Shown in pieces: positions 1-64,000 of a DNA stretch of 64,000 nt (position 1 is its first letter; each line of letters begins with the position of its first letter). The position numbers and the translations under genes were made by a program. Below the pieces are notes generated by a model. The model did not search any database. It was given only the letters and a program-made list of their open reading frames with translations, and was not told the DNA's origin. This DNA comes from Kosmotoga olearia TBF 19.5.1 (GTDB taxonomy: Bacteria > Thermotogota > Thermotogae > Petrotogales > Kosmotogaceae), in assembly GCF_000023325.1 (NCBI RefSeq), contig NC_012785.1:2108001-2172000 (forward strand), in the 5' to 3' direction.

Positions 1-42
1 AACTGAGATCACGAGTACGAGAATTAGAGCAATCTTTCTCAC
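1..42 (-). CDS. N-terminus of an exported protein (partial)
   Basis: Only the first 14 codons are inside the window. On the minus strand a GTG at 42-40 follows a G-rich ribosome binding site (AAGGGGGGA, about 47-55) and opens a frame reading M-R-K-I-A-L-I-L-V-L-V-I-S-V. This is a basic start followed by a hydrophobic run, as in a signal peptide. The frame is open to the window edge. Position downstream of the amino-sugar operon would suit a binding protein or secreted hydrolase, but that is a guess. Confidence 0.55.
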   Translation of the reverse strand, partial: MRKIALILVLVISV

Positions 43-501
43 AAAAATCCCCCCTTATTATTGAAGTGGAAACTCATTTGGAAAGCATGTAAATAATCTA
101 TATTATATACTTAAATATGGGCAAATTTAAAGGAAATCGAAGAGTTTGTCTTCAACATCGGTAGTCTTTGCGTCAAGTCTTATATTAACTGTTCCAGGTG
201 AAAGCTCTTCTGCTATCAGAGTAGGCTTTTATCCTGGAAAAGAAACACCCTGGAGATATGATTCGATAATAGCGTTCTTCAACGATTTCTCTACTCTTGA
301 ATATTTTTCGGTATTCAAGTTTCTTTTTCTACATAGTCGCTTTTGTTGTTCTTCCATACCGTTAGCTTGTTTATAAAACTTCGGAATTACGTGGATTCAC
401 GCTCCTCAAATTTCCGGAATTTTGTGGAGTACAACCCCTTATGTAGTTTCACAATGCAGATGTTTTAATCCAGAACCAAGTTGGCTGGAAATAGAAAGGA
501 G
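43..501. other. Gene-poor stretch with no intact gene
   Basis: About 460 bp between the end of the kinase gene and the start of the exported protein at the left edge. Apart from the possible transposase remnant at 150-340 and the ribosome binding site at 47-55, no gene, strong terminator or clear promoter can be supported. The plus-strand frames here lack ribosome binding sites and protein-like composition. Confidence 0.5.
150..340 (-). pseudogene. Possible transposase remnant (IS256/mutator-like)
   Basis: Read on the minus strand, a short frame gives E-K-S-L-K-N-A-I-I-E-S-Y-L-Q-G-V-S, then a stop, then a stretch ending L-S-P-G-T-V. This resembles the segment of IS256-type transposases in which an 'aIieMYlqGvStr' helix precedes a 'SpsTvS' helix. 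Stops and length rule out an active gene. The match is from memory of the family and is weak. Confidence 0.25.
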
Positions 502-1359
502 TCACTGTTGTTCAAACTGTTTTTTTGCACGATACGCCATGGCAGTATCTATGTTTTCGACTTTATTTATCTCGATATTTTCAGGGAGATGTTTTTTGAA
601 CTGCTCAAGATACTGCGGCACATTGAACATTCCTCCATGCACAAATAAGCGATTTGAACCAACTGTTTTTAATACCAGGGTACATCTTTTTCCAAGAATG
701 CTAACGCCCTCTTCTATTATGCTGCTGACAAGTGGGGAAGGAGTATTGAAAATTTCACGCGTGAAAGCAGAGATGTGTTCTTTGAAATCCGATCTGCTTT
801 GAAGGTTTGTTAGATCCTCGAACCTCTGCACTTCATAAAAGTTCAGAATCCTGCTGAAGATAGGGTCATAATCCCTCAGGTTGTCATTGTATTTGAAGAA
901 CTCTTGCAAAATTCTCAAGGAAATCCAGAAAGCACTTCCTTCATCATCAAAAAGGTGGCCCCAGCCTCCGGAACGTTTTGTGTTCCCCTTTGCGTCTATT
1001 CCCAGAACCACAGAACCAGTACCAGCGATTACTACAACTGTGGGTTCCCCGTTATAACAGGTTAGAAGTGTCGCTTTTATATCAGTTAGAATTTCCAGGT
1101 TTTCGCAGCGGTACACTTCTTCCACAACAGATTTGAGAATGAAACGCCTTTCTTGCGTTTCTGCACCGGAGAACGAGAGTATCATCCCGTTCACTGGTCC
1201 GGTAAGTTTAAAAAGTTGTGAAAAGACATTCTTTATTTGTTCTTTTGGTTTGCTGGTTAGGTTCACGCCTTCTTTTATTAGAAATTTCTTTTCGGTATGG
1301 TTTTCAAGAAGAGTTGCTCGCAAATGCGTTCCACCACCGTCAACACCAAGAAATTTCAC
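502..1359 (-). CDS. BadF/BadG-type amino-sugar kinase (MurNAc/GlcNAc kinase candidate)
   Basis: A 285-residue protein of the BadF/BadG/BcrA ATPase family, in the actin/hexokinase fold. The N-terminal phosphate loop is visible as D-G-G-G-T-H (residues 7-12), and a second glycine-rich loop A-G-T-G-S-V lies near residue 110. Family members include GlcNAc kinase and clostridial MurK, which phosphorylates MurNAc and GlcNAc at C6. With murQ, nagZ and namZ in the same operon, making MurNAc-6-P (the MurQ substrate) is the best guess. The GTG at 1359-1357 was chosen because it overlaps the regulator stop (GTGA) and follows GGTGG. An upstream start would run far into the regulator. Substrate preference cannot be read from sequence. 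Confidence 0.8.
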   Translation of the reverse strand: MKFLGVDGGGTHLRATLLENHTEKKFLIKEGVNLTSKPKEQIKNVFSQLFKLTGPVNGMILSFSGAETQERRFILKSVVEEVYRCENLEILTDIKATLLTCYNGEPTVVVIAGTGSVVLGIDAKGNTKRSGGWGHLFDDEGSAFWISLRILQEFFKYNDNLRDYDPIFSRILNFYEVQRFEDLTNLQSRSDFKEHISAFTREIFNTPSPLVSSIIEEGVSILGKRCTLVLKTVGSNRLFVHGGMFNVPQYLEQFKKHLPENIEINKVENIDTAMAYRAKKQFEQQ

Positions 1360-2084
1360 GTTCGGCGTACCACCTTGAATTTGTATTTGTCTCCTCTGTA
1401 TATTGACAGAACATACTCGATACATTTACCGTCTGAGGTGTAGGTGTATCTTCTTCGTAATATAGCGCATTCTCCATCATCCTGGTTTAGATATCTTGCG
1501 TTTTCTCCATCGATTTTGATAAGTTCCATGATTTCTTCAGCATGCGAAAGGGAGATACCAAATTCATCTTTCAGAATTCCATACAGGGATTCTTTTTCCA
1601 TGTTGTGTTCCAGAATGTTTAGCACCCTGATATCCGCATTTGGATTGAGGTAAGCCCATTCAATAGCATATGGTTCGTTATCTAGAAATCTGATTCTTTT
1701 TAACAGAACCACCATTCCTTCGCCCGGCATATCGAATACTTCTTTTGCTTCAAGAGGGATTCGAGTTAGTTTATTCGTGATTACTTTGGAGTGAGCTTTC
1801 ATCCCCATTAGCTTTGCTTCTTCTGAAAAACCGGTAAGATTGCTAAGCTGTTCTTCCTTTTTGTCGAGAGTTATAAACGTTCCTTTGCCTTTGATCCTCT
1901 CGATAATTCCTTCCCTCTTGAGTTCCTCAAGCGCGCGTCTAACGGTTGTTCGACTTACATTGAACATTTCACAGATTTCTTTCTCTGTGGGGAGTTGATC
2001 CCCTCTTTTGTAGATACCGTTTTCGATGTTCTCTCTCAATTTAAGGTAAATTTGATAATGAAGAGGTACAGGTGCTTCCCTCAT
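1356..2084 (-). CDS. GntR-family (HutC/UTRA) transcriptional regulator
   Basis: A 242-residue regulator with an N-terminal winged helix-turn-helix (residues about 5-72, including L-P-T-E-K-E-I-C and S-R-T-T-V-R-R-A-L) and a C-terminal UTRA ligand-binding domain (about 90-240). HutC-type members such as NagR/DasR sense phosphorylated amino sugars, so GlcNAc-6-P is a likely effector. The gene overlaps murQ upstream (ATGA) and the kinase downstream (GTGA), so it is co-transcribed with what it probably controls. The palindrome TGTAATTACA at 5720-5729, upstream of the first gene, is the best candidate operator. Confidence 0.88.
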   Translation of the reverse strand: MREAPVPLHYQIYLKLRENIENGIYKRGDQLPTEKEICEMFNVSRTTVRRALEELKREGIIERIKGKGTFITLDKKEEQLSNLTGFSEEAKLMGMKAHSKVITNKLTRIPLEAKEVFDMPGEGMVVLLKRIRFLDNEPYAIEWAYLNPNADIRVLNILEHNMEKESLYGILKDEFGISLSHAEEIMELIKIDGENARYLNQDDGECAILRRRYTYTSDGKCIEYVLSIYRGDKYKFKVVRRT

Positions 2085-2986
2085 TTTTTATCACTCCTCA
2101 ACAATTCCAGAGCTTCACTTAGAGTTTCTCTTTTTGAAAGTGCGTTCATACATTCTTCTTTGCTTTTGTTAGAAAGGATCATAAGAGCGGCCAATTTGGG
2201 ACTGTTATCAGCCAATTTAAGATATTTCAGGCTCTCGTCCCGATCTATTCCCGTGATTTCCGAGATCATTCTTGCAGCTCTTGCCTTGAGCTTTTCGTTG
2301 AGTATTTTTACGTCAATCATATAGTTTTTATAGGTTTTTCCGAGTTTGATCATGGTTACTGTACTGATCATATTGAGGACCATCTTTTGTGCTGTTCCAG
2401 CTTTCATTCTGGTGCTTCCAGCGATTATTTCTGGACCGGTTCGAATGGTTACAGAGATGTCTGCTATATTCTCTAGTGCGGGATTGGCAACATTAGAAAT
2501 CAACACGGTGTGACAGCCAATTCTTTTCGCTTCAAGAAGCATTCCCTTCACATAGGGGGTTCTACCACTTGCAGTTAAGCCAATCACCAGATCTTTTGAA
2601 TATACGTCGTGCTTTTTGAGATCAATTTCACCTTGTTTTTCACTATCTTCAATAGCTTCGAGAGATCTGAGAAAGGCTTCTTCCCCACCAGCCATAATGG
2701 GTAAAAACAATCCTTCTGGAACACCAAAAGTGGGAACGGTTTCAACAGCATCTATTATAGCGATTCGGCCACTGGTTCCCGCGCCTCCATAGATTATTCG
2801 ACCACCATTTTTAATAGCTTTAACGCACATTTCAATAACTACGGCAATCTTTTCGAGATTCTCAGCAATCGTCAGGGGAACAGTTGCATCTTCCTGATTT
2901 ATGATCCTTAAAATCTCAACAATTGACATATTGTCGAAGTTTGAGGTTTTTGGGTTTGGTAATTCTGTTTCAACTTTTTCAAGCAT
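2081..2986 (-). CDS. murQ: N-acetylmuramic acid 6-phosphate etherase
   Basis: Cleaves the lactyl ether of MurNAc-6-P to give GlcNAc-6-P and D-lactate, in the cytoplasm. The 301-residue protein has the SIS fold. G-G-A-G-T-S-G-R near residue 70 and the following I-D-A-V-E-T-V-P-T-F-G match the MurQ signature, including the catalytic glutamate. A second serine-rich loop (G-L-T-A-S-G-R-T) follows, and A-G-S-T-R-M-K-A-G-T-A-Q-K is a hallmark segment. The start is the ATG at 2986-2984, because GGAGGAGGAG lies just upstream. An earlier GTG would place that ribosome binding site inside the gene. It overlaps the regulator gene by 4 bp. Confidence 0.95.
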   Translation of the reverse strand: MLEKVETELPNPKTSNFDNMSIVEILRIINQEDATVPLTIAENLEKIAVVIEMCVKAIKNGGRIIYGGAGTSGRIAIIDAVETVPTFGVPEGLFLPIMAGGEEAFLRSLEAIEDSEKQGEIDLKKHDVYSKDLVIGLTASGRTPYVKGMLLEAKRIGCHTVLISNVANPALENIADISVTIRTGPEIIAGSTRMKAGTAQKMVLNMISTVTMIKLGKTYKNYMIDVKILNEKLKARAARMISEITGIDRDESLKYLKLADNSPKLAALMILSNKSKEECMNALSKRETLSEALELLRSDKK

Positions 2987-3037
2987 TCGGTGCTCCTCCT
3001 CCACGAAAGCTTTTATATTTTACATGTATAAGGTTAT

Positions 3038-4552
3038 TTACCGATTCACAACAGGTAATTTCCCTTTTGCTTTGATCTTACCGGTCAGAACTTTGAAAAG
3101 ACTTTTTTGGAGCTCAGGAGTATAACCATATGAAGCTATCGCGTTTTCAACTCCTTCTATAAAGCAATCGTATGGATTTCGTAAAGCAACAATGAGTGTT
3201 TTCCCCACTTTCGATATCTCTTCTGCCAGGGCTCTCTGCCCTGGAAAGAGATGAGCGTTTTCAGTGAATATAACGTTTACCTTTCCTACGGCTTTTTTGA
3301 TGTACTTGTTGATTTGATCAGGTTTTATTTTTAAGTCAAAGGTATAAAATTCTGCGTTTGTGTATTTAGCTATTTCCTGTGATATCCAGGGAATTCCCTC
3401 TTTTTCATCTTCAACTTGCACTAAACGTGAAAGAACGACCGTAAAAACATTGTCAACGTGCTGAAGAGGAATAAGATTGTCCTTGTTTTTTAAGAGCGTT
3501 ATCGCTTCATCGCTTATGTGTTGCATCTCATTAATGTGCTCATCGCTACCAACCAGTTTAATTTCAATTTTTGGGGCTTTGTTGATTAGTTTTTTCATCG
3601 CTTCAATTTTGCTCAACGACTCTTCAAGGCGTTTTTGGAGTTTAGGCTCTTTTTCGATCTGCTTGACCAGGTAGTTTTTAACGGCTATTTGTATGTCATC
3701 GTTATGACATACAGTAAGTATATCCATGCCAGCGGCAAAGGCTTTCAAAGTAGCTTCTTCGACGGGAAAATAATTTGTTATTCCACCCATGAGCAGATCA
3801 TCGGCAATCAAAACTCCTTTGTAATGCAGTTTTTTTCTCACAAGCTCCGTTAAGATCTCTTCGGAAAGGGTTGCGGGTATTTTCGTATGCTGCAAAGCAG
3901 GAATATATATGTGGCTCGGCATCCAGCTAAGTGCTTCAATTTTTTTAAAAGGAATAAGTTCGAATTTTTTTAGTTCATCATAAGACACATCTAAAACCGG
4001 CATATCTATATGGGCATCAACGGAAACGCGCCCTTTACCCGGAAAATGTTTCAGACATGCTATTATCCCATTTTCTTGAAGCCCTTTGGTGAATTTTCTG
4101 CCGAATTCAACAACAGTATTTACATCGCTTGAAAAACTTCGTACTCCTATGCCCGGATTGTTAGGATTGTTGTTTATATCTACTACAGGAGCAAGATCCC
4201 AATCAATTCCTACCGCGCGCATTTCTTTTGCAAGTATGCTTGCTGCTATAAAGGCATTCTCAGAATTACCCGTTGCTGCTATCGCCATGGCACCCGGTGA
4301 TATGGCGAACCCCTTTGTGAGGCGTGTAACTATTCCGCCTTCCTGATCTATCGCTATCAGAGGTTTGTATCCTAAAACTCGTTTACATTCATCGATGAAG
4401 TCTTTAACCTGTGAAGGGTTTTCAATGTTGCGGGAAAAAAGGATAATCGAGCCTGGGTTCACTCTTTCGAGTATTTTCACCGTTTCAGCGTCCATACTTT
4501 TACCCGGGAGTCCAATCATAAATAGTTTGCCTACTTTTTCTTCAAGAGTCAT
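3038..4552 (-). CDS. nagZ: Beta-N-acetylhexosaminidase, GH3 (NagZ)
   Basis: Removes non-reducing GlcNAc from GlcNAc-MurNAc fragments. The N-terminal TIM barrel carries the NagZ signature K-H-F-P-G-K-G followed by D-A-H, whose Asp/His pair is the acid/base dyad of this subfamily. The nucleophile Asp lies in I-A-D-D-L-L-M-G-G. At 504 residues it is longer than one-domain Gram-negative NagZ and has an extra C-terminal domain like the Bacillus enzyme. No signal peptide is visible, so it should act inside the cell on imported saccharides. The ATG at 4552 is preceded by GGAGGG, and the gene overlaps namZ by 11 bp, implying translational coupling. Confidence 0.93.
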   Translation of the reverse strand: MTLEEKVGKLFMIGLPGKSMDAETVKILERVNPGSIILFSRNIENPSQVKDFIDECKRVLGYKPLIAIDQEGGIVTRLTKGFAISPGAMAIAATGNSENAFIAASILAKEMRAVGIDWDLAPVVDINNNPNNPGIGVRSFSSDVNTVVEFGRKFTKGLQENGIIACLKHFPGKGRVSVDAHIDMPVLDVSYDELKKFELIPFKKIEALSWMPSHIYIPALQHTKIPATLSEEILTELVRKKLHYKGVLIADDLLMGGITNYFPVEEATLKAFAAGMDILTVCHNDDIQIAVKNYLVKQIEKEPKLQKRLEESLSKIEAMKKLINKAPKIEIKLVGSDEHINEMQHISDEAITLLKNKDNLIPLQHVDNVFTVVLSRLVQVEDEKEGIPWISQEIAKYTNAEFYTFDLKIKPDQINKYIKKAVGKVNVIFTENAHLFPGQRALAEEISKVGKTLIVALRNPYDCFIEGVENAIASYGYTPELQKSLFKVLTGKIKAKGKLPVVNR

Positions 4553-5660
4553 AATATAAATTCCCTCCGTATATCAATAGATCGGAAACGGTATCTATAA
4601 ACTCTTCAGCTGATTTACGCCAGACGTTGACATCAGTTTTTCCCGTAGCTATTTCTAATGCCAATTCGTCTCCCATTAATCGTGAGATATGCTTATCGAT
4701 TTTCATTTCAGGGTATTTTGAGAGGTAGTGTAAAAGTGAAATCGAAACTTCAAAGAAATTATCTTCAAATTTTGGGAAAAACTCAACGCCAAAACACAAT
4801 TGTTGGGCGTACTTACCAAATCTCGGGATGAACTCACGCTTTCTTAGGATAAGATTCGGGAACATATCCTTGAGAAATTCATACAGTTCGTCGTTATCAA
4901 CCCAGGGGGCTCCGATATACTGAAAAGGTTTTGGTGTTCCTCGCCCTTCGCTAACGTTTGTTGCTTCAAGAAAGCAAATTCCGGCATAACATAAGGTAGC
5001 CTCGTATGTTGGAAGGGCAGGAGATGGTACATTCCATAATAAATCGGTTTGATTAAACCCTTCACCGCCCCAACCTTCAAGAGGTATTACTTTTAATTCA
5101 AGATCGAGTTTTTTCAGCCTTAAAAAGTATTGTGCAAGTTCTCCTGGAGTTAAACCATACCTCGTTGGGAGTAAATAATCACCGACGAAACTGGAAAGTT
5201 TGTCGGGGATTCTTGGACCATAGACTTTTCTCCCCAGTGGATTTATCCTGTCAAGAACAAGATAATCAATACCATTTTCGCTTGCTGCTTCCAGCGTATA
5301 TGCTAGGGTATAGATAAACGTATAATATCTGAGTCCAACATCCTGTATGTCATAAACAAGTATATCGATGTCTTCCAGATCATTGGACTCAGGTTTTTTC
5401 TTCTTTCCATAAAGACTTATAACCGGGATTTTGTATTTAGGATGAAGTGTATCATTGAACGTTTCACCGTCAGGAAGCCCATATAATCCATGTTCCGGCG
5501 TGAATATCTTAACCACATTTATGTTATTTTGGATTAAAACATCCAGTCCCTGACGCATATCTTTGGTAACAAAGGAATAATTAGTGATCAGTCCAACCTT
5601 CCTTCTTCTTAAAGGCCTAAATTCGTTCTTCTCTAATACATCAATACCCTGAAGGATCAT
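4542..5660 (-). CDS. namZ: Exo-beta-N-acetylmuramidase NamZ-like (DUF1343/GH171)
   Basis: A 372-residue member of the DUF1343 family, which includes Bacillus NamZ (YbbC), an exo-acting muramidase that releases terminal MurNAc. Conserved stretches visible are G-L-I-T-N, F-T-P-E-H-G-L-Y-G (with the conserved acidic residue and histidine) and Y-D-I-Q-D-V-G-L-R-Y-Y-T. Unlike the secreted Bacillus enzyme it lacks a signal peptide, so saccharides should be cleaved after uptake. The ATG at 5660 was chosen because AGGAG lies 8 bases upstream; a TTG at 5666 is too close. First gene of the minus-strand operon. Confidence 0.88.
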   Translation of the reverse strand: MILQGIDVLEKNEFRPLRRRKVGLITNYSFVTKDMRQGLDVLIQNNINVVKIFTPEHGLYGLPDGETFNDTLHPKYKIPVISLYGKKKKPESNDLEDIDILVYDIQDVGLRYYTFIYTLAYTLEAASENGIDYLVLDRINPLGRKVYGPRIPDKLSSFVGDYLLPTRYGLTPGELAQYFLRLKKLDLELKVIPLEGWGGEGFNQTDLLWNVPSPALPTYEATLCYAGICFLEATNVSEGRGTPKPFQYIGAPWVDNDELYEFLKDMFPNLILRKREFIPRFGKYAQQLCFGVEFFPKFEDNFFEVSISLLHYLSKYPEMKIDKHISRLMGDELALEIATGKTDVNVWRKSAEEFIDTVSDLLIYGGNLYYDS

Positions 5661-5719
5661 GAGCAATTCTCCTTTTAGTTTTTATCGTTCTTTATCTAGC
5701 TATACTTATTTTGCCATAA

Positions 5720-5729
5720 TGTAATTACA
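5720..5729. promoter_or_regulatory. Palindrome TGTAATTACA, candidate GntR operator
   Basis: A perfect 10-bp palindrome lies about 60 bp upstream of the namZ start, where the minus-strand promoter should be. The TGT...ACA form fits GntR-family half-sites. Assignment to the GntR gene of the same operon is inference. Confidence 0.4.
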
Positions 5730-5843
5730 ATATAACCAATATAGTTTTGATTTTATTCCTGAATATCCCACGTAATATCCAAATATTAGGTGATTACTCC
5801 AGTGTATTAACTTACTTTAGTATGTTCTTCTTTTTTCGGCATA

Positions 5844-5882
5844 ATGTTGTATTTGTTATTACAACATACAAACTTGTATAAT
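5844..5882 (+). promoter_or_regulatory. Promoter with overlapping inverted repeat
   Basis: TTGTTA (5853-5858) and TATAAT (5877-5882) are separated by 18 bp, a good sigma-A-type promoter for the plus-strand operon starting at 5999. An 8-bp inverted repeat, ATGTTGTA (5844-5851) and TACAACAT (5860-5867), straddles the -35 box, as expected for a repressor site. Confidence 0.6.
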
Positions 5883-5998
5883 GTTATGGGCTAGCAAAAG
5901 TGAGATTATTGAAGTTCCAGAATTGAATTTTACTTAAGGTTAGCTTTGCTGAACGTGTTTTTCCTGACAGGGTGATATTTGGAGGTGAAAATATAAAT

Positions 5999-6850
5999 AT
6001 GAAAAAATACATTATGTTACTTCTGATGCTCGCAATGTTCACGCTTTCCTTTCCTATGGCACTACCGGAGATCCCCATGACAGAACTTGAAAGAGACATT
6101 ATAAATACAGCGTTGAGTATGCTTGGTGGAACCTATGGATGGGGAGAAATGGATCCGGAGAAAAGAACGTTTGATTGCTGGAATTTCGTAACATGGGTTT
6201 TCCATGAAGTGCTCGATAAAAAAGAAGGCGGCGTGAAACACATGCTTATTGGTCATCCGGATCCTTTGTGGGTGTATTTTGACGATATTAATGATTTACG
6301 TACAGCCGATGTGCTTATGAATGGTGGGGGTCACACTGTCGGTTTTCATTCGGGAATTTACTATGGCAGAGGATTTACTATAGAGGCCCGTGGGGGACAG
6401 TATGGTATTGGGATCTTCAGGTTGGAAGGATTTAATAAGCACGCACCATTTGGTGAAACCGGGTACAGGTTTTGTTATTATTCTTTGCTCGCCAGGTTGT
6501 GGTTGAATCCTCATCCGAGTTTTCCATATGTATATATGGATAGTCCGGATTCATTCGTGTATTACGAAGATGGAGCAAATCTAAAGATACATTATTTAGC
6601 TTTTCCTTTTAACGCAGGTTCCAGAATAAAAGTTTCTGTTGTGGACTATATTACCCATGAAACGTTGAAGGAAGTTTATATTGATGATATTGCTATTTTT
6701 TCATACAAGGAACAGGTTATAGATGTTCACGTTGACTTGGAAGGCATAACAAGCAGTTACGTTTATTTCAAAGTTACTTTGCTCTCACCGTCCGGTGAGC
6801 CGGTTTTCAAGTACGATACATTTATTTTGTATCCAACAGAAATTGTCTGA
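5999..6850 (+). CDS. Exported NlpC/P60-like cysteine peptidase
   Basis: A 283-residue protein with a signal peptide (Lys-Lys then a hydrophobic run, probable cleavage near residue 21). The next ~150 residues fit the NlpC/P60 core: a helix and G-G-T-Y-G-W-G before F-D-C-W (catalytic Cys), then H-S-G-I-Y-Y-G (catalytic His) and T-I-E-A-R-G. These enzymes cut peptide bonds in cell-wall stems. The ~90-residue C-terminal part looks like a beta-rich domain. The ATG at 5999 was chosen for GGAGGTGA ten bases upstream. It begins the operon with the ABC transporter, which suggests it trims wall peptides before uptake. The family match is by motif only; no close relative is recognised. Confidence 0.65.
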   Translation: MKKYIMLLLMLAMFTLSFPMALPEIPMTELERDIINTALSMLGGTYGWGEMDPEKRTFDCWNFVTWVFHEVLDKKEGGVKHMLIGHPDPLWVYFDDINDLRTADVLMNGGGHTVGFHSGIYYGRGFTIEARGGQYGIGIFRLEGFNKHAPFGETGYRFCYYSLLARLWLNPHPSFPYVYMDSPDSFVYYEDGANLKIHYLAFPFNAGSRIKVSVVDYITHETLKEVYIDDIAIFSYKEQVIDVHVDLEGITSSYVYFKVTLLSPSGEPVFKYDTFILYPTEIV

Positions 6851-6871
6851 TATCTTTGGGAGGTGTTCGTT

Positions 6872-8131
6872 ATGAGAAGAACTCTTGTGAAGGGGTTTTT
6901 GTTGGTACTTTTATTTATTACTAGCGTTTCAATAGCAGGCGGTATAACCGTATATGTATGGGATTTTCCAGCCTGGAGTGTAGATGGTGATAATTATGCC
7001 TGGATAAAATCGATGATGAGAGAATATTCTGCGAATCATCCCGGGGTTTCGTTTAAACTTACGGAGATACCGTGGGCAGGTGGAGACAAGAAATTGGATC
7101 TTGCAGTAGCTTCGAGAAATTGGCCTGACATAACAAGAGGTCCGTTGAAGGCTCACTACGTTGTTCAGGGTGTACTGGTATCGACCGATGAGTACATAAA
7201 TAAGGACGATTATTATGAACCCGCCCTAAAAGGTGCCACTTTTAATGGAAGAATCTATGGTTTTCCTTTTTATATGACTACCAAAGTTGTGATGATAAAT
7301 AGAGAGATATTTGAAGAGCGCGGTGTTCGCATCCCAACTTTTGAAGATCCCTGGACTTTCGAAGAATTCGCTCAGGCTCTGGAAAAATTGACTTATGATA
7401 AAGATGGTGATGGAAGAATAGATGTTTACGGTTTTGCTGCAAGCGCTATGCCTCCCGACAACTCACATCTTTGGCCCTTCCTTCTTGCCAACGGCGGTAA
7501 GATCATAGAAGAAGAAAAGGGAAATCTTCGCTGCGTTATCAACACTCCTGAAAACGCCGAAATACTTGGATACCTTGCAGGTATTTTCAAAAAATATGCG
7601 CCCCCCTATATGGCTGCATACGGTGATGCTGACGCATATAACTTATTCAAAAGCGGCAGAGCGGCAGTTTATATGTCAGGTACATGGGCGATTCCACCGA
7701 TTAGAAGAGCTGGTATAGATATAGATGTTGTTCCTTTCCCTGTTAAGAAGAAAGGTGATCGTTTTTGGAGCTTTGGAGATGTATCAAGTTATCAGATATT
7801 CATACAAAAAGATCCTAAAAAGCTCTCGATTCTCATAGATTTTGCTAAAACGATTACTTCAGTGGAACAACAGAAGAAACTTGTTGAGTATGGTCAATTC
7901 CCCACCCTTAAATCTGTTGGGAACATCTATGAGGGTGATGATGCTATGACAAAGGCCGCTATTATATCCCAGTACAATTTTATTTTCCCGCCACATCCCG
8001 CTAAAGATAAAGCCATCGAAAAGATATCCCAACAGATACAATTAGCATTACTCGAGAGAATTTCACCGGAGGATGCGTTGAAGAATGCTGAAAAAGCGGC
8101 AAATAGAATACTGTTAAGAGGAGGCAAATAG
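6872..8131 (+). CDS. ABC sugar-binding protein (family 1 extracellular binding protein)
   Basis: Solute-binding component of an ABC importer, 419 residues, with a signal peptide (R-R-T-L-V-K then hydrophobic, ending near S-I-A-G-G). The mature part has the family-1 fold features: A-V-A-S-R-N-W-P-D near residue 75, the hinge region F-Y-M-T-T-K-V-V-M-I-N-R, and Y-M-S-G-T-W-A-I. A D-K-D-G-D-G-R-I-D loop resembles the calcium-binding loop of many sugar-binding proteins. The ATG at 6872 is preceded by GGGAGGTG; the upstream GTG overlaps that site. Substrate is not given by sequence; context points to cell-wall amino sugars. Confidence 0.88.
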   Translation: MRRTLVKGFLLVLLFITSVSIAGGITVYVWDFPAWSVDGDNYAWIKSMMREYSANHPGVSFKLTEIPWAGGDKKLDLAVASRNWPDITRGPLKAHYVVQGVLVSTDEYINKDDYYEPALKGATFNGRIYGFPFYMTTKVVMINREIFEERGVRIPTFEDPWTFEEFAQALEKLTYDKDGDGRIDVYGFAASAMPPDNSHLWPFLLANGGKIIEEEKGNLRCVINTPENAEILGYLAGIFKKYAPPYMAAYGDADAYNLFKSGRAAVYMSGTWAIPPIRRAGIDIDVVPFPVKKKGDRFWSFGDVSSYQIFIQKDPKKLSILIDFAKTITSVEQQKKLVEYGQFPTLKSVGNIYEGDDAMTKAAIISQYNFIFPPHPAKDKAIEKISQQIQLALLERISPEDALKNAEKAANRILLRGGK

Positions 8132-8995
8132 GTGAAAAAACGGCAGCTTTACGGATACCTTTTCATATTACCTGCCATGTCATTATTTGTTGTTTTTCTG
8201 TTTATACCGGTTGTAATGGCCCTTGTAATGGCCTTTCAAGAAGTTGGCGTATGGGGGTCAGAATGGGTTGGTTTTGAGAATTTCAAAGAGATTATCCATT
8301 GGGAAGATTTTTGGGTAGCATTGAGAAATACTGCATTATACACTTCGATAGTAGTTTTCAAAAACATATCTGTTGCCCTCGTAATCGCTAGTTTGTTGCT
8401 ATCGTTGAAAAACAAATGGCAGAGTTTTTTTAGGGCGGCGTATTATCTTCCAACCGTTACTTCTGCCGTCGTTATATCCCTGATTTGGGGCTGGCTTTTG
8501 AATGCATCATTTGGGCCGATAAATATGTTTTTACAAAAGCTCGGGCTTCAACCTGTTCCCTGGCTGGTGGATCCGGATATTGCAATGTGGTCGATTATCT
8601 TAACAGATATGGTGATTGCGCCGGGTTCAGGGATCATTCTCTTTCTTGCAGCGATGAATAATATCCCGAAGACGTACTATGAAGCTGCCGATATCGATGG
8701 GGCTAACTGGTTTGTTAAATGGTGGAGGATCACAGTACCGCTTGTGAAACCAACCATGTTGTATCTGACCATCAGCTACACTATCGTTGCGATGAGTGTG
8801 TTCGATAAAATATACATTCTGACACATGGTGGCCCCGGGAACGCAACCATTACTTTTGTGTATTTGATATATAACACGGCCTTTAGAGATTTCAATTATG
8901 GTCTCGCTTCGGCACTTTCTGTTATATTCTTTGGAATTGCTGTGGTTATATCGTTCTTCCAATTCCGTATGATGTCACAATCATACGAATTTTAA
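8132..8995 (+). CDS. ABC sugar transporter permease (MalF-type)
   Basis: A 287-residue inner-membrane permease with about six hydrophobic segments. The ATPase-contact (EAA) loop is E-A-A-D-I-D-G-A-N-W-F-V-K-W-W-R-I-T-V-P. It starts with GTG immediately after the binding-protein stop and is preceded by AGGAGG, so it is translationally linked. It pairs with the permease starting at 9020. No ATP-binding subunit gene is nearby. Confidence 0.92.
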   Translation: MKKRQLYGYLFILPAMSLFVVFLFIPVVMALVMAFQEVGVWGSEWVGFENFKEIIHWEDFWVALRNTALYTSIVVFKNISVALVIASLLLSLKNKWQSFFRAAYYLPTVTSAVVISLIWGWLLNASFGPINMFLQKLGLQPVPWLVDPDIAMWSIILTDMVIAPGSGIILFLAAMNNIPKTYYEAADIDGANWFVKWWRITVPLVKPTMLYLTISYTIVAMSVFDKIYILTHGGPGNATITFVYLIYNTAFRDFNYGLASALSVIFFGIAVVISFFQFRMMSQSYEF

Positions 8996-9019
8996 TGAGA
9001 TTCGGGGAGTTGGTAGCTG

Positions 9020-9841
9020 GTGAACAAGAAAGCGTTGTGGATCTTTGTTATGGTTTTCCTCTTTCTATGGGCATTCATGACCTTGTTTCCAATGTATTGG
9101 ATGTTTCAGACATCTTTGACACCAGAAGATGACATAAGTACTTTTCCGCCCCGACTGTTTCCAAGCCGTTTGACGTTGGAAAACTTCAAGCAATTGTTTA
9201 TGGAATCCAACATCTGGACATGGACCAAGAACAGTCTGATCATCACTGTGAGTATAACCCTGTTATCACTTTTTGTTTGTTCATTAGCAGCGTATGCCTT
9301 CGCAAAAATTCCTTTCAAGGGAAGGAGTCCTATATTCACAATGGTGGTTGCCACCATCATGGTTCCAGCGCAGGTGACGCTCCTTCCAACATTTATACTT
9401 GTCAACAAGTTCGGAATAGTGGATACACTCTGGGCTGTAATCCTGACATCGATTGCAAGTCCTTACACGATCTTCATGATGAGGCAGTACATGATATCGA
9501 TACCAATCGATTATATCGATGCAGCTAGAATAGATGGTGCCTCAGAATTCAAGATATATTCGAGCATAATTCTCCCGATGAGCAAACCAGTATTGGGGGC
9601 CAGCGCAATATTCACTTTTATCAGCACATGGAATGGATTTTTATGGCCTTTGATTGTTTTGAACTCTCCAGAGAAATATCCTCTTACCGTTGGGTTGGCA
9701 ACGCTTCAAAATCAGAACCTGAACCAATATGGTTTACAGATGGCTGGAGCTGCTATATCTGCTATACCAATGATTGTGGTGTTTTTCGCTTTCCAGAGGT
9801 ATTTTATGAAGGGACTGATGACCGGTGGTACGAAGGGTTAG
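9020..9841 (+). CDS. ABC sugar transporter permease (MalG-type)
   Basis: A 273-residue membrane protein with the MalG-type EAA loop D-A-A-R-I-D-G-A-S-E-F-K-I-Y and a typical C-terminus ending F-M-K-G-L-M-T-G-G-T-K-G. GTG start, with GGGGAG about 12 bases upstream. It forms the membrane channel with the MalF-type subunit. Its last 17 bp overlap the next gene. Confidence 0.92.
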   Translation: MNKKALWIFVMVFLFLWAFMTLFPMYWMFQTSLTPEDDISTFPPRLFPSRLTLENFKQLFMESNIWTWTKNSLIITVSITLLSLFVCSLAAYAFAKIPFKGRSPIFTMVVATIMVPAQVTLLPTFILVNKFGIVDTLWAVILTSIASPYTIFMMRQYMISIPIDYIDAARIDGASEFKIYSSIILPMSKPVLGASAIFTFISTWNGFLWPLIVLNSPEKYPLTVGLATLQNQNLNQYGLQMAGAAISAIPMIVVFFAFQRYFMKGLMTGGTKG

Positions 9842-10919
9842 CGTTGTCATTATCCTAATTTTTGTGACTGTATTGATAGCTTACCCTGTCGGGATTTGGG
9901 TGGTTAGAGATCAAATTGTTTCACCTGAGAAGATAGAGAATGTTATTAAAATAGCCAAAGAGGTTGGAGCAACAAGACTGTATGTACAGGTAGTTTGGCG
10001 AGCAGATGCTTATTATGAATCCGATATTCTTCCACGAGCAGAAGCGCTTGAAGGTCAACCAAAGGACTTCGATCCTCTTGCTTATGTATTGAAATTAGCC
10101 AGGTCTGAAAACTTAAAAATATCCGCATGGATAAACGCATGTTATGCATGGAATTTTGTCACGAGGCCAAAATCTCCAGAACATGTTATTAATAAACATC
10201 CTGAATGGGTAACCTACGATCAAAACGGTGTTTCAATGCTTAATTATACCGGTTCAGAGTCGTTAGATGTCCCTGGCATTTTTCTTGAGCCGGGTCTTCC
10301 GGAAGTTAGAGATTTCATCGCGAGCATTGCTGAAGAAATTGCAAGCAAATACGATGTTGACGAGATTCATCTGGATTATATAAGGTATCCATTTAGAACC
10401 TTCGGTTACCATCCAGAGGTTCAGAAAGCTTACAGAAAATGGCTTATACGTGCATTAAAAGAAAAGAGAGTAAAAAATCTTGCCAGTGCTTTTGATGACT
10501 ACCGTCGAGAGCAAGTTTCTTTGCTGGTGAAAGAGATTTATGACAGGGTAACCAGCCATGGGAAACGCCTTTCTGCTGCCGTGCTTGCGTATTATGAGCA
10601 AGATGCTTATGAACAACGATTTCAGGCTTGGCTTGAATGGTTAAAAGGTGGTTATCTCGATTATGCTGTGATGATGGCATATGATCCGTATCCGGAAACA
10701 GTTAAGCATTATGTACTCTATGCCCTCGATAGACTGGGAAATCTTGAAAATGTACGAATCGGTCTTGGTGCGTACAAAGTTGTGGAAGAACCGCAAAAAT
10801 TAAGGGATTTGGTGGATAGTGTTTTATATCTGAATCCAGATGAAATTGTTATTTTTTCGATCGCAAGTCTTATGGAAAGTAAGGAGATGCAAAAAATTGT
10901 GCGGGGTATCTCCCGTTAA
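9825..10919 (+). CDS. GHL10-type glycosyl-hydrolase-like protein (DUF187/YngK family), exported
   Basis: A 364-residue protein. It begins with a short hydrophobic export segment (V-V-I-I-L-I-F-V-T-V-L-I-A). The rest fits the GHL10/DUF187 TIM-barrel family: Y-V-Q-V-V-W-R-A-D-A-Y-Y, L-A-R-S-E-N-L-K-I-S-A-W-I-N, and D-E-I-H-L-D-Y-I-R-Y-P, where acidic residues at strand ends would be catalytic. A-V-M-M-A-Y-D-P-Y is also typical. Family members are thought to cleave polysaccharides, but the substrate of this one is unknown. The GTG at 9825 overlaps the permease by 17 bp, so it belongs to the transporter operon and probably feeds or processes its substrate. Confidence 0.7.
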   Translation: MVRRVSVVIILIFVTVLIAYPVGIWVVRDQIVSPEKIENVIKIAKEVGATRLYVQVVWRADAYYESDILPRAEALEGQPKDFDPLAYVLKLARSENLKISAWINACYAWNFVTRPKSPEHVINKHPEWVTYDQNGVSMLNYTGSESLDVPGIFLEPGLPEVRDFIASIAEEIASKYDVDEIHLDYIRYPFRTFGYHPEVQKAYRKWLIRALKEKRVKNLASAFDDYRREQVSLLVKEIYDRVTSHGKRLSAAVLAYYEQDAYEQRFQAWLEWLKGGYLDYAVMMAYDPYPETVKHYVLYALDRLGNLENVRIGLGAYKVVEEPQKLRDLVDSVLYLNPDEIVIFSIASLMESKEMQKIVRGISR

Positions 10920-10948
10920 AATTTGGGTTCAAAAAGGAGGGGTACATC

Positions 10949-11767
10949 ATGAGAAAGCTGCTTGTTAGTGTTGTTATGGTCATGTTGCTTGTAGTGAGCG
11001 TTGTGGCTTTTGCCGATGACGCAAAGGTTGAAAGAACAGTGGTTGGGGTTGTTATGAGCGATTATTCTGCACGCTGGTTTGCTGAACTGGGCTTTTCAGG
11101 GGATCACTGGGATTATCTAGCGTTGATGAAGAATATATTCGATTTTGTAAATGGTCTCGGTTATAAAGCTGTTCCGATATTTGATAGAGATCTCGAACTT
11201 TACGCCAATCCAGAAAGTGATCCCGTCGTCAAATTCACAAGAACATATAATCTTGACCAGGTAAAACTTCTCATACTGTGTGATACCAGAAGACTCTCAC
11301 CACTTGAAGTTGAGGCGGTTAAAAAGTTCATCTCTGAGGGTGGAAAGGTCCTTGCGCTTAGTCAGGTATCTTTCAGAGATCATAACAATAGTAAGTTTGA
11401 TAATCCAGATGTATTCGGGCTTTCTAATGAGCTAAAGATATCCTATAGCTCCTTTGCCTGGAAACCGCCAGCGCACGGTTACATTAAAAAAGCAGCTGAC
11501 CATCCAATCTGGGAAGGTTTGGACGAATTTATACCAACAACAAGACATTGGGTTATGGTTGTTAAGACACTCGAAGGCGGAAAAGTTCTTGGTGAATGGT
11601 TCAACGATGATAAGATTCTGCCAAGCCATATGCCGGATCTCAATGGTGCGATTATCGAAGCGCATAATACAATTTACATTGGTGAAGATCTCTTCCTTCC
11701 TATCAATTTTAAAGAACCGATGGTTCAGATGCTTCTCGCAAATATCATTTTATACCTGATGCAGTAA
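10949..11767 (+). CDS. Exported amidotransferase-fold protein of unknown function
   Basis: A 272-residue protein with a clear signal peptide (cleavage near V-A-F-A-D). The body looks like the ThuA/class-I glutamine-amidotransferase-like fold: a strand ending L-L-I-L-C-D-T-R-R, a helix, then F-I-S-E-G-G-K-V-L-A-L-S. The position where such enzymes have a nucleophilic Cys is not clearly one here, so a binding or structural role is possible. The ATG follows GGAGGGG. It is the last gene of the operon and is followed by a terminator. Function not recognised. Confidence 0.6.
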   Translation: MRKLLVSVVMVMLLVVSVVAFADDAKVERTVVGVVMSDYSARWFAELGFSGDHWDYLALMKNIFDFVNGLGYKAVPIFDRDLELYANPESDPVVKFTRTYNLDQVKLLILCDTRRLSPLEVEAVKKFISEGGKVLALSQVSFRDHNNSKFDNPDVFGLSNELKISYSSFAWKPPAHGYIKKAADHPIWEGLDEFIPTTRHWVMVVKTLEGGKVLGEWFNDDKILPSHMPDLNGAIIEAHNTIYIGEDLFLPINFKEPMVQMLLANIILYLMQ

Positions 11768-11777
11768 TAAGCATACC

Positions 11778-11804
11778 GGGCGCCCGTTACAGGGCGTCCT
11801 TTAT
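11778..11804 (+). terminator. Rho-independent terminator after the ABC/GHL10 operon
   Basis: GGGCGCCC (11778-11785) pairs with GGGCGTCC (11792-11799), with one G-U pair and a six-base loop, followed by a short T run. Confidence 0.75.
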
Positions 11805-11904
11805 CTATCCCTTGGTCATCTTTGACAGTTCGATTTGGAGTTATTGCTGACTCAATCGAGTTGTGAAAGATGTCCTTAGGGGAATTTCCTTGGGAGGTGT
11901 GTTT

Positions 11905-13491
11905 ATGAAGAAACTCAGTGTTTTAGTTTTTTTGCTGGTTTCAGTTATGTATTTGTCCGGAGTTCTTGATGATAAGATCATTGTAATTGATCCGGGGCAT
12001 GGCGGTACCGAGAGAGGGGCCATAGCGACTCATATAGATGAAGCTACCATAAATCTAAAGGTTGGCTTGATGCTTCGAGAAATGTTGGAAGAAGAAGGAG
12101 CAATTGTTGTTATGACACGTACAAGAGATACTACCGTTTCTTTGAAGAGAAGGGCTGAAATTGCAAACATTGTTCAGGGGGATCTTTTTGTAAGCATTCA
12201 TCACAACTACATGGAAACTTCTCCGGAGGCTGACTTTTCTATAGTTTATTACTCTACCCTTTCCGGTGATTATGCAAGAAATCTTGCAGATTATTTGATA
12301 GATAGCTTTGAAAAATACGTTGGCACAAAAGGCAATCCGGGACCGGGTGATGTTTACCTTATGAGAACAGTGAAAATTCCTGCAGTCCTTGGAGAACCGT
12401 GTCTAATGTCTAATGCGGAACGGGAAAAATGGTTGATGAATGAAGAAAATCTTCGAAAAGAGGCGCTGGCGTACAGAGATGCGATAATAAAGCTCTTCAG
12501 TCAAAAGATCCCGAAACTAACAATCGATACAGCAGAAGAAATCAGCAATGAATTTGCTGTTGCCTCTGATATACCACTTACTGAAATATCAGGTTTTTTG
12601 AATTCTACACCCCTTGAAAGAGTTATTGACGAAAATGGATTATCGGTGAAGTTTATAGTTCCAGAAAACATTGCGCCAGGTAGATACGAACTTGTCGTTT
12701 ATGCTGTTTCAAAGGAAGGTATCAGGAGTAAAATGTATCGAAAATCCATAATTTATTCCCCAAGGGCTTCAGAAATATGGGTTCGCGTCCTTCCAACTGT
12801 TGCACCAGCAGTAGTGGGAAGCTATTTTCGTGTAGAGTATGCTGTTTACGCGGGGAAACACAGATTAGAAAGCATTCCAAAAATTATTTCCAGCAATGAT
12901 TTTATCTCGGTGAGGAACGGTTATATTTTCGTTCCTTACATGGGAAAAGATAAAGTAACGTTGACACTCAGCAGTGGTTCAATCACGAAGGAACTAACTG
13001 TGACTTTTTCAGGAAAACAAAATGTCGAGGTTATTCAGGTATATTCTGAAGATGGGAAACTTCTTGATTTAATCCAGAGTTCGGGGAAAGTGATCATAGA
13101 AAAACCTGGATATGAACCGCTCGAATACATTCCACAACTAAAAGATCCTGTAAATTTTGCTACGGTTACGCTGAAAAGAACAAAGTATGGAGTGCTAAAT
13201 GATCAATATGTGGGAATCGCTTATTCCGAGGAGTTTGAACAGGTTGCAAAAGATTTTGCCCAAAAAGTAGAAATGCTTGGAGGCAAACCAATTGTTTATC
13301 GTGCTTCGACAATGGGAGAAGAATTCAAAGCTGCTCGAGATTTCAATAAACACAACTGCATTGTTGTCGCGGTTTTCACCTTTAATACCAGCAGTAGGAT
13401 TTCTATGCTATCGAGGGCACCGGTCGTAATTACCTCTGAAAAAGAAATTGATAAAGTGCTTGATATTTTGATTCAGCGAATCAGTAATTGA
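11905..13491 (+). CDS. Exported N-acetylmuramoyl-L-alanine amidase (Amidase_3)
   Basis: A zinc amidase that removes stem peptides from MurNAc. The 528-residue protein has a signal peptide (residues 1-18), then an Amidase_3 domain starting I-V-I-D-P-G-H-G-G (zinc His), with the zinc Glu in I-D-E-A-T-I-N and the second zinc His in S-I-H-H-N. The catalytic Glu lies in V-L-G-E-P-C-L-M-S-N. About 300 further residues form beta-rich domains and a C-terminal alpha/beta segment resembling a cell-wall-binding repeat; the family is usually much shorter. The ATG at 11905 has GGGAGGTG upstream. It has its own transcription unit behind a terminator, but its role fits the salvage locus. Confidence 0.85.
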   Translation: MKKLSVLVFLLVSVMYLSGVLDDKIIVIDPGHGGTERGAIATHIDEATINLKVGLMLREMLEEEGAIVVMTRTRDTTVSLKRRAEIANIVQGDLFVSIHHNYMETSPEADFSIVYYSTLSGDYARNLADYLIDSFEKYVGTKGNPGPGDVYLMRTVKIPAVLGEPCLMSNAEREKWLMNEENLRKEALAYRDAIIKLFSQKIPKLTIDTAEEISNEFAVASDIPLTEISGFLNSTPLERVIDENGLSVKFIVPENIAPGRYELVVYAVSKEGIRSKMYRKSIIYSPRASEIWVRVLPTVAPAVVGSYFRVEYAVYAGKHRLESIPKIISSNDFISVRNGYIFVPYMGKDKVTLTLSSGSITKELTVTFSGKQNVEVIQVYSEDGKLLDLIQSSGKVIIEKPGYEPLEYIPQLKDPVNFATVTLKRTKYGVLNDQYVGIAYSEEFEQVAKDFAQKVEMLGGKPIVYRASTMGEEFKAARDFNKHNCIVVAVFTFNTSSRISMLSRAPVVITSEKEIDKVLDILIQRISN

Positions 13492-13593
13492 AATCGTGAT
13501 ATGTGTAAACGTATCGTTTGAAAATGTACTACAGCGATTTCATAAGAATATCTTGATAAAGCAATCTGATTAAATTCCAAGGAGGAGAAACAG

Positions 13594-14388
13594 GTGAATA
13601 TAGCCGTACTCATAAAACAGGTACCCGATACAGATGAAGTGAAACTCGATCCTGAGACGGGAACCATGATAAGAGAAGGGTTGGAAAATATCATAAATCC
13701 CCTGGATTTGCACGCATTAGAAGCAGCTCTCAGAATAAAGGAAACTAACGGTGCTAAAGTAACGGTGGTCACAATGGGACCTCCGGTGGCTGAGGAAGCT
13801 TTAAGGGAAGCCATAGCGATGGGAGCAGATACCGCTGTGCTTGTTAGCGATAGGCGTTTTGCCGGAGCGGATACATATGCTACTGCCAGAACCCTGGTGG
13901 CCACCCTATGGAAACTCGGTAATTTCGATTTAATACTCGCGGGAGAAAAATCTATCGATGGAGAAACCGGACAGGTTGGTCCTGAAGTGGGAGCTCTCAT
14001 GGGGATACCTGTATTATCCTATGTGTCTGATATATGTGACGTTTCTGAGTCTGGTATTGTGGCAGAACGAGAGGTGGAAGAAGGAAAAGAAAAGTGGAAG
14101 GTCAGTTTTCCCTGTTTGCTTACAGTTACAAAGGATGTAAACGAACCGAGATTGCCGACACTTTCAGGGAAGAAAAAGGCCAAAAAAGCGAAGATAGAGG
14201 TGCTCAATTGCGACATGACAGGGATAGATCCCGCTATGGTAGGGTTGAAAGGTTCGCCGACCAGAGTGGTGAAGATCAGCACGCCGAAGATTTCAAGAAC
14301 GGTTGAGATGTACGAGGGGAAGAATTTGAATAAAGGTATAGACAAAGTGATAGAACTGCTCAAGCCGTTTTTGGAGGTAGAAAAATGA
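13594..14388 (+). CDS. etfB: Electron transfer flavoprotein beta subunit
   Basis: A 264-residue EtfB/FixA protein. It begins M-N-I-A-V-L-I-K-Q-V-P-D-T, and the family signature region R-L-P-T-L follows later. It forms a heterodimer with EtfA and passes electrons between flavins. GTG start with GGAGGAG upstream; overlaps etfA by 4 bp (ATGA). First gene of etfB-etfA-glcD. Whether the beta FAD supports electron bifurcation cannot be decided here. Confidence 0.93.
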   Translation: MNIAVLIKQVPDTDEVKLDPETGTMIREGLENIINPLDLHALEAALRIKETNGAKVTVVTMGPPVAEEALREAIAMGADTAVLVSDRRFAGADTYATARTLVATLWKLGNFDLILAGEKSIDGETGQVGPEVGALMGIPVLSYVSDICDVSESGIVAEREVEEGKEKWKVSFPCLLTVTKDVNEPRLPTLSGKKKAKKAKIEVLNCDMTGIDPAMVGLKGSPTRVVKISTPKISRTVEMYEGKNLNKGIDKVIELLKPFLEVEK

Positions 14389-15398
14389 GTAAGGATATAT
14401 GGGTTATAGCGGAGAGAAGAAACGACGAAATTCATTCCAGTACCTACGAATTACTGGGCAAAGCGAGGGAAATTGCTAAAAAAGCTGGAGACTTCATGGT
14501 TTGGGTGATCGTATTAAGTGAAAGAACGATGACTGAAACCGAGAAAGGGTTGTTGTACCGTTACGGTGCCGATGGGATTATAGCGGCTGTCCATGAAGTT
14601 TTTCAGAGGTTTAATTTTTTGGCTTACCTTGAAACCCTTGAGAAGCTTGCCAAAGAAGCTGAGCCAGAGATAATCCTGGCACCAGCCACCACTACCGGGA
14701 GAACGATTATGCCAGCGCTTGCAGGTGTTCTTGGTACAGGGTTGACGGCAGATTGTACCGGTCTGGATATCGAAGTTGAAACAGGAAACCTCCTTCAAAC
14801 TAGGCCGGCGATCGGTGGAAATATCATGGCTATGATTAAAACACCAGCCCATAGGCCACAGATGGCTACCGTAAGACCAAAAACCTTTTCGGTACTGGAA
14901 GAAAAATATGATGGGCCGCGCGAATATCGCGAGATCCATCCCATTTTTTTCTCGAAGATCGATCGGATGGAACTGGTTGAATTTAAGGGCACCCCTTCAG
15001 AGATGAAAAGCATACAGGATTCAGAAATAGTCATATCCGGCGGTAGAGGGCTGCGAAAGCCCGAGAACCTGGAGCTGTTGAAAAGAATAGCGAAGCTTGT
15101 CAACGGTTCAGTGGGTGCTTCTAGACCTATCGTTGATTCTAAATGGATAGGGCACGAATGTCAGGTTGGACTCAGCGGGCATACCGTGAAACCAAGGGTT
15201 TATCTCGCTGCCGGAATATCCGGGGCTGTACAGCACATAGCTGGAATGCAGACATCAGATGTGATAGTGGCGATAAACAAAGACAGAAACGCACCGATAT
15301 TCGATTTCTCTGATATTGGTCTTGTGGGTGATGCGTCTGAAATCCTTGAGACCATTCTAAAGCGGTTGGAAGCACTGAAAGGAGAGAAAGTAAGATGA
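14385..15398 (+). CDS. etfA: Electron transfer flavoprotein alpha subunit
   Basis: A 337-residue EtfA. The C-terminal FAD domain shows G-G-R-G-L, V-G-A-S-R (the conserved flavin Arg), Q-V-G-L-S-G-H-T-V and G-I-S-G-A-V-Q-H. There is no N-terminal ferredoxin-like domain with clustered cysteines, unlike the EtfA I recall from the Acetobacterium lactate dehydrogenase complex. It overlaps glcD by 4 bp (ATGA), so the three products probably assemble. Confidence 0.93.
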   Translation: MSKDIWVIAERRNDEIHSSTYELLGKAREIAKKAGDFMVWVIVLSERTMTETEKGLLYRYGADGIIAAVHEVFQRFNFLAYLETLEKLAKEAEPEIILAPATTTGRTIMPALAGVLGTGLTADCTGLDIEVETGNLLQTRPAIGGNIMAMIKTPAHRPQMATVRPKTFSVLEEKYDGPREYREIHPIFFSKIDRMELVEFKGTPSEMKSIQDSEIVISGGRGLRKPENLELLKRIAKLVNGSVGASRPIVDSKWIGHECQVGLSGHTVKPRVYLAAGISGAVQHIAGMQTSDVIVAINKDRNAPIFDFSDIGLVGDASEILETILKRLEALKGEKVR

Positions 15399-16795
15399 TT
15401 GAGATACAAGAAGAGTTGCTTAACAGTCTAAAAGAGATCTTTGGAGATAGAATGAAACTCGAAAGAGATTTCCTCGAGAAATACTCCCGGGATGAAACGG
15501 CTGAACTCGAAGGTTCGATGCCCGGGATAGTTCTGTTTCCCCTGACTCCAGAAGAAATTTCCAGTGTCATGAAACTGGCGAATCAATACAAAGTACCCGT
15601 AACGCCAAGAGGGGCAGGAACGGGGCTTTCGGGAGGAGCTATCCCGCCAAGTGGCGGAATTGTACTCTCGCTGGAAAAGATGAACAGGATAATCGAGTTC
15701 GATGAAGAAAACATGATGATAACCGTTGAACCGGGTGTTATAACCAATGAAATTCAGAAACTCGCTGACAGGCACGGCCTTATTTATGGGGGAGATCCAT
15801 GCAGTAGCGATAGTTCCACAATAGGTGGGAATGTGGCTGAAAATGCCGGAGGAAACAAGGTCCTAAAATATGGCCCGACCGGTTATCATGTGTACGCCCT
15901 TGAGGTTGTACTTCCTACCGGTGAGATAGTCCAGTTTGGCGGAAAAAGGATAAAAGATGTTACCGGGTTCGATATGATTCATCTATTGATAGGTTCTGAG
16001 GGAACGTTGGGTATAGTTACAAAGATCACTCTCAGACTGCTTCCAAAACCAAAATATTCTGTTGCCCTGTTGGCACCCTTCGAATCTGTTGAGAAAGCCA
16101 TAGACGCTGTTCCGAAACTCATGGTTAAATCCGGTACTATGCCTTCTTCACTGGAATTCATGGATCGATCTTCGATACAGTCTACATGTAAGTTTTTGAA
16201 TATAGAATTTCCGTACAGTGATGCGGGAGCACACCTCATAATAGAAGTGGAGGGCAACAACAAAACAGCTGTTTCTGACGATTACGAAAGGATAGGAGAT
16301 ATCTGCCTGGAAGAGGGAGCGCTGGAGGTATTTGTAGCGGATAACAGAAACACTCGCGAAAAGCTCTGGAAGGTGAGAAAGTCGATAGCAGAAGCCCTTT
16401 CGGTGTACAGTCCGGTTCATTGTATGGAAGATGTTTCTGTTCCCATGGCAAGAATTCCGGAACTCATAAAAGGTGCGGAAAAGATTGCTGAGAAACACGG
16501 CCTTGAGATGTTGAGTTTCGGTCATGCCGGCGACGGGAATGTTCACGTGACATTTGTCAAAGGTGATAGAACGGAAGAGTACTGGAAAGCACATCTGGAA
16601 CCTGCACTGATTGAATTATATGAGCTCGCCAGAGATCTGGGGGGATGTATCAGCGGTGAACACGGTATTGGTCTGAAGAGAAAGAAATACCTTCCTATAA
16701 TCCTTGACGAGTCCCAGATCAGGTTGATAAAAGGAATAAAACGGATATTTGACCCGAACAACATACTCAATCCTGGTAAGATCGTGGATCTTTAA
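15395..16795 (+). CDS. FAD-linked 2-hydroxyacid dehydrogenase (GlcD/D-lactate dehydrogenase type)
   Basis: A 466-residue oxidase with an N-terminal PCMH FAD-binding domain (P-R-G-A-G-T-G-L-S-G-G; D-S-S-T-I-G-G-N-V-A-E-N-A-G-G) and the C-terminal FAD-oxidase domain (H-A-G-D-G-N-V-H and G-E-H-G-I-G). It oxidises D-lactate or glycolate and would hand electrons to EtfAB, as in ETF-linked lactate dehydrogenases. D-Lactate is exactly what MurQ releases in the neighbouring pathway, so D-lactate is the favoured substrate; glycolate or 2-hydroxyglutarate remain possible. Confidence 0.85.
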   Translation: MIEIQEELLNSLKEIFGDRMKLERDFLEKYSRDETAELEGSMPGIVLFPLTPEEISSVMKLANQYKVPVTPRGAGTGLSGGAIPPSGGIVLSLEKMNRIIEFDEENMMITVEPGVITNEIQKLADRHGLIYGGDPCSSDSSTIGGNVAENAGGNKVLKYGPTGYHVYALEVVLPTGEIVQFGGKRIKDVTGFDMIHLLIGSEGTLGIVTKITLRLLPKPKYSVALLAPFESVEKAIDAVPKLMVKSGTMPSSLEFMDRSSIQSTCKFLNIEFPYSDAGAHLIIEVEGNNKTAVSDDYERIGDICLEEGALEVFVADNRNTREKLWKVRKSIAEALSVYSPVHCMEDVSVPMARIPELIKGAEKIAEKHGLEMLSFGHAGDGNVHVTFVKGDRTEEYWKAHLEPALIELYELARDLGGCISGEHGIGLKRKKYLPIILDESQIRLIKGIKRIFDPNNILNPGKIVDL

Positions 16796-16814
16796 TCGAA
16801 ACACAACAACCCTA

Positions 16815-16880
16815 TTTCACCATTGGTGAAACAAAAAAACATCCTTTGAATCGGTGATAATCCGCTTTTGGATGAAGTTT
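16815..16880. terminator. Hairpins between converging operons
   Basis: TTTCACC (16815-16821) and GGTGAAA (16825-16831) form one hairpin. CATCC (16840-16844) pairs with GGATG (16870-16874), followed by a T run, and can serve the plus-strand glcD transcript. Strength is moderate. Confidence 0.45.
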
Positions 16881-16894
16881 TTTATGATTTCTCC

Positions 16895-17713
16895 TTACCC
16901 TTTTACAGAACCGGCAAGGAGACCCCTAAGGAAATATTTACCTAATAAGGTGTACACCAAAAGAGTTGGGAGTGCTGCTAAAAGTGCCCCTGACATTTGA
17001 ACATTCCATTCCACGACTTTACTTCCTGCGAGATTTACCAGGGCAACTGTAATTGGTTGTTTAGTGGGATCGCTGGTAACCGTAACCGCAAATAAGAATT
17101 CGTTCCAGATGTTGGTGAATTGCCAGATAATTACCACAACGAATCCGGGTATAGAAATCGGGAAAAGGACTTTCCAGTATGCTTTGAAAATTCCCGCACC
17201 ATCTATGTGAGCAGCTTCTATGAGTTCTGAAGGAACTTCAGCATAATAATTTCTGAAAATCAACGTTGTTATTGGAAGACCATATATGATGTGTACCAGG
17301 ACCAATCCCCAGATGGAACCATAGAGATTTATCCTTTGAAGGAATCTGATTAGGGGAAATAGAACACTTTGATATGGAATAAACATTCCAAAGAGTATCA
17401 AAGTAAATAACAGGTCAGATCCTTTGAATTTAATTTTTGACAGTACGTATCCATTTATTGATCCCACCATAGCCGAAATTATCGTTGCGGGTATCACGAG
17501 AATAAAACTGTTCTTTAGATTAGGAGAAAGCTTCTGAAAAGCCTTTATAAAACCGTAAAGAGAAGGTTTGGTAGGAAGGAACCACAGTCTTTCCAGACTC
17601 ACTTCTGTCAGTGACTTAAAACTGGTTGAGAATAGAACATATATTGGCATTAAGAAAAAAGCTGCGAAGATGAGTAAAAGAATATATGTTAAGGTCGCAT
17701 TTATTTTTTTCAT
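16895..17713 (-). CDS. ABC sugar transporter permease (MalG-type)
   Basis: A 272-residue membrane permease with the EAA loop E-A-A-H-I-D-G-A-G-I-F-K-A-Y-W-K and a C-terminus F-L-R-G-L-L-A-G-S-V-K-G. It overlaps the MalF-type gene by 4 bp (ATGA) and is the last gene of a glucose-type transporter operon on the minus strand. No ATPase gene is nearby. Confidence 0.92.
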   Translation of the reverse strand: MKKINATLTYILLLIFAAFFLMPIYVLFSTSFKSLTEVSLERLWFLPTKPSLYGFIKAFQKLSPNLKNSFILVIPATIISAMVGSINGYVLSKIKFKGSDLLFTLILFGMFIPYQSVLFPLIRFLQRINLYGSIWGLVLVHIIYGLPITTLIFRNYYAEVPSELIEAAHIDGAGIFKAYWKVLFPISIPGFVVVIIWQFTNIWNEFLFAVTVTSDPTKQPITVALVNLAGSKVVEWNVQMSGALLAALPTLLVYTLLGKYFLRGLLAGSVKG

Positions 17714-18648
17714 CTGCTCACTTCCCTTTTCATGGATGAAATAAGGTACGGTACTATCACTACTGCTACCATTACAAGCATTATAATGGCGATGGCAGAG
17801 CCGGTAGCATATCTATTTGCCCGGAATGTAGTTTCAAACATATAAATTGCAGGTACATCAGTAACATTATTTGGGCCACTTCCGGTCATAGCATAAACAA
17901 GATCAAAGATCTTCAAGGAAATATGGCCGAGGATTATCATTGCGCTTAGGGTTATTGGACGCAAAATCGGAAATTTAATTTTCCAGAAAATTTGCTTGTC
18001 AGAAGCACCGTCAACTTTGGCTGCTTCAATCAGTGATTGTGGGATTCCTCTCAATCCTGCCAGATACATAGCCATTGTATAACCTGATAATTGCCAGATG
18101 GCGGCTATTATTACTGGAATTAGGGCAACGTTAAAATGTAGAAATGAGGTGGTGCTGGTGTACCATTTCCACTGCAAAGCTTCAAGTCCGAGCATTTTGA
18201 AAAGCAGGTTTATCCCCTGCGGGTATTTAGGCGGAATTCCCGGCGCAAAAATCCAGCTCCAAACAGTACCGGTAACAACAAAGGAAATGGCCATTGGAAA
18301 TAAGAAGATGTTTTGAAATACCCTTGAACCTTTTAACCCTTTGTCCACAAGAACAGCGAGGATTATTCCCAACGATAGACAACCGATTATGAAAAAGAGA
18401 GTAAAGTAGAGCGTATTCCATAAGTCTGTCTGAAAACGTGGGTCTTCAAAAAGCCTCAGATAATTTCTTAAGCCGACGAATCTATATTCACCCCTTAGGA
18501 GTCTGGAAAAGCTGTTCCAATTCGAGAAAGAAACTCTTACAGTCCAGCCTATAAATATGTATACAAAAATGGTCAGTGACACAATCGTTGGCAGCAGAAT
18601 CAGAAATCCTGTTAACTTCCGTCGAGTTGATCCTTTGATAGGCTTCAC
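17710..18648 (-). CDS. ABC sugar transporter permease (MalF-type)
   Basis: A 312-residue membrane permease; the EAA loop reads E-A-A-K-V-D-G-A-S-D-K-Q-I-F-W-K-I-K-F-P. The GTG start at 18648 has an AGGGG right next to it, so the spacing is tight and the start is less certain than most. Separated from the binding-protein gene by 48 bp containing a strong hairpin. Confidence 0.9.
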   Translation of the reverse strand: MKPIKGSTRRKLTGFLILLPTIVSLTIFVYIFIGWTVRVSFSNWNSFSRLLRGEYRFVGLRNYLRLFEDPRFQTDLWNTLYFTLFFIIGCLSLGIILAVLVDKGLKGSRVFQNIFLFPMAISFVVTGTVWSWIFAPGIPPKYPQGINLLFKMLGLEALQWKWYTSTTSFLHFNVALIPVIIAAIWQLSGYTMAMYLAGLRGIPQSLIEAAKVDGASDKQIFWKIKFPILRPITLSAMIILGHISLKIFDLVYAMTGSGPNNVTDVPAIYMFETTFRANRYATGSAIAIIMLVMVAVVIVPYLISSMKREVSR

Positions 18649-18670
18649 CCCCTAATGTGAAGTGAACAAA

Positions 18671-18689
18671 GAGGCCCCAGAGGGGCCTC
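18671..18689 (-). terminator. Intercistronic hairpin between binding protein and permease genes
   Basis: GAGGCCCC (18671-18678) and GGGGCCTC (18682-18689) form a perfect 8-bp GC-rich stem with a three-base loop. On the minus-strand transcript it follows the binding-protein stop and is followed by TTTGTT, a weak U run. Such hairpins often end most transcripts or protect the upstream mRNA, giving more binding protein than permease. Confidence 0.65.
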
Positions 18690-18696
18690 CTTATTT

Positions 18697-19932
18697 TTAT
18701 TCTAGATAGTCTTCAGCGGCGTAAATAATCTCTTTAAGCGCTTTTTTAACGTCTTTTCTGGTTATAAACATGTTGATAGTATCGTTGAGGGCAGTGACGA
18801 AGGCTTCAGGAGCGGCGGAACCATGAATGATCGACGGACAGAGGGCATTTGTTGCGAAATCGTCCATGGACCAGATCAAATAGTCATCGTAAAGGCTTCT
18901 GTCAGCATCGATTCTAGCAGGAATCGATCCTTTGATTGGGTTGAAAGTATCCTGACCTTCGACGGAAGATATAATCTTTAGCCATTTGATGGCATTCTCT
19001 CTGTGAGGAGCATTTTTCGGGAGCCCAAAGGTGTCTGTAACGACCATGAAAGAACCCTTCGTTCCGGGAACTACCATCCAGCCGAATTCTTTACCCGGTG
19101 TCCAACCCAATGTCTTCAGATATCCTTCAGCCCAGTCTCCCATCACATTAAAAGCAGCTTTGCCCTCAAACACGAGCAATGTGGCATCCTGCCATGTGAG
19201 AGAAGCATGGTTGGGGTTCACGTAATTCATAAGTTCCTTGAATATTTCCAGAGCTTCCTTTACTCCTTGATGCTCAAAGGAGGTTCTTCCATTCCAGAGA
19301 CCGTTGTAGTTGTACGGGCCAAGAGTTGAAAGAAGTATGTCTTCGAATAAATGTGTTGCAGTCCATTTGTTCTTGTCACCTAATGCCAGAGGGATATAAC
19401 CTGCTTTTTTAATTTTTTTCAGGACTTCTATAAATTCCGGCCACGTAGAAGGAACTTTTTCAATACCTACCTCTTCGAGAATCGCTTTGTTGTAGAAAAC
19501 AACGTTTCCTCTGTGAACATTGACAGGGATAGAGTAAACTTCACCTTTGTAACTACAGATTTTGAGAATATCTTCCGGGAACTTATCGATTATTCCCCAT
19601 TCTTCAAGTAAATCAGTTATCGGTTCCATCATTCCTGTAACCACATAGGTATCGATAAGTTCCATACCACCGTGGACCTGGAAAGAATCAGGTGGGTTCC
19701 CACCGAGCATTCTTGTTTTCAATACGGCTTTAGCGTTTGTACCAGCACCCCCGGCGACTGTAGCATTGATGATTTCTACATCGGGATAGTATTTGTGAAA
19801 GACATCAAAGAGCGCCAGCAAGCCTTCTTCTTCTCCACCGCCTGTCCACCAGCTAAATATTTCTAGTTGATTTGCTGAGAATGCGACAAAGGCCATTGAA
19901 AGAATCATCAAAAGAACAAAGAACTTTCTCAT
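18697..19932 (-). CDS. ABC glucose/galactose-type sugar-binding protein
   Basis: A 411-residue exported binding protein with a signal peptide (cleavage near residue 19). The mature part resembles, from memory, the glucose/galactose-binding protein of Thermus thermophilus along its length: E-I-F-S-W-W-T-G, N-A-T-V-A-G-G-A-G-T-N-A, R-M-L-G-G-N-P-P-D-S-F-Q-V-H, G-K-A-A-F-N-V-M-G-D-W-A and G-Q-D-T-F-N-P-I-K-G-S-I. Glucose, perhaps galactose or mannose, is the likely ligand. The ATG is preceded by GGGGAGG. It follows the ROK regulator by 55 bp. Confidence 0.8.
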   Translation of the reverse strand: MRKFFVLLMILSMAFVAFSANQLEIFSWWTGGGEEEGLLALFDVFHKYYPDVEIINATVAGGAGTNAKAVLKTRMLGGNPPDSFQVHGGMELIDTYVVTGMMEPITDLLEEWGIIDKFPEDILKICSYKGEVYSIPVNVHRGNVVFYNKAILEEVGIEKVPSTWPEFIEVLKKIKKAGYIPLALGDKNKWTATHLFEDILLSTLGPYNYNGLWNGRTSFEHQGVKEALEIFKELMNYVNPNHASLTWQDATLLVFEGKAAFNVMGDWAEGYLKTLGWTPGKEFGWMVVPGTKGSFMVVTDTFGLPKNAPHRENAIKWLKIISSVEGQDTFNPIKGSIPARIDADRSLYDDYLIWSMDDFATNALCPSIIHGSAAPEAFVTALNDTINMFITRKDVKKALKEIIYAAEDYLE

Positions 19933-19987
19933 AACACTACCTCCCCTTTAAGATTTCCCCTTATGGGGTATTAAAAAAAGATTGTCC

Positions 19988-21148
19988 CTAATGATGTACA
20001 TGTTCGATACTTTTGGCCTCTAACCATTTTGCAGTAGCGTAAATTCCGGCTCCGATTGCCACGGCATTGTCTGAAATTTCCGAAAGTTTCACGTCGGTTT
20101 CCTGATCGCCAAATAAATATTGAGAGACTATTTCTTTTACCGGTTGGATTAGATAATTACCCAATGCTGCCATTGTCCCACCAATAAAGACGGCCTGAGG
20201 ATTTAATAAATGTATGACATTAAGAACGACAATAGAAAGCCACTTGGCACTATCGCGTACAATGGAATATACAATTTTGTTGTCAGCTTTGAGAAGATTC
20301 GCGACATCTTCAATACTGTGTGCATTCAATCCACATGACTTTATTTGGCTTGTCAATACATCTACTCCGTACAGATCTTCGAGATATTTAAATTGCCCAT
20401 GAACATAAAATAAGCTGTGGCCTATTTCTCCAACATAGTCATGGGTTCCCTGATAAAGTTCATCATTAATTACAACTCCGGCTCCAATTCCTTCATTCAC
20501 AAGTATGTATACGAAATTCTTTAGATACTTTGCGCCACCGTGCCACTTTTCCGCAAGTGCAGCTACATTCGCATCATTTTCTATCCAAACAGGCAGTTTG
20601 TATTTTTTTTGTATGATCTCTCCAAGCGGAATATTTATCCATCCCTCAAATTTCGGTGGACACTTTATAACACCAGTTTCGGGATCAAGAGGACCAGGGA
20701 TTCCAATTCCTATAACTCCAACCTTAATCCCATGCTTTTCTGCTTTCTCCATAATATGATTAATATCCAGATAGAGCTTTTCAAGAACACTGTCTGGATC
20801 ATTTTTTTTATAAGATAATCCATTGCTTTCCATCAGTACTTTCATACTGGCATCCATTAATACCGTTTTTATGTTGTGTCTTCCAAGATGGACTCCCAAT
20901 GTGTACACAGCGTTCTTTTTGATATGCAAAGAGATAGGTGTTTTACCGACATTTCCGTTTGGCTTTGTCGGGGATTCTTCAACTATTCCAGCGGCTAAAA
21001 ATTCCTTTATGATAGATGATACAGTCGTCTTAGTTAACCCTGTAATCCTCGAAAGCTCAACTCTGGAAATGCCGTCCTGTTTCAATAAAATATGAAGTAA
21101 AGTAATAGCGTTTTTAATTCGTGTATCTTTGGGTTTCAGTATAAGCAT
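19988..21148 (-). CDS. ROK-family transcriptional repressor (XylR/NagC type)
   Basis: A 386-residue regulator: N-terminal winged helix (residues about 8-65, S-R-V-E-L-S-R-I-T-G-L-T-K-T-T-V-S-S-I) and a sugar-kinase-fold ROK domain with G-I-G-I-P-G-P and W-I-E-N-D-A-N-V-A-A. The usual zinc site C-x-C-G-x-x-G-C after G-E-I-G-H is missing: no cysteines occur there. It lies directly upstream of the glucose-type ABC genes on the same strand and probably represses them and itself. The ATG at 21148 was chosen because GGAGGAG lies just upstream; the TTG at 21160 overlaps that site. Confidence 0.87.
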   Translation of the reverse strand: MLILKPKDTRIKNAITLLHILLKQDGISRVELSRITGLTKTTVSSIIKEFLAAGIVEESPTKPNGNVGKTPISLHIKKNAVYTLGVHLGRHNIKTVLMDASMKVLMESNGLSYKKNDPDSVLEKLYLDINHIMEKAEKHGIKVGVIGIGIPGPLDPETGVIKCPPKFEGWINIPLGEIIQKKYKLPVWIENDANVAALAEKWHGGAKYLKNFVYILVNEGIGAGVVINDELYQGTHDYVGEIGHSLFYVHGQFKYLEDLYGVDVLTSQIKSCGLNAHSIEDVANLLKADNKIVYSIVRDSAKWLSIVVLNVIHLLNPQAVFIGGTMAALGNYLIQPVKEIVSQYLFGDQETDVKLSEISDNAVAIGAGIYATAKWLEAKSIEHVHH

Positions 21149-21185
21149 AGACTCCTCCAATGAATCAGTTTCAAGTTAACGAATA

Positions 21186-21210
21186 AATTAGTAAACTGGA
21201 CTAACTAATT
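21186..21210. promoter_or_regulatory. Inverted repeat AATTAGT-N11-ACTAATT, candidate ROK operator
   Basis: A perfect 7-bp inverted repeat (21186-21192 and 21204-21210) lies 38 bp upstream of the ROK gene start. The TTAGT...ACTAA form resembles XylR-type ROK operators, suggesting autoregulation. Confidence 0.55.
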
Positions 21211-21230
21211 GGATTATATCAACAAAACAC

Positions 21231-21255
21231 GGGGTCCTTTTAACACCTGGACCCC
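21231..21255. terminator. GC-rich hairpin between S41 peptidase and ROK genes
   Basis: GGGGTCC (21231-21237) pairs with GGACCCC (21249-21255), with an 11-base loop. T runs are short on both sides, so it is a weak terminator or mRNA end for the S41 peptidase transcript. Confidence 0.5.
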
Positions 21256-21400
21256 TTTGAATAGCATATAATACTTAACTACAATCAAATATATGGATTT
21301 ATATCCGAATTCTGTAATTTTCTATAATTTACCATTTGTTTTTTCTTTTCATTGAAAACCGGATGTCTTATTTTTTGAGGATATACGTAGCCATTCAGGA

Positions 21401-22696
21401 TTATTCGGAAGTAGAATAACCCCCTTTCTGCGCCTCTTTGACAATCTGAAGGGCTTTATCAAGCATGGGATCAGCTTTACCAATTAGCCAGGATATTTTT
21501 TCCTCAAGGTTCAGGTTTATGGGAATATCCGGCTCTATATGCTCTCCTTCTTCAAGAAGAAAAATCCTTTCTTTTGATAACTTCACTCTACATTTTGTGT
21601 TTGGTAGTAAGTATCCATGCTGTTTAAATCCGAAGTTTGCGGTTTCACTGGACCTTTCTCCGAGAATTGTCCCTATGCCTTTTCTGACTAGAAAACCAAG
21701 GAACATGAGACAACCGGAAAACACATCTTCATCTGTCAAAATCCACAGCTTTCCAGAAAACCGTTTTTTCGCAGGATACACATTCACACCATAATCTAAA
21801 ATAGCGTATTTAACTCCTTCCTTGGTATAAGATTTCACCCCGATACCTATGGCCAGTTTAGTTGGTTTATCTACAAAATATCTCAACAAACTTAGCGCGG
21901 ACCACCCTCCTGTATTGCCTCGAACGTCTATGATCAGATCAGTAATGGGGCTATCCAGAGCTTCTTCCATCCTGTCTATTATTTCTTGTTGAAACTCTCC
22001 ATTAAAACTTGGAACTTTCAAGACACCAATAGAACCGTACAGTTCAAATGATGGACTTCTCTTTCTTACCGGTTGAGAGGTCCGTTTATAATCTTTTGGG
22101 GAGATAGATTCAATCTTCAGCGTCTTTTCTTCATTTTCATAAAGATAGGTGATTTCGAACTCCTCTGTTCCCCACCACTTAGGTAAAGATTGGAAGAAGT
22201 AATTAACCAACCAGTTCAATCTACTCTCTCCGGTTTCAGAAATACCATAAATCTCCAGCTCTTCAACAACATTCTCAACCGGAATACCGTTGATCTTTGT
22301 AACAATGGCTCCAACTGGCAAATCACAGATTGAATCAACCACCACGGCATACCCGTTTACCCGGCGCAATCTGAAGGGGAAAACTTTAATCTCGACATCC
22401 GACGGAGGATATAACATGGAGTGCTGGTCGTGAAGAATGGCTATTAATGGAGCAGCTATCATGTAGAATTCCGACCGTGTCATATCATGGTCTAATTGAG
22501 CTTTTTTCTCTTCGACAAGATTCCAGAATACATCTTTATCTACCTTGAGCCAGGGGTTGTAATACTCTTCAACAATTTTGGAGACAAGAAAATCTAAGTC
22601 CTCTCTCAACTGCTCGGGAGTAAAAAGCTTTTCGGCTAATGTGAAAGTGGAAATGAGCAAAAGGATTCCTATGAGTATATAGCGAGTTTTATTCAC
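21401..22696 (-). CDS. Exported S41-family (tail-specific) serine peptidase
   Basis: A 431-residue protein with an N-terminal signal/anchor (Y-I-L-I-G-I-L-L-L-I-S-T). The S41 core is seen in L-I-I-D-V-R-G-N-T-G-G and D-E-D-V-F-S-G, where the Ser is the likely nucleophile; the usual following Ala/Ser is Gly here. A PDZ-like segment (V-G-A-I-V-T-K-I-N-G-I-P-V) precedes the catalytic part. It may degrade secreted proteins or peptides for nutrition. The GTG at 22696 fits the GGAGGG upstream; a GTG three bases earlier is possible. Single-gene unit. Confidence 0.82.
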   Translation of the reverse strand: MNKTRYILIGILLLISTFTLAEKLFTPEQLREDLDFLVSKIVEEYYNPWLKVDKDVFWNLVEEKKAQLDHDMTRSEFYMIAAPLIAILHDQHSMLYPPSDVEIKVFPFRLRRVNGYAVVVDSICDLPVGAIVTKINGIPVENVVEELEIYGISETGESRLNWLVNYFFQSLPKWWGTEEFEITYLYENEEKTLKIESISPKDYKRTSQPVRKRSPSFELYGSIGVLKVPSFNGEFQQEIIDRMEEALDSPITDLIIDVRGNTGGWSALSLLRYFVDKPTKLAIGIGVKSYTKEGVKYAILDYGVNVYPAKKRFSGKLWILTDEDVFSGCLMFLGFLVRKGIGTILGERSSETANFGFKQHGYLLPNTKCRVKLSKERIFLLEEGEHIEPDIPINLNLEEKISWLIGKADPMLDKALQIVKEAQKGGYSTSE

Positions 22697-22890
22697 CACA
22701 ATCCCTCCAAAGTTACTAAACAAATAATTTGAATCGCGTTAAACATTATTACCGCGTCAATATTAACATACTTCAAATTCAATTAACAAATTCATTTTCA
22801 TAGGATCGCAATTTAATCTAACAGCATTGGAGGAGCTGGCTGACAGGATTTTTTAGGGATGTTCGATGAGAGACACCTGAACGCTTAATC

Positions 22891-22941
22891 GAACAGTATA
22901 CTATTCAATTTATGATATAATCTGAACAGTATACTATTCAA
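22891..22941 (+). promoter_or_regulatory. Promoter with two copies of an 18-bp operator-like repeat
   Basis: GAACAGTATACTATTCAA occurs at 22891-22908 and again, base for base, at 22924-22941, a 33-bp spacing (about three helical turns). Each copy is a near-palindrome around AGTATACT. A -10 box TATAAT lies between them at 22916-22921, so copy 1 covers the -35 area and copy 2 the transcription start, a typical repressor layout. Confidence 0.7.
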
Positions 22942-22957
22942 CTTAGGGGTGTCGCAT

Positions 22958-24271
22958 ATGACAGATCAAGAGTTGTTTTCTGTTTTAATTCGCTGGAACT
23001 ACTGGGATAAAGGCGAAATACCGGATCTGATTAGAAGGAGAGAAGTTGAGTTTCTTCATAGATACTTTTCAGGAAACCTGGTTCAAATAATAAAGGGACC
23101 AAGACGTGCTGGTAAATCTTCGATATTAAAAGTGTTCTACAATGACCTCAGAGGATCAAGAGATCCCCTTTCGTTTCTTTTTATAAATCTGGAAGATGTA
23201 TCACTTGCGCAAGAAGAGAGTTCACCACAATTGTTAGAGAGATTGTATAGGCTTTATAGGCAACGGGTAAATCCTTCTGGAAAGGCTATTGTATTCATTG
23301 ACGAAGCTCAGAGAATATCAGGATGGGAAAGATGGGTTGAAACCTACAGAGAAATAGGTGAAGCTAAGTTCTTCATAACTGGTTCATCCTCAAAACTATC
23401 TTCTAAAGAATTGGGCACTTTGCTTACAGGAAGACATATAGATCTTACTCTTTATCCTTTTTCATTCAGAGATTTTGTTGCTTCTCGGGGATTTGGTTTT
23501 GATGAGTTATCACTTTATGCGAAGAAGGATCAAATAAAGAATCTGCTCTTTTCGTACTTTGAAACAGGGGGATTTCCGGAAGTTTTGCTTAATTATGGAC
23601 CAGATGAAGGGATGGAGATTCTTGAGACCTATTTCGATGACATGATTTACAGGGATATCGTTGAACGTTGGGGAGTTAGAGATGTGCAACTGCTGAAAAG
23701 AATAGCGCTGTACGCGTTGAAAAATAGTGGTAATCTTATGACCTATCGCCAGCTTCAGAGACTTATTGAACAGGTTTCTGGTAAGACCTCTACTAACACG
23801 ATATCAGAGCACATGTCCCATTTAATAGAGGCTTATATTGTTTTCGAACTAACCCTTTATAGTAACTCCATAAAGAAATCTATTCAACGTCCAAGAAAGC
23901 TGTACTCAGTGGATACGGGGCTCCGAAAAGCTGTTGTAAAACCGTTCACAGATGATTTTGGTCGTGATGCCGAAAATGTTGTCTTTATCGAATTGCTTAG
24001 AAGGAGATACAAAGTTAACTACTGGAGGAATAATGAAACAGAGGTGGATTTCATAGCTCTAGGAAGGAAAAGAAACGTTGCTATAAATGTGACCATGTCT
24101 AACATCGAAAGAAAAGACCTGAGAGACAGAGAACTGAAAGGACTTGTAGACTTTCCAGGCAAGGAATTTGAAAGAATTCTCATAACGGACGACCTTGAGG
24201 ATGAGTTAAAAATAGAAGGAAAGAAGATAACTTTGCTTCCTCTATGGAAGTGGCTTTTGCTAGAGCAATAA
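22958..24271 (+). CDS. Solitary AAA ATPase with DUF4143-type C-terminus
   Basis: A 437-residue protein. The P-loop is G-P-R-R-A-G-K-S-S (residues about 46-54) and Walker B is A-I-V-F-I-D-E-A-Q-R. A winged-helix-like middle follows, and the C-terminal nuclease-like (PD-(D/E)xK) domain has E-N-V-V-F-I-E-L-L-R-R and E-V-D-F-I-A-L. The lysine strand expected after it reads I-N-V-T-M-S, so the catalytic Lys is missing. The family is common in archaea and Thermotogae and its job is unknown. The ATG at 22958 has AGGGGTG upstream; a GTG at 22949 lies inside that site. It has its own promoter with operator repeats. Confidence 0.8.
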   Translation: MTDQELFSVLIRWNYWDKGEIPDLIRRREVEFLHRYFSGNLVQIIKGPRRAGKSSILKVFYNDLRGSRDPLSFLFINLEDVSLAQEESSPQLLERLYRLYRQRVNPSGKAIVFIDEAQRISGWERWVETYREIGEAKFFITGSSSKLSSKELGTLLTGRHIDLTLYPFSFRDFVASRGFGFDELSLYAKKDQIKNLLFSYFETGGFPEVLLNYGPDEGMEILETYFDDMIYRDIVERWGVRDVQLLKRIALYALKNSGNLMTYRQLQRLIEQVSGKTSTNTISEHMSHLIEAYIVFELTLYSNSIKKSIQRPRKLYSVDTGLRKAVVKPFTDDFGRDAENVVFIELLRRRYKVNYWRNNETEVDFIALGRKRNVAINVTMSNIERKDLRDRELKGLVDFPGKEFERILITDDLEDELKIEGKKITLLPLWKWLLLEQ

Positions 24272-24363
24272 AAATTTTCAACCGATCTGAATCACTCGAT
24301 CGCAGAATTGCTCCAGGTCATCCTTATATGATATGTCAGGCACGAAATTCTTTTTAGAAAATA

Positions 24364-26355
24364 TCAGCGTATCCGCTTGAAAATGAGAAAACTTTTAGCT
24401 GGAACTTCTAAGTTTTTGATCTCCATCTGGGTATTGGTAAATAGTTCATGGTAAAGACCTGGTAGTGATCCGGAAAAGGTTGCCTTTTCGTTTCCAGGAT
24501 TAGCAAAAATGATGATTTCCTCATCTTCTAACGTTCTTTTATAAGCCATCAAAGTTCCATCAGTGGCGATGATCTCGAAGGAACCTTTCCTCAGAGCAGG
24601 ATATTCCTTTCTGAAGCTAATGAGTTTTTTATAGTATTCGAGGATATCCTTATTCCAGAGTTCTTCTTTCCACGGCATAGGTCTTCGATTATCAGGATCT
24701 TTTCCTCCTGTCATGCCTATTTCGTCTCCATAGTAGATCACCGGGGAACCTATAAAAGTCATCTGCAAGCCTACGGCTATTTTGAAAAGCTCTATGTCAC
24801 CATAAAGTGTTGTAAGCATTCTTTCAGTATCGTGACTATCCAGCATATTCCATAGAGAATGCAGAACCTGGGGTGGATATCTTTTGAGATAAAACCCAGT
24901 CATGTTGGCGAATTTTTTCGCGGAATGCATCGGTCTTGCAACATACTCGATAACTGCATCCCTGAACTGGTAATTCATAACAGAGTCAAACATGTTTCCT
25001 TGCAGATACACCTTTGAGTCTCCCCAGATTTCCCCAACGATTATAGATTCTTTGTTCATACTTTTGACAGTGGGGCGGAAAAAGTTCTTCCAGAATTCTG
25101 GAGCGACTTCTCCAGCAACATCAAGTCTCCAGCCTGAAATGCCTGCTTTGGCGTATTTTTCAGCTACCTTGCCGATGTATTCCTGTACCTCTGGATTTAG
25201 AACGTTCAATTTCGGCATATCGGCGTAGCCGCCCCAGGCGATGTAGTTCATGGCGTGTCCCTTGTACCTTCTCGGTTTATTTCCTTTTATAAAATACCAA
25301 TCCCAGTAGGGGGAATCTTTGCCGTTTTTCTTAACATCCTGGAATGCCCTGAATTCGTCGCCAGTGTGGTTGAATACTCCGTCCAGGATTACCCTTATCC
25401 CGGATGAAGATAGATCATTCACCATTTTCTTGAAGAGTTCGTAATCCCCAAAATTGTCATCGATTTTCATATAATCCGCGGTATCGTACTTGTGACTCGA
25501 GACACTCTCAAAAATAGGGTTAAAGTAGATGGCATCTATCCCAAGGTCTTTCAGGTGATCCATGTGATCGATAACACCCTGAAGATCTCCGCCAAAGAAA
25601 CCATCGGAACCAAGGTTGGCGCTTTTGGGATCTGCGTACCAATTTTGTGAACCCTCGGGATCATTCGAAGGGTCACCGTTTGCGAACCTTTCAGGGAAAA
25701 TCTGGTAATACACTGCTCCTTTCGACCATTCTGGTGTGTCGAAATAATTTACAGGAAGATTGTCTGGGGTGAATCTGAAAGGAATAACGGATTGTTCTGA
25801 AACGCCGTTGGCGCCCAAAAATAGCTTTTTATCGTTGCCGAGCAGTTCAAAATAGTATTCGAGGTTCTGCAAATCAGTTAGATGGATTCTGAAATAGTCC
25901 TGATTTCCGGAGTTTTTCAAAAACGGCATTTCTAATTTTGCGCCATTTATGTGGATGAACGCTTTAGTGAAAGCTTCTTCTTTTCCTGAGACGCTCAAGT
26001 AAAATTCTCCCGGCTTCACGGGATTAAAATATTCTCTATCCCATATTTTGTGGGTTGCGGGTTCAAGATCTTCAACCCTGAAAATGTTGAAGGTTTTACC
26101 CTCAATGTTTGTTGTCTCTTTGAAAGGATCAATAAGGCGGTTACCAGATTCATCAGTGAAATAGTAATTATAGGTCCCGTTGTCCAAGCTCACTGACAGA
26201 TACCACCAACTGCCTGCAGCCTTTTCCAGAGGAACCGGTTCCCACTCGGTGAAATCACCTATTAAAAACACCTGCTGGTCTGACTCGATAAAGAAATCCG
26301 CTGCGAAACCTAAACAAGCCAACATGATAAACAACAAAAGTAAAGCTTTCCTCAT
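24364..26355 (-). CDS. Exported GH13 alpha-amylase family enzyme (neopullulanase/amylase type)
   Basis: A 663-residue secreted starch/maltodextrin hydrolase. Signal peptide ends near residue 18; residues ~20-120 form a glycogen-binding-like (CBM48/CBM20-like) beta domain. The GH13 regions are all visible: region I D-G-V-F-N-H, region II G-W-R-L-D-V-A (nucleophile Asp), region III G-E-I-W-G (acid Glu) and region IV L-D-S-H-D-T. The F-G-G-D-L-Q-G-V segment is typical of the neopullulanase/cyclomaltodextrinase group. ATG preceded by GGGAGATG. A single-gene unit, lying between two ATPase genes on the opposite strand; codon use looks like the rest of the genome. Confidence 0.92.
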   Translation of the reverse strand: MRKALLLLFIMLACLGFAADFFIESDQQVFLIGDFTEWEPVPLEKAAGSWWYLSVSLDNGTYNYYFTDESGNRLIDPFKETTNIEGKTFNIFRVEDLEPATHKIWDREYFNPVKPGEFYLSVSGKEEAFTKAFIHINGAKLEMPFLKNSGNQDYFRIHLTDLQNLEYYFELLGNDKKLFLGANGVSEQSVIPFRFTPDNLPVNYFDTPEWSKGAVYYQIFPERFANGDPSNDPEGSQNWYADPKSANLGSDGFFGGDLQGVIDHMDHLKDLGIDAIYFNPIFESVSSHKYDTADYMKIDDNFGDYELFKKMVNDLSSSGIRVILDGVFNHTGDEFRAFQDVKKNGKDSPYWDWYFIKGNKPRRYKGHAMNYIAWGGYADMPKLNVLNPEVQEYIGKVAEKYAKAGISGWRLDVAGEVAPEFWKNFFRPTVKSMNKESIIVGEIWGDSKVYLQGNMFDSVMNYQFRDAVIEYVARPMHSAKKFANMTGFYLKRYPPQVLHSLWNMLDSHDTERMLTTLYGDIELFKIAVGLQMTFIGSPVIYYGDEIGMTGGKDPDNRRPMPWKEELWNKDILEYYKKLISFRKEYPALRKGSFEIIATDGTLMAYKRTLEDEEIIIFANPGNEKATFSGSLPGLYHELFTNTQMEIKNLEVPAKSFLIFKRIR

Positions 26356-26538
26356 CCAAACATCTCCCTACTTTTTAAGCTTAGCTGTCTATTAGTATCA
26401 TAACAGTTTCTGGGGACTCAGCAAAACAAATCTTTCCTTTTGTATTTTAGTTATGAGTTGGTACGGTTGAGGACAATGTTTTGCTTATTTCGCAGTGAAA
26501 AATTACGAATCCGAGTAATCCCAGAAAATATACTTTGA

Positions 26539-26586
26539 AGTATTATGTTTCACAGTATTATGTTTTGAAACATAATATGATAGAAT
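26539..26586 (+). promoter_or_regulatory. Promoter with palindrome and repeated half-site
   Basis: TATTATGTTT (26556-26565) and AAACATAATA (26568-26577) form a perfect palindrome. AGTATTATGTTT occurs at 26539-26550 and again at 26554-26565, a 15-bp period. A -10-like TAGAAT is at 26581-26586. The ATPase gene starts at 26605. Confidence 0.6.
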
Positions 26587-26604
26587 CTGAGTGGGAGGGA
26601 TTGT

Positions 26605-27978
26605 ATGTTTGTAGATAGAAAAGAAGAGTTCTCAGTTCTTGAAAGAGAATACAGGAAATCTTCTTCATTCGTTGTTTTATACGGAAGGAGACGAACCGGC
26701 AAGACCACTCTTATAGAAAGATTCATTGAAAACAAACCAGCTTTGTATTTCCTTGCAACGGAGGAACCTGAGGTTGTCCAGCGGAGAAGATTCCAGAGAC
26801 TGCTCTTTGATTATACTGGTGATAGGGTACTTTCTAATTTTGACCAGCCACTGGACTGGGAGAGTCTGTTTTTGATGTTTTCAAGGCAAAAAGGAAAGAA
26901 AATACTTGTGATAGATGAGTTTCAGTATCTGGCTACTGTGAACCCAGCATTCCCGTCAGTTTTTCAAATGGTTTGGGATAGCTATTTGAAGGAATCCAAT
27001 ACTATGGTTATTCTCTGCGGTTCTCTTATAACCATGATGCTCAGTCAGGTTCTCAATTATTCAAGCCCGCTGTACGGTCGGCGCACCGCACAGATATTGC
27101 TCAAACCAATGAACTTTGAGATCTGTAGTGAATTCTTCGATTTCAGAGATAAGGAAAAGCTCCTTGAGTTTTATTCGATCACTGGAGGTATTCCCAAATA
27201 CATAGAAGAGGCAAGAAGGTTTGAGGATCCTATCAAGTTCATCGTAGAGGCTGTTCTGAATAAGGACAGTTATCTGTACAGGGAGCCCTTTTTCCTTCTT
27301 GAAAAAGAAACGGACGCGGTAGGAACTTATATGTCAATAATAGCGCAGATCGCGGATGGAAAAAACAGGATAGGGGAAATAGCATCGGCGTTCAACAGTA
27401 ATCCAAGCCATCTTACAAGATATCTTAAGGTGCTGAGAGATCTGGACTTCGTCGAACGGATGGTTCCGGTTACCGAGAAAAACCCTGAAAGGTCAAAGAA
27501 AGGTATTTATTTGATCAAGGACAGGTTCTTAAATTTCTGGTTCCACTATGTTTTTCCCTTTCTAGACTATCTGGAAATTCGAAAGATAGACCCAGCGTTA
27601 AAGAGTATCGAAAACACGTTCCGTTCCGTTCTGGTGCCACTTGTGTACGAAGACCTATGTAGGGAAGCCGCCTATACGATGGCAGCCAGGGGAGAATTAC
27701 CCTTTGTTCCAGAAAAAATCGGAAAATGGTGGGATAGGAAGAATGATGTGGACATAGTGGGTATTTCAGAGGATAGAATAATCACCGGTGAATGCAAATT
27801 CACCTCGAATCCCATGGACACAAGGTCGCTCTATCTTCTTGAAAAACGTACCGATATGATCTCCCGGGGGAAGGAACCATTTTATATATTGTTTTCTAAA
27901 AGCGGGTTTACGTCAGAGCTTCAAGAGATAGCAAGAAAGAGGAATGACATCAAGCTCATAACTTTTCTACCAGACTGA
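26605..27978 (+). CDS. Solitary AAA ATPase with DUF234/PD-(D/E)xK C-terminus
   Basis: A 457-residue ATPase of the archaeal-type family. P-loop Y-G-R-R-R-T-G-K-T-T (residues about 27-36) and Walker B I-L-V-I-D-E-F-Q-Y. The sensor region is V-I-L-C-G-S-L. A winged helix (I-G-E-I-A-S-A-F-N-S-N-P-S-H-L-T-R-Y-L) precedes the DUF234 domain, whose D-V-D-I-V-G ... G-E-C-K-F keeps the Asp and E-x-K of a PD-(D/E)xK nuclease. ATG preceded by GGAGGGA. A paralogue at 28832-30199 is broken. Function unknown; DNA handling or self-mobility is plausible. Confidence 0.82.
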   Translation: MFVDRKEEFSVLEREYRKSSSFVVLYGRRRTGKTTLIERFIENKPALYFLATEEPEVVQRRRFQRLLFDYTGDRVLSNFDQPLDWESLFLMFSRQKGKKILVIDEFQYLATVNPAFPSVFQMVWDSYLKESNTMVILCGSLITMMLSQVLNYSSPLYGRRTAQILLKPMNFEICSEFFDFRDKEKLLEFYSITGGIPKYIEEARRFEDPIKFIVEAVLNKDSYLYREPFFLLEKETDAVGTYMSIIAQIADGKNRIGEIASAFNSNPSHLTRYLKVLRDLDFVERMVPVTEKNPERSKKGIYLIKDRFLNFWFHYVFPFLDYLEIRKIDPALKSIENTFRSVLVPLVYEDLCREAAYTMAARGELPFVPEKIGKWWDRKNDVDIVGISEDRIITGECKFTSNPMDTRSLYLLEKRTDMISRGKEPFYILFSKSGFTSELQEIARKRNDIKLITFLPD

Positions 27979-28008
27979 CAATGTAACGGTGAATTTGTCA
28001 AAAATCGG

Positions 28009-28248
28009 TTAAGAGAGGTCGTCTGCGTCTTTGTCTAAATTCTTGACTTTCTTCAGATAATCCATTACGTTTTTATCGAGGTCATAGAGATAAGTGTATT
28101 TAAGTTTTTCTCCAACAGTCATGGCTATTTTTCTGAATAAATCAGTGATTTTGAAACTAATAAATCTGCCCTGCGTTATGCAGGGCAGGTGTAAAGGTAT
28201 CTTGGAAACAATAAAATGCGCTTCTTTTTTAATTAAATGTTCATTCAA
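28009..28248 (-). pseudogene. 3' remnant of an aminoglycoside-nucleotidyltransferase-like (ANT(6)/AadE) gene
   Basis: The last ~55 residues (L-F-R-K-I-A ... Y-L-Y-D-L-D-K-N-V-M-D-Y-L-K-K-V) resemble the C-terminal helix region of AadE-type 6-adenylyltransferases, a ~290-residue family. The catalytic N-terminal two thirds are absent, and the first ~25 codons run through a CTGCCCTGC hairpin. This is a decayed gene, not a resistance determinant. The match is from pattern memory. Confidence 0.4.
28166..28188. repeat. Perfect 9-bp hairpin CTGCCCTGC/GCAGGGCAG
   Basis: CTGCCCTGC (28166-28174), loop GTTAT, GCAGGGCAG (28180-28188). No T run follows, so it is not a classic terminator. It sits inside the decayed gene and may be a dispersed palindromic repeat. 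Confidence 0.7.
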
Positions 28249-28404
28249 AATAGACTAAGTTTAGTATGTAATTCTAAGGAATCAGAATTTTTAAAGATGA
28301 AATCTCTCATGCTTTACTGTCCACATATTCCGTAAAGTGTAACCCATAACATATCGATCACCAATTGCGGATTTGCCGGGTTAGATATATCTATCATCAC
28401 CATA

Positions 28405-28449
28405 AAAAATAGGGACAGACTCCTTTTTTCGGTGTCTGTCCCTATTTTT
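28405..28449. repeat. REP-like element, 16-bp inverted repeat around GGGACAGAC
   Basis: AAAAATAGGGACAGAC (28405-28420) and GTCTGTCCCTATTTTT (28434-28449) are perfectly complementary, with a 13-base T-rich loop. The GGGACAGAC/GTCTGTCCC core is like palindromes linked to REP-associated tyrosine (Y1) transposases in other bacteria. No such transposase is in the window. It could also terminate transcription either way. Confidence 0.7.
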
Positions 28450-28782
28450 GAAAGGGTAAGATTCTGGATAGAACATTTCCAAAATGACGAACAGGGAGAT
28501 CTCGCCTTGCTAGCCCGACACTTGTTCCCTAACCTGTTATCCTGAACTTGATTCATGTTCTGCAAGGGTCTCTCTATACCCCATACGCTCTTGGATTCTC
28601 GATTCTTACGTACAACCTACAACGTGTAACCCGCAACGTGTTATATTCTCGGATTCTCGGGTCTCGGACTCTCGGATTTTATACAGTATGCTGTGCCTTA
28701 TAAATAGCCGATAACAATAATGTGCATGCCCTTCCCTTATATTTTGGAGAAAACCGGTTGATGCGATAAAGTATGAATGCAA

Positions 28783-28808
28783 ATTTAGTAAATATACATT
28801 TAGTAAAT
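28783..28808 (+). promoter_or_regulatory. Two copies of the palindrome ATTTAGTAAAT
   Basis: ATTTAGTAAAT at 28783-28793 and 28798-28808, a 15-bp period, just upstream of the third ATPase gene. Each copy is a perfect palindrome around a central G. The same 15-bp spacing is seen upstream of the second ATPase gene, with a different sequence. Confidence 0.6.
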
Positions 28809-28831
28809 TTCGACAAAGAGTGGTGACGGTT

Positions 28832-30199
28832 GTGATCAATAGAAAAACCGAAAAAGCTTTTATTCAGAAGAAGATGAATTCAAAAAAGGCAGAACTTTTG
28901 GTTTTATATGGTAGAAGGCGGGTTGGGAAGACCTACCTTCTTGAGAATTCTTTCGATTCCCCTCTTTTCTTCACAGCAGATCTTTCCAGCCCCAGGCAGC
29001 TTATGAATAATTTTATGGATCCTTTAAGGGAAATCCTCAATCTCCCGGATAGTTTGAGAATTTCCAACTGGGATGAGTTTTTTCAGTTTCTTGCTAATGC
29101 AGTAAGAACCTTGAAAACCAAACAAGCAATCATCTTTGACGAGTTTCAATATATCTCCCAGAAAGACGATTCCTTTCTCTCTATATTTCAATGATGGTGG
29201 GATAAAGAATTTTCAAAACTACCGGTAGTTATTGTTCTATGTGGTTCATATGTTGGAATGATTGAAAAGATAGCCCTCTCTGTAAATAGTCCAATCTATG
29301 GGAGAAGAACAGGACAGTACTTGGTGTCTCCCATGAATTTCTTTGATGCTTCTTTGTTTCTCGAAAAGATGGATATTGAAAGCAGGATCAAAACGTATTC
29401 AGTCTCAGGTGGAATTCCTCTTTATTTAAATGAGTTTAGTGATTATTCTAATTTCTCCAAGGCGTTAAAAGAAAAGGTTCTTAGCGCTGGTGAATTTTTG
29501 TTGGAAGAGGGAAGGTTCTTAACTCTCGAAGAATTTTCAAGGGACCCAGCTACATATTTCGATATTCTCAAGGCAGTTGCAAACGGACGAACTAAGCCAA
29601 AAGAGATTTCTGATTTAACTGAAATACCTTACAAAGGACTAGGTACTTACCTCGCAAAATTGTTGGATTTGAAGTTGTTAAGGAAAGAATTTCCATTTTC
29701 TTTGAAAAAACCCCGAAGGACACCACTTTATTTTATCGATGATGGATACCTAAGATTTTATTTCAAATTTCTGTATCCTCACAAAGAACTTATTTACCGG
29801 GGAAGAAGCGACTACTTAATGAAAATAATATCGAAAGCGCTTCCACAGTTTGTTTCCTTCACTTTTGAAAAAATCGCAAAGCAGTATCTGGAAAAAATAG
29901 TTAAACCTGAAAAGATAGGAAGATGGTGGCGAAAAGACGAAGAAATAGATATCGTAGCCACCTGTGGGAATACTTTAGTAGTTTGCGAGGTTAAATGGAC
30001 TAACAAGCCTGTTGGAAGCAGTGTATTGGACAACCTTCAAAGAAAAGCGGGATTACTTCAGGAAGACATAGGGAAGAATTTTGAAAAGGTGATCTATTAT
30101 CTTTTCTCGAAATCTGGATTCGTTGGCATAAAATCACTGGATAATTTGGTTCTGGTAGATCTTGGGGGTATTGATTCGAGACCAGAGAAACAAGACTAA
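28832..30199 (+). pseudogene. Third AAA ATPase (DUF234 type), interrupted by an in-frame TGA
   Basis: One continuous frame of ~455 codons is broken only by TGA at 29192-29194. Before it are the P-loop (Y-G-R-R-R-V-G-K-T-Y) and Walker B (I-I-F-D-E-F-Q-Y). After it, in the same frame, come W-W-D-K, the V-L-C-G-S-Y sensor strand and the nuclease-like D-I-V-A ... C-E-V-K-W. The paralogue at 26605 reads S-V-F-Q-M-V-W-D where this reads S-I-F-Q-stop-W-W-D, so one substitution (for example CGA to TGA) explains it. The GTG at 28832 matches the paralogue start. A restart at 29258 would lack the ATP site. Confidence 0.75.
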
Positions 30200-30286
30200 A
30201 GACTCGAGAGGGCTCTTTACAGTTGATACGCGCCTTTGGCGGAATAGGATCCGAGAACGGAGATTCGAGAGGCTATGATTTATAGA

Positions 30287-30306
30287 TCCTGAATCAAGTT
30301 CAGGAT
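30287..30306. repeat. Dispersed palindromic repeat, second copy
   Basis: Reads ATCCTGAA, then TTCAGGAT after a short spacer. TGAATCAAGTTCAGGAT (30290-30306) is the exact reverse complement of 28539-28555, so the two copies bracket the broken ATPase gene in opposite orientation. Confidence 0.6.
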
Positions 30307-30320
30307 GATAAACCAGGTAT

Positions 30321-30358
30321 GCGAAGCGGTCAGCTTTCGAAGCGCAAGGAGCATGCTC
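30321..30358. repeat. Cluster of short palindromes
   Basis: GCGAAGC (30321-30327), GCTTTCGAAGC (30333-30343) and the perfect palindrome GAGCATGCTC (30349-30358) follow each other within 40 bp. The first shares the GAA loop of the array 150 bp away. Confidence 0.5.
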
Positions 30359-30502
30359 TGACGTTGGGAGCGACTGCGTCACTGATATAAAGAACAGTTC
30401 ACAGCATTACAACAGCAGTACCTTGCCACATACCGCTATTTTCAAAAAGCATGTAAAGAACAAGATTCTGGATTAAAGATTTCCAGAATGACAGTCTTTT
30501 TC

Positions 30503-30600
30503 AACCACGAAGGGGTTCGAGACAACCACGAAGTGGTTCGGAACAACTCCGAAGGAGTTCGTTACAATCCCGAAGGGATTCGTATCTGTTGCGAAGCAAC
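30503..30600. repeat. Array of five mini-hairpins at exact 21-bp period with GAA loops and covarying stems
   Basis: Units start at 30503, 30524, 30545, 30566 and 30587. Each is a 6-base arm, GAA, and the complementary 6-base arm, then a 6-base linker starting CG. Arms: AACCAC/GGGGTT (one mismatch), AACCAC/GTGGTT, AACTCC/GGAGTT, AATCCC/GGGATT, and GTTGC/GCAAC (5 bp). Stems change on both sides together while the C-GAA-G loop stays, so pairing, not sequence, is kept. The GCGAAGC mini-hairpin is known to be unusually stable in DNA. Not CRISPR: no spacers. Confidence 0.85.
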
Positions 30601-30669
30601 TTTCTCGGCTCTCACCTACTATGTCAAGTCAAGGAGACAGACTCTCGGATTCTGGTGTTCTTATCTTGT

Positions 30670-32184
30670 TTACCCTCGCGTTTTTCTCCCGATCAAAAAC
30701 TTCATGAATCCTTCGAGCTCTTTCACTCCTAATAGCTTCGCCAAAAGCATGAAGATTGCTGTACCTGCCACTATTTCGATTAAGCTGGAGAGAGTGGAGA
30801 AAGGCAGAAGAGCTTTCAGAAGCACCAGCACAAAAACCATTCCAGATGTGCAAATGGCAATTTTAAGTGTTTCCCTGATGTAGCCGCTTTCGTAGCCTAT
30901 TTTTTTGAATATCCCAAACGAGACGATCATCGCTCCAAGTATTCCCGCGATGGTTGTTGCCCAAGCGATTCCCACAGGTCCTATAGTAAGCCCCAGGATG
31001 ATATCCAGCAGGATATTTGTACCCGCCATTATCATTGCTACTATTGAAGGAAATCTGGGATTTTTCCTTGCGTAGTGAGCCCTCGAAAAAATGCCGAAGA
31101 TACCGTAAAAGGGCATTCCAACAGCATAAGCTCTCAAGATTCGTGAGGTGTTCAGGGTATCCTCGAAGGTGAATTTCCCTCTCTGGAATAGAAGGGCAAC
31201 AATTTCTTTTGAAAGGATCATCAAGCCGATTGTTGCCGGGATAACAAAGAACATCAGGGTTCCGAAGGCTTCCCACAGGATCTTTTTAAAATCTTCCCGT
31301 TCGTTGTCTCCCGCGAACTTCGAAAGTTCTGCTAGAGAGACAGTTGCCACAGCTACCGCGAACATTCCCAAAGGAAGTTGGTAAAGCCTCATAGCATATT
31401 GGAGGCTTGATACCGCTCCACTTCCCAGTTCTGTTGCTACTCTCGTGTCAACCAGCGAATTGAGCTGGGTGATTGCAGGAGAAATCATGGCGATCAGAAA
31501 CATTAAACTGAATTCTCTGGCGCTTTCTTTATCGAACGTTAATGTGAACCTGAATCCTCTCTTCGAAGAAGCGATTATCAATACCGTAAGTTGAGCTACA
31601 CCACCAATAATGAAGCCAATCGTTGGTCCCAGGATTGGAGGGTTGAGATATCTGGATAGAACGATTCCTGTAATGGTAGAAATATTTATAAATGCAGGGG
31701 ACAGAGCGGCAATGAAATAAAAGTTGAGACTGTTCAGTATCCCGTAAAAAACGCTCCAGGTTGAAATCAACAAGACAAAGGGAAAAGTGATTTTCATGAG
31801 CTTTGCTGTGAGTTCGATTACCTCGGGCTCGAATCCTCCGGCAAAAGTAACGGATATAGGTTCCGAGAAAAAAATCCCAATGAGAGAGATTGCCCCGGTA
31901 ATGGAAACGACCAGAATCAGAATAGTGGAAGCAAATTTAAAGGCCTCTACTAAAGACTTTTTTTTCTTTTCAGCGAAAAGCGGAACAAACACCATTGAGA
32001 GAGCACCTTCGGCGAAGATTTTCCTGAGAAAAAAAGGTATTAAAATCGCCACGAGATAGGCATCATATTGGCTGGAGGTGCCAAAGTAACCCGCAAAAAA
32101 GGCGTCGCGGAGTAATCCAGTGATTCTTGAAATCATGGTGGCAAGTGCAAATGCCAGCGTTCCTTTTATTATACTTTGATTCAT
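30670..32184 (-). CDS. murJ: Lipid II flippase MurJ (MviN)
   Basis: Moves lipid II across the inner membrane for peptidoglycan synthesis. 504 residues with about 14 hydrophobic segments; the N-terminus has the MurJ signature S-R-I-T-G-L-L-R-D-A-F-F-A and D-A-Y-L-V-A. The ATG is preceded by GGAGGAAGT. A single-gene unit divergent from the DUF296 gene. Its 3' end borders the repeat-rich region. Confidence 0.93.
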   Translation of the reverse strand: MNQSIIKGTLAFALATMISRITGLLRDAFFAGYFGTSSQYDAYLVAILIPFFLRKIFAEGALSMVFVPLFAEKKKKSLVEAFKFASTILILVVSITGAISLIGIFFSEPISVTFAGGFEPEVIELTAKLMKITFPFVLLISTWSVFYGILNSLNFYFIAALSPAFINISTITGIVLSRYLNPPILGPTIGFIIGGVAQLTVLIIASSKRGFRFTLTFDKESAREFSLMFLIAMISPAITQLNSLVDTRVATELGSGAVSSLQYAMRLYQLPLGMFAVAVATVSLAELSKFAGDNEREDFKKILWEAFGTLMFFVIPATIGLMILSKEIVALLFQRGKFTFEDTLNTSRILRAYAVGMPFYGIFGIFSRAHYARKNPRFPSIVAMIMAGTNILLDIILGLTIGPVGIAWATTIAGILGAMIVSFGIFKKIGYESGYIRETLKIAICTSGMVFVLVLLKALLPFSTLSSLIEIVAGTAIFMLLAKLLGVKELEGFMKFLIGRKTRG

Positions 32185-32323
32185 TAATCACTTCCTCCAT
32201 TGGTTTACAAAGCTTCTACATGGTCAAGTATAACCGAAAAAGAAGGTTATTGGAAATTTAACCAGAGAATTGGTATGGTAAGATTTTTGAAGCATGACAA
32301 TCAGATTGTCTGGGGGGATGAGA

Positions 32324-32740
32324 ATGATTTATAGGGAAGATGAGAGGATTCTTTTTATCCGTATGGATGATGGAGAGAACTTTGTAGAGAATCTGGAAAA
32401 AGTTCTACGGGAGGCAGGTGTGACTTCTGGCGTCATAATCAGTGGCGTTGGGATGCTCAGAGATTTAGAAATAGGTTGGTTTAATGTTGAAAAGATGGTG
32501 TATGAAAAAGAGCAAATTTCCGTACCTCATGAATTGGTAAGCATATCTGGAAATATATCACTTTTGGAAGGTAATCCTTTTCCTCATATGCATGTTTCCC
32601 ATGCGGGACCTTCAAGAGCTCTCAGTGGTGGCCATTTGTTTTCCGGGATAGTGTGCAATACAGTAGAGCTTTTTATCTTAAAAGCACCCTTGCTCGAACT
32701 TAAAAGAGTTGCTAGTAAAGGATTTAAAGCTCTGGAATAG
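32324..32740 (+). CDS. PPC/DUF296 domain protein
   Basis: A 138-residue stand-alone PPC domain, in the family with plant AT-hook proteins and bacterial DUF296 proteins. The metal-binding histidine cluster H-M-H-V-S-H and the following G-x-x-x-x-G segments are visible. Role in bacteria is unknown. The ATG at 32324 is favoured because GGGGGG lies 6 bases upstream; the ATG at 32318 is directly against that site. Its stop lies 2 bp from the convergent MFS gene stop, so the two transcripts must overlap. Confidence 0.8.
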   Translation: MIYREDERILFIRMDDGENFVENLEKVLREAGVTSGVIISGVGMLRDLEIGWFNVEKMVYEKEQISVPHELVSISGNISLLEGNPFPHMHVSHAGPSRALSGGHLFSGIVCNTVELFILKAPLLELKRVASKGFKALE

Positions 32741-32742
32741 GT

Positions 32743-33906
32743 TCAGCTTTTTTGAATTCGGAGATGAATTAACAGGGTAACGAATATCTCCGCAACTATT
32801 AGCATGAGGACGATTAGTATTCCCTTTTCCAATCCAAAATGTTTTCCAGCAAAACCTACCATATAACTCGACGCAGCGGCTCCGAGGGACGCTGCTATAC
32901 TGAAGGTGCTCACATTGAAACTAGATCTCTCTGGCCTTTGCGAGATTAGTATCGCTTGAAGTGTTGGAAACATAGCAGAGAATCCAAGTCCTATAAGGAA
33001 GGTGAAAAGACCGAGTATTATCGGAGCTTTTGTCAGGAGCATTGCAACAAAGGTAATGCATGAAAAAGACGACAGCAATAAAAGGCTACGACTGTAGCCG
33101 AGTTTTTCAACGGTGATACCGGCTACCAAACGACCGGCAAGAAGACCCATCCAGAGTAAGGCAGGAAAAATACTGGAGAACCTTAACGATACGTCTCTGA
33201 CATCAAAGAGATACGCGGCAACCCATGAAGAAAAACCAACTTCATAACCTACATAAAGAAAAACGCCGGATAGGACGAGCCAGTACAGTGTCCGTTCTTT
33301 TTTATCTGTAATGCTATTTGGATTTCTTGTTTCACGGTTTTCCGAGTAGAGAAACGGTATTTTGATTGTTGGAAATGATAAGAACAATGTGAAAGCTGTT
33401 ATTGCTGCTCCGATGAAAAATGGGATATTCCAATTTTTCACATTCTTTAAGGTAAGGGCAACAACAAATGGTGATATAACCGCACCAAGTGAAAAGAGTG
33501 AATGGAGCACGTTCAACACACTGCCGGTACGTTTTTTAAATAGGGCTGCCACACCAACACCAGCGTTGACTTCTATGAGACTGTTACCGAATGTAGTGAT
33601 AAAACTTGCGATTAAGAGCAGGATAAACGTTGGTGAAAGTCCTGTAAGAAGATATCCGATAGTGTTTGTCATAATAGCGATCATGAGCATTTTAAATGGA
33701 CCAAATCTTGGAGTCAATTTTATACTCAATATAGCAGCTATTATAAAAAAAACTGATGGCAGGGAAAGTAAAAGTCCTGCCATTTGATGATCTATATCAA
33801 AAAAGATTTCAATTGCCGGTAAAACGCTACCAAGGGCTATCGCGGTGAAACCAAAAGAAAAGAATCCACCAGAAGCTGCTAGAGTGAATAAGCTTTTTTC
33901 TCTCAT
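32743..33906 (-). CDS. MFS transporter
   Basis: A 387-residue major facilitator protein with about 12 hydrophobic segments, repeated G-R-L-V-A-G and basic loops (for example S-I-K-L-T-P-R-F-G-P) between helices. It resembles the sugar-transport-like (FucP/DUF-MFS) subgroup in length and N-terminal G-F-F-S-F-G. Substrate not recognised. The ATG has CTGGAG upstream; last gene of a minus-strand group with the membrane protein and methyltransferase genes. Confidence 0.85.
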   Translation of the reverse strand: MREKSLFTLAASGGFFSFGFTAIALGSVLPAIEIFFDIDHQMAGLLLSLPSVFFIIAAILSIKLTPRFGPFKMLMIAIMTNTIGYLLTGLSPTFILLLIASFITTFGNSLIEVNAGVGVAALFKKRTGSVLNVLHSLFSLGAVISPFVVALTLKNVKNWNIPFFIGAAITAFTLFLSFPTIKIPFLYSENRETRNPNSITDKKERTLYWLVLSGVFLYVGYEVGFSSWVAAYLFDVRDVSLRFSSIFPALLWMGLLAGRLVAGITVEKLGYSRSLLLLSSFSCITFVAMLLTKAPIILGLFTFLIGLGFSAMFPTLQAILISQRPERSSFNVSTFSIAASLGAAASSYMVGFAGKHFGLEKGILIVLMLIVAEIFVTLLIHLRIQKS

Positions 33907-33913
33907 TTACTTA

Positions 33914-34549
33914 TTATTCTCCAGGAATGTAAAGATTGAATTCTTCTGAAATATCTGTAACCTCGATAGAAGGCATTTTAACCAGTTTTCCGCTGTTAAA
34001 TCCATAAAAAATCAAATAAACGGAGTCGGGTTTAGCGACTCTTATATATGCATCTTTTGAGAGGGTTATGGTGTATGTAGTTTCAAGTTCCGGTGGTTTG
34101 AAATAGAAAAATTTTTCCTGTGATAAACCTGGAGAGAAGATTTTCTGATAAGTGTATTTTGTTTCATTTTTATTCATTTTGAAACCAATCCAGACATCAT
34201 CTTTCCCGGTTACGAATATTCTAAAGTACGGTCTATCCGGTGTTTTTTGGAGTTCGGTAAAAAGAGCATCCAGGTCATTTTCGAAGCTTTCCAGAAATTC
34301 ACTGGCAATAATGAATTTTTCTACCAAACCACCACCGGTAATAATTGATTTTAAGGAATCAACCTCATTTTCTACTCGTGTAGTGAACTCAGAATATGAG
34401 CTATTGAGTTGCTTATTTAACTCATCGATTTTTATTCTAAGTTCTTCTGCTGTTTTTAAAGCGGCCAGCGAAAGTATGAAAGCTACAATTGCAGCCATGA
34501 TAATAAACATACCTAAAAAGGTTGCCAGTGAAACGCTCTTTTTTGCCAT
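33914..34549 (-). CDS. Membrane-anchored protein of unknown function
   Basis: A 211-residue protein: one N-terminal transmembrane helix (residues ~10-32), a coiled-coil segment (~33-70), then a beta-rich domain outside. No family recognised. The ATG at 34549 has AAAGGAG upstream and lies 4 bp from the methyltransferase stop. An upstream extension would overlap that gene. Confidence 0.65.
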   Translation of the reverse strand: MAKKSVSLATFLGMFIIMAAIVAFILSLAALKTAEELRIKIDELNKQLNSSYSEFTTRVENEVDSLKSIITGGGLVEKFIIASEFLESFENDLDALFTELQKTPDRPYFRIFVTGKDDVWIGFKMNKNETKYTYQKIFSPGLSQEKFFYFKPPELETTYTITLSKDAYIRVAKPDSVYLIFYGFNSGKLVKMPSIEVTDISEEFNLYIPGE

Positions 34550-34553
34550 TCTT

Positions 34554-35324
34554 TTACTCCTTTCGTGCGCAGAAAAAAAGGTGTTCAGCACGACCAAAAA
34601 GTTCTTTCCTTCGGCAAAACTCAAGTTCCCATTGTACTATTCTATCAAGATTTCGCGCCAATTTCTCCTCTGAATAAGGTGCAAAAACCACAAGCGCAGC
34701 TATATCAATTAATTGCATTGAAGCATTCTTGACTAATTTCTCTATATCTTCTGGAAAGTATGGACGAGTATAGAAGTGCTTTTCACTTACGCTGCTATCA
34801 CCTATTGGAACCTTTCGTTCTCGTTCAATGAACCGCCGAGCATTGTAAGTCTCTCCCTGGGAGATAAAATCATGTAAAAAGGCATAAGCGTTATCAACAG
34901 TCGCTAATAGTTTGCCTCTATTTTTTAGAACCCTTTTGATTTCTTCCAGAACTTTCTCTGGAGATTTAGCATAAGACAAAACATCACCCATGGCAAGAAC
35001 GAAATCAAAGGTGTTGGATTCGAAAGGGAGGGCTTCACCTGAAGCCTTCGTGAATTTTATGTTTACACCGTAAAGTTTGGCTTTTTCTTCGGCGACTTTC
35101 AACATTTTCTCTGCTGGATCCACGGCTATAATTTCCATTCCTTTATCAGCTAATTCGATCGCCCATCGGCCTGTTCCAGTGCCGAGGTCAAGGATTTTTC
35201 CGTTTACTTGATGTTCGTTAATGAGTTTCCTGACAATTTCGTGGTATAAGACCCAGTAAGGTTCTTCGTACATATAATCATATCTGCTGGCTACATCATC
35301 ATAATATTCCCAGGATTCATTCAT
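34554..35324 (-). CDS. SAM-dependent methyltransferase (class I, UbiE-like)
   Basis: A 256-residue Rossmann-fold methyltransferase. Motif I is L-D-L-G-T-G-T-G-R-W, motif II acidic end A-V-D-P-A, and F-D-F-V-L-A-M-G-D-V-L-S matches motif IV. The acceptor is unknown. The ATG at 35324 overlaps the GGDEF gene stop by 8 bp, so it is translated with the sensor protein. Confidence 0.82.
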   Translation of the reverse strand: MNESWEYYDDVASRYDYMYEEPYWVLYHEIVRKLINEHQVNGKILDLGTGTGRWAIELADKGMEIIAVDPAEKMLKVAEEKAKLYGVNIKFTKASGEALPFESNTFDFVLAMGDVLSYAKSPEKVLEEIKRVLKNRGKLLATVDNAYAFLHDFISQGETYNARRFIERERKVPIGDSSVSEKHFYTRPYFPEDIEKLVKNASMQLIDIAALVVFAPYSEEKLARNLDRIVQWELEFCRRKELFGRAEHLFFCARKE

Positions 35325-38016
35325 TTGATCCACCCACAACGCGATTTTTTCCAAGTTTTTTGGCTAAATAACAACGCTGGTCAGCACAGAATAAAAGATC
35401 TGCGGCATTATTAATGTGTGGCGCCGGGTAGGAGGCCACACCAAAGCTGGCAGTGACATCTTTCAGTGATTCCTTGTTTGCCTCAATAAGTTCCTTAAGC
35501 CTTTCTGCTACTCTGACAGCATCCCGGTGTTTCGCGTATGGAAGAAGGATTATAAATTCTTCACCACCATATCTACCCACTATGTCCATCTCTCTTGCGC
35601 CTTTTAAAAGTATTTTAGCGATTTTCTTCAGAATTTCGTCTCCAACGATGTGGCCATGCGAATCGTTGACTACTTTGAAGTTATCCAGGTCACACATTAT
35701 GACTGAGAATTCTTCGCCGAAACGCTTTGAACGAGCAAATTCCTCTTCAAGGCGTGATTCGAAGTACCACCTGGTGTAAAGACCTGTGAGAGCATCTTTC
35801 GTTGCCATCGTATATCTCATATAGTTACGGAAGACAAGTGTAAGCAAAGGCTCCAGGTATCCCATCAGCCTATTGAACTTTTCGATCTCTTTCATAGATG
35901 CTTTGTTGTAGGGATTGTATATTTCAATCCTGGCATTAGCCTCGAAATCTATATCGAATTCGTACGATACATAAAATGGATACTGCGAATATCTCGATTC
36001 CATAGGTGGTATTTTATCACTTCCAATTTCCTTCGTCATGTTTTCCAGCCAATCAAACTTTGTTCTGACGGATGTAATCGGAAAGTGATTCTGTATGAAT
36101 TCCGAAAAGACGTTCATTATCTCTTCAAGACTATTACATTCTCCAAAAGCGGCCATCAAACTTATAAAGCTGTTGAGTGTCCAGAGAACCTCGTGATAAT
36201 TTTCTTGATTGATAGGTATCTGAGATTTCTTGTTGGTATCGGAAAATAGTTTTTCTAGAACCAAGACAGAATCAATAAAGACGTCCTCATGCAGATGTTT
36301 ATTTTTTATTTCCCGTGCTTTTGTATTTATTCCTTGAAGTGTGAAATAAATAGAGGCTTTCTTAAAATACTGCTTAGCGAGGAAAAGTTTTCCTATTCTT
36401 TTTGAAGCAATAGCTAGTGCGTAGTATATTTGAGCTAAAGATACATGTGAAACAAGCTTAGAAACTATTCGTATTCTTTCTTTGCATTCTTTGACAAAAT
36501 CTTCGTAATTCTCTTTGTCCACAAAAAAAGCGGTTGTTTGAAGTGTCTCCTCAATGTAGAGCTTCATTTCTTTTATTTTGCTTCTGAAAACATCATAACC
36601 CCGTTTTTCGTCTTCTAACAAAGCCTGAGTGATCTCCAAAAAAAGTAATTCATTGTGATTCAAATGTTTTTTCATTTTTCTCAGGCTTTCAATTTCTTTT
36701 TCTATATTTTGAAAATCTCCCCATATAACCTTTATGAGAAATTCGAACAACATGGTCCTACTTAGCAGGCTGCTATACATTGGTTCGGAAAAGGTTTTCA
36801 GATCCTCCAACACTTCAATTTTCAGCTTTTCGAAGCCATCATAATCATCGTTATAAACAGCTACAAGCATTTTTAAGTGTTTATATCTTACAAGAATTTC
36901 CGGATTTTCTATTTTTTTGGTAATTTCGGTTAGTTCGGAAAGTATCTCTTGAAACTCTTTTTGTTTTCCATAGAAGAAGTAGCTTTGTGCCAGATTTATT
37001 CCTATGAATGCTGAAGTAAAAAGATCTTCGTTGTTCTTTGCAAGTTTCATTGCTTTCTCCTGTATCTCCTGTGCAAAGTTCGGGGCTATGGCATCGTAAT
37101 AAATGCTGAGGTTGTTGTAAAGCCTTGGGAGCATAAAATTCAGTTCGAACTTCTCTGCTATTTTTGTGGCTTTATGAAGATATTCTTTGAATCCTTCAAA
37201 TTTCTGCTTTGAAATGAAATAAGTTGCTATTCTATTATAAGCGGAAGCTTTTAACCTGGCTGTTCCATAAGTAGTGGAAGGAAGAGAAGCAGCAAAGTCG
37301 GATAGTTTTTTCAAATTTTCTTCATCCGATGATATTTCGCATTCGGATTCGAGGATAAAATACTTCAAAACCATACGTTCATAATCGCTCAGATGTTTGC
37401 TGCTTTGCAATTTTTGCTTAATTATGTTTTTGATTTTGTCAGGTGGATAGTTTTTTTGAAGCACCCTTATGAAATCAAATGGGTTGACGTGGTAACTTCC
37501 ATCAATCCACTTTAGAATCGTTTCTTGATTCAACGGAGAAGGTTTTTCAGTTCTGTCCTGTAGATAAAGTTCAATACTGTCCAATGCCCATAGCTTTCTT
37601 TTTGAAAGCTTTTTTATGATATTTTTTCTTAGCAGAAGACGTTGGTAGTTTGTACCACGGTGTATGTCTTCCCTCGATTTCCACAACAAAAAGAATATAA
37701 ATTTATCGCTACTCAAACCGCTTTCTTTATAATGGAAGAGAATCCCCTCTTCTAATTCCCGCAATAATGCAAGTTGCAAATGCGTATCCTGGTTTACGTT
37801 TAACGAGTTGTAGATTTTTTTCCAAAAAGAGCGATCTTTGAAAGAGTACAATCCGTCATGGGTTTCTAAAATTCCTTCACGCAACATAATAGATAGGCCT
37901 CTGGTGGCTTCATTTGAATTCATGCCCAAGACCTTGCAAGATGAGAGCAGTTCGTTTTTTGTGAATTTTTTTCCTAGTGGAGATACTTTCTTTGAAAACA
38001 CGATCCCTTCATTCAT
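35317..38016 (-). CDS. Diguanylate cyclase with winged-helix and TPR-like sensor region
   Basis: 899 residues. The first ~90 look like a winged helix, and residues ~130-600 are helical TPR-like repeats, as in large transcription/signalling scaffolds. The C-terminal ~165 residues are a GGDEF domain with D-A-L-T-G-L, D-N-F-K-V-V-N-D, and G-G-E-E-F. It should be active (makes c-di-GMP). An RxxD inhibitory site (R-E-M-D) lies five residues before G-G-E-E-F. ATG preceded by AAGGGG. Linked by overlap to the methyltransferase. Confidence 0.87.
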   Translation of the reverse strand: MNEGIVFSKKVSPLGKKFTKNELLSSCKVLGMNSNEATRGLSIMLREGILETHDGLYSFKDRSFWKKIYNSLNVNQDTHLQLALLRELEEGILFHYKESGLSSDKFIFFLLWKSREDIHRGTNYQRLLLRKNIIKKLSKRKLWALDSIELYLQDRTEKPSPLNQETILKWIDGSYHVNPFDFIRVLQKNYPPDKIKNIIKQKLQSSKHLSDYERMVLKYFILESECEISSDEENLKKLSDFAASLPSTTYGTARLKASAYNRIATYFISKQKFEGFKEYLHKATKIAEKFELNFMLPRLYNNLSIYYDAIAPNFAQEIQEKAMKLAKNNEDLFTSAFIGINLAQSYFFYGKQKEFQEILSELTEITKKIENPEILVRYKHLKMLVAVYNDDYDGFEKLKIEVLEDLKTFSEPMYSSLLSRTMLFEFLIKVIWGDFQNIEKEIESLRKMKKHLNHNELLFLEITQALLEDEKRGYDVFRSKIKEMKLYIEETLQTTAFFVDKENYEDFVKECKERIRIVSKLVSHVSLAQIYYALAIASKRIGKLFLAKQYFKKASIYFTLQGINTKAREIKNKHLHEDVFIDSVLVLEKLFSDTNKKSQIPINQENYHEVLWTLNSFISLMAAFGECNSLEEIMNVFSEFIQNHFPITSVRTKFDWLENMTKEIGSDKIPPMESRYSQYPFYVSYEFDIDFEANARIEIYNPYNKASMKEIEKFNRLMGYLEPLLTLVFRNYMRYTMATKDALTGLYTRWYFESRLEEEFARSKRFGEEFSVIMCDLDNFKVVNDSHGHIVGDEILKKIAKILLKGAREMDIVGRYGGEEFIILLPYAKHRDAVRVAERLKELIEANKESLKDVTASFGVASYPAPHINNAADLLFCADQRCYLAKKLGKNRVVGGSNE

Positions 38017-38285
38017 AGCAACGCCCCTTTACTAGTTACGTTGCATAACAATCTACTCGAATTTGATTCTGCCAGTTCTTGATAAATTAATTTTACCATT
38101 AAATTATCTTTTCAAGAAATCTTTCATGATCGATGATTCACGCTATTTGTGTTCTTTTGCAGTCGTGATGGTGGTTTCTAATCAAACACATCAGAAAAAG
38201 GAATATTTATTCATGATAGAATTTTATAGCATAATTTCAGACATTTATTTTAAAGAATTGTGAGAAAACCCAATTGGAGGTGCGC

Positions 38286-40067
38286 ATGACAATGGATGTA
38301 AACGATGTAAAATGGGATCTCAGTAAGCTTTATAAGGGCCCAGAAGCTGCTGAACTGGCTGAGGATATCGAGTATGTAAAAAAACATTCACAAAGGATTT
38401 CCAGAAAATTTGAGGGAAGGATTAATGAACTTTCAACCGAAGAATTCGCTGAGCTTTTTACTGATGTTGAGAAAATTTACGAAATCACCGGAAAAATGAT
38501 GATGTACGCTTATCTTTTTCTTTCCGGGGATACCTCTAACCCCGAAGCGAACAAGCTTTTCTCCAAGATTCAGGATGTTGCTTCAGAAGTTGAGAACAAC
38601 CTTGTTTCTCTGAAACTCGAATTAGCCAGGATGCCAAATGAACTCTTCGAAAAACAGTTCAAAATGCCTCAATTGAAAGATTATGCCCATTTTGTTCAAA
38701 AGCAGCGTGAAGCAAGAAAGTACTTTCTGTCGGAAGCTGAAGAAAAGCTGATAAACATCAAGAACCTTACTGGTAGAGAAGCTTTTGTGAAGCTCTATAC
38801 CGAGTTTACAAGTTCCTTTAGATATGAAATAGAAATAGACGGCGAGAAAAAGCTTTTTACCCGTAGCGAAGTGGATACTTTGAAAAGGCATCCTGACCCG
38901 GAGATAAGAAAGAAAGCCTTCGAGGTTCTCCTTACCAAATTAAAGGAAAACGAGATAGTTCTTACCAATATATATAACTCCATAGTTAAAGACTGGGTCG
39001 TGGAATCAAAGAAGAGGAAATACCCTTCTCCCATAAGTCCACGAAACGTTGGAAATGAAATTTCAGATGAAGTAGTCAAATCTCTCATTGAGGTTACAAC
39101 AGAAAACAATAAGCTTGTACATGCATATTATCGCCTTAAAGCAAAGATAATGAAGAAGGATAAACTGAAGCACAGTGATATTTATGCCCCCCTTGAAACC
39201 ACCGAGAAGAACTACACCTGGAAGGAAGCAAAGGATCTAGTTTTGAAGGTGATGGGAGAATTTGATCCGAAAGTCGAGGAGATCATAAGGGAATTCTTCG
39301 AAGGTGAATACATACACGCTCCTGTCCTTCCTAACAAACGTTCCGGTGCCTTTTGTTATTACGTAGGTCCAAACGTTCATCCGTATGTGATGGTGAATTT
39401 TACAGGAAAACAAGACGATGTGTTGACTCTTGCCCACGAGTTAGGGCATGGATTGCATGGAGTTCTCTCTCAAACACAAAATCTTCTCAATTATCATACA
39501 CCGTTGACTATGGCAGAGGTAGCATCTGTTTTCTCTGAAATGTTGATGATTGACTATATCCTCAATAATATGACAAACAAGGATGAGAAAATAGCTTTTA
39601 TCGCTTCACAGCTAGAAGGGATGTTTGCCACGATGAATCGTCAGAACATGTTCACCAGATTTGAGCTTAAAGCCCACGAAAAAATAGAAAAGCAGTACCA
39701 AACATTTGATGAACTCTCCAGCATTTATTTCGAAGAACTCAAAAATATGTTCGGCGATTCCATCGATTATTTTGATTTCAGCGGTTACGAGTGGGCGGGA
39801 ATTCCACATATGTTCCACACTCCGTTCTATTGTTATGCGTATGATTTCGCTCAACTTATGGTCGTGGCGCTTTATGAAAAATATCTTGAGGAAGGAGAAC
39901 CCTTCAAGAAAAAATATCTAGAACTTCTTTCCAGTGGAGGTTCTGATAAACCCGAGAGGTTGCTTGAAAAAGTAGGAGTTGATCTTTCCGATCCAGCGTT
40001 CTGGCAGAAAGGATTTGATTTTATCAACCGTCGTTTCTTAAAAGAGCTTCAAGATCTAGTATCCTAA
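38286..40067 (+). CDS. pepF: Oligoendopeptidase F (M3 metallopeptidase)
   Basis: A cytosolic zinc peptidase that cuts oligopeptides. 593 residues; the zinc motif is H-E-L-G-H within L-A-H-E-L-G-H-G-L-H, and the third ligand Glu lies in the M-A-E-V-A-S-V-F-S-E region. Length is normal for PepF. The ATG at 38286 was chosen for GGAGG five bases upstream; the TTG at 38274 would put that site inside the gene. Followed by a strong terminator. Confidence 0.93.
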   Translation: MTMDVNDVKWDLSKLYKGPEAAELAEDIEYVKKHSQRISRKFEGRINELSTEEFAELFTDVEKIYEITGKMMMYAYLFLSGDTSNPEANKLFSKIQDVASEVENNLVSLKLELARMPNELFEKQFKMPQLKDYAHFVQKQREARKYFLSEAEEKLINIKNLTGREAFVKLYTEFTSSFRYEIEIDGEKKLFTRSEVDTLKRHPDPEIRKKAFEVLLTKLKENEIVLTNIYNSIVKDWVVESKKRKYPSPISPRNVGNEISDEVVKSLIEVTTENNKLVHAYYRLKAKIMKKDKLKHSDIYAPLETTEKNYTWKEAKDLVLKVMGEFDPKVEEIIREFFEGEYIHAPVLPNKRSGAFCYYVGPNVHPYVMVNFTGKQDDVLTLAHELGHGLHGVLSQTQNLLNYHTPLTMAEVASVFSEMLMIDYILNNMTNKDEKIAFIASQLEGMFATMNRQNMFTRFELKAHEKIEKQYQTFDELSSIYFEELKNMFGDSIDYFDFSGYEWAGIPHMFHTPFYCYAYDFAQLMVVALYEKYLEEGEPFKKKYLELLSSGGSDKPERLLEKVGVDLSDPAFWQKGFDFINRRFLKELQDLVS

Positions 40068-40096
40068 TGGTGGGCATAATGCCCACCATTTTTTAT
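40067..40096 (+). terminator. Rho-independent terminator after pepF
   Basis: ATGGTGGGCAT (40067-40077) pairs with ATGCCCACCAT (40079-40089), followed by a T run. Confidence 0.85.
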
Positions 40097-40231
40097 AAGA
40101 TCCTGAGTTTGTGTTTTTATAGTGACCTATATTACTTTGGGTCTGCTAACAATATTTCGGGACTAATAGTTGCGGGGGAAGTTAGTTAATAATTTCACAA
40201 ATAACTGGAAAGGGGAACTTTACGAAGATAT

Positions 40232-40260
40232 CGGACAATTTCGCGGCAATTTGGTATAAT
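40232..40260 (+). promoter_or_regulatory. Promoter upstream of dnaX
   Basis: TATAAT at 40255-40260 and CGGACA (4 of 6 to TTGACA) at 40232-40237, a 17-bp spacer; the dnaX ATG follows 20 bp after the -10 box. Confidence 0.5.
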
Positions 40261-40280
40261 TTTGAGGGTTGGTGATTTTT

Positions 40281-41783
40281 ATGGCTGAAGTTCTTTATAG
40301 AAAATACAGACCGAAAAAGTTCGAAGAAATAGTTGGTCAGGATCAAGTAAAGATTGTACTAAAAAAAGCGATTGAGAATCAGAGTATCGCTCATGCTTAT
40401 ATCTTTTTTGGTCCGAGGGGTACAGGGAAAACAACCACTGCGAGAATCCTTGCGAAGGCTCTCAACTGTCTTTCACATGACGATAAACCTTGTGGAAAAT
40501 GTGAATCCTGCATTGCTGTAGACAATAATTCCCACATGGACGTTATCGAGATCGATGCGGCTTCGTATAGAGGTATCGATGAAATTCGAAAGATCAGGGA
40601 CGCAGCGTCTTATAGACCCACCATGGGACATTACAAAGTTTACATCGTGGATGAATTTCACATGCTTACAAGGGAAGCTTTCAATGCCCTGCTCAAGACT
40701 CTGGAAGAACCGCCAGAACACATTGTGTTTATCTTGGCTACGACAAATCTTGAGAAGGTTCCCGAAACGATTCTTTCAAGGTGTCAGGTGTTTACTTTCA
40801 AACCTCTTTCAGAGGGTCAGATAGTAGAATATCTTCAGAGGATCCTGAAAGAAGAAAAGAAAACATATACTGTTGAAGCGCTCAAAATCATCGCGAAAGC
40901 GGCAAAAGGTGGTATGCGAGACGCTGTTAATCTTTTGGAACGTGCTCTTGTGTTTGGCGAGAAGATAGAAGAAGATAATGTTAAAAACATTCTGGGAATT
41001 CTACCTGAAGAATATCTCAAAAGTTATCTTGTCGCAATTCTTAATGGAGATAGTGATGAAATCATTGCGTTGTCTGAGAATATTGAGCGTCTTGGATATT
41101 CTCATGACTCGGTAATTCGGCAATCTATCGAGCTTACAAAAGATATGATTAGCAGGCGCGAACTTGAATTTGAACGCGGTGTGAAACTCATAGAAAAGCT
41201 ATGGGAAGTAAATAGAGAAATGAGATATTCAGAAAACAAAAAACTCACTTTTGAGGTTCTTAGTTTAACCACCCTGGCCGCTATGAATGTCCCCTCAGTT
41301 TCTGTTGAACCCGCTAAAGCAGTGAATGCGGTTGTAAAAGAAGAGGTTAAGAAAAGTAATGAAGAAAAAGAGGTGGAGCCCATTACGACTGACATAGATG
41401 TTTCGAAGAAATCTGAAAAAGTCGATAGTAAATTCAAAGAATTTTTTGAAACTATCTATGAAGAAGGACATGTGCTGATCTGGGTTCTCTTGAACCTTGC
41501 CACAATTAAAGAGGAAGATGATGTCTTTGCTTTATCTTTTGCTCTCAACGATCTTTTTGCCCGGGAACTGGCAAAAGAACATATTGAAACGATTTCCGAA
41601 TTGATGAAGATGCGACTGGGAAAACCAGCGAAGATAAACGACAATGATATTGTAGAATCGAGTGACATATTGAAAAAACTGAATCCAGATGAAAAGGCGT
41701 ACGTGAAAAGAATTCTGACACTCTTTGAGGGTCTTGATGCAAAGGATGTAAAAATTGAAATAGAGGAGGAGGGTAATGGCTAA
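40281..41783 (+). CDS. dnaX: DNA polymerase III subunit gamma/tau
   Basis: Clamp-loader ATPase, 500 residues. P-loop G-P-R-G-T-G-K-T-T-T, Walker B/SRC region V-D-E-F-H-M-L and L-S-R-C-Q-V, and the four-Cys zinc site C-L-S-H-D-D-K-P-C-G-K-C-E-S-C. No strong frameshift site (long A tract) was seen, so a separate short gamma form is not predicted. The ATG at 40281 is after G-rich GGGTTGGTGA. Its end overlaps ybaB by 8 bp, the classic dnaX-ybaB order. Confidence 0.95.
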   Translation: MAEVLYRKYRPKKFEEIVGQDQVKIVLKKAIENQSIAHAYIFFGPRGTGKTTTARILAKALNCLSHDDKPCGKCESCIAVDNNSHMDVIEIDAASYRGIDEIRKIRDAASYRPTMGHYKVYIVDEFHMLTREAFNALLKTLEEPPEHIVFILATTNLEKVPETILSRCQVFTFKPLSEGQIVEYLQRILKEEKKTYTVEALKIIAKAAKGGMRDAVNLLERALVFGEKIEEDNVKNILGILPEEYLKSYLVAILNGDSDEIIALSENIERLGYSHDSVIRQSIELTKDMISRRELEFERGVKLIEKLWEVNREMRYSENKKLTFEVLSLTTLAAMNVPSVSVEPAKAVNAVVKEEVKKSNEEKEVEPITTDIDVSKKSEKVDSKFKEFFETIYEEGHVLIWVLLNLATIKEEDDVFALSFALNDLFARELAKEHIETISELMKMRLGKPAKINDNDIVESSDILKKLNPDEKAYVKRILTLFEGLDAKDVKIEIEEEGNG

Positions 41784-42144
41784 GAAATTCAGAGGACTTG
41801 GCGGAAGAAATTTTGGTGGTTCCTCAAAAAAGGCTGGAAACATCTCTGAACTCTTAAAGCAAGCTCAAAAAGCTCAGGAAGAGATGCAAAAACTGGAGGA
41901 AAGTTTTAAAACAATGGAGGTTACAGCATCTGTCGGTGGTGGGGCTGTTCTTGTCACAGCAACATGCGATTATCGTATAAAATCTATAGAAATCGATGAA
42001 GACCTCAAAGATGAAGATTTTGAGGTGCTCCAGGATCTGATCATTGCGGGTGTTAACGAAGCTCTTGAAGAAGTGGGAAAGAAAAGAGAAGAAGAATCAG
42101 GAAAAATAAGTTCTATGCTGAATTTACCGGATAAAATGCTCTAA
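41776..42144 (+). CDS. YbaB/EbfC nucleoid-associated protein
   Basis: 122 residues, the YbaB/EbfC family: a basic N-terminal extension then the conserved L-L-K-Q-A-Q-K-A-Q-E-E-M-Q-K and G-G-A-V-L-V-T-A. Binds DNA as a dimer. The ATG follows GGAGGAGGGTA and overlaps dnaX. Confidence 0.92.
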   Translation: MAKKFRGLGGRNFGGSSKKAGNISELLKQAQKAQEEMQKLEESFKTMEVTASVGGGAVLVTATCDYRIKSIEIDEDLKDEDFEVLQDLIIAGVNEALEEVGKKREEESGKISSMLNLPDKML

Positions 42145-42158
42145 CAAGCTTATTTTAG

Positions 42159-43166
<1,008 letters not shown>

Positions 43167-43182
43167 GCTTAAATATAAACCG

Positions 43183-43209
43183 GGGCCCCTGAATGCTGGG
43201 GCCCTTTTT
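43183..43209 (+). terminator. Terminator between gap and pgk
   Basis: GGGCCCC (43183-43189) pairs with GGGGCCC (43198-43204), followed by TTTTT. It may be partial, letting some reading through into pgk. Confidence 0.8.
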
Positions 43210-43238
43210 GACAGATTTACGTTAAGGGAGGGATAGAA

Positions 43239-44456
43239 ATGCTGAAGAAACTTACAGTAAAGGATGTGGATCTGAAGGATAAAAAGGTACTGTTGCGGGT
43301 TGACTTCAATGTTCCTATAGATAAAGAAACCGGTGAAGTTGCCGATGATACACGCATAAAGGCCGCATTGCCAACAATAAAATATGTTCTTGAAAATGGT
43401 GGAAAAGCCATTCTCGTATCTCACCTTGGACGCCCAAAAGGCAAGAAGGATCCAAAATATAGTTTAAAACCGGTGGCTAAGAGATTGGAACAACTCCTTG
43501 GAAGAACCGTTAGCTTTGTAGATGACTGCATCGGTGAAGGTGCAAAGAAGGTTATAGAGGCTATGAAAGAAGGGGAAGTTGTCTTACTAGAAAATGTTCG
43601 TTTCTACCCCGAAGAAAAGAAAAATGATCCGGAATTCGCAGAAAAATTGGCTTCTCTTGCCGATATCCATGTGAACGACGCTTTCGGTACCGCTCATAGG
43701 GCGCATGCTTCAAACGTTGGTGTTGCACAATACTTGACAAGTGTTGCTGGTTTTTTAATGGAAAAGGAAATCGCGATGCTTGGCAAAGCCGTTGCCAATC
43801 CGGAACACCCTTATGTGGTTATACTTGGAGGAGCGAAGGTTTCAGATAAGATAGGTGTTATCACCAACCTGTTGAAGAAGGCTGACAGAATATTGATCGG
43901 TGGTGCCATGATGTTCACATTCCTGAAGGCACTTGGAAAACAGGTTGGCGATTCACTTGTTGAGGAAGATAAGCTCGAACTGGCCAAGGAGATTATGGAA
44001 GAAGCTAGCAAACGGGGTGTAGAGTTTGTTTTACCGATTGATACTGTCATAGCGAAGGAAATCGAAGCCGGTGCTGAGAGCAAAGTTGTGAGAATTGATG
44101 ATGGTATTCCCGAAGGTTGGAAAGGCCTGGACATAGGCCCTGAGACGATAGAACTCTTTAAGAGTAAACTCAAAGGTGCAAAAACGGTTGTGTGGAATGG
44201 GCCCATGGGTGTCTTTGAAATTGATGATTTTGCCAAAGGAACGGAAGAGATCGCAAAAGCTCTCGCAGAACTGGAAGACGCAACAACCATCGTTGGCGGA
44301 GGCGATAGCGCGGCTGCGATAAATAAATTCAATCTTGCAGATAAGGTCAGCCATGTTTCTACCGGTGGTGGAGCTTCCCTGGAAATGCTGGAAGGTAAGG
44401 AACTTCCTGGCATAGCCAGTATTGCAGACGCTGATGAAAAAAAAAACGACGGGTGA
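43239..44456 (+). CDS. pgk: Phosphoglycerate kinase (N-terminal part of a possible PGK-TIM fusion)
   Basis: 405 residues, full [13 protein letters not shown] near the start, S-H-L-G-R-P, and G-G-G-D-S-A-A at the nucleotide site. At the 3' end a run of ten A (44437-44446) sits six codons before the TGA. A -1 slip there enters the tpiA frame with no stop: [14 protein letters not shown]. maritima PGK exists both alone and as a PGK-TIM fusion, so both products are expected here. GGGAGGG ribosome binding site. Confidence 0.96.
44437..44446 (+). promoter_or_regulatory. A10 slippery tract, candidate -1 frameshift site for PGK-TIM
   Basis: Ten consecutive A, read GAA-AAA-AAA-AAC in the pgk frame. 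The tpiA frame is -1 relative to pgk and is open from 44438 on; the stop just upstream (TGA at 44435) lies before the slip site. No ideal upstream Shine-Dalgarno or downstream stem is obvious. Confidence 0.6.
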
Positions 44457-45205
44457 TGGTTGCTGGTAACTGGAAGATGAACAAATCCCCCACGGAAGCT
44501 AAACTTTTTGCCGGTTTGCTAGCTTCAAAGATTGGAAAAGAAACGGTTATGGATATTGTCGTTTTCCCACCGGCAATAGATATACCCTTTGTTGTTGATG
44601 TACTAAAAGACACCAATATTGGCGTGGGAGTTCAGAATGTTCACCCGAAAGAAAAGGGAGCTTTCACAGGAGAGACCTCGTTGCTGATGGTTAAAGATCT
44701 CAGTGTAGAATATGTTCTTGTTGGTCATTCTGAGCGCAGACATATATTTGGAGAAAGTGATGAGTTCATCAATGAAAAGGTAAAAGCGGTATTATCCGCG
44801 GGTTTGAGGCCTGTTTTATGTGTTGGTGAAACATTGGAAGAACGTGAAAAGGGACTTACTAAAAATGTACTTGAACGTCAGATAAGGCTTGGACTTTTTG
44901 GTTTAGAGAAAGAGGATGTTGTTAATACAGTAATAGCATATGAACCAGTATGGGCAATTGGAACAGGTGTTGTGGCCACCCCGGAACAGGCGGAGGAAGC
45001 AATGGCTTTCATAAGATCGCTGCTCGGGGAGCTTTACGGTATGGAAACTGCTGAAAATGTACGAATACTTTATGGCGGTAGTATAAAACCAGAGAATTTT
45101 GATGCACTTATACGCCTTAAGAACGTGGATGGAGGGCTCGTGGGCGGCGCGAGTCTCAAAGAAAGTTTTATAGAATTAGTTGAAATCGCGAAGCGTTACG
45201 TATAG
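44456..45205 (+). CDS. tpiA: Triosephosphate isomerase
   Basis: 249 residues from ATG at 44456. It begins V-A-G-N-W-K-M-N (active Lys), has V-G-H-S-E-R-R (catalytic His), A-Y-E-P-V-W-A-I-G-T-G (catalytic Glu and loop 6) and Y-G-G-S. Possible starts are GTG at 44453 and ATG at 44456, both overlapping the pgk stop, with no good ribosome binding site. This fits making it mainly by frameshift from pgk or by coupled re-initiation. Confidence 0.95.
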   Translation: MVAGNWKMNKSPTEAKLFAGLLASKIGKETVMDIVVFPPAIDIPFVVDVLKDTNIGVGVQNVHPKEKGAFTGETSLLMVKDLSVEYVLVGHSERRHIFGESDEFINEKVKAVLSAGLRPVLCVGETLEEREKGLTKNVLERQIRLGLFGLEKEDVVNTVIAYEPVWAIGTGVVATPEQAEEAMAFIRSLLGELYGMETAENVRILYGGSIKPENFDALIRLKNVDGGLVGGASLKESFIELVEIAKRYV

Positions 45206-45225
45206 GAAAAATGGATTTTCTTTTG

Positions 45226-45250
45226 AAGCCGTCCTCAGCGGACGGCTTTT
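45226..45250 (+). terminator. Terminator after tpiA
   Basis: AGCCGTCC (45227-45234) pairs with GGACGGCT (45240-45247), followed by T. Confidence 0.85.
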
Positions 45251-45271
45251 CTGTCTGTAGATGATGAAAAT

Positions 45272-45279
45272 GCTATAAT
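45272..45279 (+). promoter_or_regulatory. Extended -10 promoter (TGCTATAAT)
   Basis: TATAAT (45274-45279) with an upstream TG (from 45271) makes an extended -10 for the coiled-coil/zapA/murI group; the -35 region is poor. Confidence 0.5.
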
Positions 45280-45300
45280 TCTTCACAGGGGGTGAAAAGT

Positions 45301-45555
45301 ATGAGCTTACATGAAGAACTTGAACTTGTAATTGACAAAATGGTTGAGGAATTCAACAAACTGAAAAAGGAGAACGAGCAGCTCTGGAGTCAGCTGGAGG
45401 CCCTTGAGAAAGAGAAAGACGAGCTGGAAAGCAAGGTTCGTGAGCTTGAACTAAAAATCCGGACGGATAATGAAGTCATCGGTTCGCTGGTAGAAAGAAT
45501 TCGTAAGAACCTTTCCGGACAGAATTTTTCACAACAGGAGGAAAAAATTGAATGA
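45301..45555 (+). CDS. Small coiled-coil protein (ZapB-like)
   Basis: 84 residues, nearly all heptad coiled coil (L-K-K-E-N-E-Q-L-W-S-Q-L-E-A-L-E). It resembles ZapB-like division proteins in length and composition, but that similarity is mostly coiled coil. The ATG at 45301 follows GGGGGTGA. It overlaps the ZapA-like gene (ATGA), suggesting partner proteins. Confidence 0.6.
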   Translation: MSLHEELELVIDKMVEEFNKLKKENEQLWSQLEALEKEKDELESKVRELELKIRTDNEVIGSLVERIRKNLSGQNFSQQEEKIE

Positions 45556-45839
45556 AAAGACCTGTTGTTTTAAAGCTGGGTGAGAAAGAGTTTCAGTTTT
45601 TAACAACTGAACCACCCGAAATCGTTGATAAAGTGTTTGAAGAAATTCAACAGGAATATGCTTTGCTGGAAAAAGAAGTTGAAAAAGCTGGCTTTGAAAG
45701 AATTCTTGTGGCGCTTCTGGTAAATGTCACCAACGATCTTGTGAAAACACAGAATGAATTACGCAGGCTAAAGGAAAAATACGATAGCGTTCTCGATGAA
45801 TATTACAAAGGACGTGGAAGAGTTGATAGGAAAGGTTGA
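45552..45839 (+). CDS. ZapA-like cell division protein
   Basis: 95 residues: N-terminal beta strands (V-V-L-K-L-G-E-K-E-F), E-P-P-E-I-V-D-K-V, then a helix with V-A-L-L-V-N-V-T-N-D-L, the pattern of ZapA, which bundles FtsZ. GGAGG ribosome binding site lies in the preceding gene's end. Confidence 0.65.
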   Translation: MKRPVVLKLGEKEFQFLTTEPPEIVDKVFEEIQQEYALLEKEVEKAGFERILVALLVNVTNDLVKTQNELRRLKEKYDSVLDEYYKGRGRVDRKG

Positions 45840-46656
45840 TATTGGAATCTTCGATTCGGGTATTGGGGGCATCACGGTTCTGCGAGAATTAATGAAATCC
45901 GTGCCAACCGGCGTAAGATTTCATTATTTTGGCGATACTGCGAGAGTGCCGTACGGCTCCAAACCACCTTCCGAGATAAAAAAGTATGTGCACCAGGTTT
46001 TTGATTTCTTTCGAAGCCTTTCGGTTGAGGCAATAGTGACGGCCTGCAATACCTCTGACTCTATTCTCTCAAAAGAGGAGAAAAAGAGTCTCGAGGTACC
46101 TTTTTTTAGTATCATAGATCCTGTGACTGAAGCATTGAAGAATGATCTTCCTATCAATTCTTCGGTGGCAATTATCGGTACGCGAAATACAATCAAACGT
46201 TCCCTTTACCTGAAGAAATTAATAGGAAGCGATAACATATGTCGAATATCCCAGAAGGCGTGTCCCCTCTTTGTTCCACTTGTAGAGGAAGGGGTATGGG
46301 AAGGAACGCTTGCAGAGACAATCGTCAGGTATTATCTGAGAGGAATCAAGAGGTTCGCACCGGATTACCTGATACTCGGTTGCACCCACTATCCCTTCCT
46401 TTTGAAGCCCATAAAAACCTATCTGGGAGAGGATGTTAAGGTTGTTGATCCAGCTGAATACGTTGCCAGAGAGTTTAAAGCATGGATTGAAAATCAGCAA
46501 AACGATGTTGATTCTACCGTGGTGTTTTATGTTACAGGTGAGGTTGTGTCTTTCACTGAATCTTTGAAAATGATGGGATTTGATAACGCAAAGATAGACA
46601 GCGTGAAACATGTAGATATTTCCTCGCTTGAAGAAGCTCTGTGGCAGACGAGGTGA
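45796..46656 (+). CDS. murI: Glutamate racemase
   Basis: Makes D-Glu for peptidoglycan. About 285 residues with D-I-G-I-F-D-S-G-I-G-G, A-C-N-T-S (catalytic Cys) and G-C-T-H-Y-P (second Cys). The start is uncertain: ATG 45796 lacks a ribosome binding site, GTG 45814 and TTG 45823 (behind GGAAGAG) are alternatives. Overlaps zapA. Confidence 0.93.
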   Translation: MNITKDVEELIGKVDIGIFDSGIGGITVLRELMKSVPTGVRFHYFGDTARVPYGSKPPSEIKKYVHQVFDFFRSLSVEAIVTACNTSDSILSKEEKKSLEVPFFSIIDPVTEALKNDLPINSSVAIIGTRNTIKRSLYLKKLIGSDNICRISQKACPLFVPLVEEGVWEGTLAETIVRYYLRGIKRFAPDYLILGCTHYPFLLKPIKTYLGEDVKVVDPAEYVAREFKAWIENQQNDVDSTVVFYVTGEVVSFTESLKMMGFDNAKIDSVKHVDISSLEEALWQTR

Positions 46657-46661
46657 ATTTA

Positions 46662-47510
46662 ATGATAACAAGAAATCTGATAATCATCACCGGTATGTCC
46701 GGAGCCGGAAAGTCTTCTGCGCTTAGTTTTCTCGAAGATCTTGGCTTGTTTTGCGTTGACAACGTTCCACAAACGGTATTTATGGAACTTGTAGAGATGC
46801 TCAGAGATTCTAAGATAGATAGCCTTGCTATTGTGATGGATGTCCGTTCCATTTCAAAGTTTGGTCAGATCGGAAAATTGATAGATAAATTGCGAAACAT
46901 GAAGGATATAAACACAAAACTCATATTTCTTGATGCTGATGACGATGTTCTGGTCTATAGGTATCGCAAGACCAGGCGTGCACACCCTCTTCAAAAACAA
47001 TATCCCCTTGAAGAGGCGATAAAAGTAGAAAGGGGAATGCTTTCGGAATTAATGAAATTGTCTGATGTTGTGATAAATACCTCCAACATGGAAATACAGG
47101 AGATGAGGAACCGTATCCTCCAGGTATTGGAGAAAATTAACAGTGAACTTCCTCCGATACGGGTGATTGTTGAAAGTTTCAGCTTTGGTGCAGGTATTCC
47201 ACTTGATGCGAATCTTGTTTTTGACGTGAGATTTCTACCCAACCCGTATTATATTAAAGAGCTATCAGGATTAACAGGGTTGGATAAAGAAATAGAGGAG
47301 TTTATCGAGTCTTTCGAAAGTTTTTCAAAGTACTTCGAGAATTTGCTTGGCGTTTGTAAAATTACCATAGAACAATTTCTGAGAACCGGTCGTAATCAGT
47401 TGAAGATAGCCGTAGGCTGTACTGGTGGAAGGCATAGATCTGTATATGTCGCGCAGAAACTCTATCAGGCTTTGAAAGAAGATAAAATAGGGTGTCTCAA
47501 AAATCAGTAA
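46662..47510 (+). CDS. rapZ: RapZ/YvcJ nucleotide-binding protein, C-terminus replaced by IS insertion
   Basis: P-loop protein (G-M-S-G-A-G-K-S-S, residues ~9-17) of the RapZ family; in E. coli it controls GlmZ small RNA decay. The C-terminal signature G-C-T-G-G-R-H-R-S-V is present, but the last residues are supplied by the insertion (I-G-C-L-K-N-Q). The true end lies beyond the IS: removing the IS and one target copy restores D-K-K-L-K-L-K-L-N-H-R-E-L-L-I, with the usual H-R motif. The ATG at 46662 has GAGGTGA. Confidence 0.9.
   Translation: MITRNLIIITGMSGAGKSSALSFLEDLGLFCVDNVPQTVFMELVEMLRDSKIDSLAIVMDVRSISKFGQIGKLIDKLRNMKDINTKLIFLDADDDVLVYRYRKTRRAHPLQKQYPLEEAIKVERGMLSELMKLSDVVINTSNMEIQEMRNRILQVLEKINSELPPIRVIVESFSFGAGIPLDANLVFDVRFLPNPYYIKELSGLTGLDKEIEEFIESFESFSKYFENLLGVCKITIEQFLRTGRNQLKIAVGCTGGRHRSVYVAQKLYQALKEDKIGCLKNQ
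47476..47487. repeat. Left target-site duplication of the IS
   Basis: AAGAAGATAAAA, repeated exactly at 48557-48568 on the other side of the IS. Confidence 0.85.
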
Positions 47511-48556
47511 CAGCCAATAATATCAGCCACCTTTCTGTGAGGACGGCTGTTCAAGATATTGAACATAACACAAAGATTGTATGCCAATATGGCCAAACCC
47601 AATACCGCATCATAATTCCTGTTTCTCACATACCAAATGTATTCCAGATTGAAATATTCTTGTAGAATGTTAATCGTTCTCTCTATCTCCCAACGGTTTT
47701 TATACTTCTCCGCATATATTTGCCTCAATTGAATGCCCAGCCAACGAGCCTGACACTGTTTTTCCAGTGATACACCTTTCCTTTTGTTTGTGTCTATTAC
47801 TGGTATCATGCTACTACAATCGAATATATAACGGTATATCTGTTGCGAATCATATGCGCTGTCTGCGAGGAAATACTTATATCCCTGGCCAGAATCTATT
47901 TGTGCCTTTGCCACCGTCGAATCGTGTACAGCTGCTGGCGTTGTCATCCAATCTTGAATCAATAGGTTCTGTGCATCCAAACTCATATGTACCTTTCTTC
48001 CGTATTCCCAGCCTTTTGTCGTCTTTGTCCAACTGGATTGGGGGTCTTTGTATTTCCCTGTCCTTCTTCGTCTTTGTGCTGTATGGGTTTTACAAGTCTT
48101 GGTCACGAAAGGAATCCACCACCAACTCAATCCTTTCAAGTCCTTCTATATCCAAAAAGAGGTTTACAACATCTTTGTTTATCCTGTGAAGAGGCAATTC
48201 TCTTACTCTCCTGGATATAGTCTGGAATGGTGGTATGTTTTTCAAGTCCAAGAGTTCCATGTATTTGGGATTCTTTTCTAAAAAGTTCTTTGCCCCACGA
48301 TATGAGACATCGCATAGCTTCAATAAAATGGAAAGTTTCAAGATGCTCTTGTCAGAATAAGCCTTTCTTCTACCTCTGCCTTGTTTGTTAACGAAGTTAG
48401 AAGGCAAAAGCTTGTCTAACTGCTCAATAATCTTTACAATATCGCTTTTTGTGAGTTCTTGTGGTACCATTTATTTGGGCCTCCTTTCTTGTTTTGGGCT
48501 ATTTCAATGGTACCACCATTGGAACTTGGGAGGCCCGCTTTTTTTCGTGACACCCT
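47488..48556 (-). mobile_element. Insertion sequence, about 1.07 kb, DDE transposase type (IS4/IS5-like)
   Basis: Terminal inverted repeats AGGGTGTC (from 47489) and GACACCCT (to 48556), with similar A/T-rich inner bases, bound a transposase in two frames. A 12-bp target duplication (AAGAAGATAAAA) flanks it, which is the IS4-family size. It sits within the 3' end of rapZ in antisense orientation. Exact ends could shift by one base. Confidence 0.88.
47504..48470 (-). CDS. Transposase in two frames (N part 48470-48090, C part 48139-47504)
   Basis: The N part (126 residues, ATG with AAAGGAGG upstream) is a helical domain ending in the DDE first-Asp strand L-V-V-D-S-F. The C part continues V-T-K-T-C-K-T-H-T-A and has F-L-A-D-S-A-Y-D (second Asp) and N-R-W-E-I-E-R (Glu with R). 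The two frames join if one base is skipped (+1) at TTT-C-GTG near 48109-48103. This is either a programmed +1 shift or a one-base defect. Confidence 0.75.
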
Positions 48557-48568
48557 AAGAAGATAAAA
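48557..48568. repeat. Right target-site duplication of the IS
   Basis: AAGAAGATAAAA, identical to the copy at 47476-47487. Confidence 0.85.
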
Positions 48569-48605
48569 AACTAAAATTGAAACTTAACCACAGGGAGCTT
48601 CTGAT

Positions 48606-49568
48606 ATGAAACGCATAGTTGTTATAGGTGGCGGAACAGGGATCAGTACCGTCGGCAGGGCACTGAAATCGCTGCCCTTTAATTTGACATTTATCGTTAC
48701 AATAACCGATGATGGTGGTAGCTCCGGGTTACTGAGAAGAGATTTATCAATTCCACCACCCGGAGATATAAGAAACAACCTGATAGCACTGGCAGATGAT
48801 GAAGAACTTTTAACAAAGATTTTTTCTTTCAGGTTTCGGTCTCCTGAACTGAAAAACCATTCACTGGGGAATCTAATAATTGCGGGATTAACAGAATTGC
48901 TTGGAAGTTTTCCCGAAGCCGTTGCTGCAGCATCGCGTTTGTTAAAGATCAATGGTACCGTATTGCCTGTGGCCGATGGTCTGGTACATCTAATTGGAAG
49001 GCTTGCAAATGGGGAACACGTTGTTGGAGAAACAGAAGTATCCAGACATGGAAAAGAGATAATAGAACTTATGCTGGATCCAGAGATTGAAGCATTGCCT
49101 CAAGTTCTGGAGGCAATAGGAGCAGCGGATGCTATCTTTATCGGCCCGGGAAGTCTTTTGACGAGCATAGTTCCAAATTTTCTGGTAAAAGGAGTTAAAG
49201 AGGTCCTGCAGAGTTCCAATGCTCCGAAGGTTTTTATAGCTAATCTCGTTACCCAGCCTGGTGAAACGGACGGTTTTTCATTGAGAAAACATGTGGAAAT
49301 TGTTGAGAAGTATTCAGGAATAAAACTGGATAAGATATACTGGACTGACGTTAGTAAATTTACCGGAAAAACCCTAAAAAGGTACATCGGGAAAGGGTAT
49401 TTCCCTGTGATCAATGATATGAAAGAAGACCCTCGTACCGTAGAATTACCTGGGGTTGAGGAAAGATTGATTGTTGATAACAGACGCAAGAAGGTTCTAA
49501 GGCACTCGCAGAAGGATATCTTGTTTATAGCGAGGGATTTAAAACTTGTGGAGGAATGTCAAGAATGA
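48606..49568 (+). CDS. yvcK: YvcK/CofD-like gluconeogenesis factor
   Basis: 320 residues: V-I-G-G-G-T-G-I-S-T near the start, T-D-D-G-G-S-S-G, and P-G-D-I-R-N-N. Binds nucleotide sugars and affects wall and carbon metabolism. The ATG overlaps the original rapZ stop; its ribosome binding site CAGGGAG is in the rapZ tail now cut off by the IS, so it may have lost its upstream promoter. Part of the conserved rapZ-yvcK-whiA group. Confidence 0.93.
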   Translation: MKRIVVIGGGTGISTVGRALKSLPFNLTFIVTITDDGGSSGLLRRDLSIPPPGDIRNNLIALADDEELLTKIFSFRFRSPELKNHSLGNLIIAGLTELLGSFPEAVAAASRLLKINGTVLPVADGLVHLIGRLANGEHVVGETEVSRHGKEIIELMLDPEIEALPQVLEAIGAADAIFIGPGSLLTSIVPNFLVKGVKEVLQSSNAPKVFIANLVTQPGETDGFSLRKHVEIVEKYSGIKLDKIYWTDVSKFTGKTLKRYIGKGYFPVINDMKEDPRTVELPGVEERLIVDNRRKKVLRHSQKDILFIARDLKLVEECQE

Positions 49569-50509
49569 GTTTCTCTGAGAATGTTAAAGAAGAATTGTAT
49601 CATCTTCCTTTGGAAGATAGTGCCGAAGCTAAAGCTGAGTTCTTCGGCTTCGTAAAATCAAGAGGAGCACTCAGGATACGTTCAAACAACACCTTTCTGG
49701 TCATACCTTTGGGATCGATATCGAGTCTGAAACGCCTTTATCTGTTGAGCAAGTTTCTTGACCTTTCTCTTTTTGAAACGCAGGTAAAGGAAACCCTGAG
49801 ATTCAAACATGTTCGTGGCGGAGAAATAATCTATCGTTTTTCGGATGTAGAAAAGCTCTTAAAGATGGCAAAAATATCGATTACCGGTGATTCTCTACCA
49901 CCTCTGGTTAAAAAGGATCCCGTGTATTTTGGAGCCTTTGTCAGGGGATTGTTTCTAGCTGGCGGCTCCATTGTAGATCCCTCTAAGGGGTATCATCTCG
50001 AAGTAATACTCGATACAACGAGAGAGTTTGTCGAAAGATTGAAAGCGCACCTATGGAGCGCTTTCAACATAAAGTCCGGGATAGTTACCGTGAGAAATCA
50101 TTTCAAGCTCTACCTAAAAAGCTCTAGAGACATCATCGAGCTTTTATCTCTTATGGGGGCTTTCCGTGTTGTCGCTGTTTTACAGAAAGCTGTGGAGGTT
50201 CGCCAGATACGAAGTGATGTTAGCAGGACACTGAACTTTCTTACTGCAAACGCGAATAAATCCGGTCAGGCGATGGCCAGGCAGGTAAAAGCTATTCGGC
50301 TTATAGAAGAAAAGATTGGATTGGATAGATTGCCCGAAGACCTGAGAAAAATTGCAGAACTCAGGTTAGAGTATGAGGATTTGAGTTTGCGCGAACTTGG
50401 CGAACTTATGGATCCTCCCATGAGTAAGTCGGCTGTTTATAATAGGTTCAAAAAGATAATCAAAATCGCGGAGTCGCTGGGGGGATTAGATGAAATGCCC
50501 GTTTTGTAA
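49565..50509 (+). CDS. whiA: WhiA DNA-binding regulator
   Basis: 314 residues with the LAGLIDADG-like N-terminal domain and C-terminal helix-turn-helix ([19 protein letters not shown]). The ATG at 49565 gives the usual M-S-F-S start with GGAGG upstream; the ATG at 49556 touches that site. Overlaps yvcK by 4 bp. Confidence 0.93.
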
Positions 50510-50966
50510 CAGCGAAGAAACGAGAGTAATCGATACACGACTCACAGATGACGGTCATGTTGTTCGTAGACGAAGAGAGTGTGAGCATTGTGGAGGACGA
50601 TTCACAACTTACGAACGTTTTGAACAAAAACCGATTTTTGTGGTAAAAAAAGGTGGTCAACGCGAAAGATTTGATAGAAATAAAGTTTTGAATGGTATTT
50701 TGAAAGCCTGTGAAAAGAGACCTGTTTCCATAGAAGAAATAGAGAACATGTCAAGCGAGATCGAGCAGGAGGTCTTGCGATCCGGCAAGGCTGAAATTAG
50801 CTCGAAGGAAATAGGTGAGATGGTTATGGAAAAATTGAAAAGAAAAGATCGTGTTGCGTACGTCAGGTTTGCATCAGTTTACAAAGAATTCAGAGATTTG
50901 GACCATTTCATGGATATAATAAGGGAGCTAAAGGACGAACTGAAGAAGCGCGACAGGAGGGATTAA
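50490..50966 (+). CDS. nrdR: NrdR transcriptional repressor of ribonucleotide reductase genes
   Basis: 158 residues: zinc ribbon M-K-C-P-F-C ... C-E-H-C-G-G-R-F and an ATP-cone domain. No NrdR box was found in this window. Overlaps whiA by 20 bp. Confidence 0.96.
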
Positions 50967-50967
50967 G

Positions 50968-51444
50968 GTGTCTAAAAAGAATGTGATTTACCTTACGAAA
51001 GAAGGTTATGAAAACCTGAAAAATGAATTGAATACGCTGAGAAAGAAGTTGATGTACGAGGTTGCAGAAAGAATAAAAGAAGCAAGAGAATTGGGAGATC
51101 TCAGCGAGAATAGTGAATATGATGAAGCAAAAAACGAGCAAGGAAAGATAGACAGCAGAATCAAAGAACTGGAATACATCCTTGACAATGCCGAAATTAT
51201 AGAGGATGATGGGGATAATAGTGTTGTAAAACTCGGCGCCAAGGTCAGGCTGAGAAATTTAAAAACAAACGAAGAGATTGAGATAAGAATTGTCAACTCA
51301 CAGGAAGCCGATATATTCGAGAACAAAATCAGTGCTGACTCACCAATAGGTAAGGCTGTTTTAGAAAGAAGCGTCGATGATGAAGTTGTTGTAAGAACAC
51401 CTTCTGGAATTATTAAGTACAAGATAATAACCATCAGCAGGTAG
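50968..51444 (+). CDS. greA: Transcription elongation factor GreA
   Basis: 158 residues: coiled-coil N-terminal domain with [12 protein letters not shown] (the tip acidic residues) and an FKBP-like C-terminal domain with S-P-I-G-K-A. GTG start, AGGAGG upstream. Rescues stalled RNA polymerase. Confidence 0.95.
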
Positions 51445-51458
51445 TGGGGGGTTGGCAA

Positions 51459-52973
51459 ATGAACGAACAAATAAGACAACATAAACTCAATGAGATAGAG
51501 GAACTTCGTTCCATGGGGATAGAACCGTATCCTCATCATTTCGAAAAGACCCATAGTACCAGTGATATCCGCAAAGAATATGATATGCTTCAGCCATCGG
51601 AAACCAAAGAAGATACAACCATTTCAGTTGCAGGAAGAGTGATGGCTCTCAGGCATCATGGTAAATCATCGTTCTTTGTCTTGAAGGATAGCGATGGAAG
51701 AATACAAGCATATATCAGAAAAGATTCCGTTGGCGACGAAGCATTCAAACTTTTCAAGAAATATGTCAGTATCGGAGATTTTGTTGGTGTAAAAGGGTTC
51801 CCGTTTAAAACCCACACAGGTGAACTGTCTATTTTTGTTAAGGATTTCAAGCTCCTGTCCAAAGCTATAAGAACGATGCCTGAAAAATGGCATGGAATAA
51901 AGGACAAGGAAATAATTTATAGGCAGAGATACGTGGAAATGATTGCCAGCGATGACGCCATTAAAAGATTCAAGATCAGATTCGAGCTCCTAAGACGTGT
52001 TAGAGAGTTTCTTAATGCAAGGGGTTTTATAGAAGTAGAAACGCCGATCCTTCATTCTGTCACCGGTGGAGCTTCCGCAAGACCATTTGTGACCCATATC
52101 AACGTTTTTGATTCGGATATGTACCTGAGAATCGCTGAGGAGCTATATCTCAAAAGATATCTAGTGGGCGGATTTGAGAAGATATATGAAATTGGAAAGA
52201 ATTTCAGGAACGAGGGAATGTCTTATAAGCATCATCCGGAGTTTGTCATGATGGAACTATATCAGGCTTATGCCGACTACAACGATATTATGGACCTTAC
52301 CGAGGATCTTATAAGCACCGTCGTAGAGCAGCTCACAGGTTCCACGAAGATCGTTTATCAGGGTAAGGAAATAGATTTTGCCAAACCATGGCTGCGTATC
52401 AAGATGGCTGATTTCATCAAAGAAAAGCTCGGAGTTGATATACTTGAAGATTCCGATGAAAGGTTAATTGAGGTTCTTGAGAAACATAACAGTGTTCCTG
52501 AGATCAAAGAAAGAGGCCATCTCATAGAAAAGTTATGGGATCTTGTTGAGGATGATATTGTACAACCTACCTTTGTTGTTGAACATCCTGTCATCATTTC
52601 TCCACTTGCGAAGGTCCACAGAGAAGATCCGAGGGTAACAGAAAGGTTTGAATTAATTATAAATGGCATGGAATGTGCGAACGCCTTTAGTGAACTCAAT
52701 GACCCAATCGAACAGTACAGGAGATTCCTCCATCAGGCTGGATTAAGAGAAGCCGGTGATGCCGAAGCACAAATGATGGATCGTGATTTCATACGCGCTT
52801 TGGAATATGGCATGCCCCCAACTGGAGGTCTTGGGATTGGTTGGGACAGGATTCTCATGTTCGTTACCGATTCTCCCACCATACGCGATGTGATTCCCTT
52901 CCCGCTGGTAAGGCCGTTGAGTTTTGAAGAAGAGGAGAAAATTGTTACCGATGCAGAGGAAGAGGAAAGCTGA
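51459..52973 (+). CDS. lysS: Lysyl-tRNA synthetase, class II
   Basis: 504 residues: OB-fold anticodon domain ([13 protein letters not shown]), class II motif 1 (F-I-E-V-E-T-P-I), motif 2 (F-R-N-E-G-M-S) and motif 3 (G-I-G-W-D-R). The ATG at 51459 has a G-rich site (GGGGGG) upstream; the GTG at 51444 lies within it and overlaps greA. Confidence 0.97.
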
Positions 52974-52984
52974 GGAGGGATTTT

Positions 52985-53446
52985 ATGACTCTGTATGAGA
53001 GGATACAGGCTGAACTAAAGCAGGCTATGAAAGACAAGGATTCCGTGAAGATGAATACCTTGAGAGCTGTGGTAGCCGCTGCAAAAAATTACCTTGTGTC
53101 TTCCGAGAAGGCACGTGAAAAAGGCATAACCGATGAGGTCCTTTTGGATCTCATAATGAAAGAAGCGAAGAAAAGAGAAGAATCAATAGAAGCTTACAGG
53201 AAGGCAAAACGTGACGACCTTGCCGCACAGGAGGAAGCGGAACTTAAGATCTTAAAGGCATTTTTGCCAGAGATGATGAATGAAGAAGAGATAAGGGAAC
53301 TCGCCCTAAAAACAATCGATTCTGTTGGTGCAAAAGGTCCATCGGACCTTGGGAAGATAATGAGAGAGATTATGCCAAAAGTCAAAGGAAGGGCCAACGG
53401 GAAAACAGTCAACAGAATCGTCAGGGAGCTTCTGGAAAGCAAGTAA
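52985..53446 (+). CDS. yqeY: GatB/YqeY domain protein
   Basis: 153 residues, the YqeY family (related to the tail domain of GatB), A-K-K-R-E-E-S-I-E-A-Y and G-R-A-N-G-K conserved. Possibly a tRNA/amidotransferase accessory; function unclear. ATG with GAGGAGGG upstream. Confidence 0.9.
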   Translation: MTLYERIQAELKQAMKDKDSVKMNTLRAVVAAAKNYLVSSEKAREKGITDEVLLDLIMKEAKKREESIEAYRKAKRDDLAAQEEAELKILKAFLPEMMNEEEIRELALKTIDSVGAKGPSDLGKIMREIMPKVKGRANGKTVNRIVRELLESK

Positions 53447-53447
53447 T

Positions 53448-54815
53448 ATGAAGGTAGATATATTGACAGCAGAAATCGGGAGCACCACAACGGTGCTCTC
53501 GGCGTTTATTTCCGACGGCTCTGGAAAGATGAAGTTTTTGGGTCAGGGCGAGTTTTATACAACGGTCAATGAAGGAGACGTAACAATAGGAATCGAAAAA
53601 GCGATTGATGTTTTGAAGCACCGGCTTAACGAAAGCAAACTTGATTACGAATTGCTGCTGGCTACGAGCAGTGCTGCTGGCGGTTTGAAAATGACGGTGC
53701 ACGGGCTGGTTTATGATATGACCGTTAAGGCTGCAAAGGAAGCTGCTCTTGGTGCTGGGGCAGTTATCAAATACGTTACTGCCGGAAAGATGACAGAGCA
53801 TGATCTTGAAAAAGTTCTGGAGATTGATCCGCGTTTGATCCTACTTGCTGGAGGAGTCGATTACGGAGAAAGGGAAACTGTTCTGCACAACGCGGAGATG
53901 CTCGCAAAACTCCCGCTGAATGTTCCGATTATTTATGCCGGCAATATTACAGCCGCTGAGGAAGCCCAAAGGGTTCTTGAAGCATCGGGAAAGGAAGTTT
54001 TGGTAACAGAAAATGTTTATCCACGAATTGACCAGTTGAACGTTGAACCAACCAGGAAAATTATCAGGGATGTCTTTGCGAAACATATAGTAAAAGGTCC
54101 TGGAATGGACAAAATCTATTCTATTGTTGGTAGAAATGTTATCCCGACGCCGGCGGCGGTAATGCTCACAACCGAATTGCTGGCTGAGGAGTACGAAGAT
54201 GTCCTTGTGGTAGATATAGGCGGTGCAACAACGGATGTTGATTCCTATACCAGTGGAGATCCTGAGATCCAGAAGATTCTTATAGCTCCTGAACCTCTTG
54301 CCAAGCGTACGGTTGAAGGGGATCTAGGGGTTTTTGTTAATGCGAAGAATGTGATTGATTACATAGGAAAAGACGCGTTGATGACAGAATTCAACGATTT
54401 TGAAGAGATAATCAGGGAGATATCGCCATATCCGAAGAATTCAAGAACGGAAACGTTCATTTCTCGTCTGGCAAAATACTGTTTTGAAACCTCAATCCGG
54501 CGTCATGCGGGAAGGATCAGGCAGTTGTATGGTCCCCTCGGCCGTGTTGAAGTGGCCGAAGGAAAAGATTTAACGGCAATAAAACTTTTGGTTGGTACCG
54601 GAGGGGTGCTGACACGGTCTAAATACCGCTGGGAAGTAATGAAAACAGTTTCCACACTTTCGAGACGCTATAATAGAGAACTGCTACCGCGACCCGAGGT
54701 GCGTGTTGCCAGTGATAAACACTATATTTTTGCGGCTTTGGGGGTCATCTCAACAGTTGATAGGACGGTGGCCAGGGAGCTATTGAAAGAGGATATAGAG
54801 TTTCATGATTGTTAA
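53448..54815 (+). CDS. GlmL/MutL-like ATPase (reactivation factor for a B12 mutase)
   Basis: 455 residues of the GlmL (MutL) family: A-E-I-G-S-T-T-T phosphate loop at the start and V-V-D-I-G-G-A-T-T-D. Known members accompany glutamate mutase or ornithine/lysine aminomutases and may reactivate them. No mutase is in this window, so its partner is elsewhere or it has another role. ATG one bp after yqeY. Confidence 0.85.
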   Translation: MKVDILTAEIGSTTTVLSAFISDGSGKMKFLGQGEFYTTVNEGDVTIGIEKAIDVLKHRLNESKLDYELLLATSSAAGGLKMTVHGLVYDMTVKAAKEAALGAGAVIKYVTAGKMTEHDLEKVLEIDPRLILLAGGVDYGERETVLHNAEMLAKLPLNVPIIYAGNITAAEEAQRVLEASGKEVLVTENVYPRIDQLNVEPTRKIIRDVFAKHIVKGPGMDKIYSIVGRNVIPTPAAVMLTTELLAEEYEDVLVVDIGGATTDVDSYTSGDPEIQKILIAPEPLAKRTVEGDLGVFVNAKNVIDYIGKDALMTEFNDFEEIIREISPYPKNSRTETFISRLAKYCFETSIRRHAGRIRQLYGPLGRVEVAEGKDLTAIKLLVGTGGVLTRSKYRWEVMKTVSTLSRRYNRELLPRPEVRVASDKHYIFAALGVISTVDRTVARELLKEDIEFHDC

Positions 54816-54830
54816 ATCTTACAGAAAACA

Positions 54831-54865
54831 AATAAAGGGAGCATTTGCTCCCTTTATTGCTTTTA
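54831..54865. terminator. Bidirectional terminator between glmL and tRNA-Gly
   Basis: AATAAAGGGAGCA (54831-54843) pairs with TGCTCCCTTTATT (54846-54858); T-rich on the plus strand after it. Confidence 0.85.
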
Positions 54866-54941
54866 TGGAGCGGGCGACGGGACTCGAACCCGCGACCCTC
54901 AGCTTGGGAAGCTGATGCTCTACCAACTGAGCTACACCCGC
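54866..54941 (-). tRNA. tRNA-Gly (anticodon CCC)
   Basis: Full cloverleaf: acceptor GCGGGTG with CGCCCGC, T-loop GGGTTCGAGTCCC, anticodon stem TCAGC/GCTGA with loop TTCCCAA (anticodon CCC), and encoded CCA end. 76 nt. Confidence 0.95.
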
Positions 54942-54977
54942 ACACAAAGAGATTTTAGCACCCGGGATATCACATTG

Positions 54978-55517
54978 TCAAGGTGAAAATAGCTCTCTTA
55001 CTCTATTTTCAGGGATTGTATAATGAACAACCAATGTATTCTTCGAGAGTTTTAAGAGTTCTTCTAGTTCCAATCTTATGTCGTTGTTAAGTTCTTCGAC
55101 GTTTAGCATAGTTACTTTTCCCTTTAATATTATAGGTTCTATTGAAAGATAGATGTCTGTAACGAGTTTGTTTTTCAAAAAAAGCGTATATATCTCTCTT
55201 CCTCCACCTATGACTATATGTTTGAAACCAAGTCTTCCAATCTTGCTGATCAGGATTTCAGGTTCATCGTTGGTAAATAAAAGATTTTCAGTTGAATGAA
55301 ATTTCTCGGGAGTTCTTGTGAGAATGACATTCAATCTTTTCGGCAGAGGTTTACCAATAGTTTCGAAGGTTCGTCTTCCGAAAATCACGACTCCAGCGGA
55401 TGTAGTAATTTTCTTGAAGAACTTCCTGTCATCCGGGGATGACCAATCTACATCGTAATCGGAATCTCTTGAAATAAGACCATTGACTGAATTAACAGCG
55501 ACAATACTGATTTTCAT
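54978..55517 (-). CDS. folA: Dihydrofolate reductase (T. maritima type)
   Basis: 179 residues; resembles the thermostable dimeric T. maritima DHFR: M-K-I-S-I-V-A-V-N-S, D-R-K-F-F-K-K-I-T-T, F-G-R-R-T-F-E, L-P-K-R-L-N-V-I-L-T-R, I-G-G-G. Makes tetrahydrofolate. ATG overlaps the preceding gene stop by 4 bp. Confidence 0.88.
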   Translation of the reverse strand: MKISIVAVNSVNGLISRDSDYDVDWSSPDDRKFFKKITTSAGVVIFGRRTFETIGKPLPKRLNVILTRTPEKFHSTENLLFTNDEPEILISKIGRLGFKHIVIGGGREIYTLFLKNKLVTDIYLSIEPIILKGKVTMLNVEELNNDIRLELEELLKLSKNTLVVHYTIPENRVRELFSP

Positions 55518-56458
55518 TCTTTCTCCTCCGCCACTATATGACGAACTATGGCTTCCGAACGCGGGAAAATAACGTCCATCTCTTCTTCGAGAAGAAGTTT
55601 TATCGATCCGTTTAGTTTTGTTTTTTCGAATTTTATGAAATCAGATGGATTAATTTTATGCGTTTTATCTTCAAAAAGTACACTGATTGGATTACTGCGG
55701 GCGTTGAGTATTTCTACAAACTCTCCGTCGTTTGAAATGACAATGGAAAGGTGCTCAGTTTTTGATCCGGGTACAGGTAAGGTAAAGGTGAGCTCCATAG
55801 GAAATTTTGTAGAGATAATCTCTAGAAAATCTTTTGTGTAGTTTCGAAGAATGCCAATGTACTCATTCCATTGATCATCTCTAAAAACCTCATAGACTAT
55901 CTTTTTTCCAATGAGTTTCTCCAGAAGTGGGTCATAGGAATTTCCAATGTAATCAACAAAGCTTTCTCCCATCTTTTTGACGTATTTTTGATTGCTGGAT
56001 AACACTGAACTTTTCGGTGCGACCCTTCCAAGAAAAACACTGAAGGTTTCTAAAACAGCATCTCTTACTGCGGCAAAGAAATTCCTGATCCCTCGTCTTA
56101 TTCTCACAAGAAGACCGGATTTAAAAACAAGGCTCTTCAGTTCCCTTGCTTTTTTCTCAGTTTCGTCCAGATCCGAAATGGGTCTGAAAACACCAAAAAG
56201 AGTTGCATATTCCGGTTTGTAAAGAATAAAAGCCTTTTCTTTGTGCATTGGGTTTTCATGGGGGCGTGGGTAGTTCAATATTATCCCTGTACTTTCGAGC
56301 TCCATCTTTCCCCAGATGGTTTTTCCATTTTTCAACAGAACAATGATGGGAAATTTGTTAAAATCTTTTAGGCACCGGTCTTTTATTTTGGATTTCACAT
56401 ACCCGGCTATGAATGTTGATGTGAAAATGATTATAATCGTTATAGCAAGAGTATTCAT
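55514..56458 (-). CDS. Membrane-anchored protein of unknown function
   Basis: 314 residues, one N-terminal transmembrane segment (I-I-I-I-F-T-S-T-F-I-A-G), then mostly beta/alpha sequence with no motif recognised. Overlaps folA by 4 bp, co-transcribed. A regulatory region of AGGTGATG lies upstream of the ATG. Confidence 0.6.
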   Translation of the reverse strand: MNTLAITIIIIFTSTFIAGYVKSKIKDRCLKDFNKFPIIVLLKNGKTIWGKMELESTGIILNYPRPHENPMHKEKAFILYKPEYATLFGVFRPISDLDETEKKARELKSLVFKSGLLVRIRRGIRNFFAAVRDAVLETFSVFLGRVAPKSSVLSSNQKYVKKMGESFVDYIGNSYDPLLEKLIGKKIVYEVFRDDQWNEYIGILRNYTKDFLEIISTKFPMELTFTLPVPGSKTEHLSIVISNDGEFVEILNARSNPISVLFEDKTHKINPSDFIKFEKTKLNGSIKLLLEEEMDVIFPRSEAIVRHIVAEEKE

Positions 56459-56625
56459 CGCATCACCTCGAGAGAATTGTACCAGACTTTGAAAAACCCG
56501 GAAACAGTGAAGGTGTCAAAAATGATGATGATAATTGTTAAAAGATATGTGATACGTGGCTTATGATTTGTGAATCCCGAATCCTGATTTCGAGTGAGTA
56601 AGAAAAAATTTTTTGGGGAGGATTT

Positions 56626-58575
56626 ATGAAAGAAAAAAACGTTATCATAATAATTACTGTATTTACCATCCTGTTAGTACTTACTGCTTGTAATAATAAA
56701 GTTTCTTCTATTCCAGAGATACTGAATGTTATTATCGAAGGTTCCAATGTGAGCTTGGAGCTAAAACAGGTTGAGAAATCGGAGTTTCTCCTTTCTGTCG
56801 ACACTCTTCCTGAAAGTCTATCCGATGGTATTAGATTTTCGGGCTCCATGGTTACCGTAAAAGTTACGGAACCTGGCACACACACGCTTTATCTTTATGT
56901 CGTTAAAAGAGGAAAATTAATTGGGACCCCAAAAACACTGGTTGTCGAAACATATGAAAATCGACTTTTGCCACCAGAATTTAACTATTCGCTTCTGTAC
57001 GGGAAATTAAGAGTGCAGCTTAGTTCCAGGCAGTTGGGGATTGAAAGTTATGTGGTTGAACTCAATGGGGTAACCTATGAAAGTAAATACGGTACTTTCG
57101 AATTCACTCCGGTCAAAGGGGACAAATTGGAACTGGGGTTTTATGTGCAACGTACCAATGGTGAGAAATCGGATAAGAAGAGAGTTTTACTTGACTTGAG
57201 TGAAGATACACCGCCCACTGTCAGAATAAAACTGCCGTCACCATACACAGGTGATCGAATTCCAATGGTTGTTTTTGACGATTGGGATGATTCGGAAGAC
57301 ATAAAAGTTGAAAGTAATGCCGATGGTCTTCCGCTTCTTTTTGATGGTAAATATCTGATACCATTGTTTACTCTGCCAGCGGGGGACCATATTTTGAATA
57401 TAAAAGTGACGGATAATGGCAAAAATGTTTCGACAACAAAATTCGAGATCCATGTTGTCAAGAAATTTTCGACCAGGGTTCCGACACTTTACATTGAAGA
57501 AGGGGGAGCTTTCAGAAAGGCCAGCTGGCAAAGTGATGTCAAAGAACTGGAATTGGAACATTTTTCTCAGGGACTCTGGAGGGTTCTTACGAGATTGAAA
57601 GGTGAACAAAGGTTCATGAAGATAAAAAAGGAATGGATAAGTGATGGTGGAGATTTGTATCGAATTACAGCGTTAGCAACGGATGCTCGTTATCTTCCGT
57701 CAATTCCCGTGTTTGCAAAAAAAGAAAGTGTGAGAAGATTGACCAGCGAAAATATTCTTTCGCTGTACGGGGATGATGTGCTTTTCAGTGCTGGCAACAC
57801 ATATCGTTTTCTTGGAAACGTTGCAGTCTGGGAAGGAAAACTCCTGAGGGTGGAGCCATCAGTTACGTGTACTTTCAGCCGTGGCGGAAAACTTCTCGTT
57901 AAGGGAACAATGGAAGTCGATGGCAGGAAAGGAAGGATTTCTTTTACCTCCCATACAGCGTTCAGCGAGATAAAGGTAGAAAGAGGTGGTATATTTATTG
58001 CACGTGGTGTTGATTTCAAGAATGTTTCAATAGATGCCAGGGATGCTGCAATAATCGTTCTGGATGATTGCAATATTCAGGGGAACGTGAAGATTTCAGC
58101 CTCAAGCGTGCAGATATATAATTCTACTTTACGCGGCGAGATATCATTTGACTCAATTCAAGAGTTTTATCTTCTGTCTTCTCAGCTCCAAACCAATTCT
58201 CTCAATTTTTCGAATATCAAAAAGAGTACAGTGGTTAACAGTACACTTGAAGCCTCCGAAGTAACTGTGCAAGATTCTATCGTGCAATTTTTCGATGCGA
58301 TGTTTAAAACACAAACTATGCGGATTAGAAGTCTAAGCTCGGTAAATCTCTCATTCGGGAATTTGTCGGTGAGTAACATCCACGTGAGCAATGCGTCGAA
58401 ACTTTATCTGGAAGGTGTAGAAGTTTCAGACAATGAAGTGCCAGCAGTTGTAGAGTCTTTCTCAAGAATAATAGTGGTTAACAGTGAATGTTGTGCTTCA
58501 GAAACATCTGTTGATGATACTTCGGAGATTGTTATTTATAATAGTGGTGATAGAAGTGTTCAGAGAATTCGATGA
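56626..58575 (+). CDS. Lipoprotein with right-handed beta-helix-like C-terminus
   Basis: 649 residues. Lipobox L-T-A-C at residues ~18-21 marks a lipoprotein. Residues ~210-300 resemble an Ig/cadherin-like domain (T-D-N-G-K-N-V-S); the last ~250 residues are parallel-beta-helix-like, with repeated short strands ending in Asn/Ser (for example V-V-N-S-T-L). ATG with GGGGAGG upstream. No known function; possibly an outer-surface (toga) protein. Overlaps the methyltransferase gene by about 20 bp. Confidence 0.72.
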   Translation: MKEKNVIIIITVFTILLVLTACNNKVSSIPEILNVIIEGSNVSLELKQVEKSEFLLSVDTLPESLSDGIRFSGSMVTVKVTEPGTHTLYLYVVKRGKLIGTPKTLVVETYENRLLPPEFNYSLLYGKLRVQLSSRQLGIESYVVELNGVTYESKYGTFEFTPVKGDKLELGFYVQRTNGEKSDKKRVLLDLSEDTPPTVRIKLPSPYTGDRIPMVVFDDWDDSEDIKVESNADGLPLLFDGKYLIPLFTLPAGDHILNIKVTDNGKNVSTTKFEIHVVKKFSTRVPTLYIEEGGAFRKASWQSDVKELELEHFSQGLWRVLTRLKGEQRFMKIKKEWISDGGDLYRITALATDARYLPSIPVFAKKESVRRLTSENILSLYGDDVLFSAGNTYRFLGNVAVWEGKLLRVEPSVTCTFSRGGKLLVKGTMEVDGRKGRISFTSHTAFSEIKVERGGIFIARGVDFKNVSIDARDAAIIVLDDCNIQGNVKISASSVQIYNSTLRGEISFDSIQEFYLLSSQLQTNSLNFSNIKKSTVVNSTLEASEVTVQDSIVQFFDAMFKTQTMRIRSLSSVNLSFGNLSVSNIHVSNASKLYLEGVEVSDNEVPAVVESFSRIIVVNSECCASETSVDDTSEIVIYNSGDRSVQRIR

Positions 58576-59236
58576 CAGTGTTTTCGAAGGGCTTTCCTTT
58601 GATTATTCTTCGAAGGATGCACGTATCAATCATGCAACGGTTTTGCTTGCGTGGTATTGCGTTCTGCCGAAAGCTACAAAGAGAGTACTGGAGCTTGGTA
58701 CTGGTTCCGGGGCTATTTCCATATACCTGGCTAGAAAGTATGATGTAGAGATTACAGCAATAGATGTTGATGAAGAATTAATAGAGATAGCGCACAAAAA
58801 CGCAAGAGTGAATAATGTAACGGATAAAGTAAAATTTATGCAGCTATCCTCTGCCATGGCTGTAGAAAAGTTCTCTGCTGGAAGTTTCGATGTTGTGGTT
58901 TCTAATCCTCCTCATTTTGCCCATGAAGGTATTGAAAGCCCTTCTCAGCGCAGAAATTCATCCAGGCGGCTTACAATTGAAGGGATAAAGGAGTTTGCTC
59001 AAGCAACTGGTAGACTTCTGAAGAGTAGAGGGGCGTTCTTTTTCATTCTTCATCCTAGAGACCTTACCAGATGGTTAAGTGCATTCGAAATGAACAACCT
59101 TGGTGTTCACCGTTTGAGATTTGTGTTTGGCACAGCCAACAAACAATCACAGCTTGTTCTGGTCAAAGGAAGAAAGAATTCAACTTCCGAGGTGGTGGTA
59201 GAACCGCCAATTATTTTGAGAAAAGGGAGGAGCTAG
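58556..59236 (+). CDS. SAM-dependent methyltransferase with NPPH motif (TrmN6-like)
   Basis: 226 residues: motif I L-E-L-G-T-G-S-G, acidic A-I-D-V-D, and N-P-P-H (as in N6-adenine methyltransferases of the tRNA1(Val) TrmN6/YfiC type). The GTG at 58556 was chosen because GGTGA lies 5 bases upstream; GTGs at 58544 and 58547 are possible. An ATG further upstream would lie deep in the lipoprotein gene. Confidence 0.8.
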   Translation: MFREFDDSVFEGLSFDYSSKDARINHATVLLAWYCVLPKATKRVLELGTGSGAISIYLARKYDVEITAIDVDEELIEIAHKNARVNNVTDKVKFMQLSSAMAVEKFSAGSFDVVVSNPPHFAHEGIESPSQRRNSSRRLTIEGIKEFAQATGRLLKSRGAFFFILHPRDLTRWLSAFEMNNLGVHRLRFVFGTANKQSQLVLVKGRKNSTSEVVVEPPIILRKGRS

Positions 59237-59238
59237 TA

Positions 59239-59865
59239 GTGTTTATTTCCTTTGAAGGTATAGATGGTTCCGGCAAATCAACCCAGGTAGCCCTCTTTCG
59301 TGAATACCTCGAAAGGAATTCGATGGAGTATGTTTTCATAAGAGAGCCCGGAGGTACGCAGGCAGGAGAGGATATAAGAGAGATTCTTTTGCACAACGAG
59401 TATAAACTTTTCCCGGAAACAGAGCTGCTGCTCTTCATGGCTTCACGTGCACAGATTGTTCGCGAGGTTATAATTCCTGCATTGAAAAAGAAAAAATTGG
59501 TCCTCGCAGATCGGTTTCTCGACTCTTCCGTTGCATATCAGGGTTATGGAAGAGGATTGTCTATTCAGATGGTTACAACATTGAATGAATTCAGTACTGG
59601 AGGGGTGACGCCACATTTAACATTGTTTATAGATGTGCCAGTCGATGTAGCTGTAAAACGCATGCGAAGAGAAATGAAACATGATAAAATAGAAATGGAA
59701 AGTTTAGATTTCTTCAAAAGGGTAAGACAGGGCTATCTAGAACTGGCAAAACGAGATCCGAAAAGGATTCTAGTAATAGATGGAACGATGAGTGTAGAAA
59801 AGATACACGAACAGGTAGTGAAGGAATTTCTTCTTTGCCTCAAAAAGCTGGGGCACGGTCTGTAA
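59239..59865 (+). CDS. tmk: Thymidylate kinase
   Basis: 208 residues: P-loop [26 protein letters not shown] (the DRx / lid region). Makes dTDP. The GTG at 59239 was chosen for GGGAGGAG upstream; it starts two bp after the methyltransferase stop. Confidence 0.95.
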
Positions 59866-59879
59866 CCGGAGGTGATACG

Positions 59880-62366
59880 ATGTATTTCGATAAATTTTCT
59901 GAGGGAGCCGCACAGGTATTTGTAGCTGCCCAGGATGAAGCAAGGAGCCTGGGGCATCCATATGTTGGGACGGAACACTTATTGCTCGCTATATTAAAGG
60001 TGAACTCTGGAACCACTTCTCAATTACTCAAGGGATACTCCATAACGTATGAGCGTGTTCTGAGGGAAGTAACATCTATGGTTGGAACGAACATTCGGCA
60101 ATCAGTGGTTGGTTCCCCTCAAATGACTCCACGTGCCAGACGCGTCATCGAGCTGGCCAATGACGAGTCAAGAATGCTGGGACAGGACAAAATAGATGTT
60201 GAACATATAATGTTAGGTATAGTTCGCGAAGGTGAAGGAATAGCTGCTCACATCTTGAAACAGATGGGTGTCAATCTTGGCAAACTGAGAAAACAACTTA
60301 TAGAAAATATTACGAGTGACTGGGACGAGTCTACAACGGGCGGACGTTCTTTCGGTGCTCAGCAATCAAGCATGGCTACTTCTTTGAAACAACTGGAAGG
60401 ATTTGGAACGGATTTGACCGCTCTGGCGCGTGCGGGAAAACTCGACCCCATAATCGGACGTGATGTTGAAAAGCAGAGATTAATGGAAGTGCTCTCCAGG
60501 AGGAAGAAAAACAACCCCGTTCTCATAGGAGATCCGGGTGTAGGAAAGACCGCTATCGTGGAAGGACTCGCGCAGATGATTGTCAATGAAGAGGTTCCAG
60601 AGACCTTGAAAAATAAAGCAATTTTTGCTCTTGATGTTGCTTCGTTGATTGCCGGTACAAAATACCGTGGAGAGTTTGAAAAGCGTTTGAAGAAGCTCAT
60701 ACAGGTTGTAAAGAATAATGGGAACATAATCCTTTTCATTGATGAACTTCACACGATAGTTGGTGCTGGTTCTGCCGAGGGTGCTGTCGATGCCGCTAAT
60801 ATATTGAAACCAGCTCTGGCAAGCGGCGAGATAAGATGTATAGGTTCTACAACTCCTGATGAATACAGAAAATACGTTGAAAAGGACGCTGCCCTGGAAA
60901 GACGTTTCCAGAAGATTTATGTTTCTGAACCCACGGTCGAGCAGACAATCGGAATTCTGAGAGGCATCAAGCACAAATATGAGGCACATCATAAGGTCTA
61001 CTATACTGATGCCGCGTTGGAAGCTGCTGTTTTATTGTCTCACAGGTATGTCAGTGACCGCTTCCTCCCGGATAAAGCGATAGACATTATCGATGAAGCT
61101 GGTGCACGTGCCAGACTTAGAAAACTAACTGTACCATCTTATTTGAAAGAACTTCAGAAAAAGATAGAGAAGCTCAGGCTTGAGCGAGAAGACGCGGTTT
61201 CTCGACAGGATTACGAGCATGCAGCAGAACTAAAAGAAGAAGAAAGGGTTTTGATGAAAACCTATAAGGACGAATACAATAATTGGCGTGAGAAGGTTGA
61301 CTCAGAAATTGTTCAAATAAGTGAAGAAGAGGTTGCTGAGATTGTTTCTAGCTGGACCGGTATCCCGCTGAAGAAGTTGGAGCAGTCGGATAGCGAAAGA
61401 CTCCTTTCACTGGAAGAGGCTCTTCACAAACGAATCGTCGGCCAGGATGAAGCAATAACGGCAGTTGCAAAAGCCATAAGAAGAGCAAGAAGTGGGCTTA
61501 AAGATCCCAGACGGCCCATCGGTACCTTCCTGTTCCTTGGACCTACCGGGGTCGGGAAAACGGAGTTAGCAAAGGCTCTTGCCGAATACCTTTTTGGCGA
61601 TGAAAAGGCTCTCGTCAGATTCGATATGTCTGAGTATATGGAAAGGTTCTCTGTGTCTCGTTTGATCGGGGCACCACCGGGATACGTTGGATATGATGAA
61701 GGTGGAACACTCACCGAAAGAATAAGGAAGCGTCCTTTTTCCATTATTCTTTTCGATGAAATCGAAAAAGCCCATTTCGACATTTTCAATCTACTCCTCC
61801 AGATCATGGATGATGGCCGTCTTACTGATTCTCAGGGTCGCAGCGTTGACTTCAAAAACACAATAGTCATAATGACCAGCAACCTTGGTGGTGAGTTTAT
61901 TAACAAGACGAAGAAAACACTGGGGTTTGTAAGTGCGGCAAATGTTGAGGAAAAAGAGTATGAATCGATGAAAAACTCCGTTCTTGAAGAAGTGAAGAAA
62001 ACCTTCAGGCCTGAGTTTTTGAACAGGCTGGACGAAATCGTCGTCTTCCATCCGCTGACGAGAGAGCAGATCAAGAAGATTATCGAGATTCTCATTTCGG
62101 ATACGAGAAAACGGCTTAAAGAAAAGAAAATGGACCTAGTATTATCTGAAGCAGCTCAGGAGTTCCTTGTTGAGAAAGGGTTTGATCCTGTCTACGGTGC
62201 GCGGCCATTACGTAGAGCAATTCAGAGATACATAGAAGACCCTCTCGCGGAGGAGGTGCTCAGAGGTAGATTTGAGCCTGGTGACACAATAATGGTTGTA
62301 AGGCAGGATGAAAAACTTTCCTTTAAAAAGAGCAAGAAGAAGGTTGAGGTAAAAGCTGGAACATGA
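59880..62366 (+). CDS. clpC: ClpC-type AAA+ ATPase
   Basis: 828 residues: Clp N-domain (1-150), first AAA (G-D-P-G-V-G-K-T), UVR-like middle (D-Y-E-H-A-A-E-L-K), second AAA (G-P-T-G-V-G-K-T). Unfolds proteins for ClpP. ATG at 59880 with GGAGGTGA; no HrcA/CtsR box was seen. Confidence 0.95.
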
Positions 62367-63691
62367 GTAGAAAGAAACGAAGGATTTACGTATGTGATGC
62401 CTGTGGTTATGAATCTCCCGCGTGGTTTGGAAGATGCCCGAGTTGCGGAACCTGGAATAGTGCGATATCAATGTCAGTTGACAATCACGCAATTATCGAA
62501 ACAAGCAAAGAAGTGGCAAACATACGTTCGCTATCCGACATTAAAGTTGAGGATTCTCACAGACTTTTCACGGGATTGAATGAGTTTGACAGGGCACTCG
62601 GCGGGGGAGTTGTTCCGGGAAGTGTTGTCCTGGTAAGTGGTGAACCCGGCATTGGAAAGTCCACATTGATGCTGCAAGTAGCCGAAAGAATGGTTTCTTA
62701 CGGAAAGGTATTGTATATCAGTGGCGAAGAATCGCAACGTCAAATAAAGCTTAGAGCCCGTCGTCTTAAACTCGGAAAGACGGAAAATATCGAAGTAAGT
62801 GCGACCACTGAACTTGATTTCCTTGAAAAACTTGATTTGAAGGATTATTCTTTGCTCATATTTGATTCACTCCAGACACTCAGATTATCTAACGTCGCTT
62901 CTCTTCCAGGAAGCTTTGTTCAGGTTAGAGAATGTGCAAACTTCGTTGTTTCAAAGGCTAAAGAATCTAATGTTGCTGCTGTTATAGTTGGTCATGTAAC
63001 CAAAGGTGGTCAGATCGCTGGTCCGAAGTTAGTGGAACATATTGTTGATACTGTTCTTTATTTTGATACCAATAAATCCGGATATCGTTTTCTCAGAACG
63101 GTTAAGAACAGGTTCGGTCCATCAGATGAAATTGCTGTGTTTGAGATGACCTCAGATGGCCTGGCAGAGGTTCCGGACATTTCAGATCTGTTCGTTAAAG
63201 ATTTCATTGTAGCTCCGGGTAACGTGATTACGGCTGTTTCTGAAGGCTCAAAAACCTTTTTGGTAGAGGTTCAATCGTTAGTTTCAAAACCAATATATGG
63301 GACACCAAGAAGATTGGCAACAGGTGTTCCAATTGATCGGGTTCTTCTTGTTGCGGCGGTATTGTCAAAACGTGCGAACATTCCATTGGATAATCTGGAT
63401 TTGTACATAAATATCGCTGGTGGTATCCAGGTAGATGACCCCGGCACTGATCTTGCAATCGCGTTGTCTTTGCTATCCTCGTTTACCAACAAAGCTGTTC
63501 CGCAAGGAATGGCTGCATTTGGAGAAATTGGATTGGATGGTACTGTTAGAAACGTTACGGGAAGTAGTAAGAGAATCGATAGATTAAAAGAATCTGGTTT
63601 TTCCGAAGTGCTTTCTCCTAATGGAAATATCAGGATACAAAATATTGCTGATTTGGTTCGCTTTGTCGGGGGGATGAGTGATGGATCATAA
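62363..63691 (+). CDS. radA: DNA repair protein RadA/Sms
   Basis: 442 residues: zinc finger C-D-A-C-G-Y ... C-P-S-C-G, P-loop [14 protein letters not shown] (R-F-G) and Lon-like C-terminal domain. Recombination helicase. ATGA overlap with clpC. Confidence 0.95.
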
Positions 63692-64000
63692 GGAACTTGC
63701 CGAAAGGATTCGTGTGGTTGCTCCTGGAACACAGCTTCGTTTTGCTCTCGATAAGATCGTGGCTGCTAATACTGGGGCACTTATTTTTTTAGTAGATGAC
63801 TTTGAAAAGTACAAGGATCTAATGCAGGTTGGTTTTTTCCTCAATTGCCCGTTCAATCCCAATAAACTCTATGAGTTATCAAAAATGGATGGAGCAATTG
63901 TTGTGGATGAGAGTCTTAACAAAATAATCGCTGCTAATGTTCAGCTGACTCCCGATCCCTCTATTCCTTCTTTACAGACAGGTATGCGCCACCGAACCGC
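63681..64000 (+). CDS. disA: Diadenylate cyclase DisA (partial)
   Basis: Only the first ~106 residues are in the window. The DAC domain motifs D-G-A-I and R-H-R-T-A are visible. Makes c-di-AMP. ATG at 63681 with GGGGGG upstream; overlaps radA by 11 bp, the common radA-disA order. Confidence 0.9.
   Translation, partial: MDHKELAERIRVVAPGTQLRFALDKIVAANTGALIFLVDDFEKYKDLMQVGFFLNCPFNPNKLYELSKMDGAIVVDESLNKIIAANVQLTPDPSIPSLQTGMRHRT

Follow-up and report, generated by a model that had tools for sequence, protein, structure and literature searches.

The window analysed here, a 64,000-nucleotide stretch of the Kosmotoga olearia TBF 19.5.1 genome, carries an array of five hairpin units (30502–30606) between a DUF234-type ATPase gene, which reads toward the array and ends at 30199, and murJ on the opposite strand, which ends at 30670. 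The ATPase is represented by two ORFs (28820–29194 and 29258–30199) and is likely a pseudogene or a frameshift. Sequence reading, TRF (30502–30584, period 21) and a triloop scan of the window place the unit starts exactly every 21 bp (Table 1), confirming the five hairpins of the preliminary description, whose list of arms lacked the mismatched pair of unit 1 (AACCAC/GGGGTT). The single mismatch in that unit is A.G, and units 2–5 pair perfectly over 6, 6, 6 and 5 bp. All five carry a C-GAA-G loop; across both strands of the full 64 kb, six C-GAA-G hairpins have at least 5 bp, four of them in-phase members of the array. The position of unit 5 is occupied in other array copies by GCYGC-GNA-GCRGC. 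The CGTC/TGTC-tagged palindrome module beside the array also precedes many other arrays, and the CGTC REP class has been reported for K. olearia (PMC3733652). In two relatives, the 3' flank of murJ lacks an array.

Table 1. Hairpin units and REP-like palindromes in the window, given as window positions, and group II intron copies, given as positions in the K. olearia genome.
Feature	Position	Strand	Sequence or remark
CGTC-3-type REP-like palindrome	30286–30306	-	ATCCTGAA-CTTGA-TTCAGGAT; CTTGA loop family
CGTC/TGTC-tagged REP-like palindrome	30465–30493	-	TGTC ATTCTGGA ... TCCAGAAT; directly upstream of the array
Unit 1	30502–30522 (hairpin 30503–30517)	+	C AACCAC-GAA-GGGGTT CGAGA; one mismatch
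Unit 2, type B	30523–30543 (hairpin 30524–30538)	+	AACCAC-GAA-GTGGTT
Unit 3, type C	30544–30564 (hairpin 30545–30559)	+	AACTCC-GAA-GGAGTT
Unit 4, type E	30565–30585 (hairpin 30566–30580)	+	AATCCC-GAA-GGGATT
Unit 5, terminal type	30586–30606 (hairpin 30588–30600)	+	GTTGC-GAA-GCAAC; 5 bp
Group II intron	89944	+	
Group II intron	159720	-	
Group II intron	219644	-	
Group II intron	548825	-	
Group II intron	1109548	+	
Group II intron	1320274	+	
Group II intron	1392957	+	
Group II intron	1405367	+	
Group II intron	1414380	+	
Group II intron	1526448	+	
Group II intron	1886214	+	

BLAST of the window array against its own genome (2,302,126 bp) returned 23 places. The exact unit pattern CAAYNNCGNAGNNRTTCG matched 234 times there, against three matches for a reversed control, and three CGNAG motifs at 21-bp spacing occurred 99 times, against none in the control. 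The pattern is far beyond chance, and the earlier suggestion of a new repeat family is upheld. Approximately 274 kb around the matches was read, yielding 339 in-phase units and 105 arrays with at least two units; with extra arrays at five further loci, the total of at least 110 arrays is a lower bound, and it disposes of the concern that the window array might be unique. Reverse-strand matches past 1.405 Mb were completed only through a search with the type C unit. We consider it likely that the window array belongs, as one copy, to a family of non-coding palindromic repeats that are dispersed between the genes of Kosmotogaceae, each organized as an ordered train of mini-hairpins. Searches of the open literature found no description of such arrays, and the array had no match indicating plasmid or viral origin.

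Each unit follows the layout C-[6 nt]-NNA-[6 nt complement]-CGNNN, so that a 6-bp stem, a C-GNA-G triloop and a 6-nt linker add up to 21 bp. The GAA loop, described at first as fixed, is constant in the window, but genome-wide it widens to GNA/NNA: the phased units carry GAA (191), GCA (67), GTA (31), AAA (28), ACA (11) and GGA (7), with a GNA loop in 296/339 and a C-G closing pair in 304/339. More than ten stem types, each with its complement, were distinguished (AACTCC, AATCCC, AACCAC, AACTGC, ACCGGC, AACTCT, AACTCA, ACTGGC, AACCGC, ATCGAC and rarer ones), and they differ from one another by compensatory changes. Other units had partly been selected for pairing; to answer that bias, 130 units were chosen solely by their in-phase neighbours on both sides, and these were Watson-Crick paired in 763 of 780 pair cells. 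Among 66 distinct units, pairing was 95.5%, both sides varied at all six pairs, and covariation reached 0.725, compared with 0.203 in shuffled and 0.012–0.122 in slid controls, bearing out the proposal that pairing is what is kept. Mispaired cells showed no preference between G.T (20) and A.C (15). In sampled stretches, triloop hairpins numbered 1046 versus 154 after shuffling, whereas 2- and 4-nt loops stayed near background and the sole strong excess among 5-nt loops was the CGTC-3 REP loop.

Arrays hold up to ~8 mini-hairpins, all units of one array running head to tail, and the order of unit types is near-strict (F-A-B-C-C'-D-E-terminal, with units omitted; reversed orders are rare). The earlier claim that the arms change together stands as regards compensation, but the differences within an array reflect conserved unit types recurring in the same order elsewhere rather than random drift. 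The order is kept in a Mesotoga copy (B-C-D-E-terminal) and in a putative K. pacifica copy (A-C-D-E-terminal). Arrays with unrelated stems (CACTCC-CCTGAC-CCCAGC-CACGC and, in relatives, CGTGAC, CATTCC, CTTTAC and CTGAGC) retain the GNA loop and 20–21 bp spacing.

The recommended search of the genome and of other Kosmotogaceae found exact units concentrated in K. olearia (234), with 12 in genome G006, which we take to be K. arenicorallina-like, three in G002, presumably K. pacifica, and 0–3 in Mesotoga-like genomes. The first two relatives also contain further 21-bp GNA-loop arrays with other stems; at L143, L146 and L149 these are CGTGAC, CTGGGT, CATTCC, CTTTAC and CTGAGC with the linker GCATAGC, stems outside the main family of K. 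olearia. A second array type (L178, L181, L141, L138) has stems CACTCC, CCTGAC, CCCAGC/CCCGGC, CACGC and GCCGC, 20–21 bp spacing and GNA loops. Three Mesotoga-like genomes (G003, G007, G009; L005, L006, L007) share one array at an orthologous place, with unit order kept and putative AbiE-type genes as neighbours. A pattern scan of GTDB gave four stretches: two, in Acidimicrobiales and Treponema MAGs, resemble coding sequence or other repeats, and the remaining pair come from contigs similar to K. olearia that had been binned in other MAGs. MAG contigs near-identical to one K. olearia locus sit in different Thermotogota bins (L029, L031; G042, G004) and are probably misbinned K. olearia-like DNA. 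In the Treponema MAG G103 there are numerous further repeats that have a 21-bp period and palindromic cores.

By an ORF-based heuristic for gene context (ORFs of at least 90 aa), all 105 multi-unit arrays lie between ORFs. The gaps of the 101 arrays with ORFs on both sides are convergent in 33 cases, divergent in 17 and tandem in 51; in tandem gaps the array strand matches the genes 24 times and opposes them 27 times. Array strand did not vary consistently with GC skew or position in a way that would indicate a replication-strand bias (40 strand runs versus 36 expected). At L039 (191–1450, minus strand), the N-terminal part of a radical SAM ORF is read from an array, which probably reflects a false upstream start. 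One orthologous locus was compared across three strains. Its flanks are nearly identical, but the strains diverge over ~130 bp, in one loop base, in a linker and in the terminal module, where a compensatory hairpin change is seen: GCCAC-GCA-GTGGC is swapped for a hairpin run that is 40 nt longer and ends in GCCGC-ACA-GCGGC. The replacement module matches versions at 2103 kb and 98.9 kb, as expected of ectopic conversion, a process able to bring in paired changes a block at a time. Another possible route to such changes is templated correction of quasi-palindromes.

Several arrays stop abruptly at GTGTGCCCGGCATGAC, the 5' end of a group II intron present in 11 copies in the genome (Table 1). 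The intron was recognized by RF02001 (~100 bits, in the four copies scanned), RF00029 and the reverse transcriptase family PF00078, and its reverse transcriptase/maturase scored 421 bits against TIGR04416 (cut-off 300). Some copies are ~2.0 kb long with the reverse transcriptase, others 0.63–0.77 kb without an ORF; the encoded 467-aa frame had no endonuclease domain among its NCBIfam matches, and Pfam covered its N-terminal 214 aa. The inserted intron is probably of class C type. In 11/11 copies the intron starts 6–7 nt past a 5–6 bp array-type hairpin, compared with 3.6% at random window positions, and in 10/11 it is oriented on the strand with the TNC-type loop. The flanks of the ten introns with a recognized 3' end were joined in silico: six had intact hairpins on both sides, the distance between loop centres being 21 nt in five of them and 20 nt in the sixth, and the remainder had degenerate partner hairpins or other sequence. 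Wherever both hairpins are intact, taking out the intron brings back the 21-nt phase; judged from these junctions, the array hairpin fold is evidently read in vivo. Class C introns require a DNA hairpin, most often a terminator or attC, beside short IBS sequences (PMC4424553, PMC3898094), and the mechanism by which they recognize DNA stem-loops was called as yet unknown in a review (PMC3898094). The same intron start was absent from 16/16 other family genomes searched, which have few or no arrays. An IS3-like element (HTH and rve ORFs; L089 1594–3017, ~1316441–1317863 in the K. olearia genome) lies inside the A-B linker of an array with a putative GAGAC target duplication, and ends of its type adjoin arrays elsewhere.

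The form under selection appears to be DNA rather than RNA. In DNA, C(GNA)G loops that contain a sheared G.A pair have exceptional stability, and the earlier idea of GCGAAGC-type DNA hairpins spaced at two helical turns is supported. In the early promoters of phage N4, a C:G closing pair and the loop bases G and A are needed for extrusion of a short hairpin at physiological supercoiling (PMC4496689). These N4-type bases occur in 87–90% of array units, and together with the independence from gene direction and the lack of a wobble excess they favour DNA; DNA folding tables lack a GNA-loop bonus and are uninformative here, so the stability argument rests on the literature. The competing proposal, which takes up the RNA element of the preliminary description, is that arrays are transcribed within 3' UTRs or by read-through and work as successive RNA hairpins (a stabilizer, terminator or processing site). 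Conserved pairing and the relative avoidance of divergent, promoter-bearing gaps would fit it, as would the terminator-like unit 4, the one weak match to an intrinsic terminator among the five window hairpins in a loose scan. That hairpin has no proper T tract, however, and the family as a whole lacks one, its linkers being CGTAT, CGTAA and CGTGT, so intrinsic terminators were rejected; a search of Rfam for a known RNA family gave no match, G.U-type intermediates were not preferred (a count that is in itself uninformative), and the plus-strand folding z-score was -1.2 as RNA versus -2.8 as DNA. With array strand also independent of gene strand, we regard an RNA element as unlikely.

Three further readings were considered. 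Phased hairpins might serve the host as binding sites for gyrase, for a junction-binding protein or for an architectural protein, or might absorb torsion where genes converge. REPs and BIMEs have known host roles, which this proposal mirrors, and the exact 21-bp phase recurs even in arrays with unrelated stems, while convergent gaps are in excess; the copy number, however, collapses in close relatives, unlike a conserved host function, and we judge such a role somewhat unlikely. Quite unlikely is a REP-RAYT type element, moved in trans on single-stranded DNA by the genome's Y1 transposases. There are two of these (PF01797; NF047646 below cut-off), and the stop codon of one is directly followed by an array; a Mesotoga array adjoins a transposase C-terminal fragment. 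Yet the second copy has no adjacent array, both are flanked by GGGGACAG-type sequences of their own, like TIRYTs (PMC3733652), and no transposase could be tied to the arrays; the GTAG tag is missing, replichore strand bias is not clear, and some relatives have the transposase without arrays. The two proteins (L033 1177–1905 and L034 1177–1887) have a basic C-terminus rich in G, R and P. A coding heptad repeat, in which 21 bp would be seven codons of an open frame N-x-E-x-V-R, is exceedingly improbable. Frame +1 is free of stops in 75/82 arrays of at least three units, but the consensus AAY NNC GNA GNN RTT CGN NNC cannot contain a stop, so the open frame is automatic and is no evidence of coding. 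Moreover, the free loop base changes the residue (E/A/V/G/K/T), the arms change as complementary pairs, spacings shift the frame in 4/82 arrays, and the ORF over the window array had no Pfam match, which together turn aside the coding interpretation against which the preliminary description had guarded. CRISPR does not fit the arrays either.

Most likely, the arrays are REP-like DNA, for the most part selfish or structural, to the use of which a class C intron and an IS have become specialized. Their hairpins would function at the DNA level, either extruded by supercoiling or formed where single strands are exposed, and with a spacing of two helix turns all of them would lie on one helix face. 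Copies may have spread most simply by block duplication and gene conversion, or through a trans-acting enzyme, although neither a target-site duplication nor a clean single insertion of a lone array came to light, and the arrays would provide a landing platform for the group IIC intron and an IS. More tentatively, and as a possibility that we do not favour outright, an array may be a train of extrudable GNA mini-hairpins, arranged in a set order and in helical phase, in which selection acts on DNA fold and face, not on sequence, giving a structural address read by the group IIC intron and perhaps by a host factor.

By their defining tags and arrangement, the arrays are neither GTAG REPs/REPINs nor CGTC REPs, although they appear to work like REPs, as dispersed extragenic palindromes that are targets of other elements. 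With REP/BIME/REPIN systems and their RAYTs they share high copy number, composite arrays and targeting by mobile elements. They differ in having no terminal GTAG tag (CGNNNC linkers flank the units), a direct instead of inverted arrangement, more than ten stem types in fixed order, and no linked RAYT, since only one of the two Y1 genes adjoins an array, and on one side only. CGTC REPs (CGTC-3 in K. olearia and Mesotoga prima; Di Nocera 2013, PMC3733652) are likewise small, many-copy intergenic palindromes without a dedicated transposase, and they directly adjoin the arrays. They have a CGTC/TGTC/CCTC tag, 8–9 bp stems and 4–5 nt loops and occur mostly as singles or dimers (PMC3733652), in contrast to the 6-bp stems, GNA triloops and head-to-tail 21 bp trains described here, in which TGTC is merely one of many linkers. 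As at the terminators and integron attC sites targeted by class C introns, the intron lies a few nt past a DNA stem-loop (PMC4424553, PMC3898094), but its targets here are a dispersed repeat family of phased 6-bp triloop hairpins and neither intrinsic terminators nor attC. The promoter hairpins of the phage N4 virion RNA polymerase resemble the units in their short stem, C:G closing pair and three-base G..A loop, extrudable at physiological supercoiling (PMC4496689); they are single hairpins rather than trains, and no N4-type polymerase or promoter function was found for the arrays.

The arrays add a REP-like family whose order grammar, 21-bp phase and GNA loops differ from the described super-families. 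Provided that the hairpins do form on the chromosome in living cells, the extrusion of DNA hairpins in a thermophilic bacterium could be studied at more than 100 natural sites that covary with one another, and the arrays would supply a natural collection of targets for learning how class C group II introns recognize DNA stem-loops. Arrays also occur within larger repeats: at 97.5–99.1 kb of the K. olearia genome (L035 1150–2700), a tandem composite repeat of ~475 bp is present in three copies, each with an A-B-C array and other palindromes.
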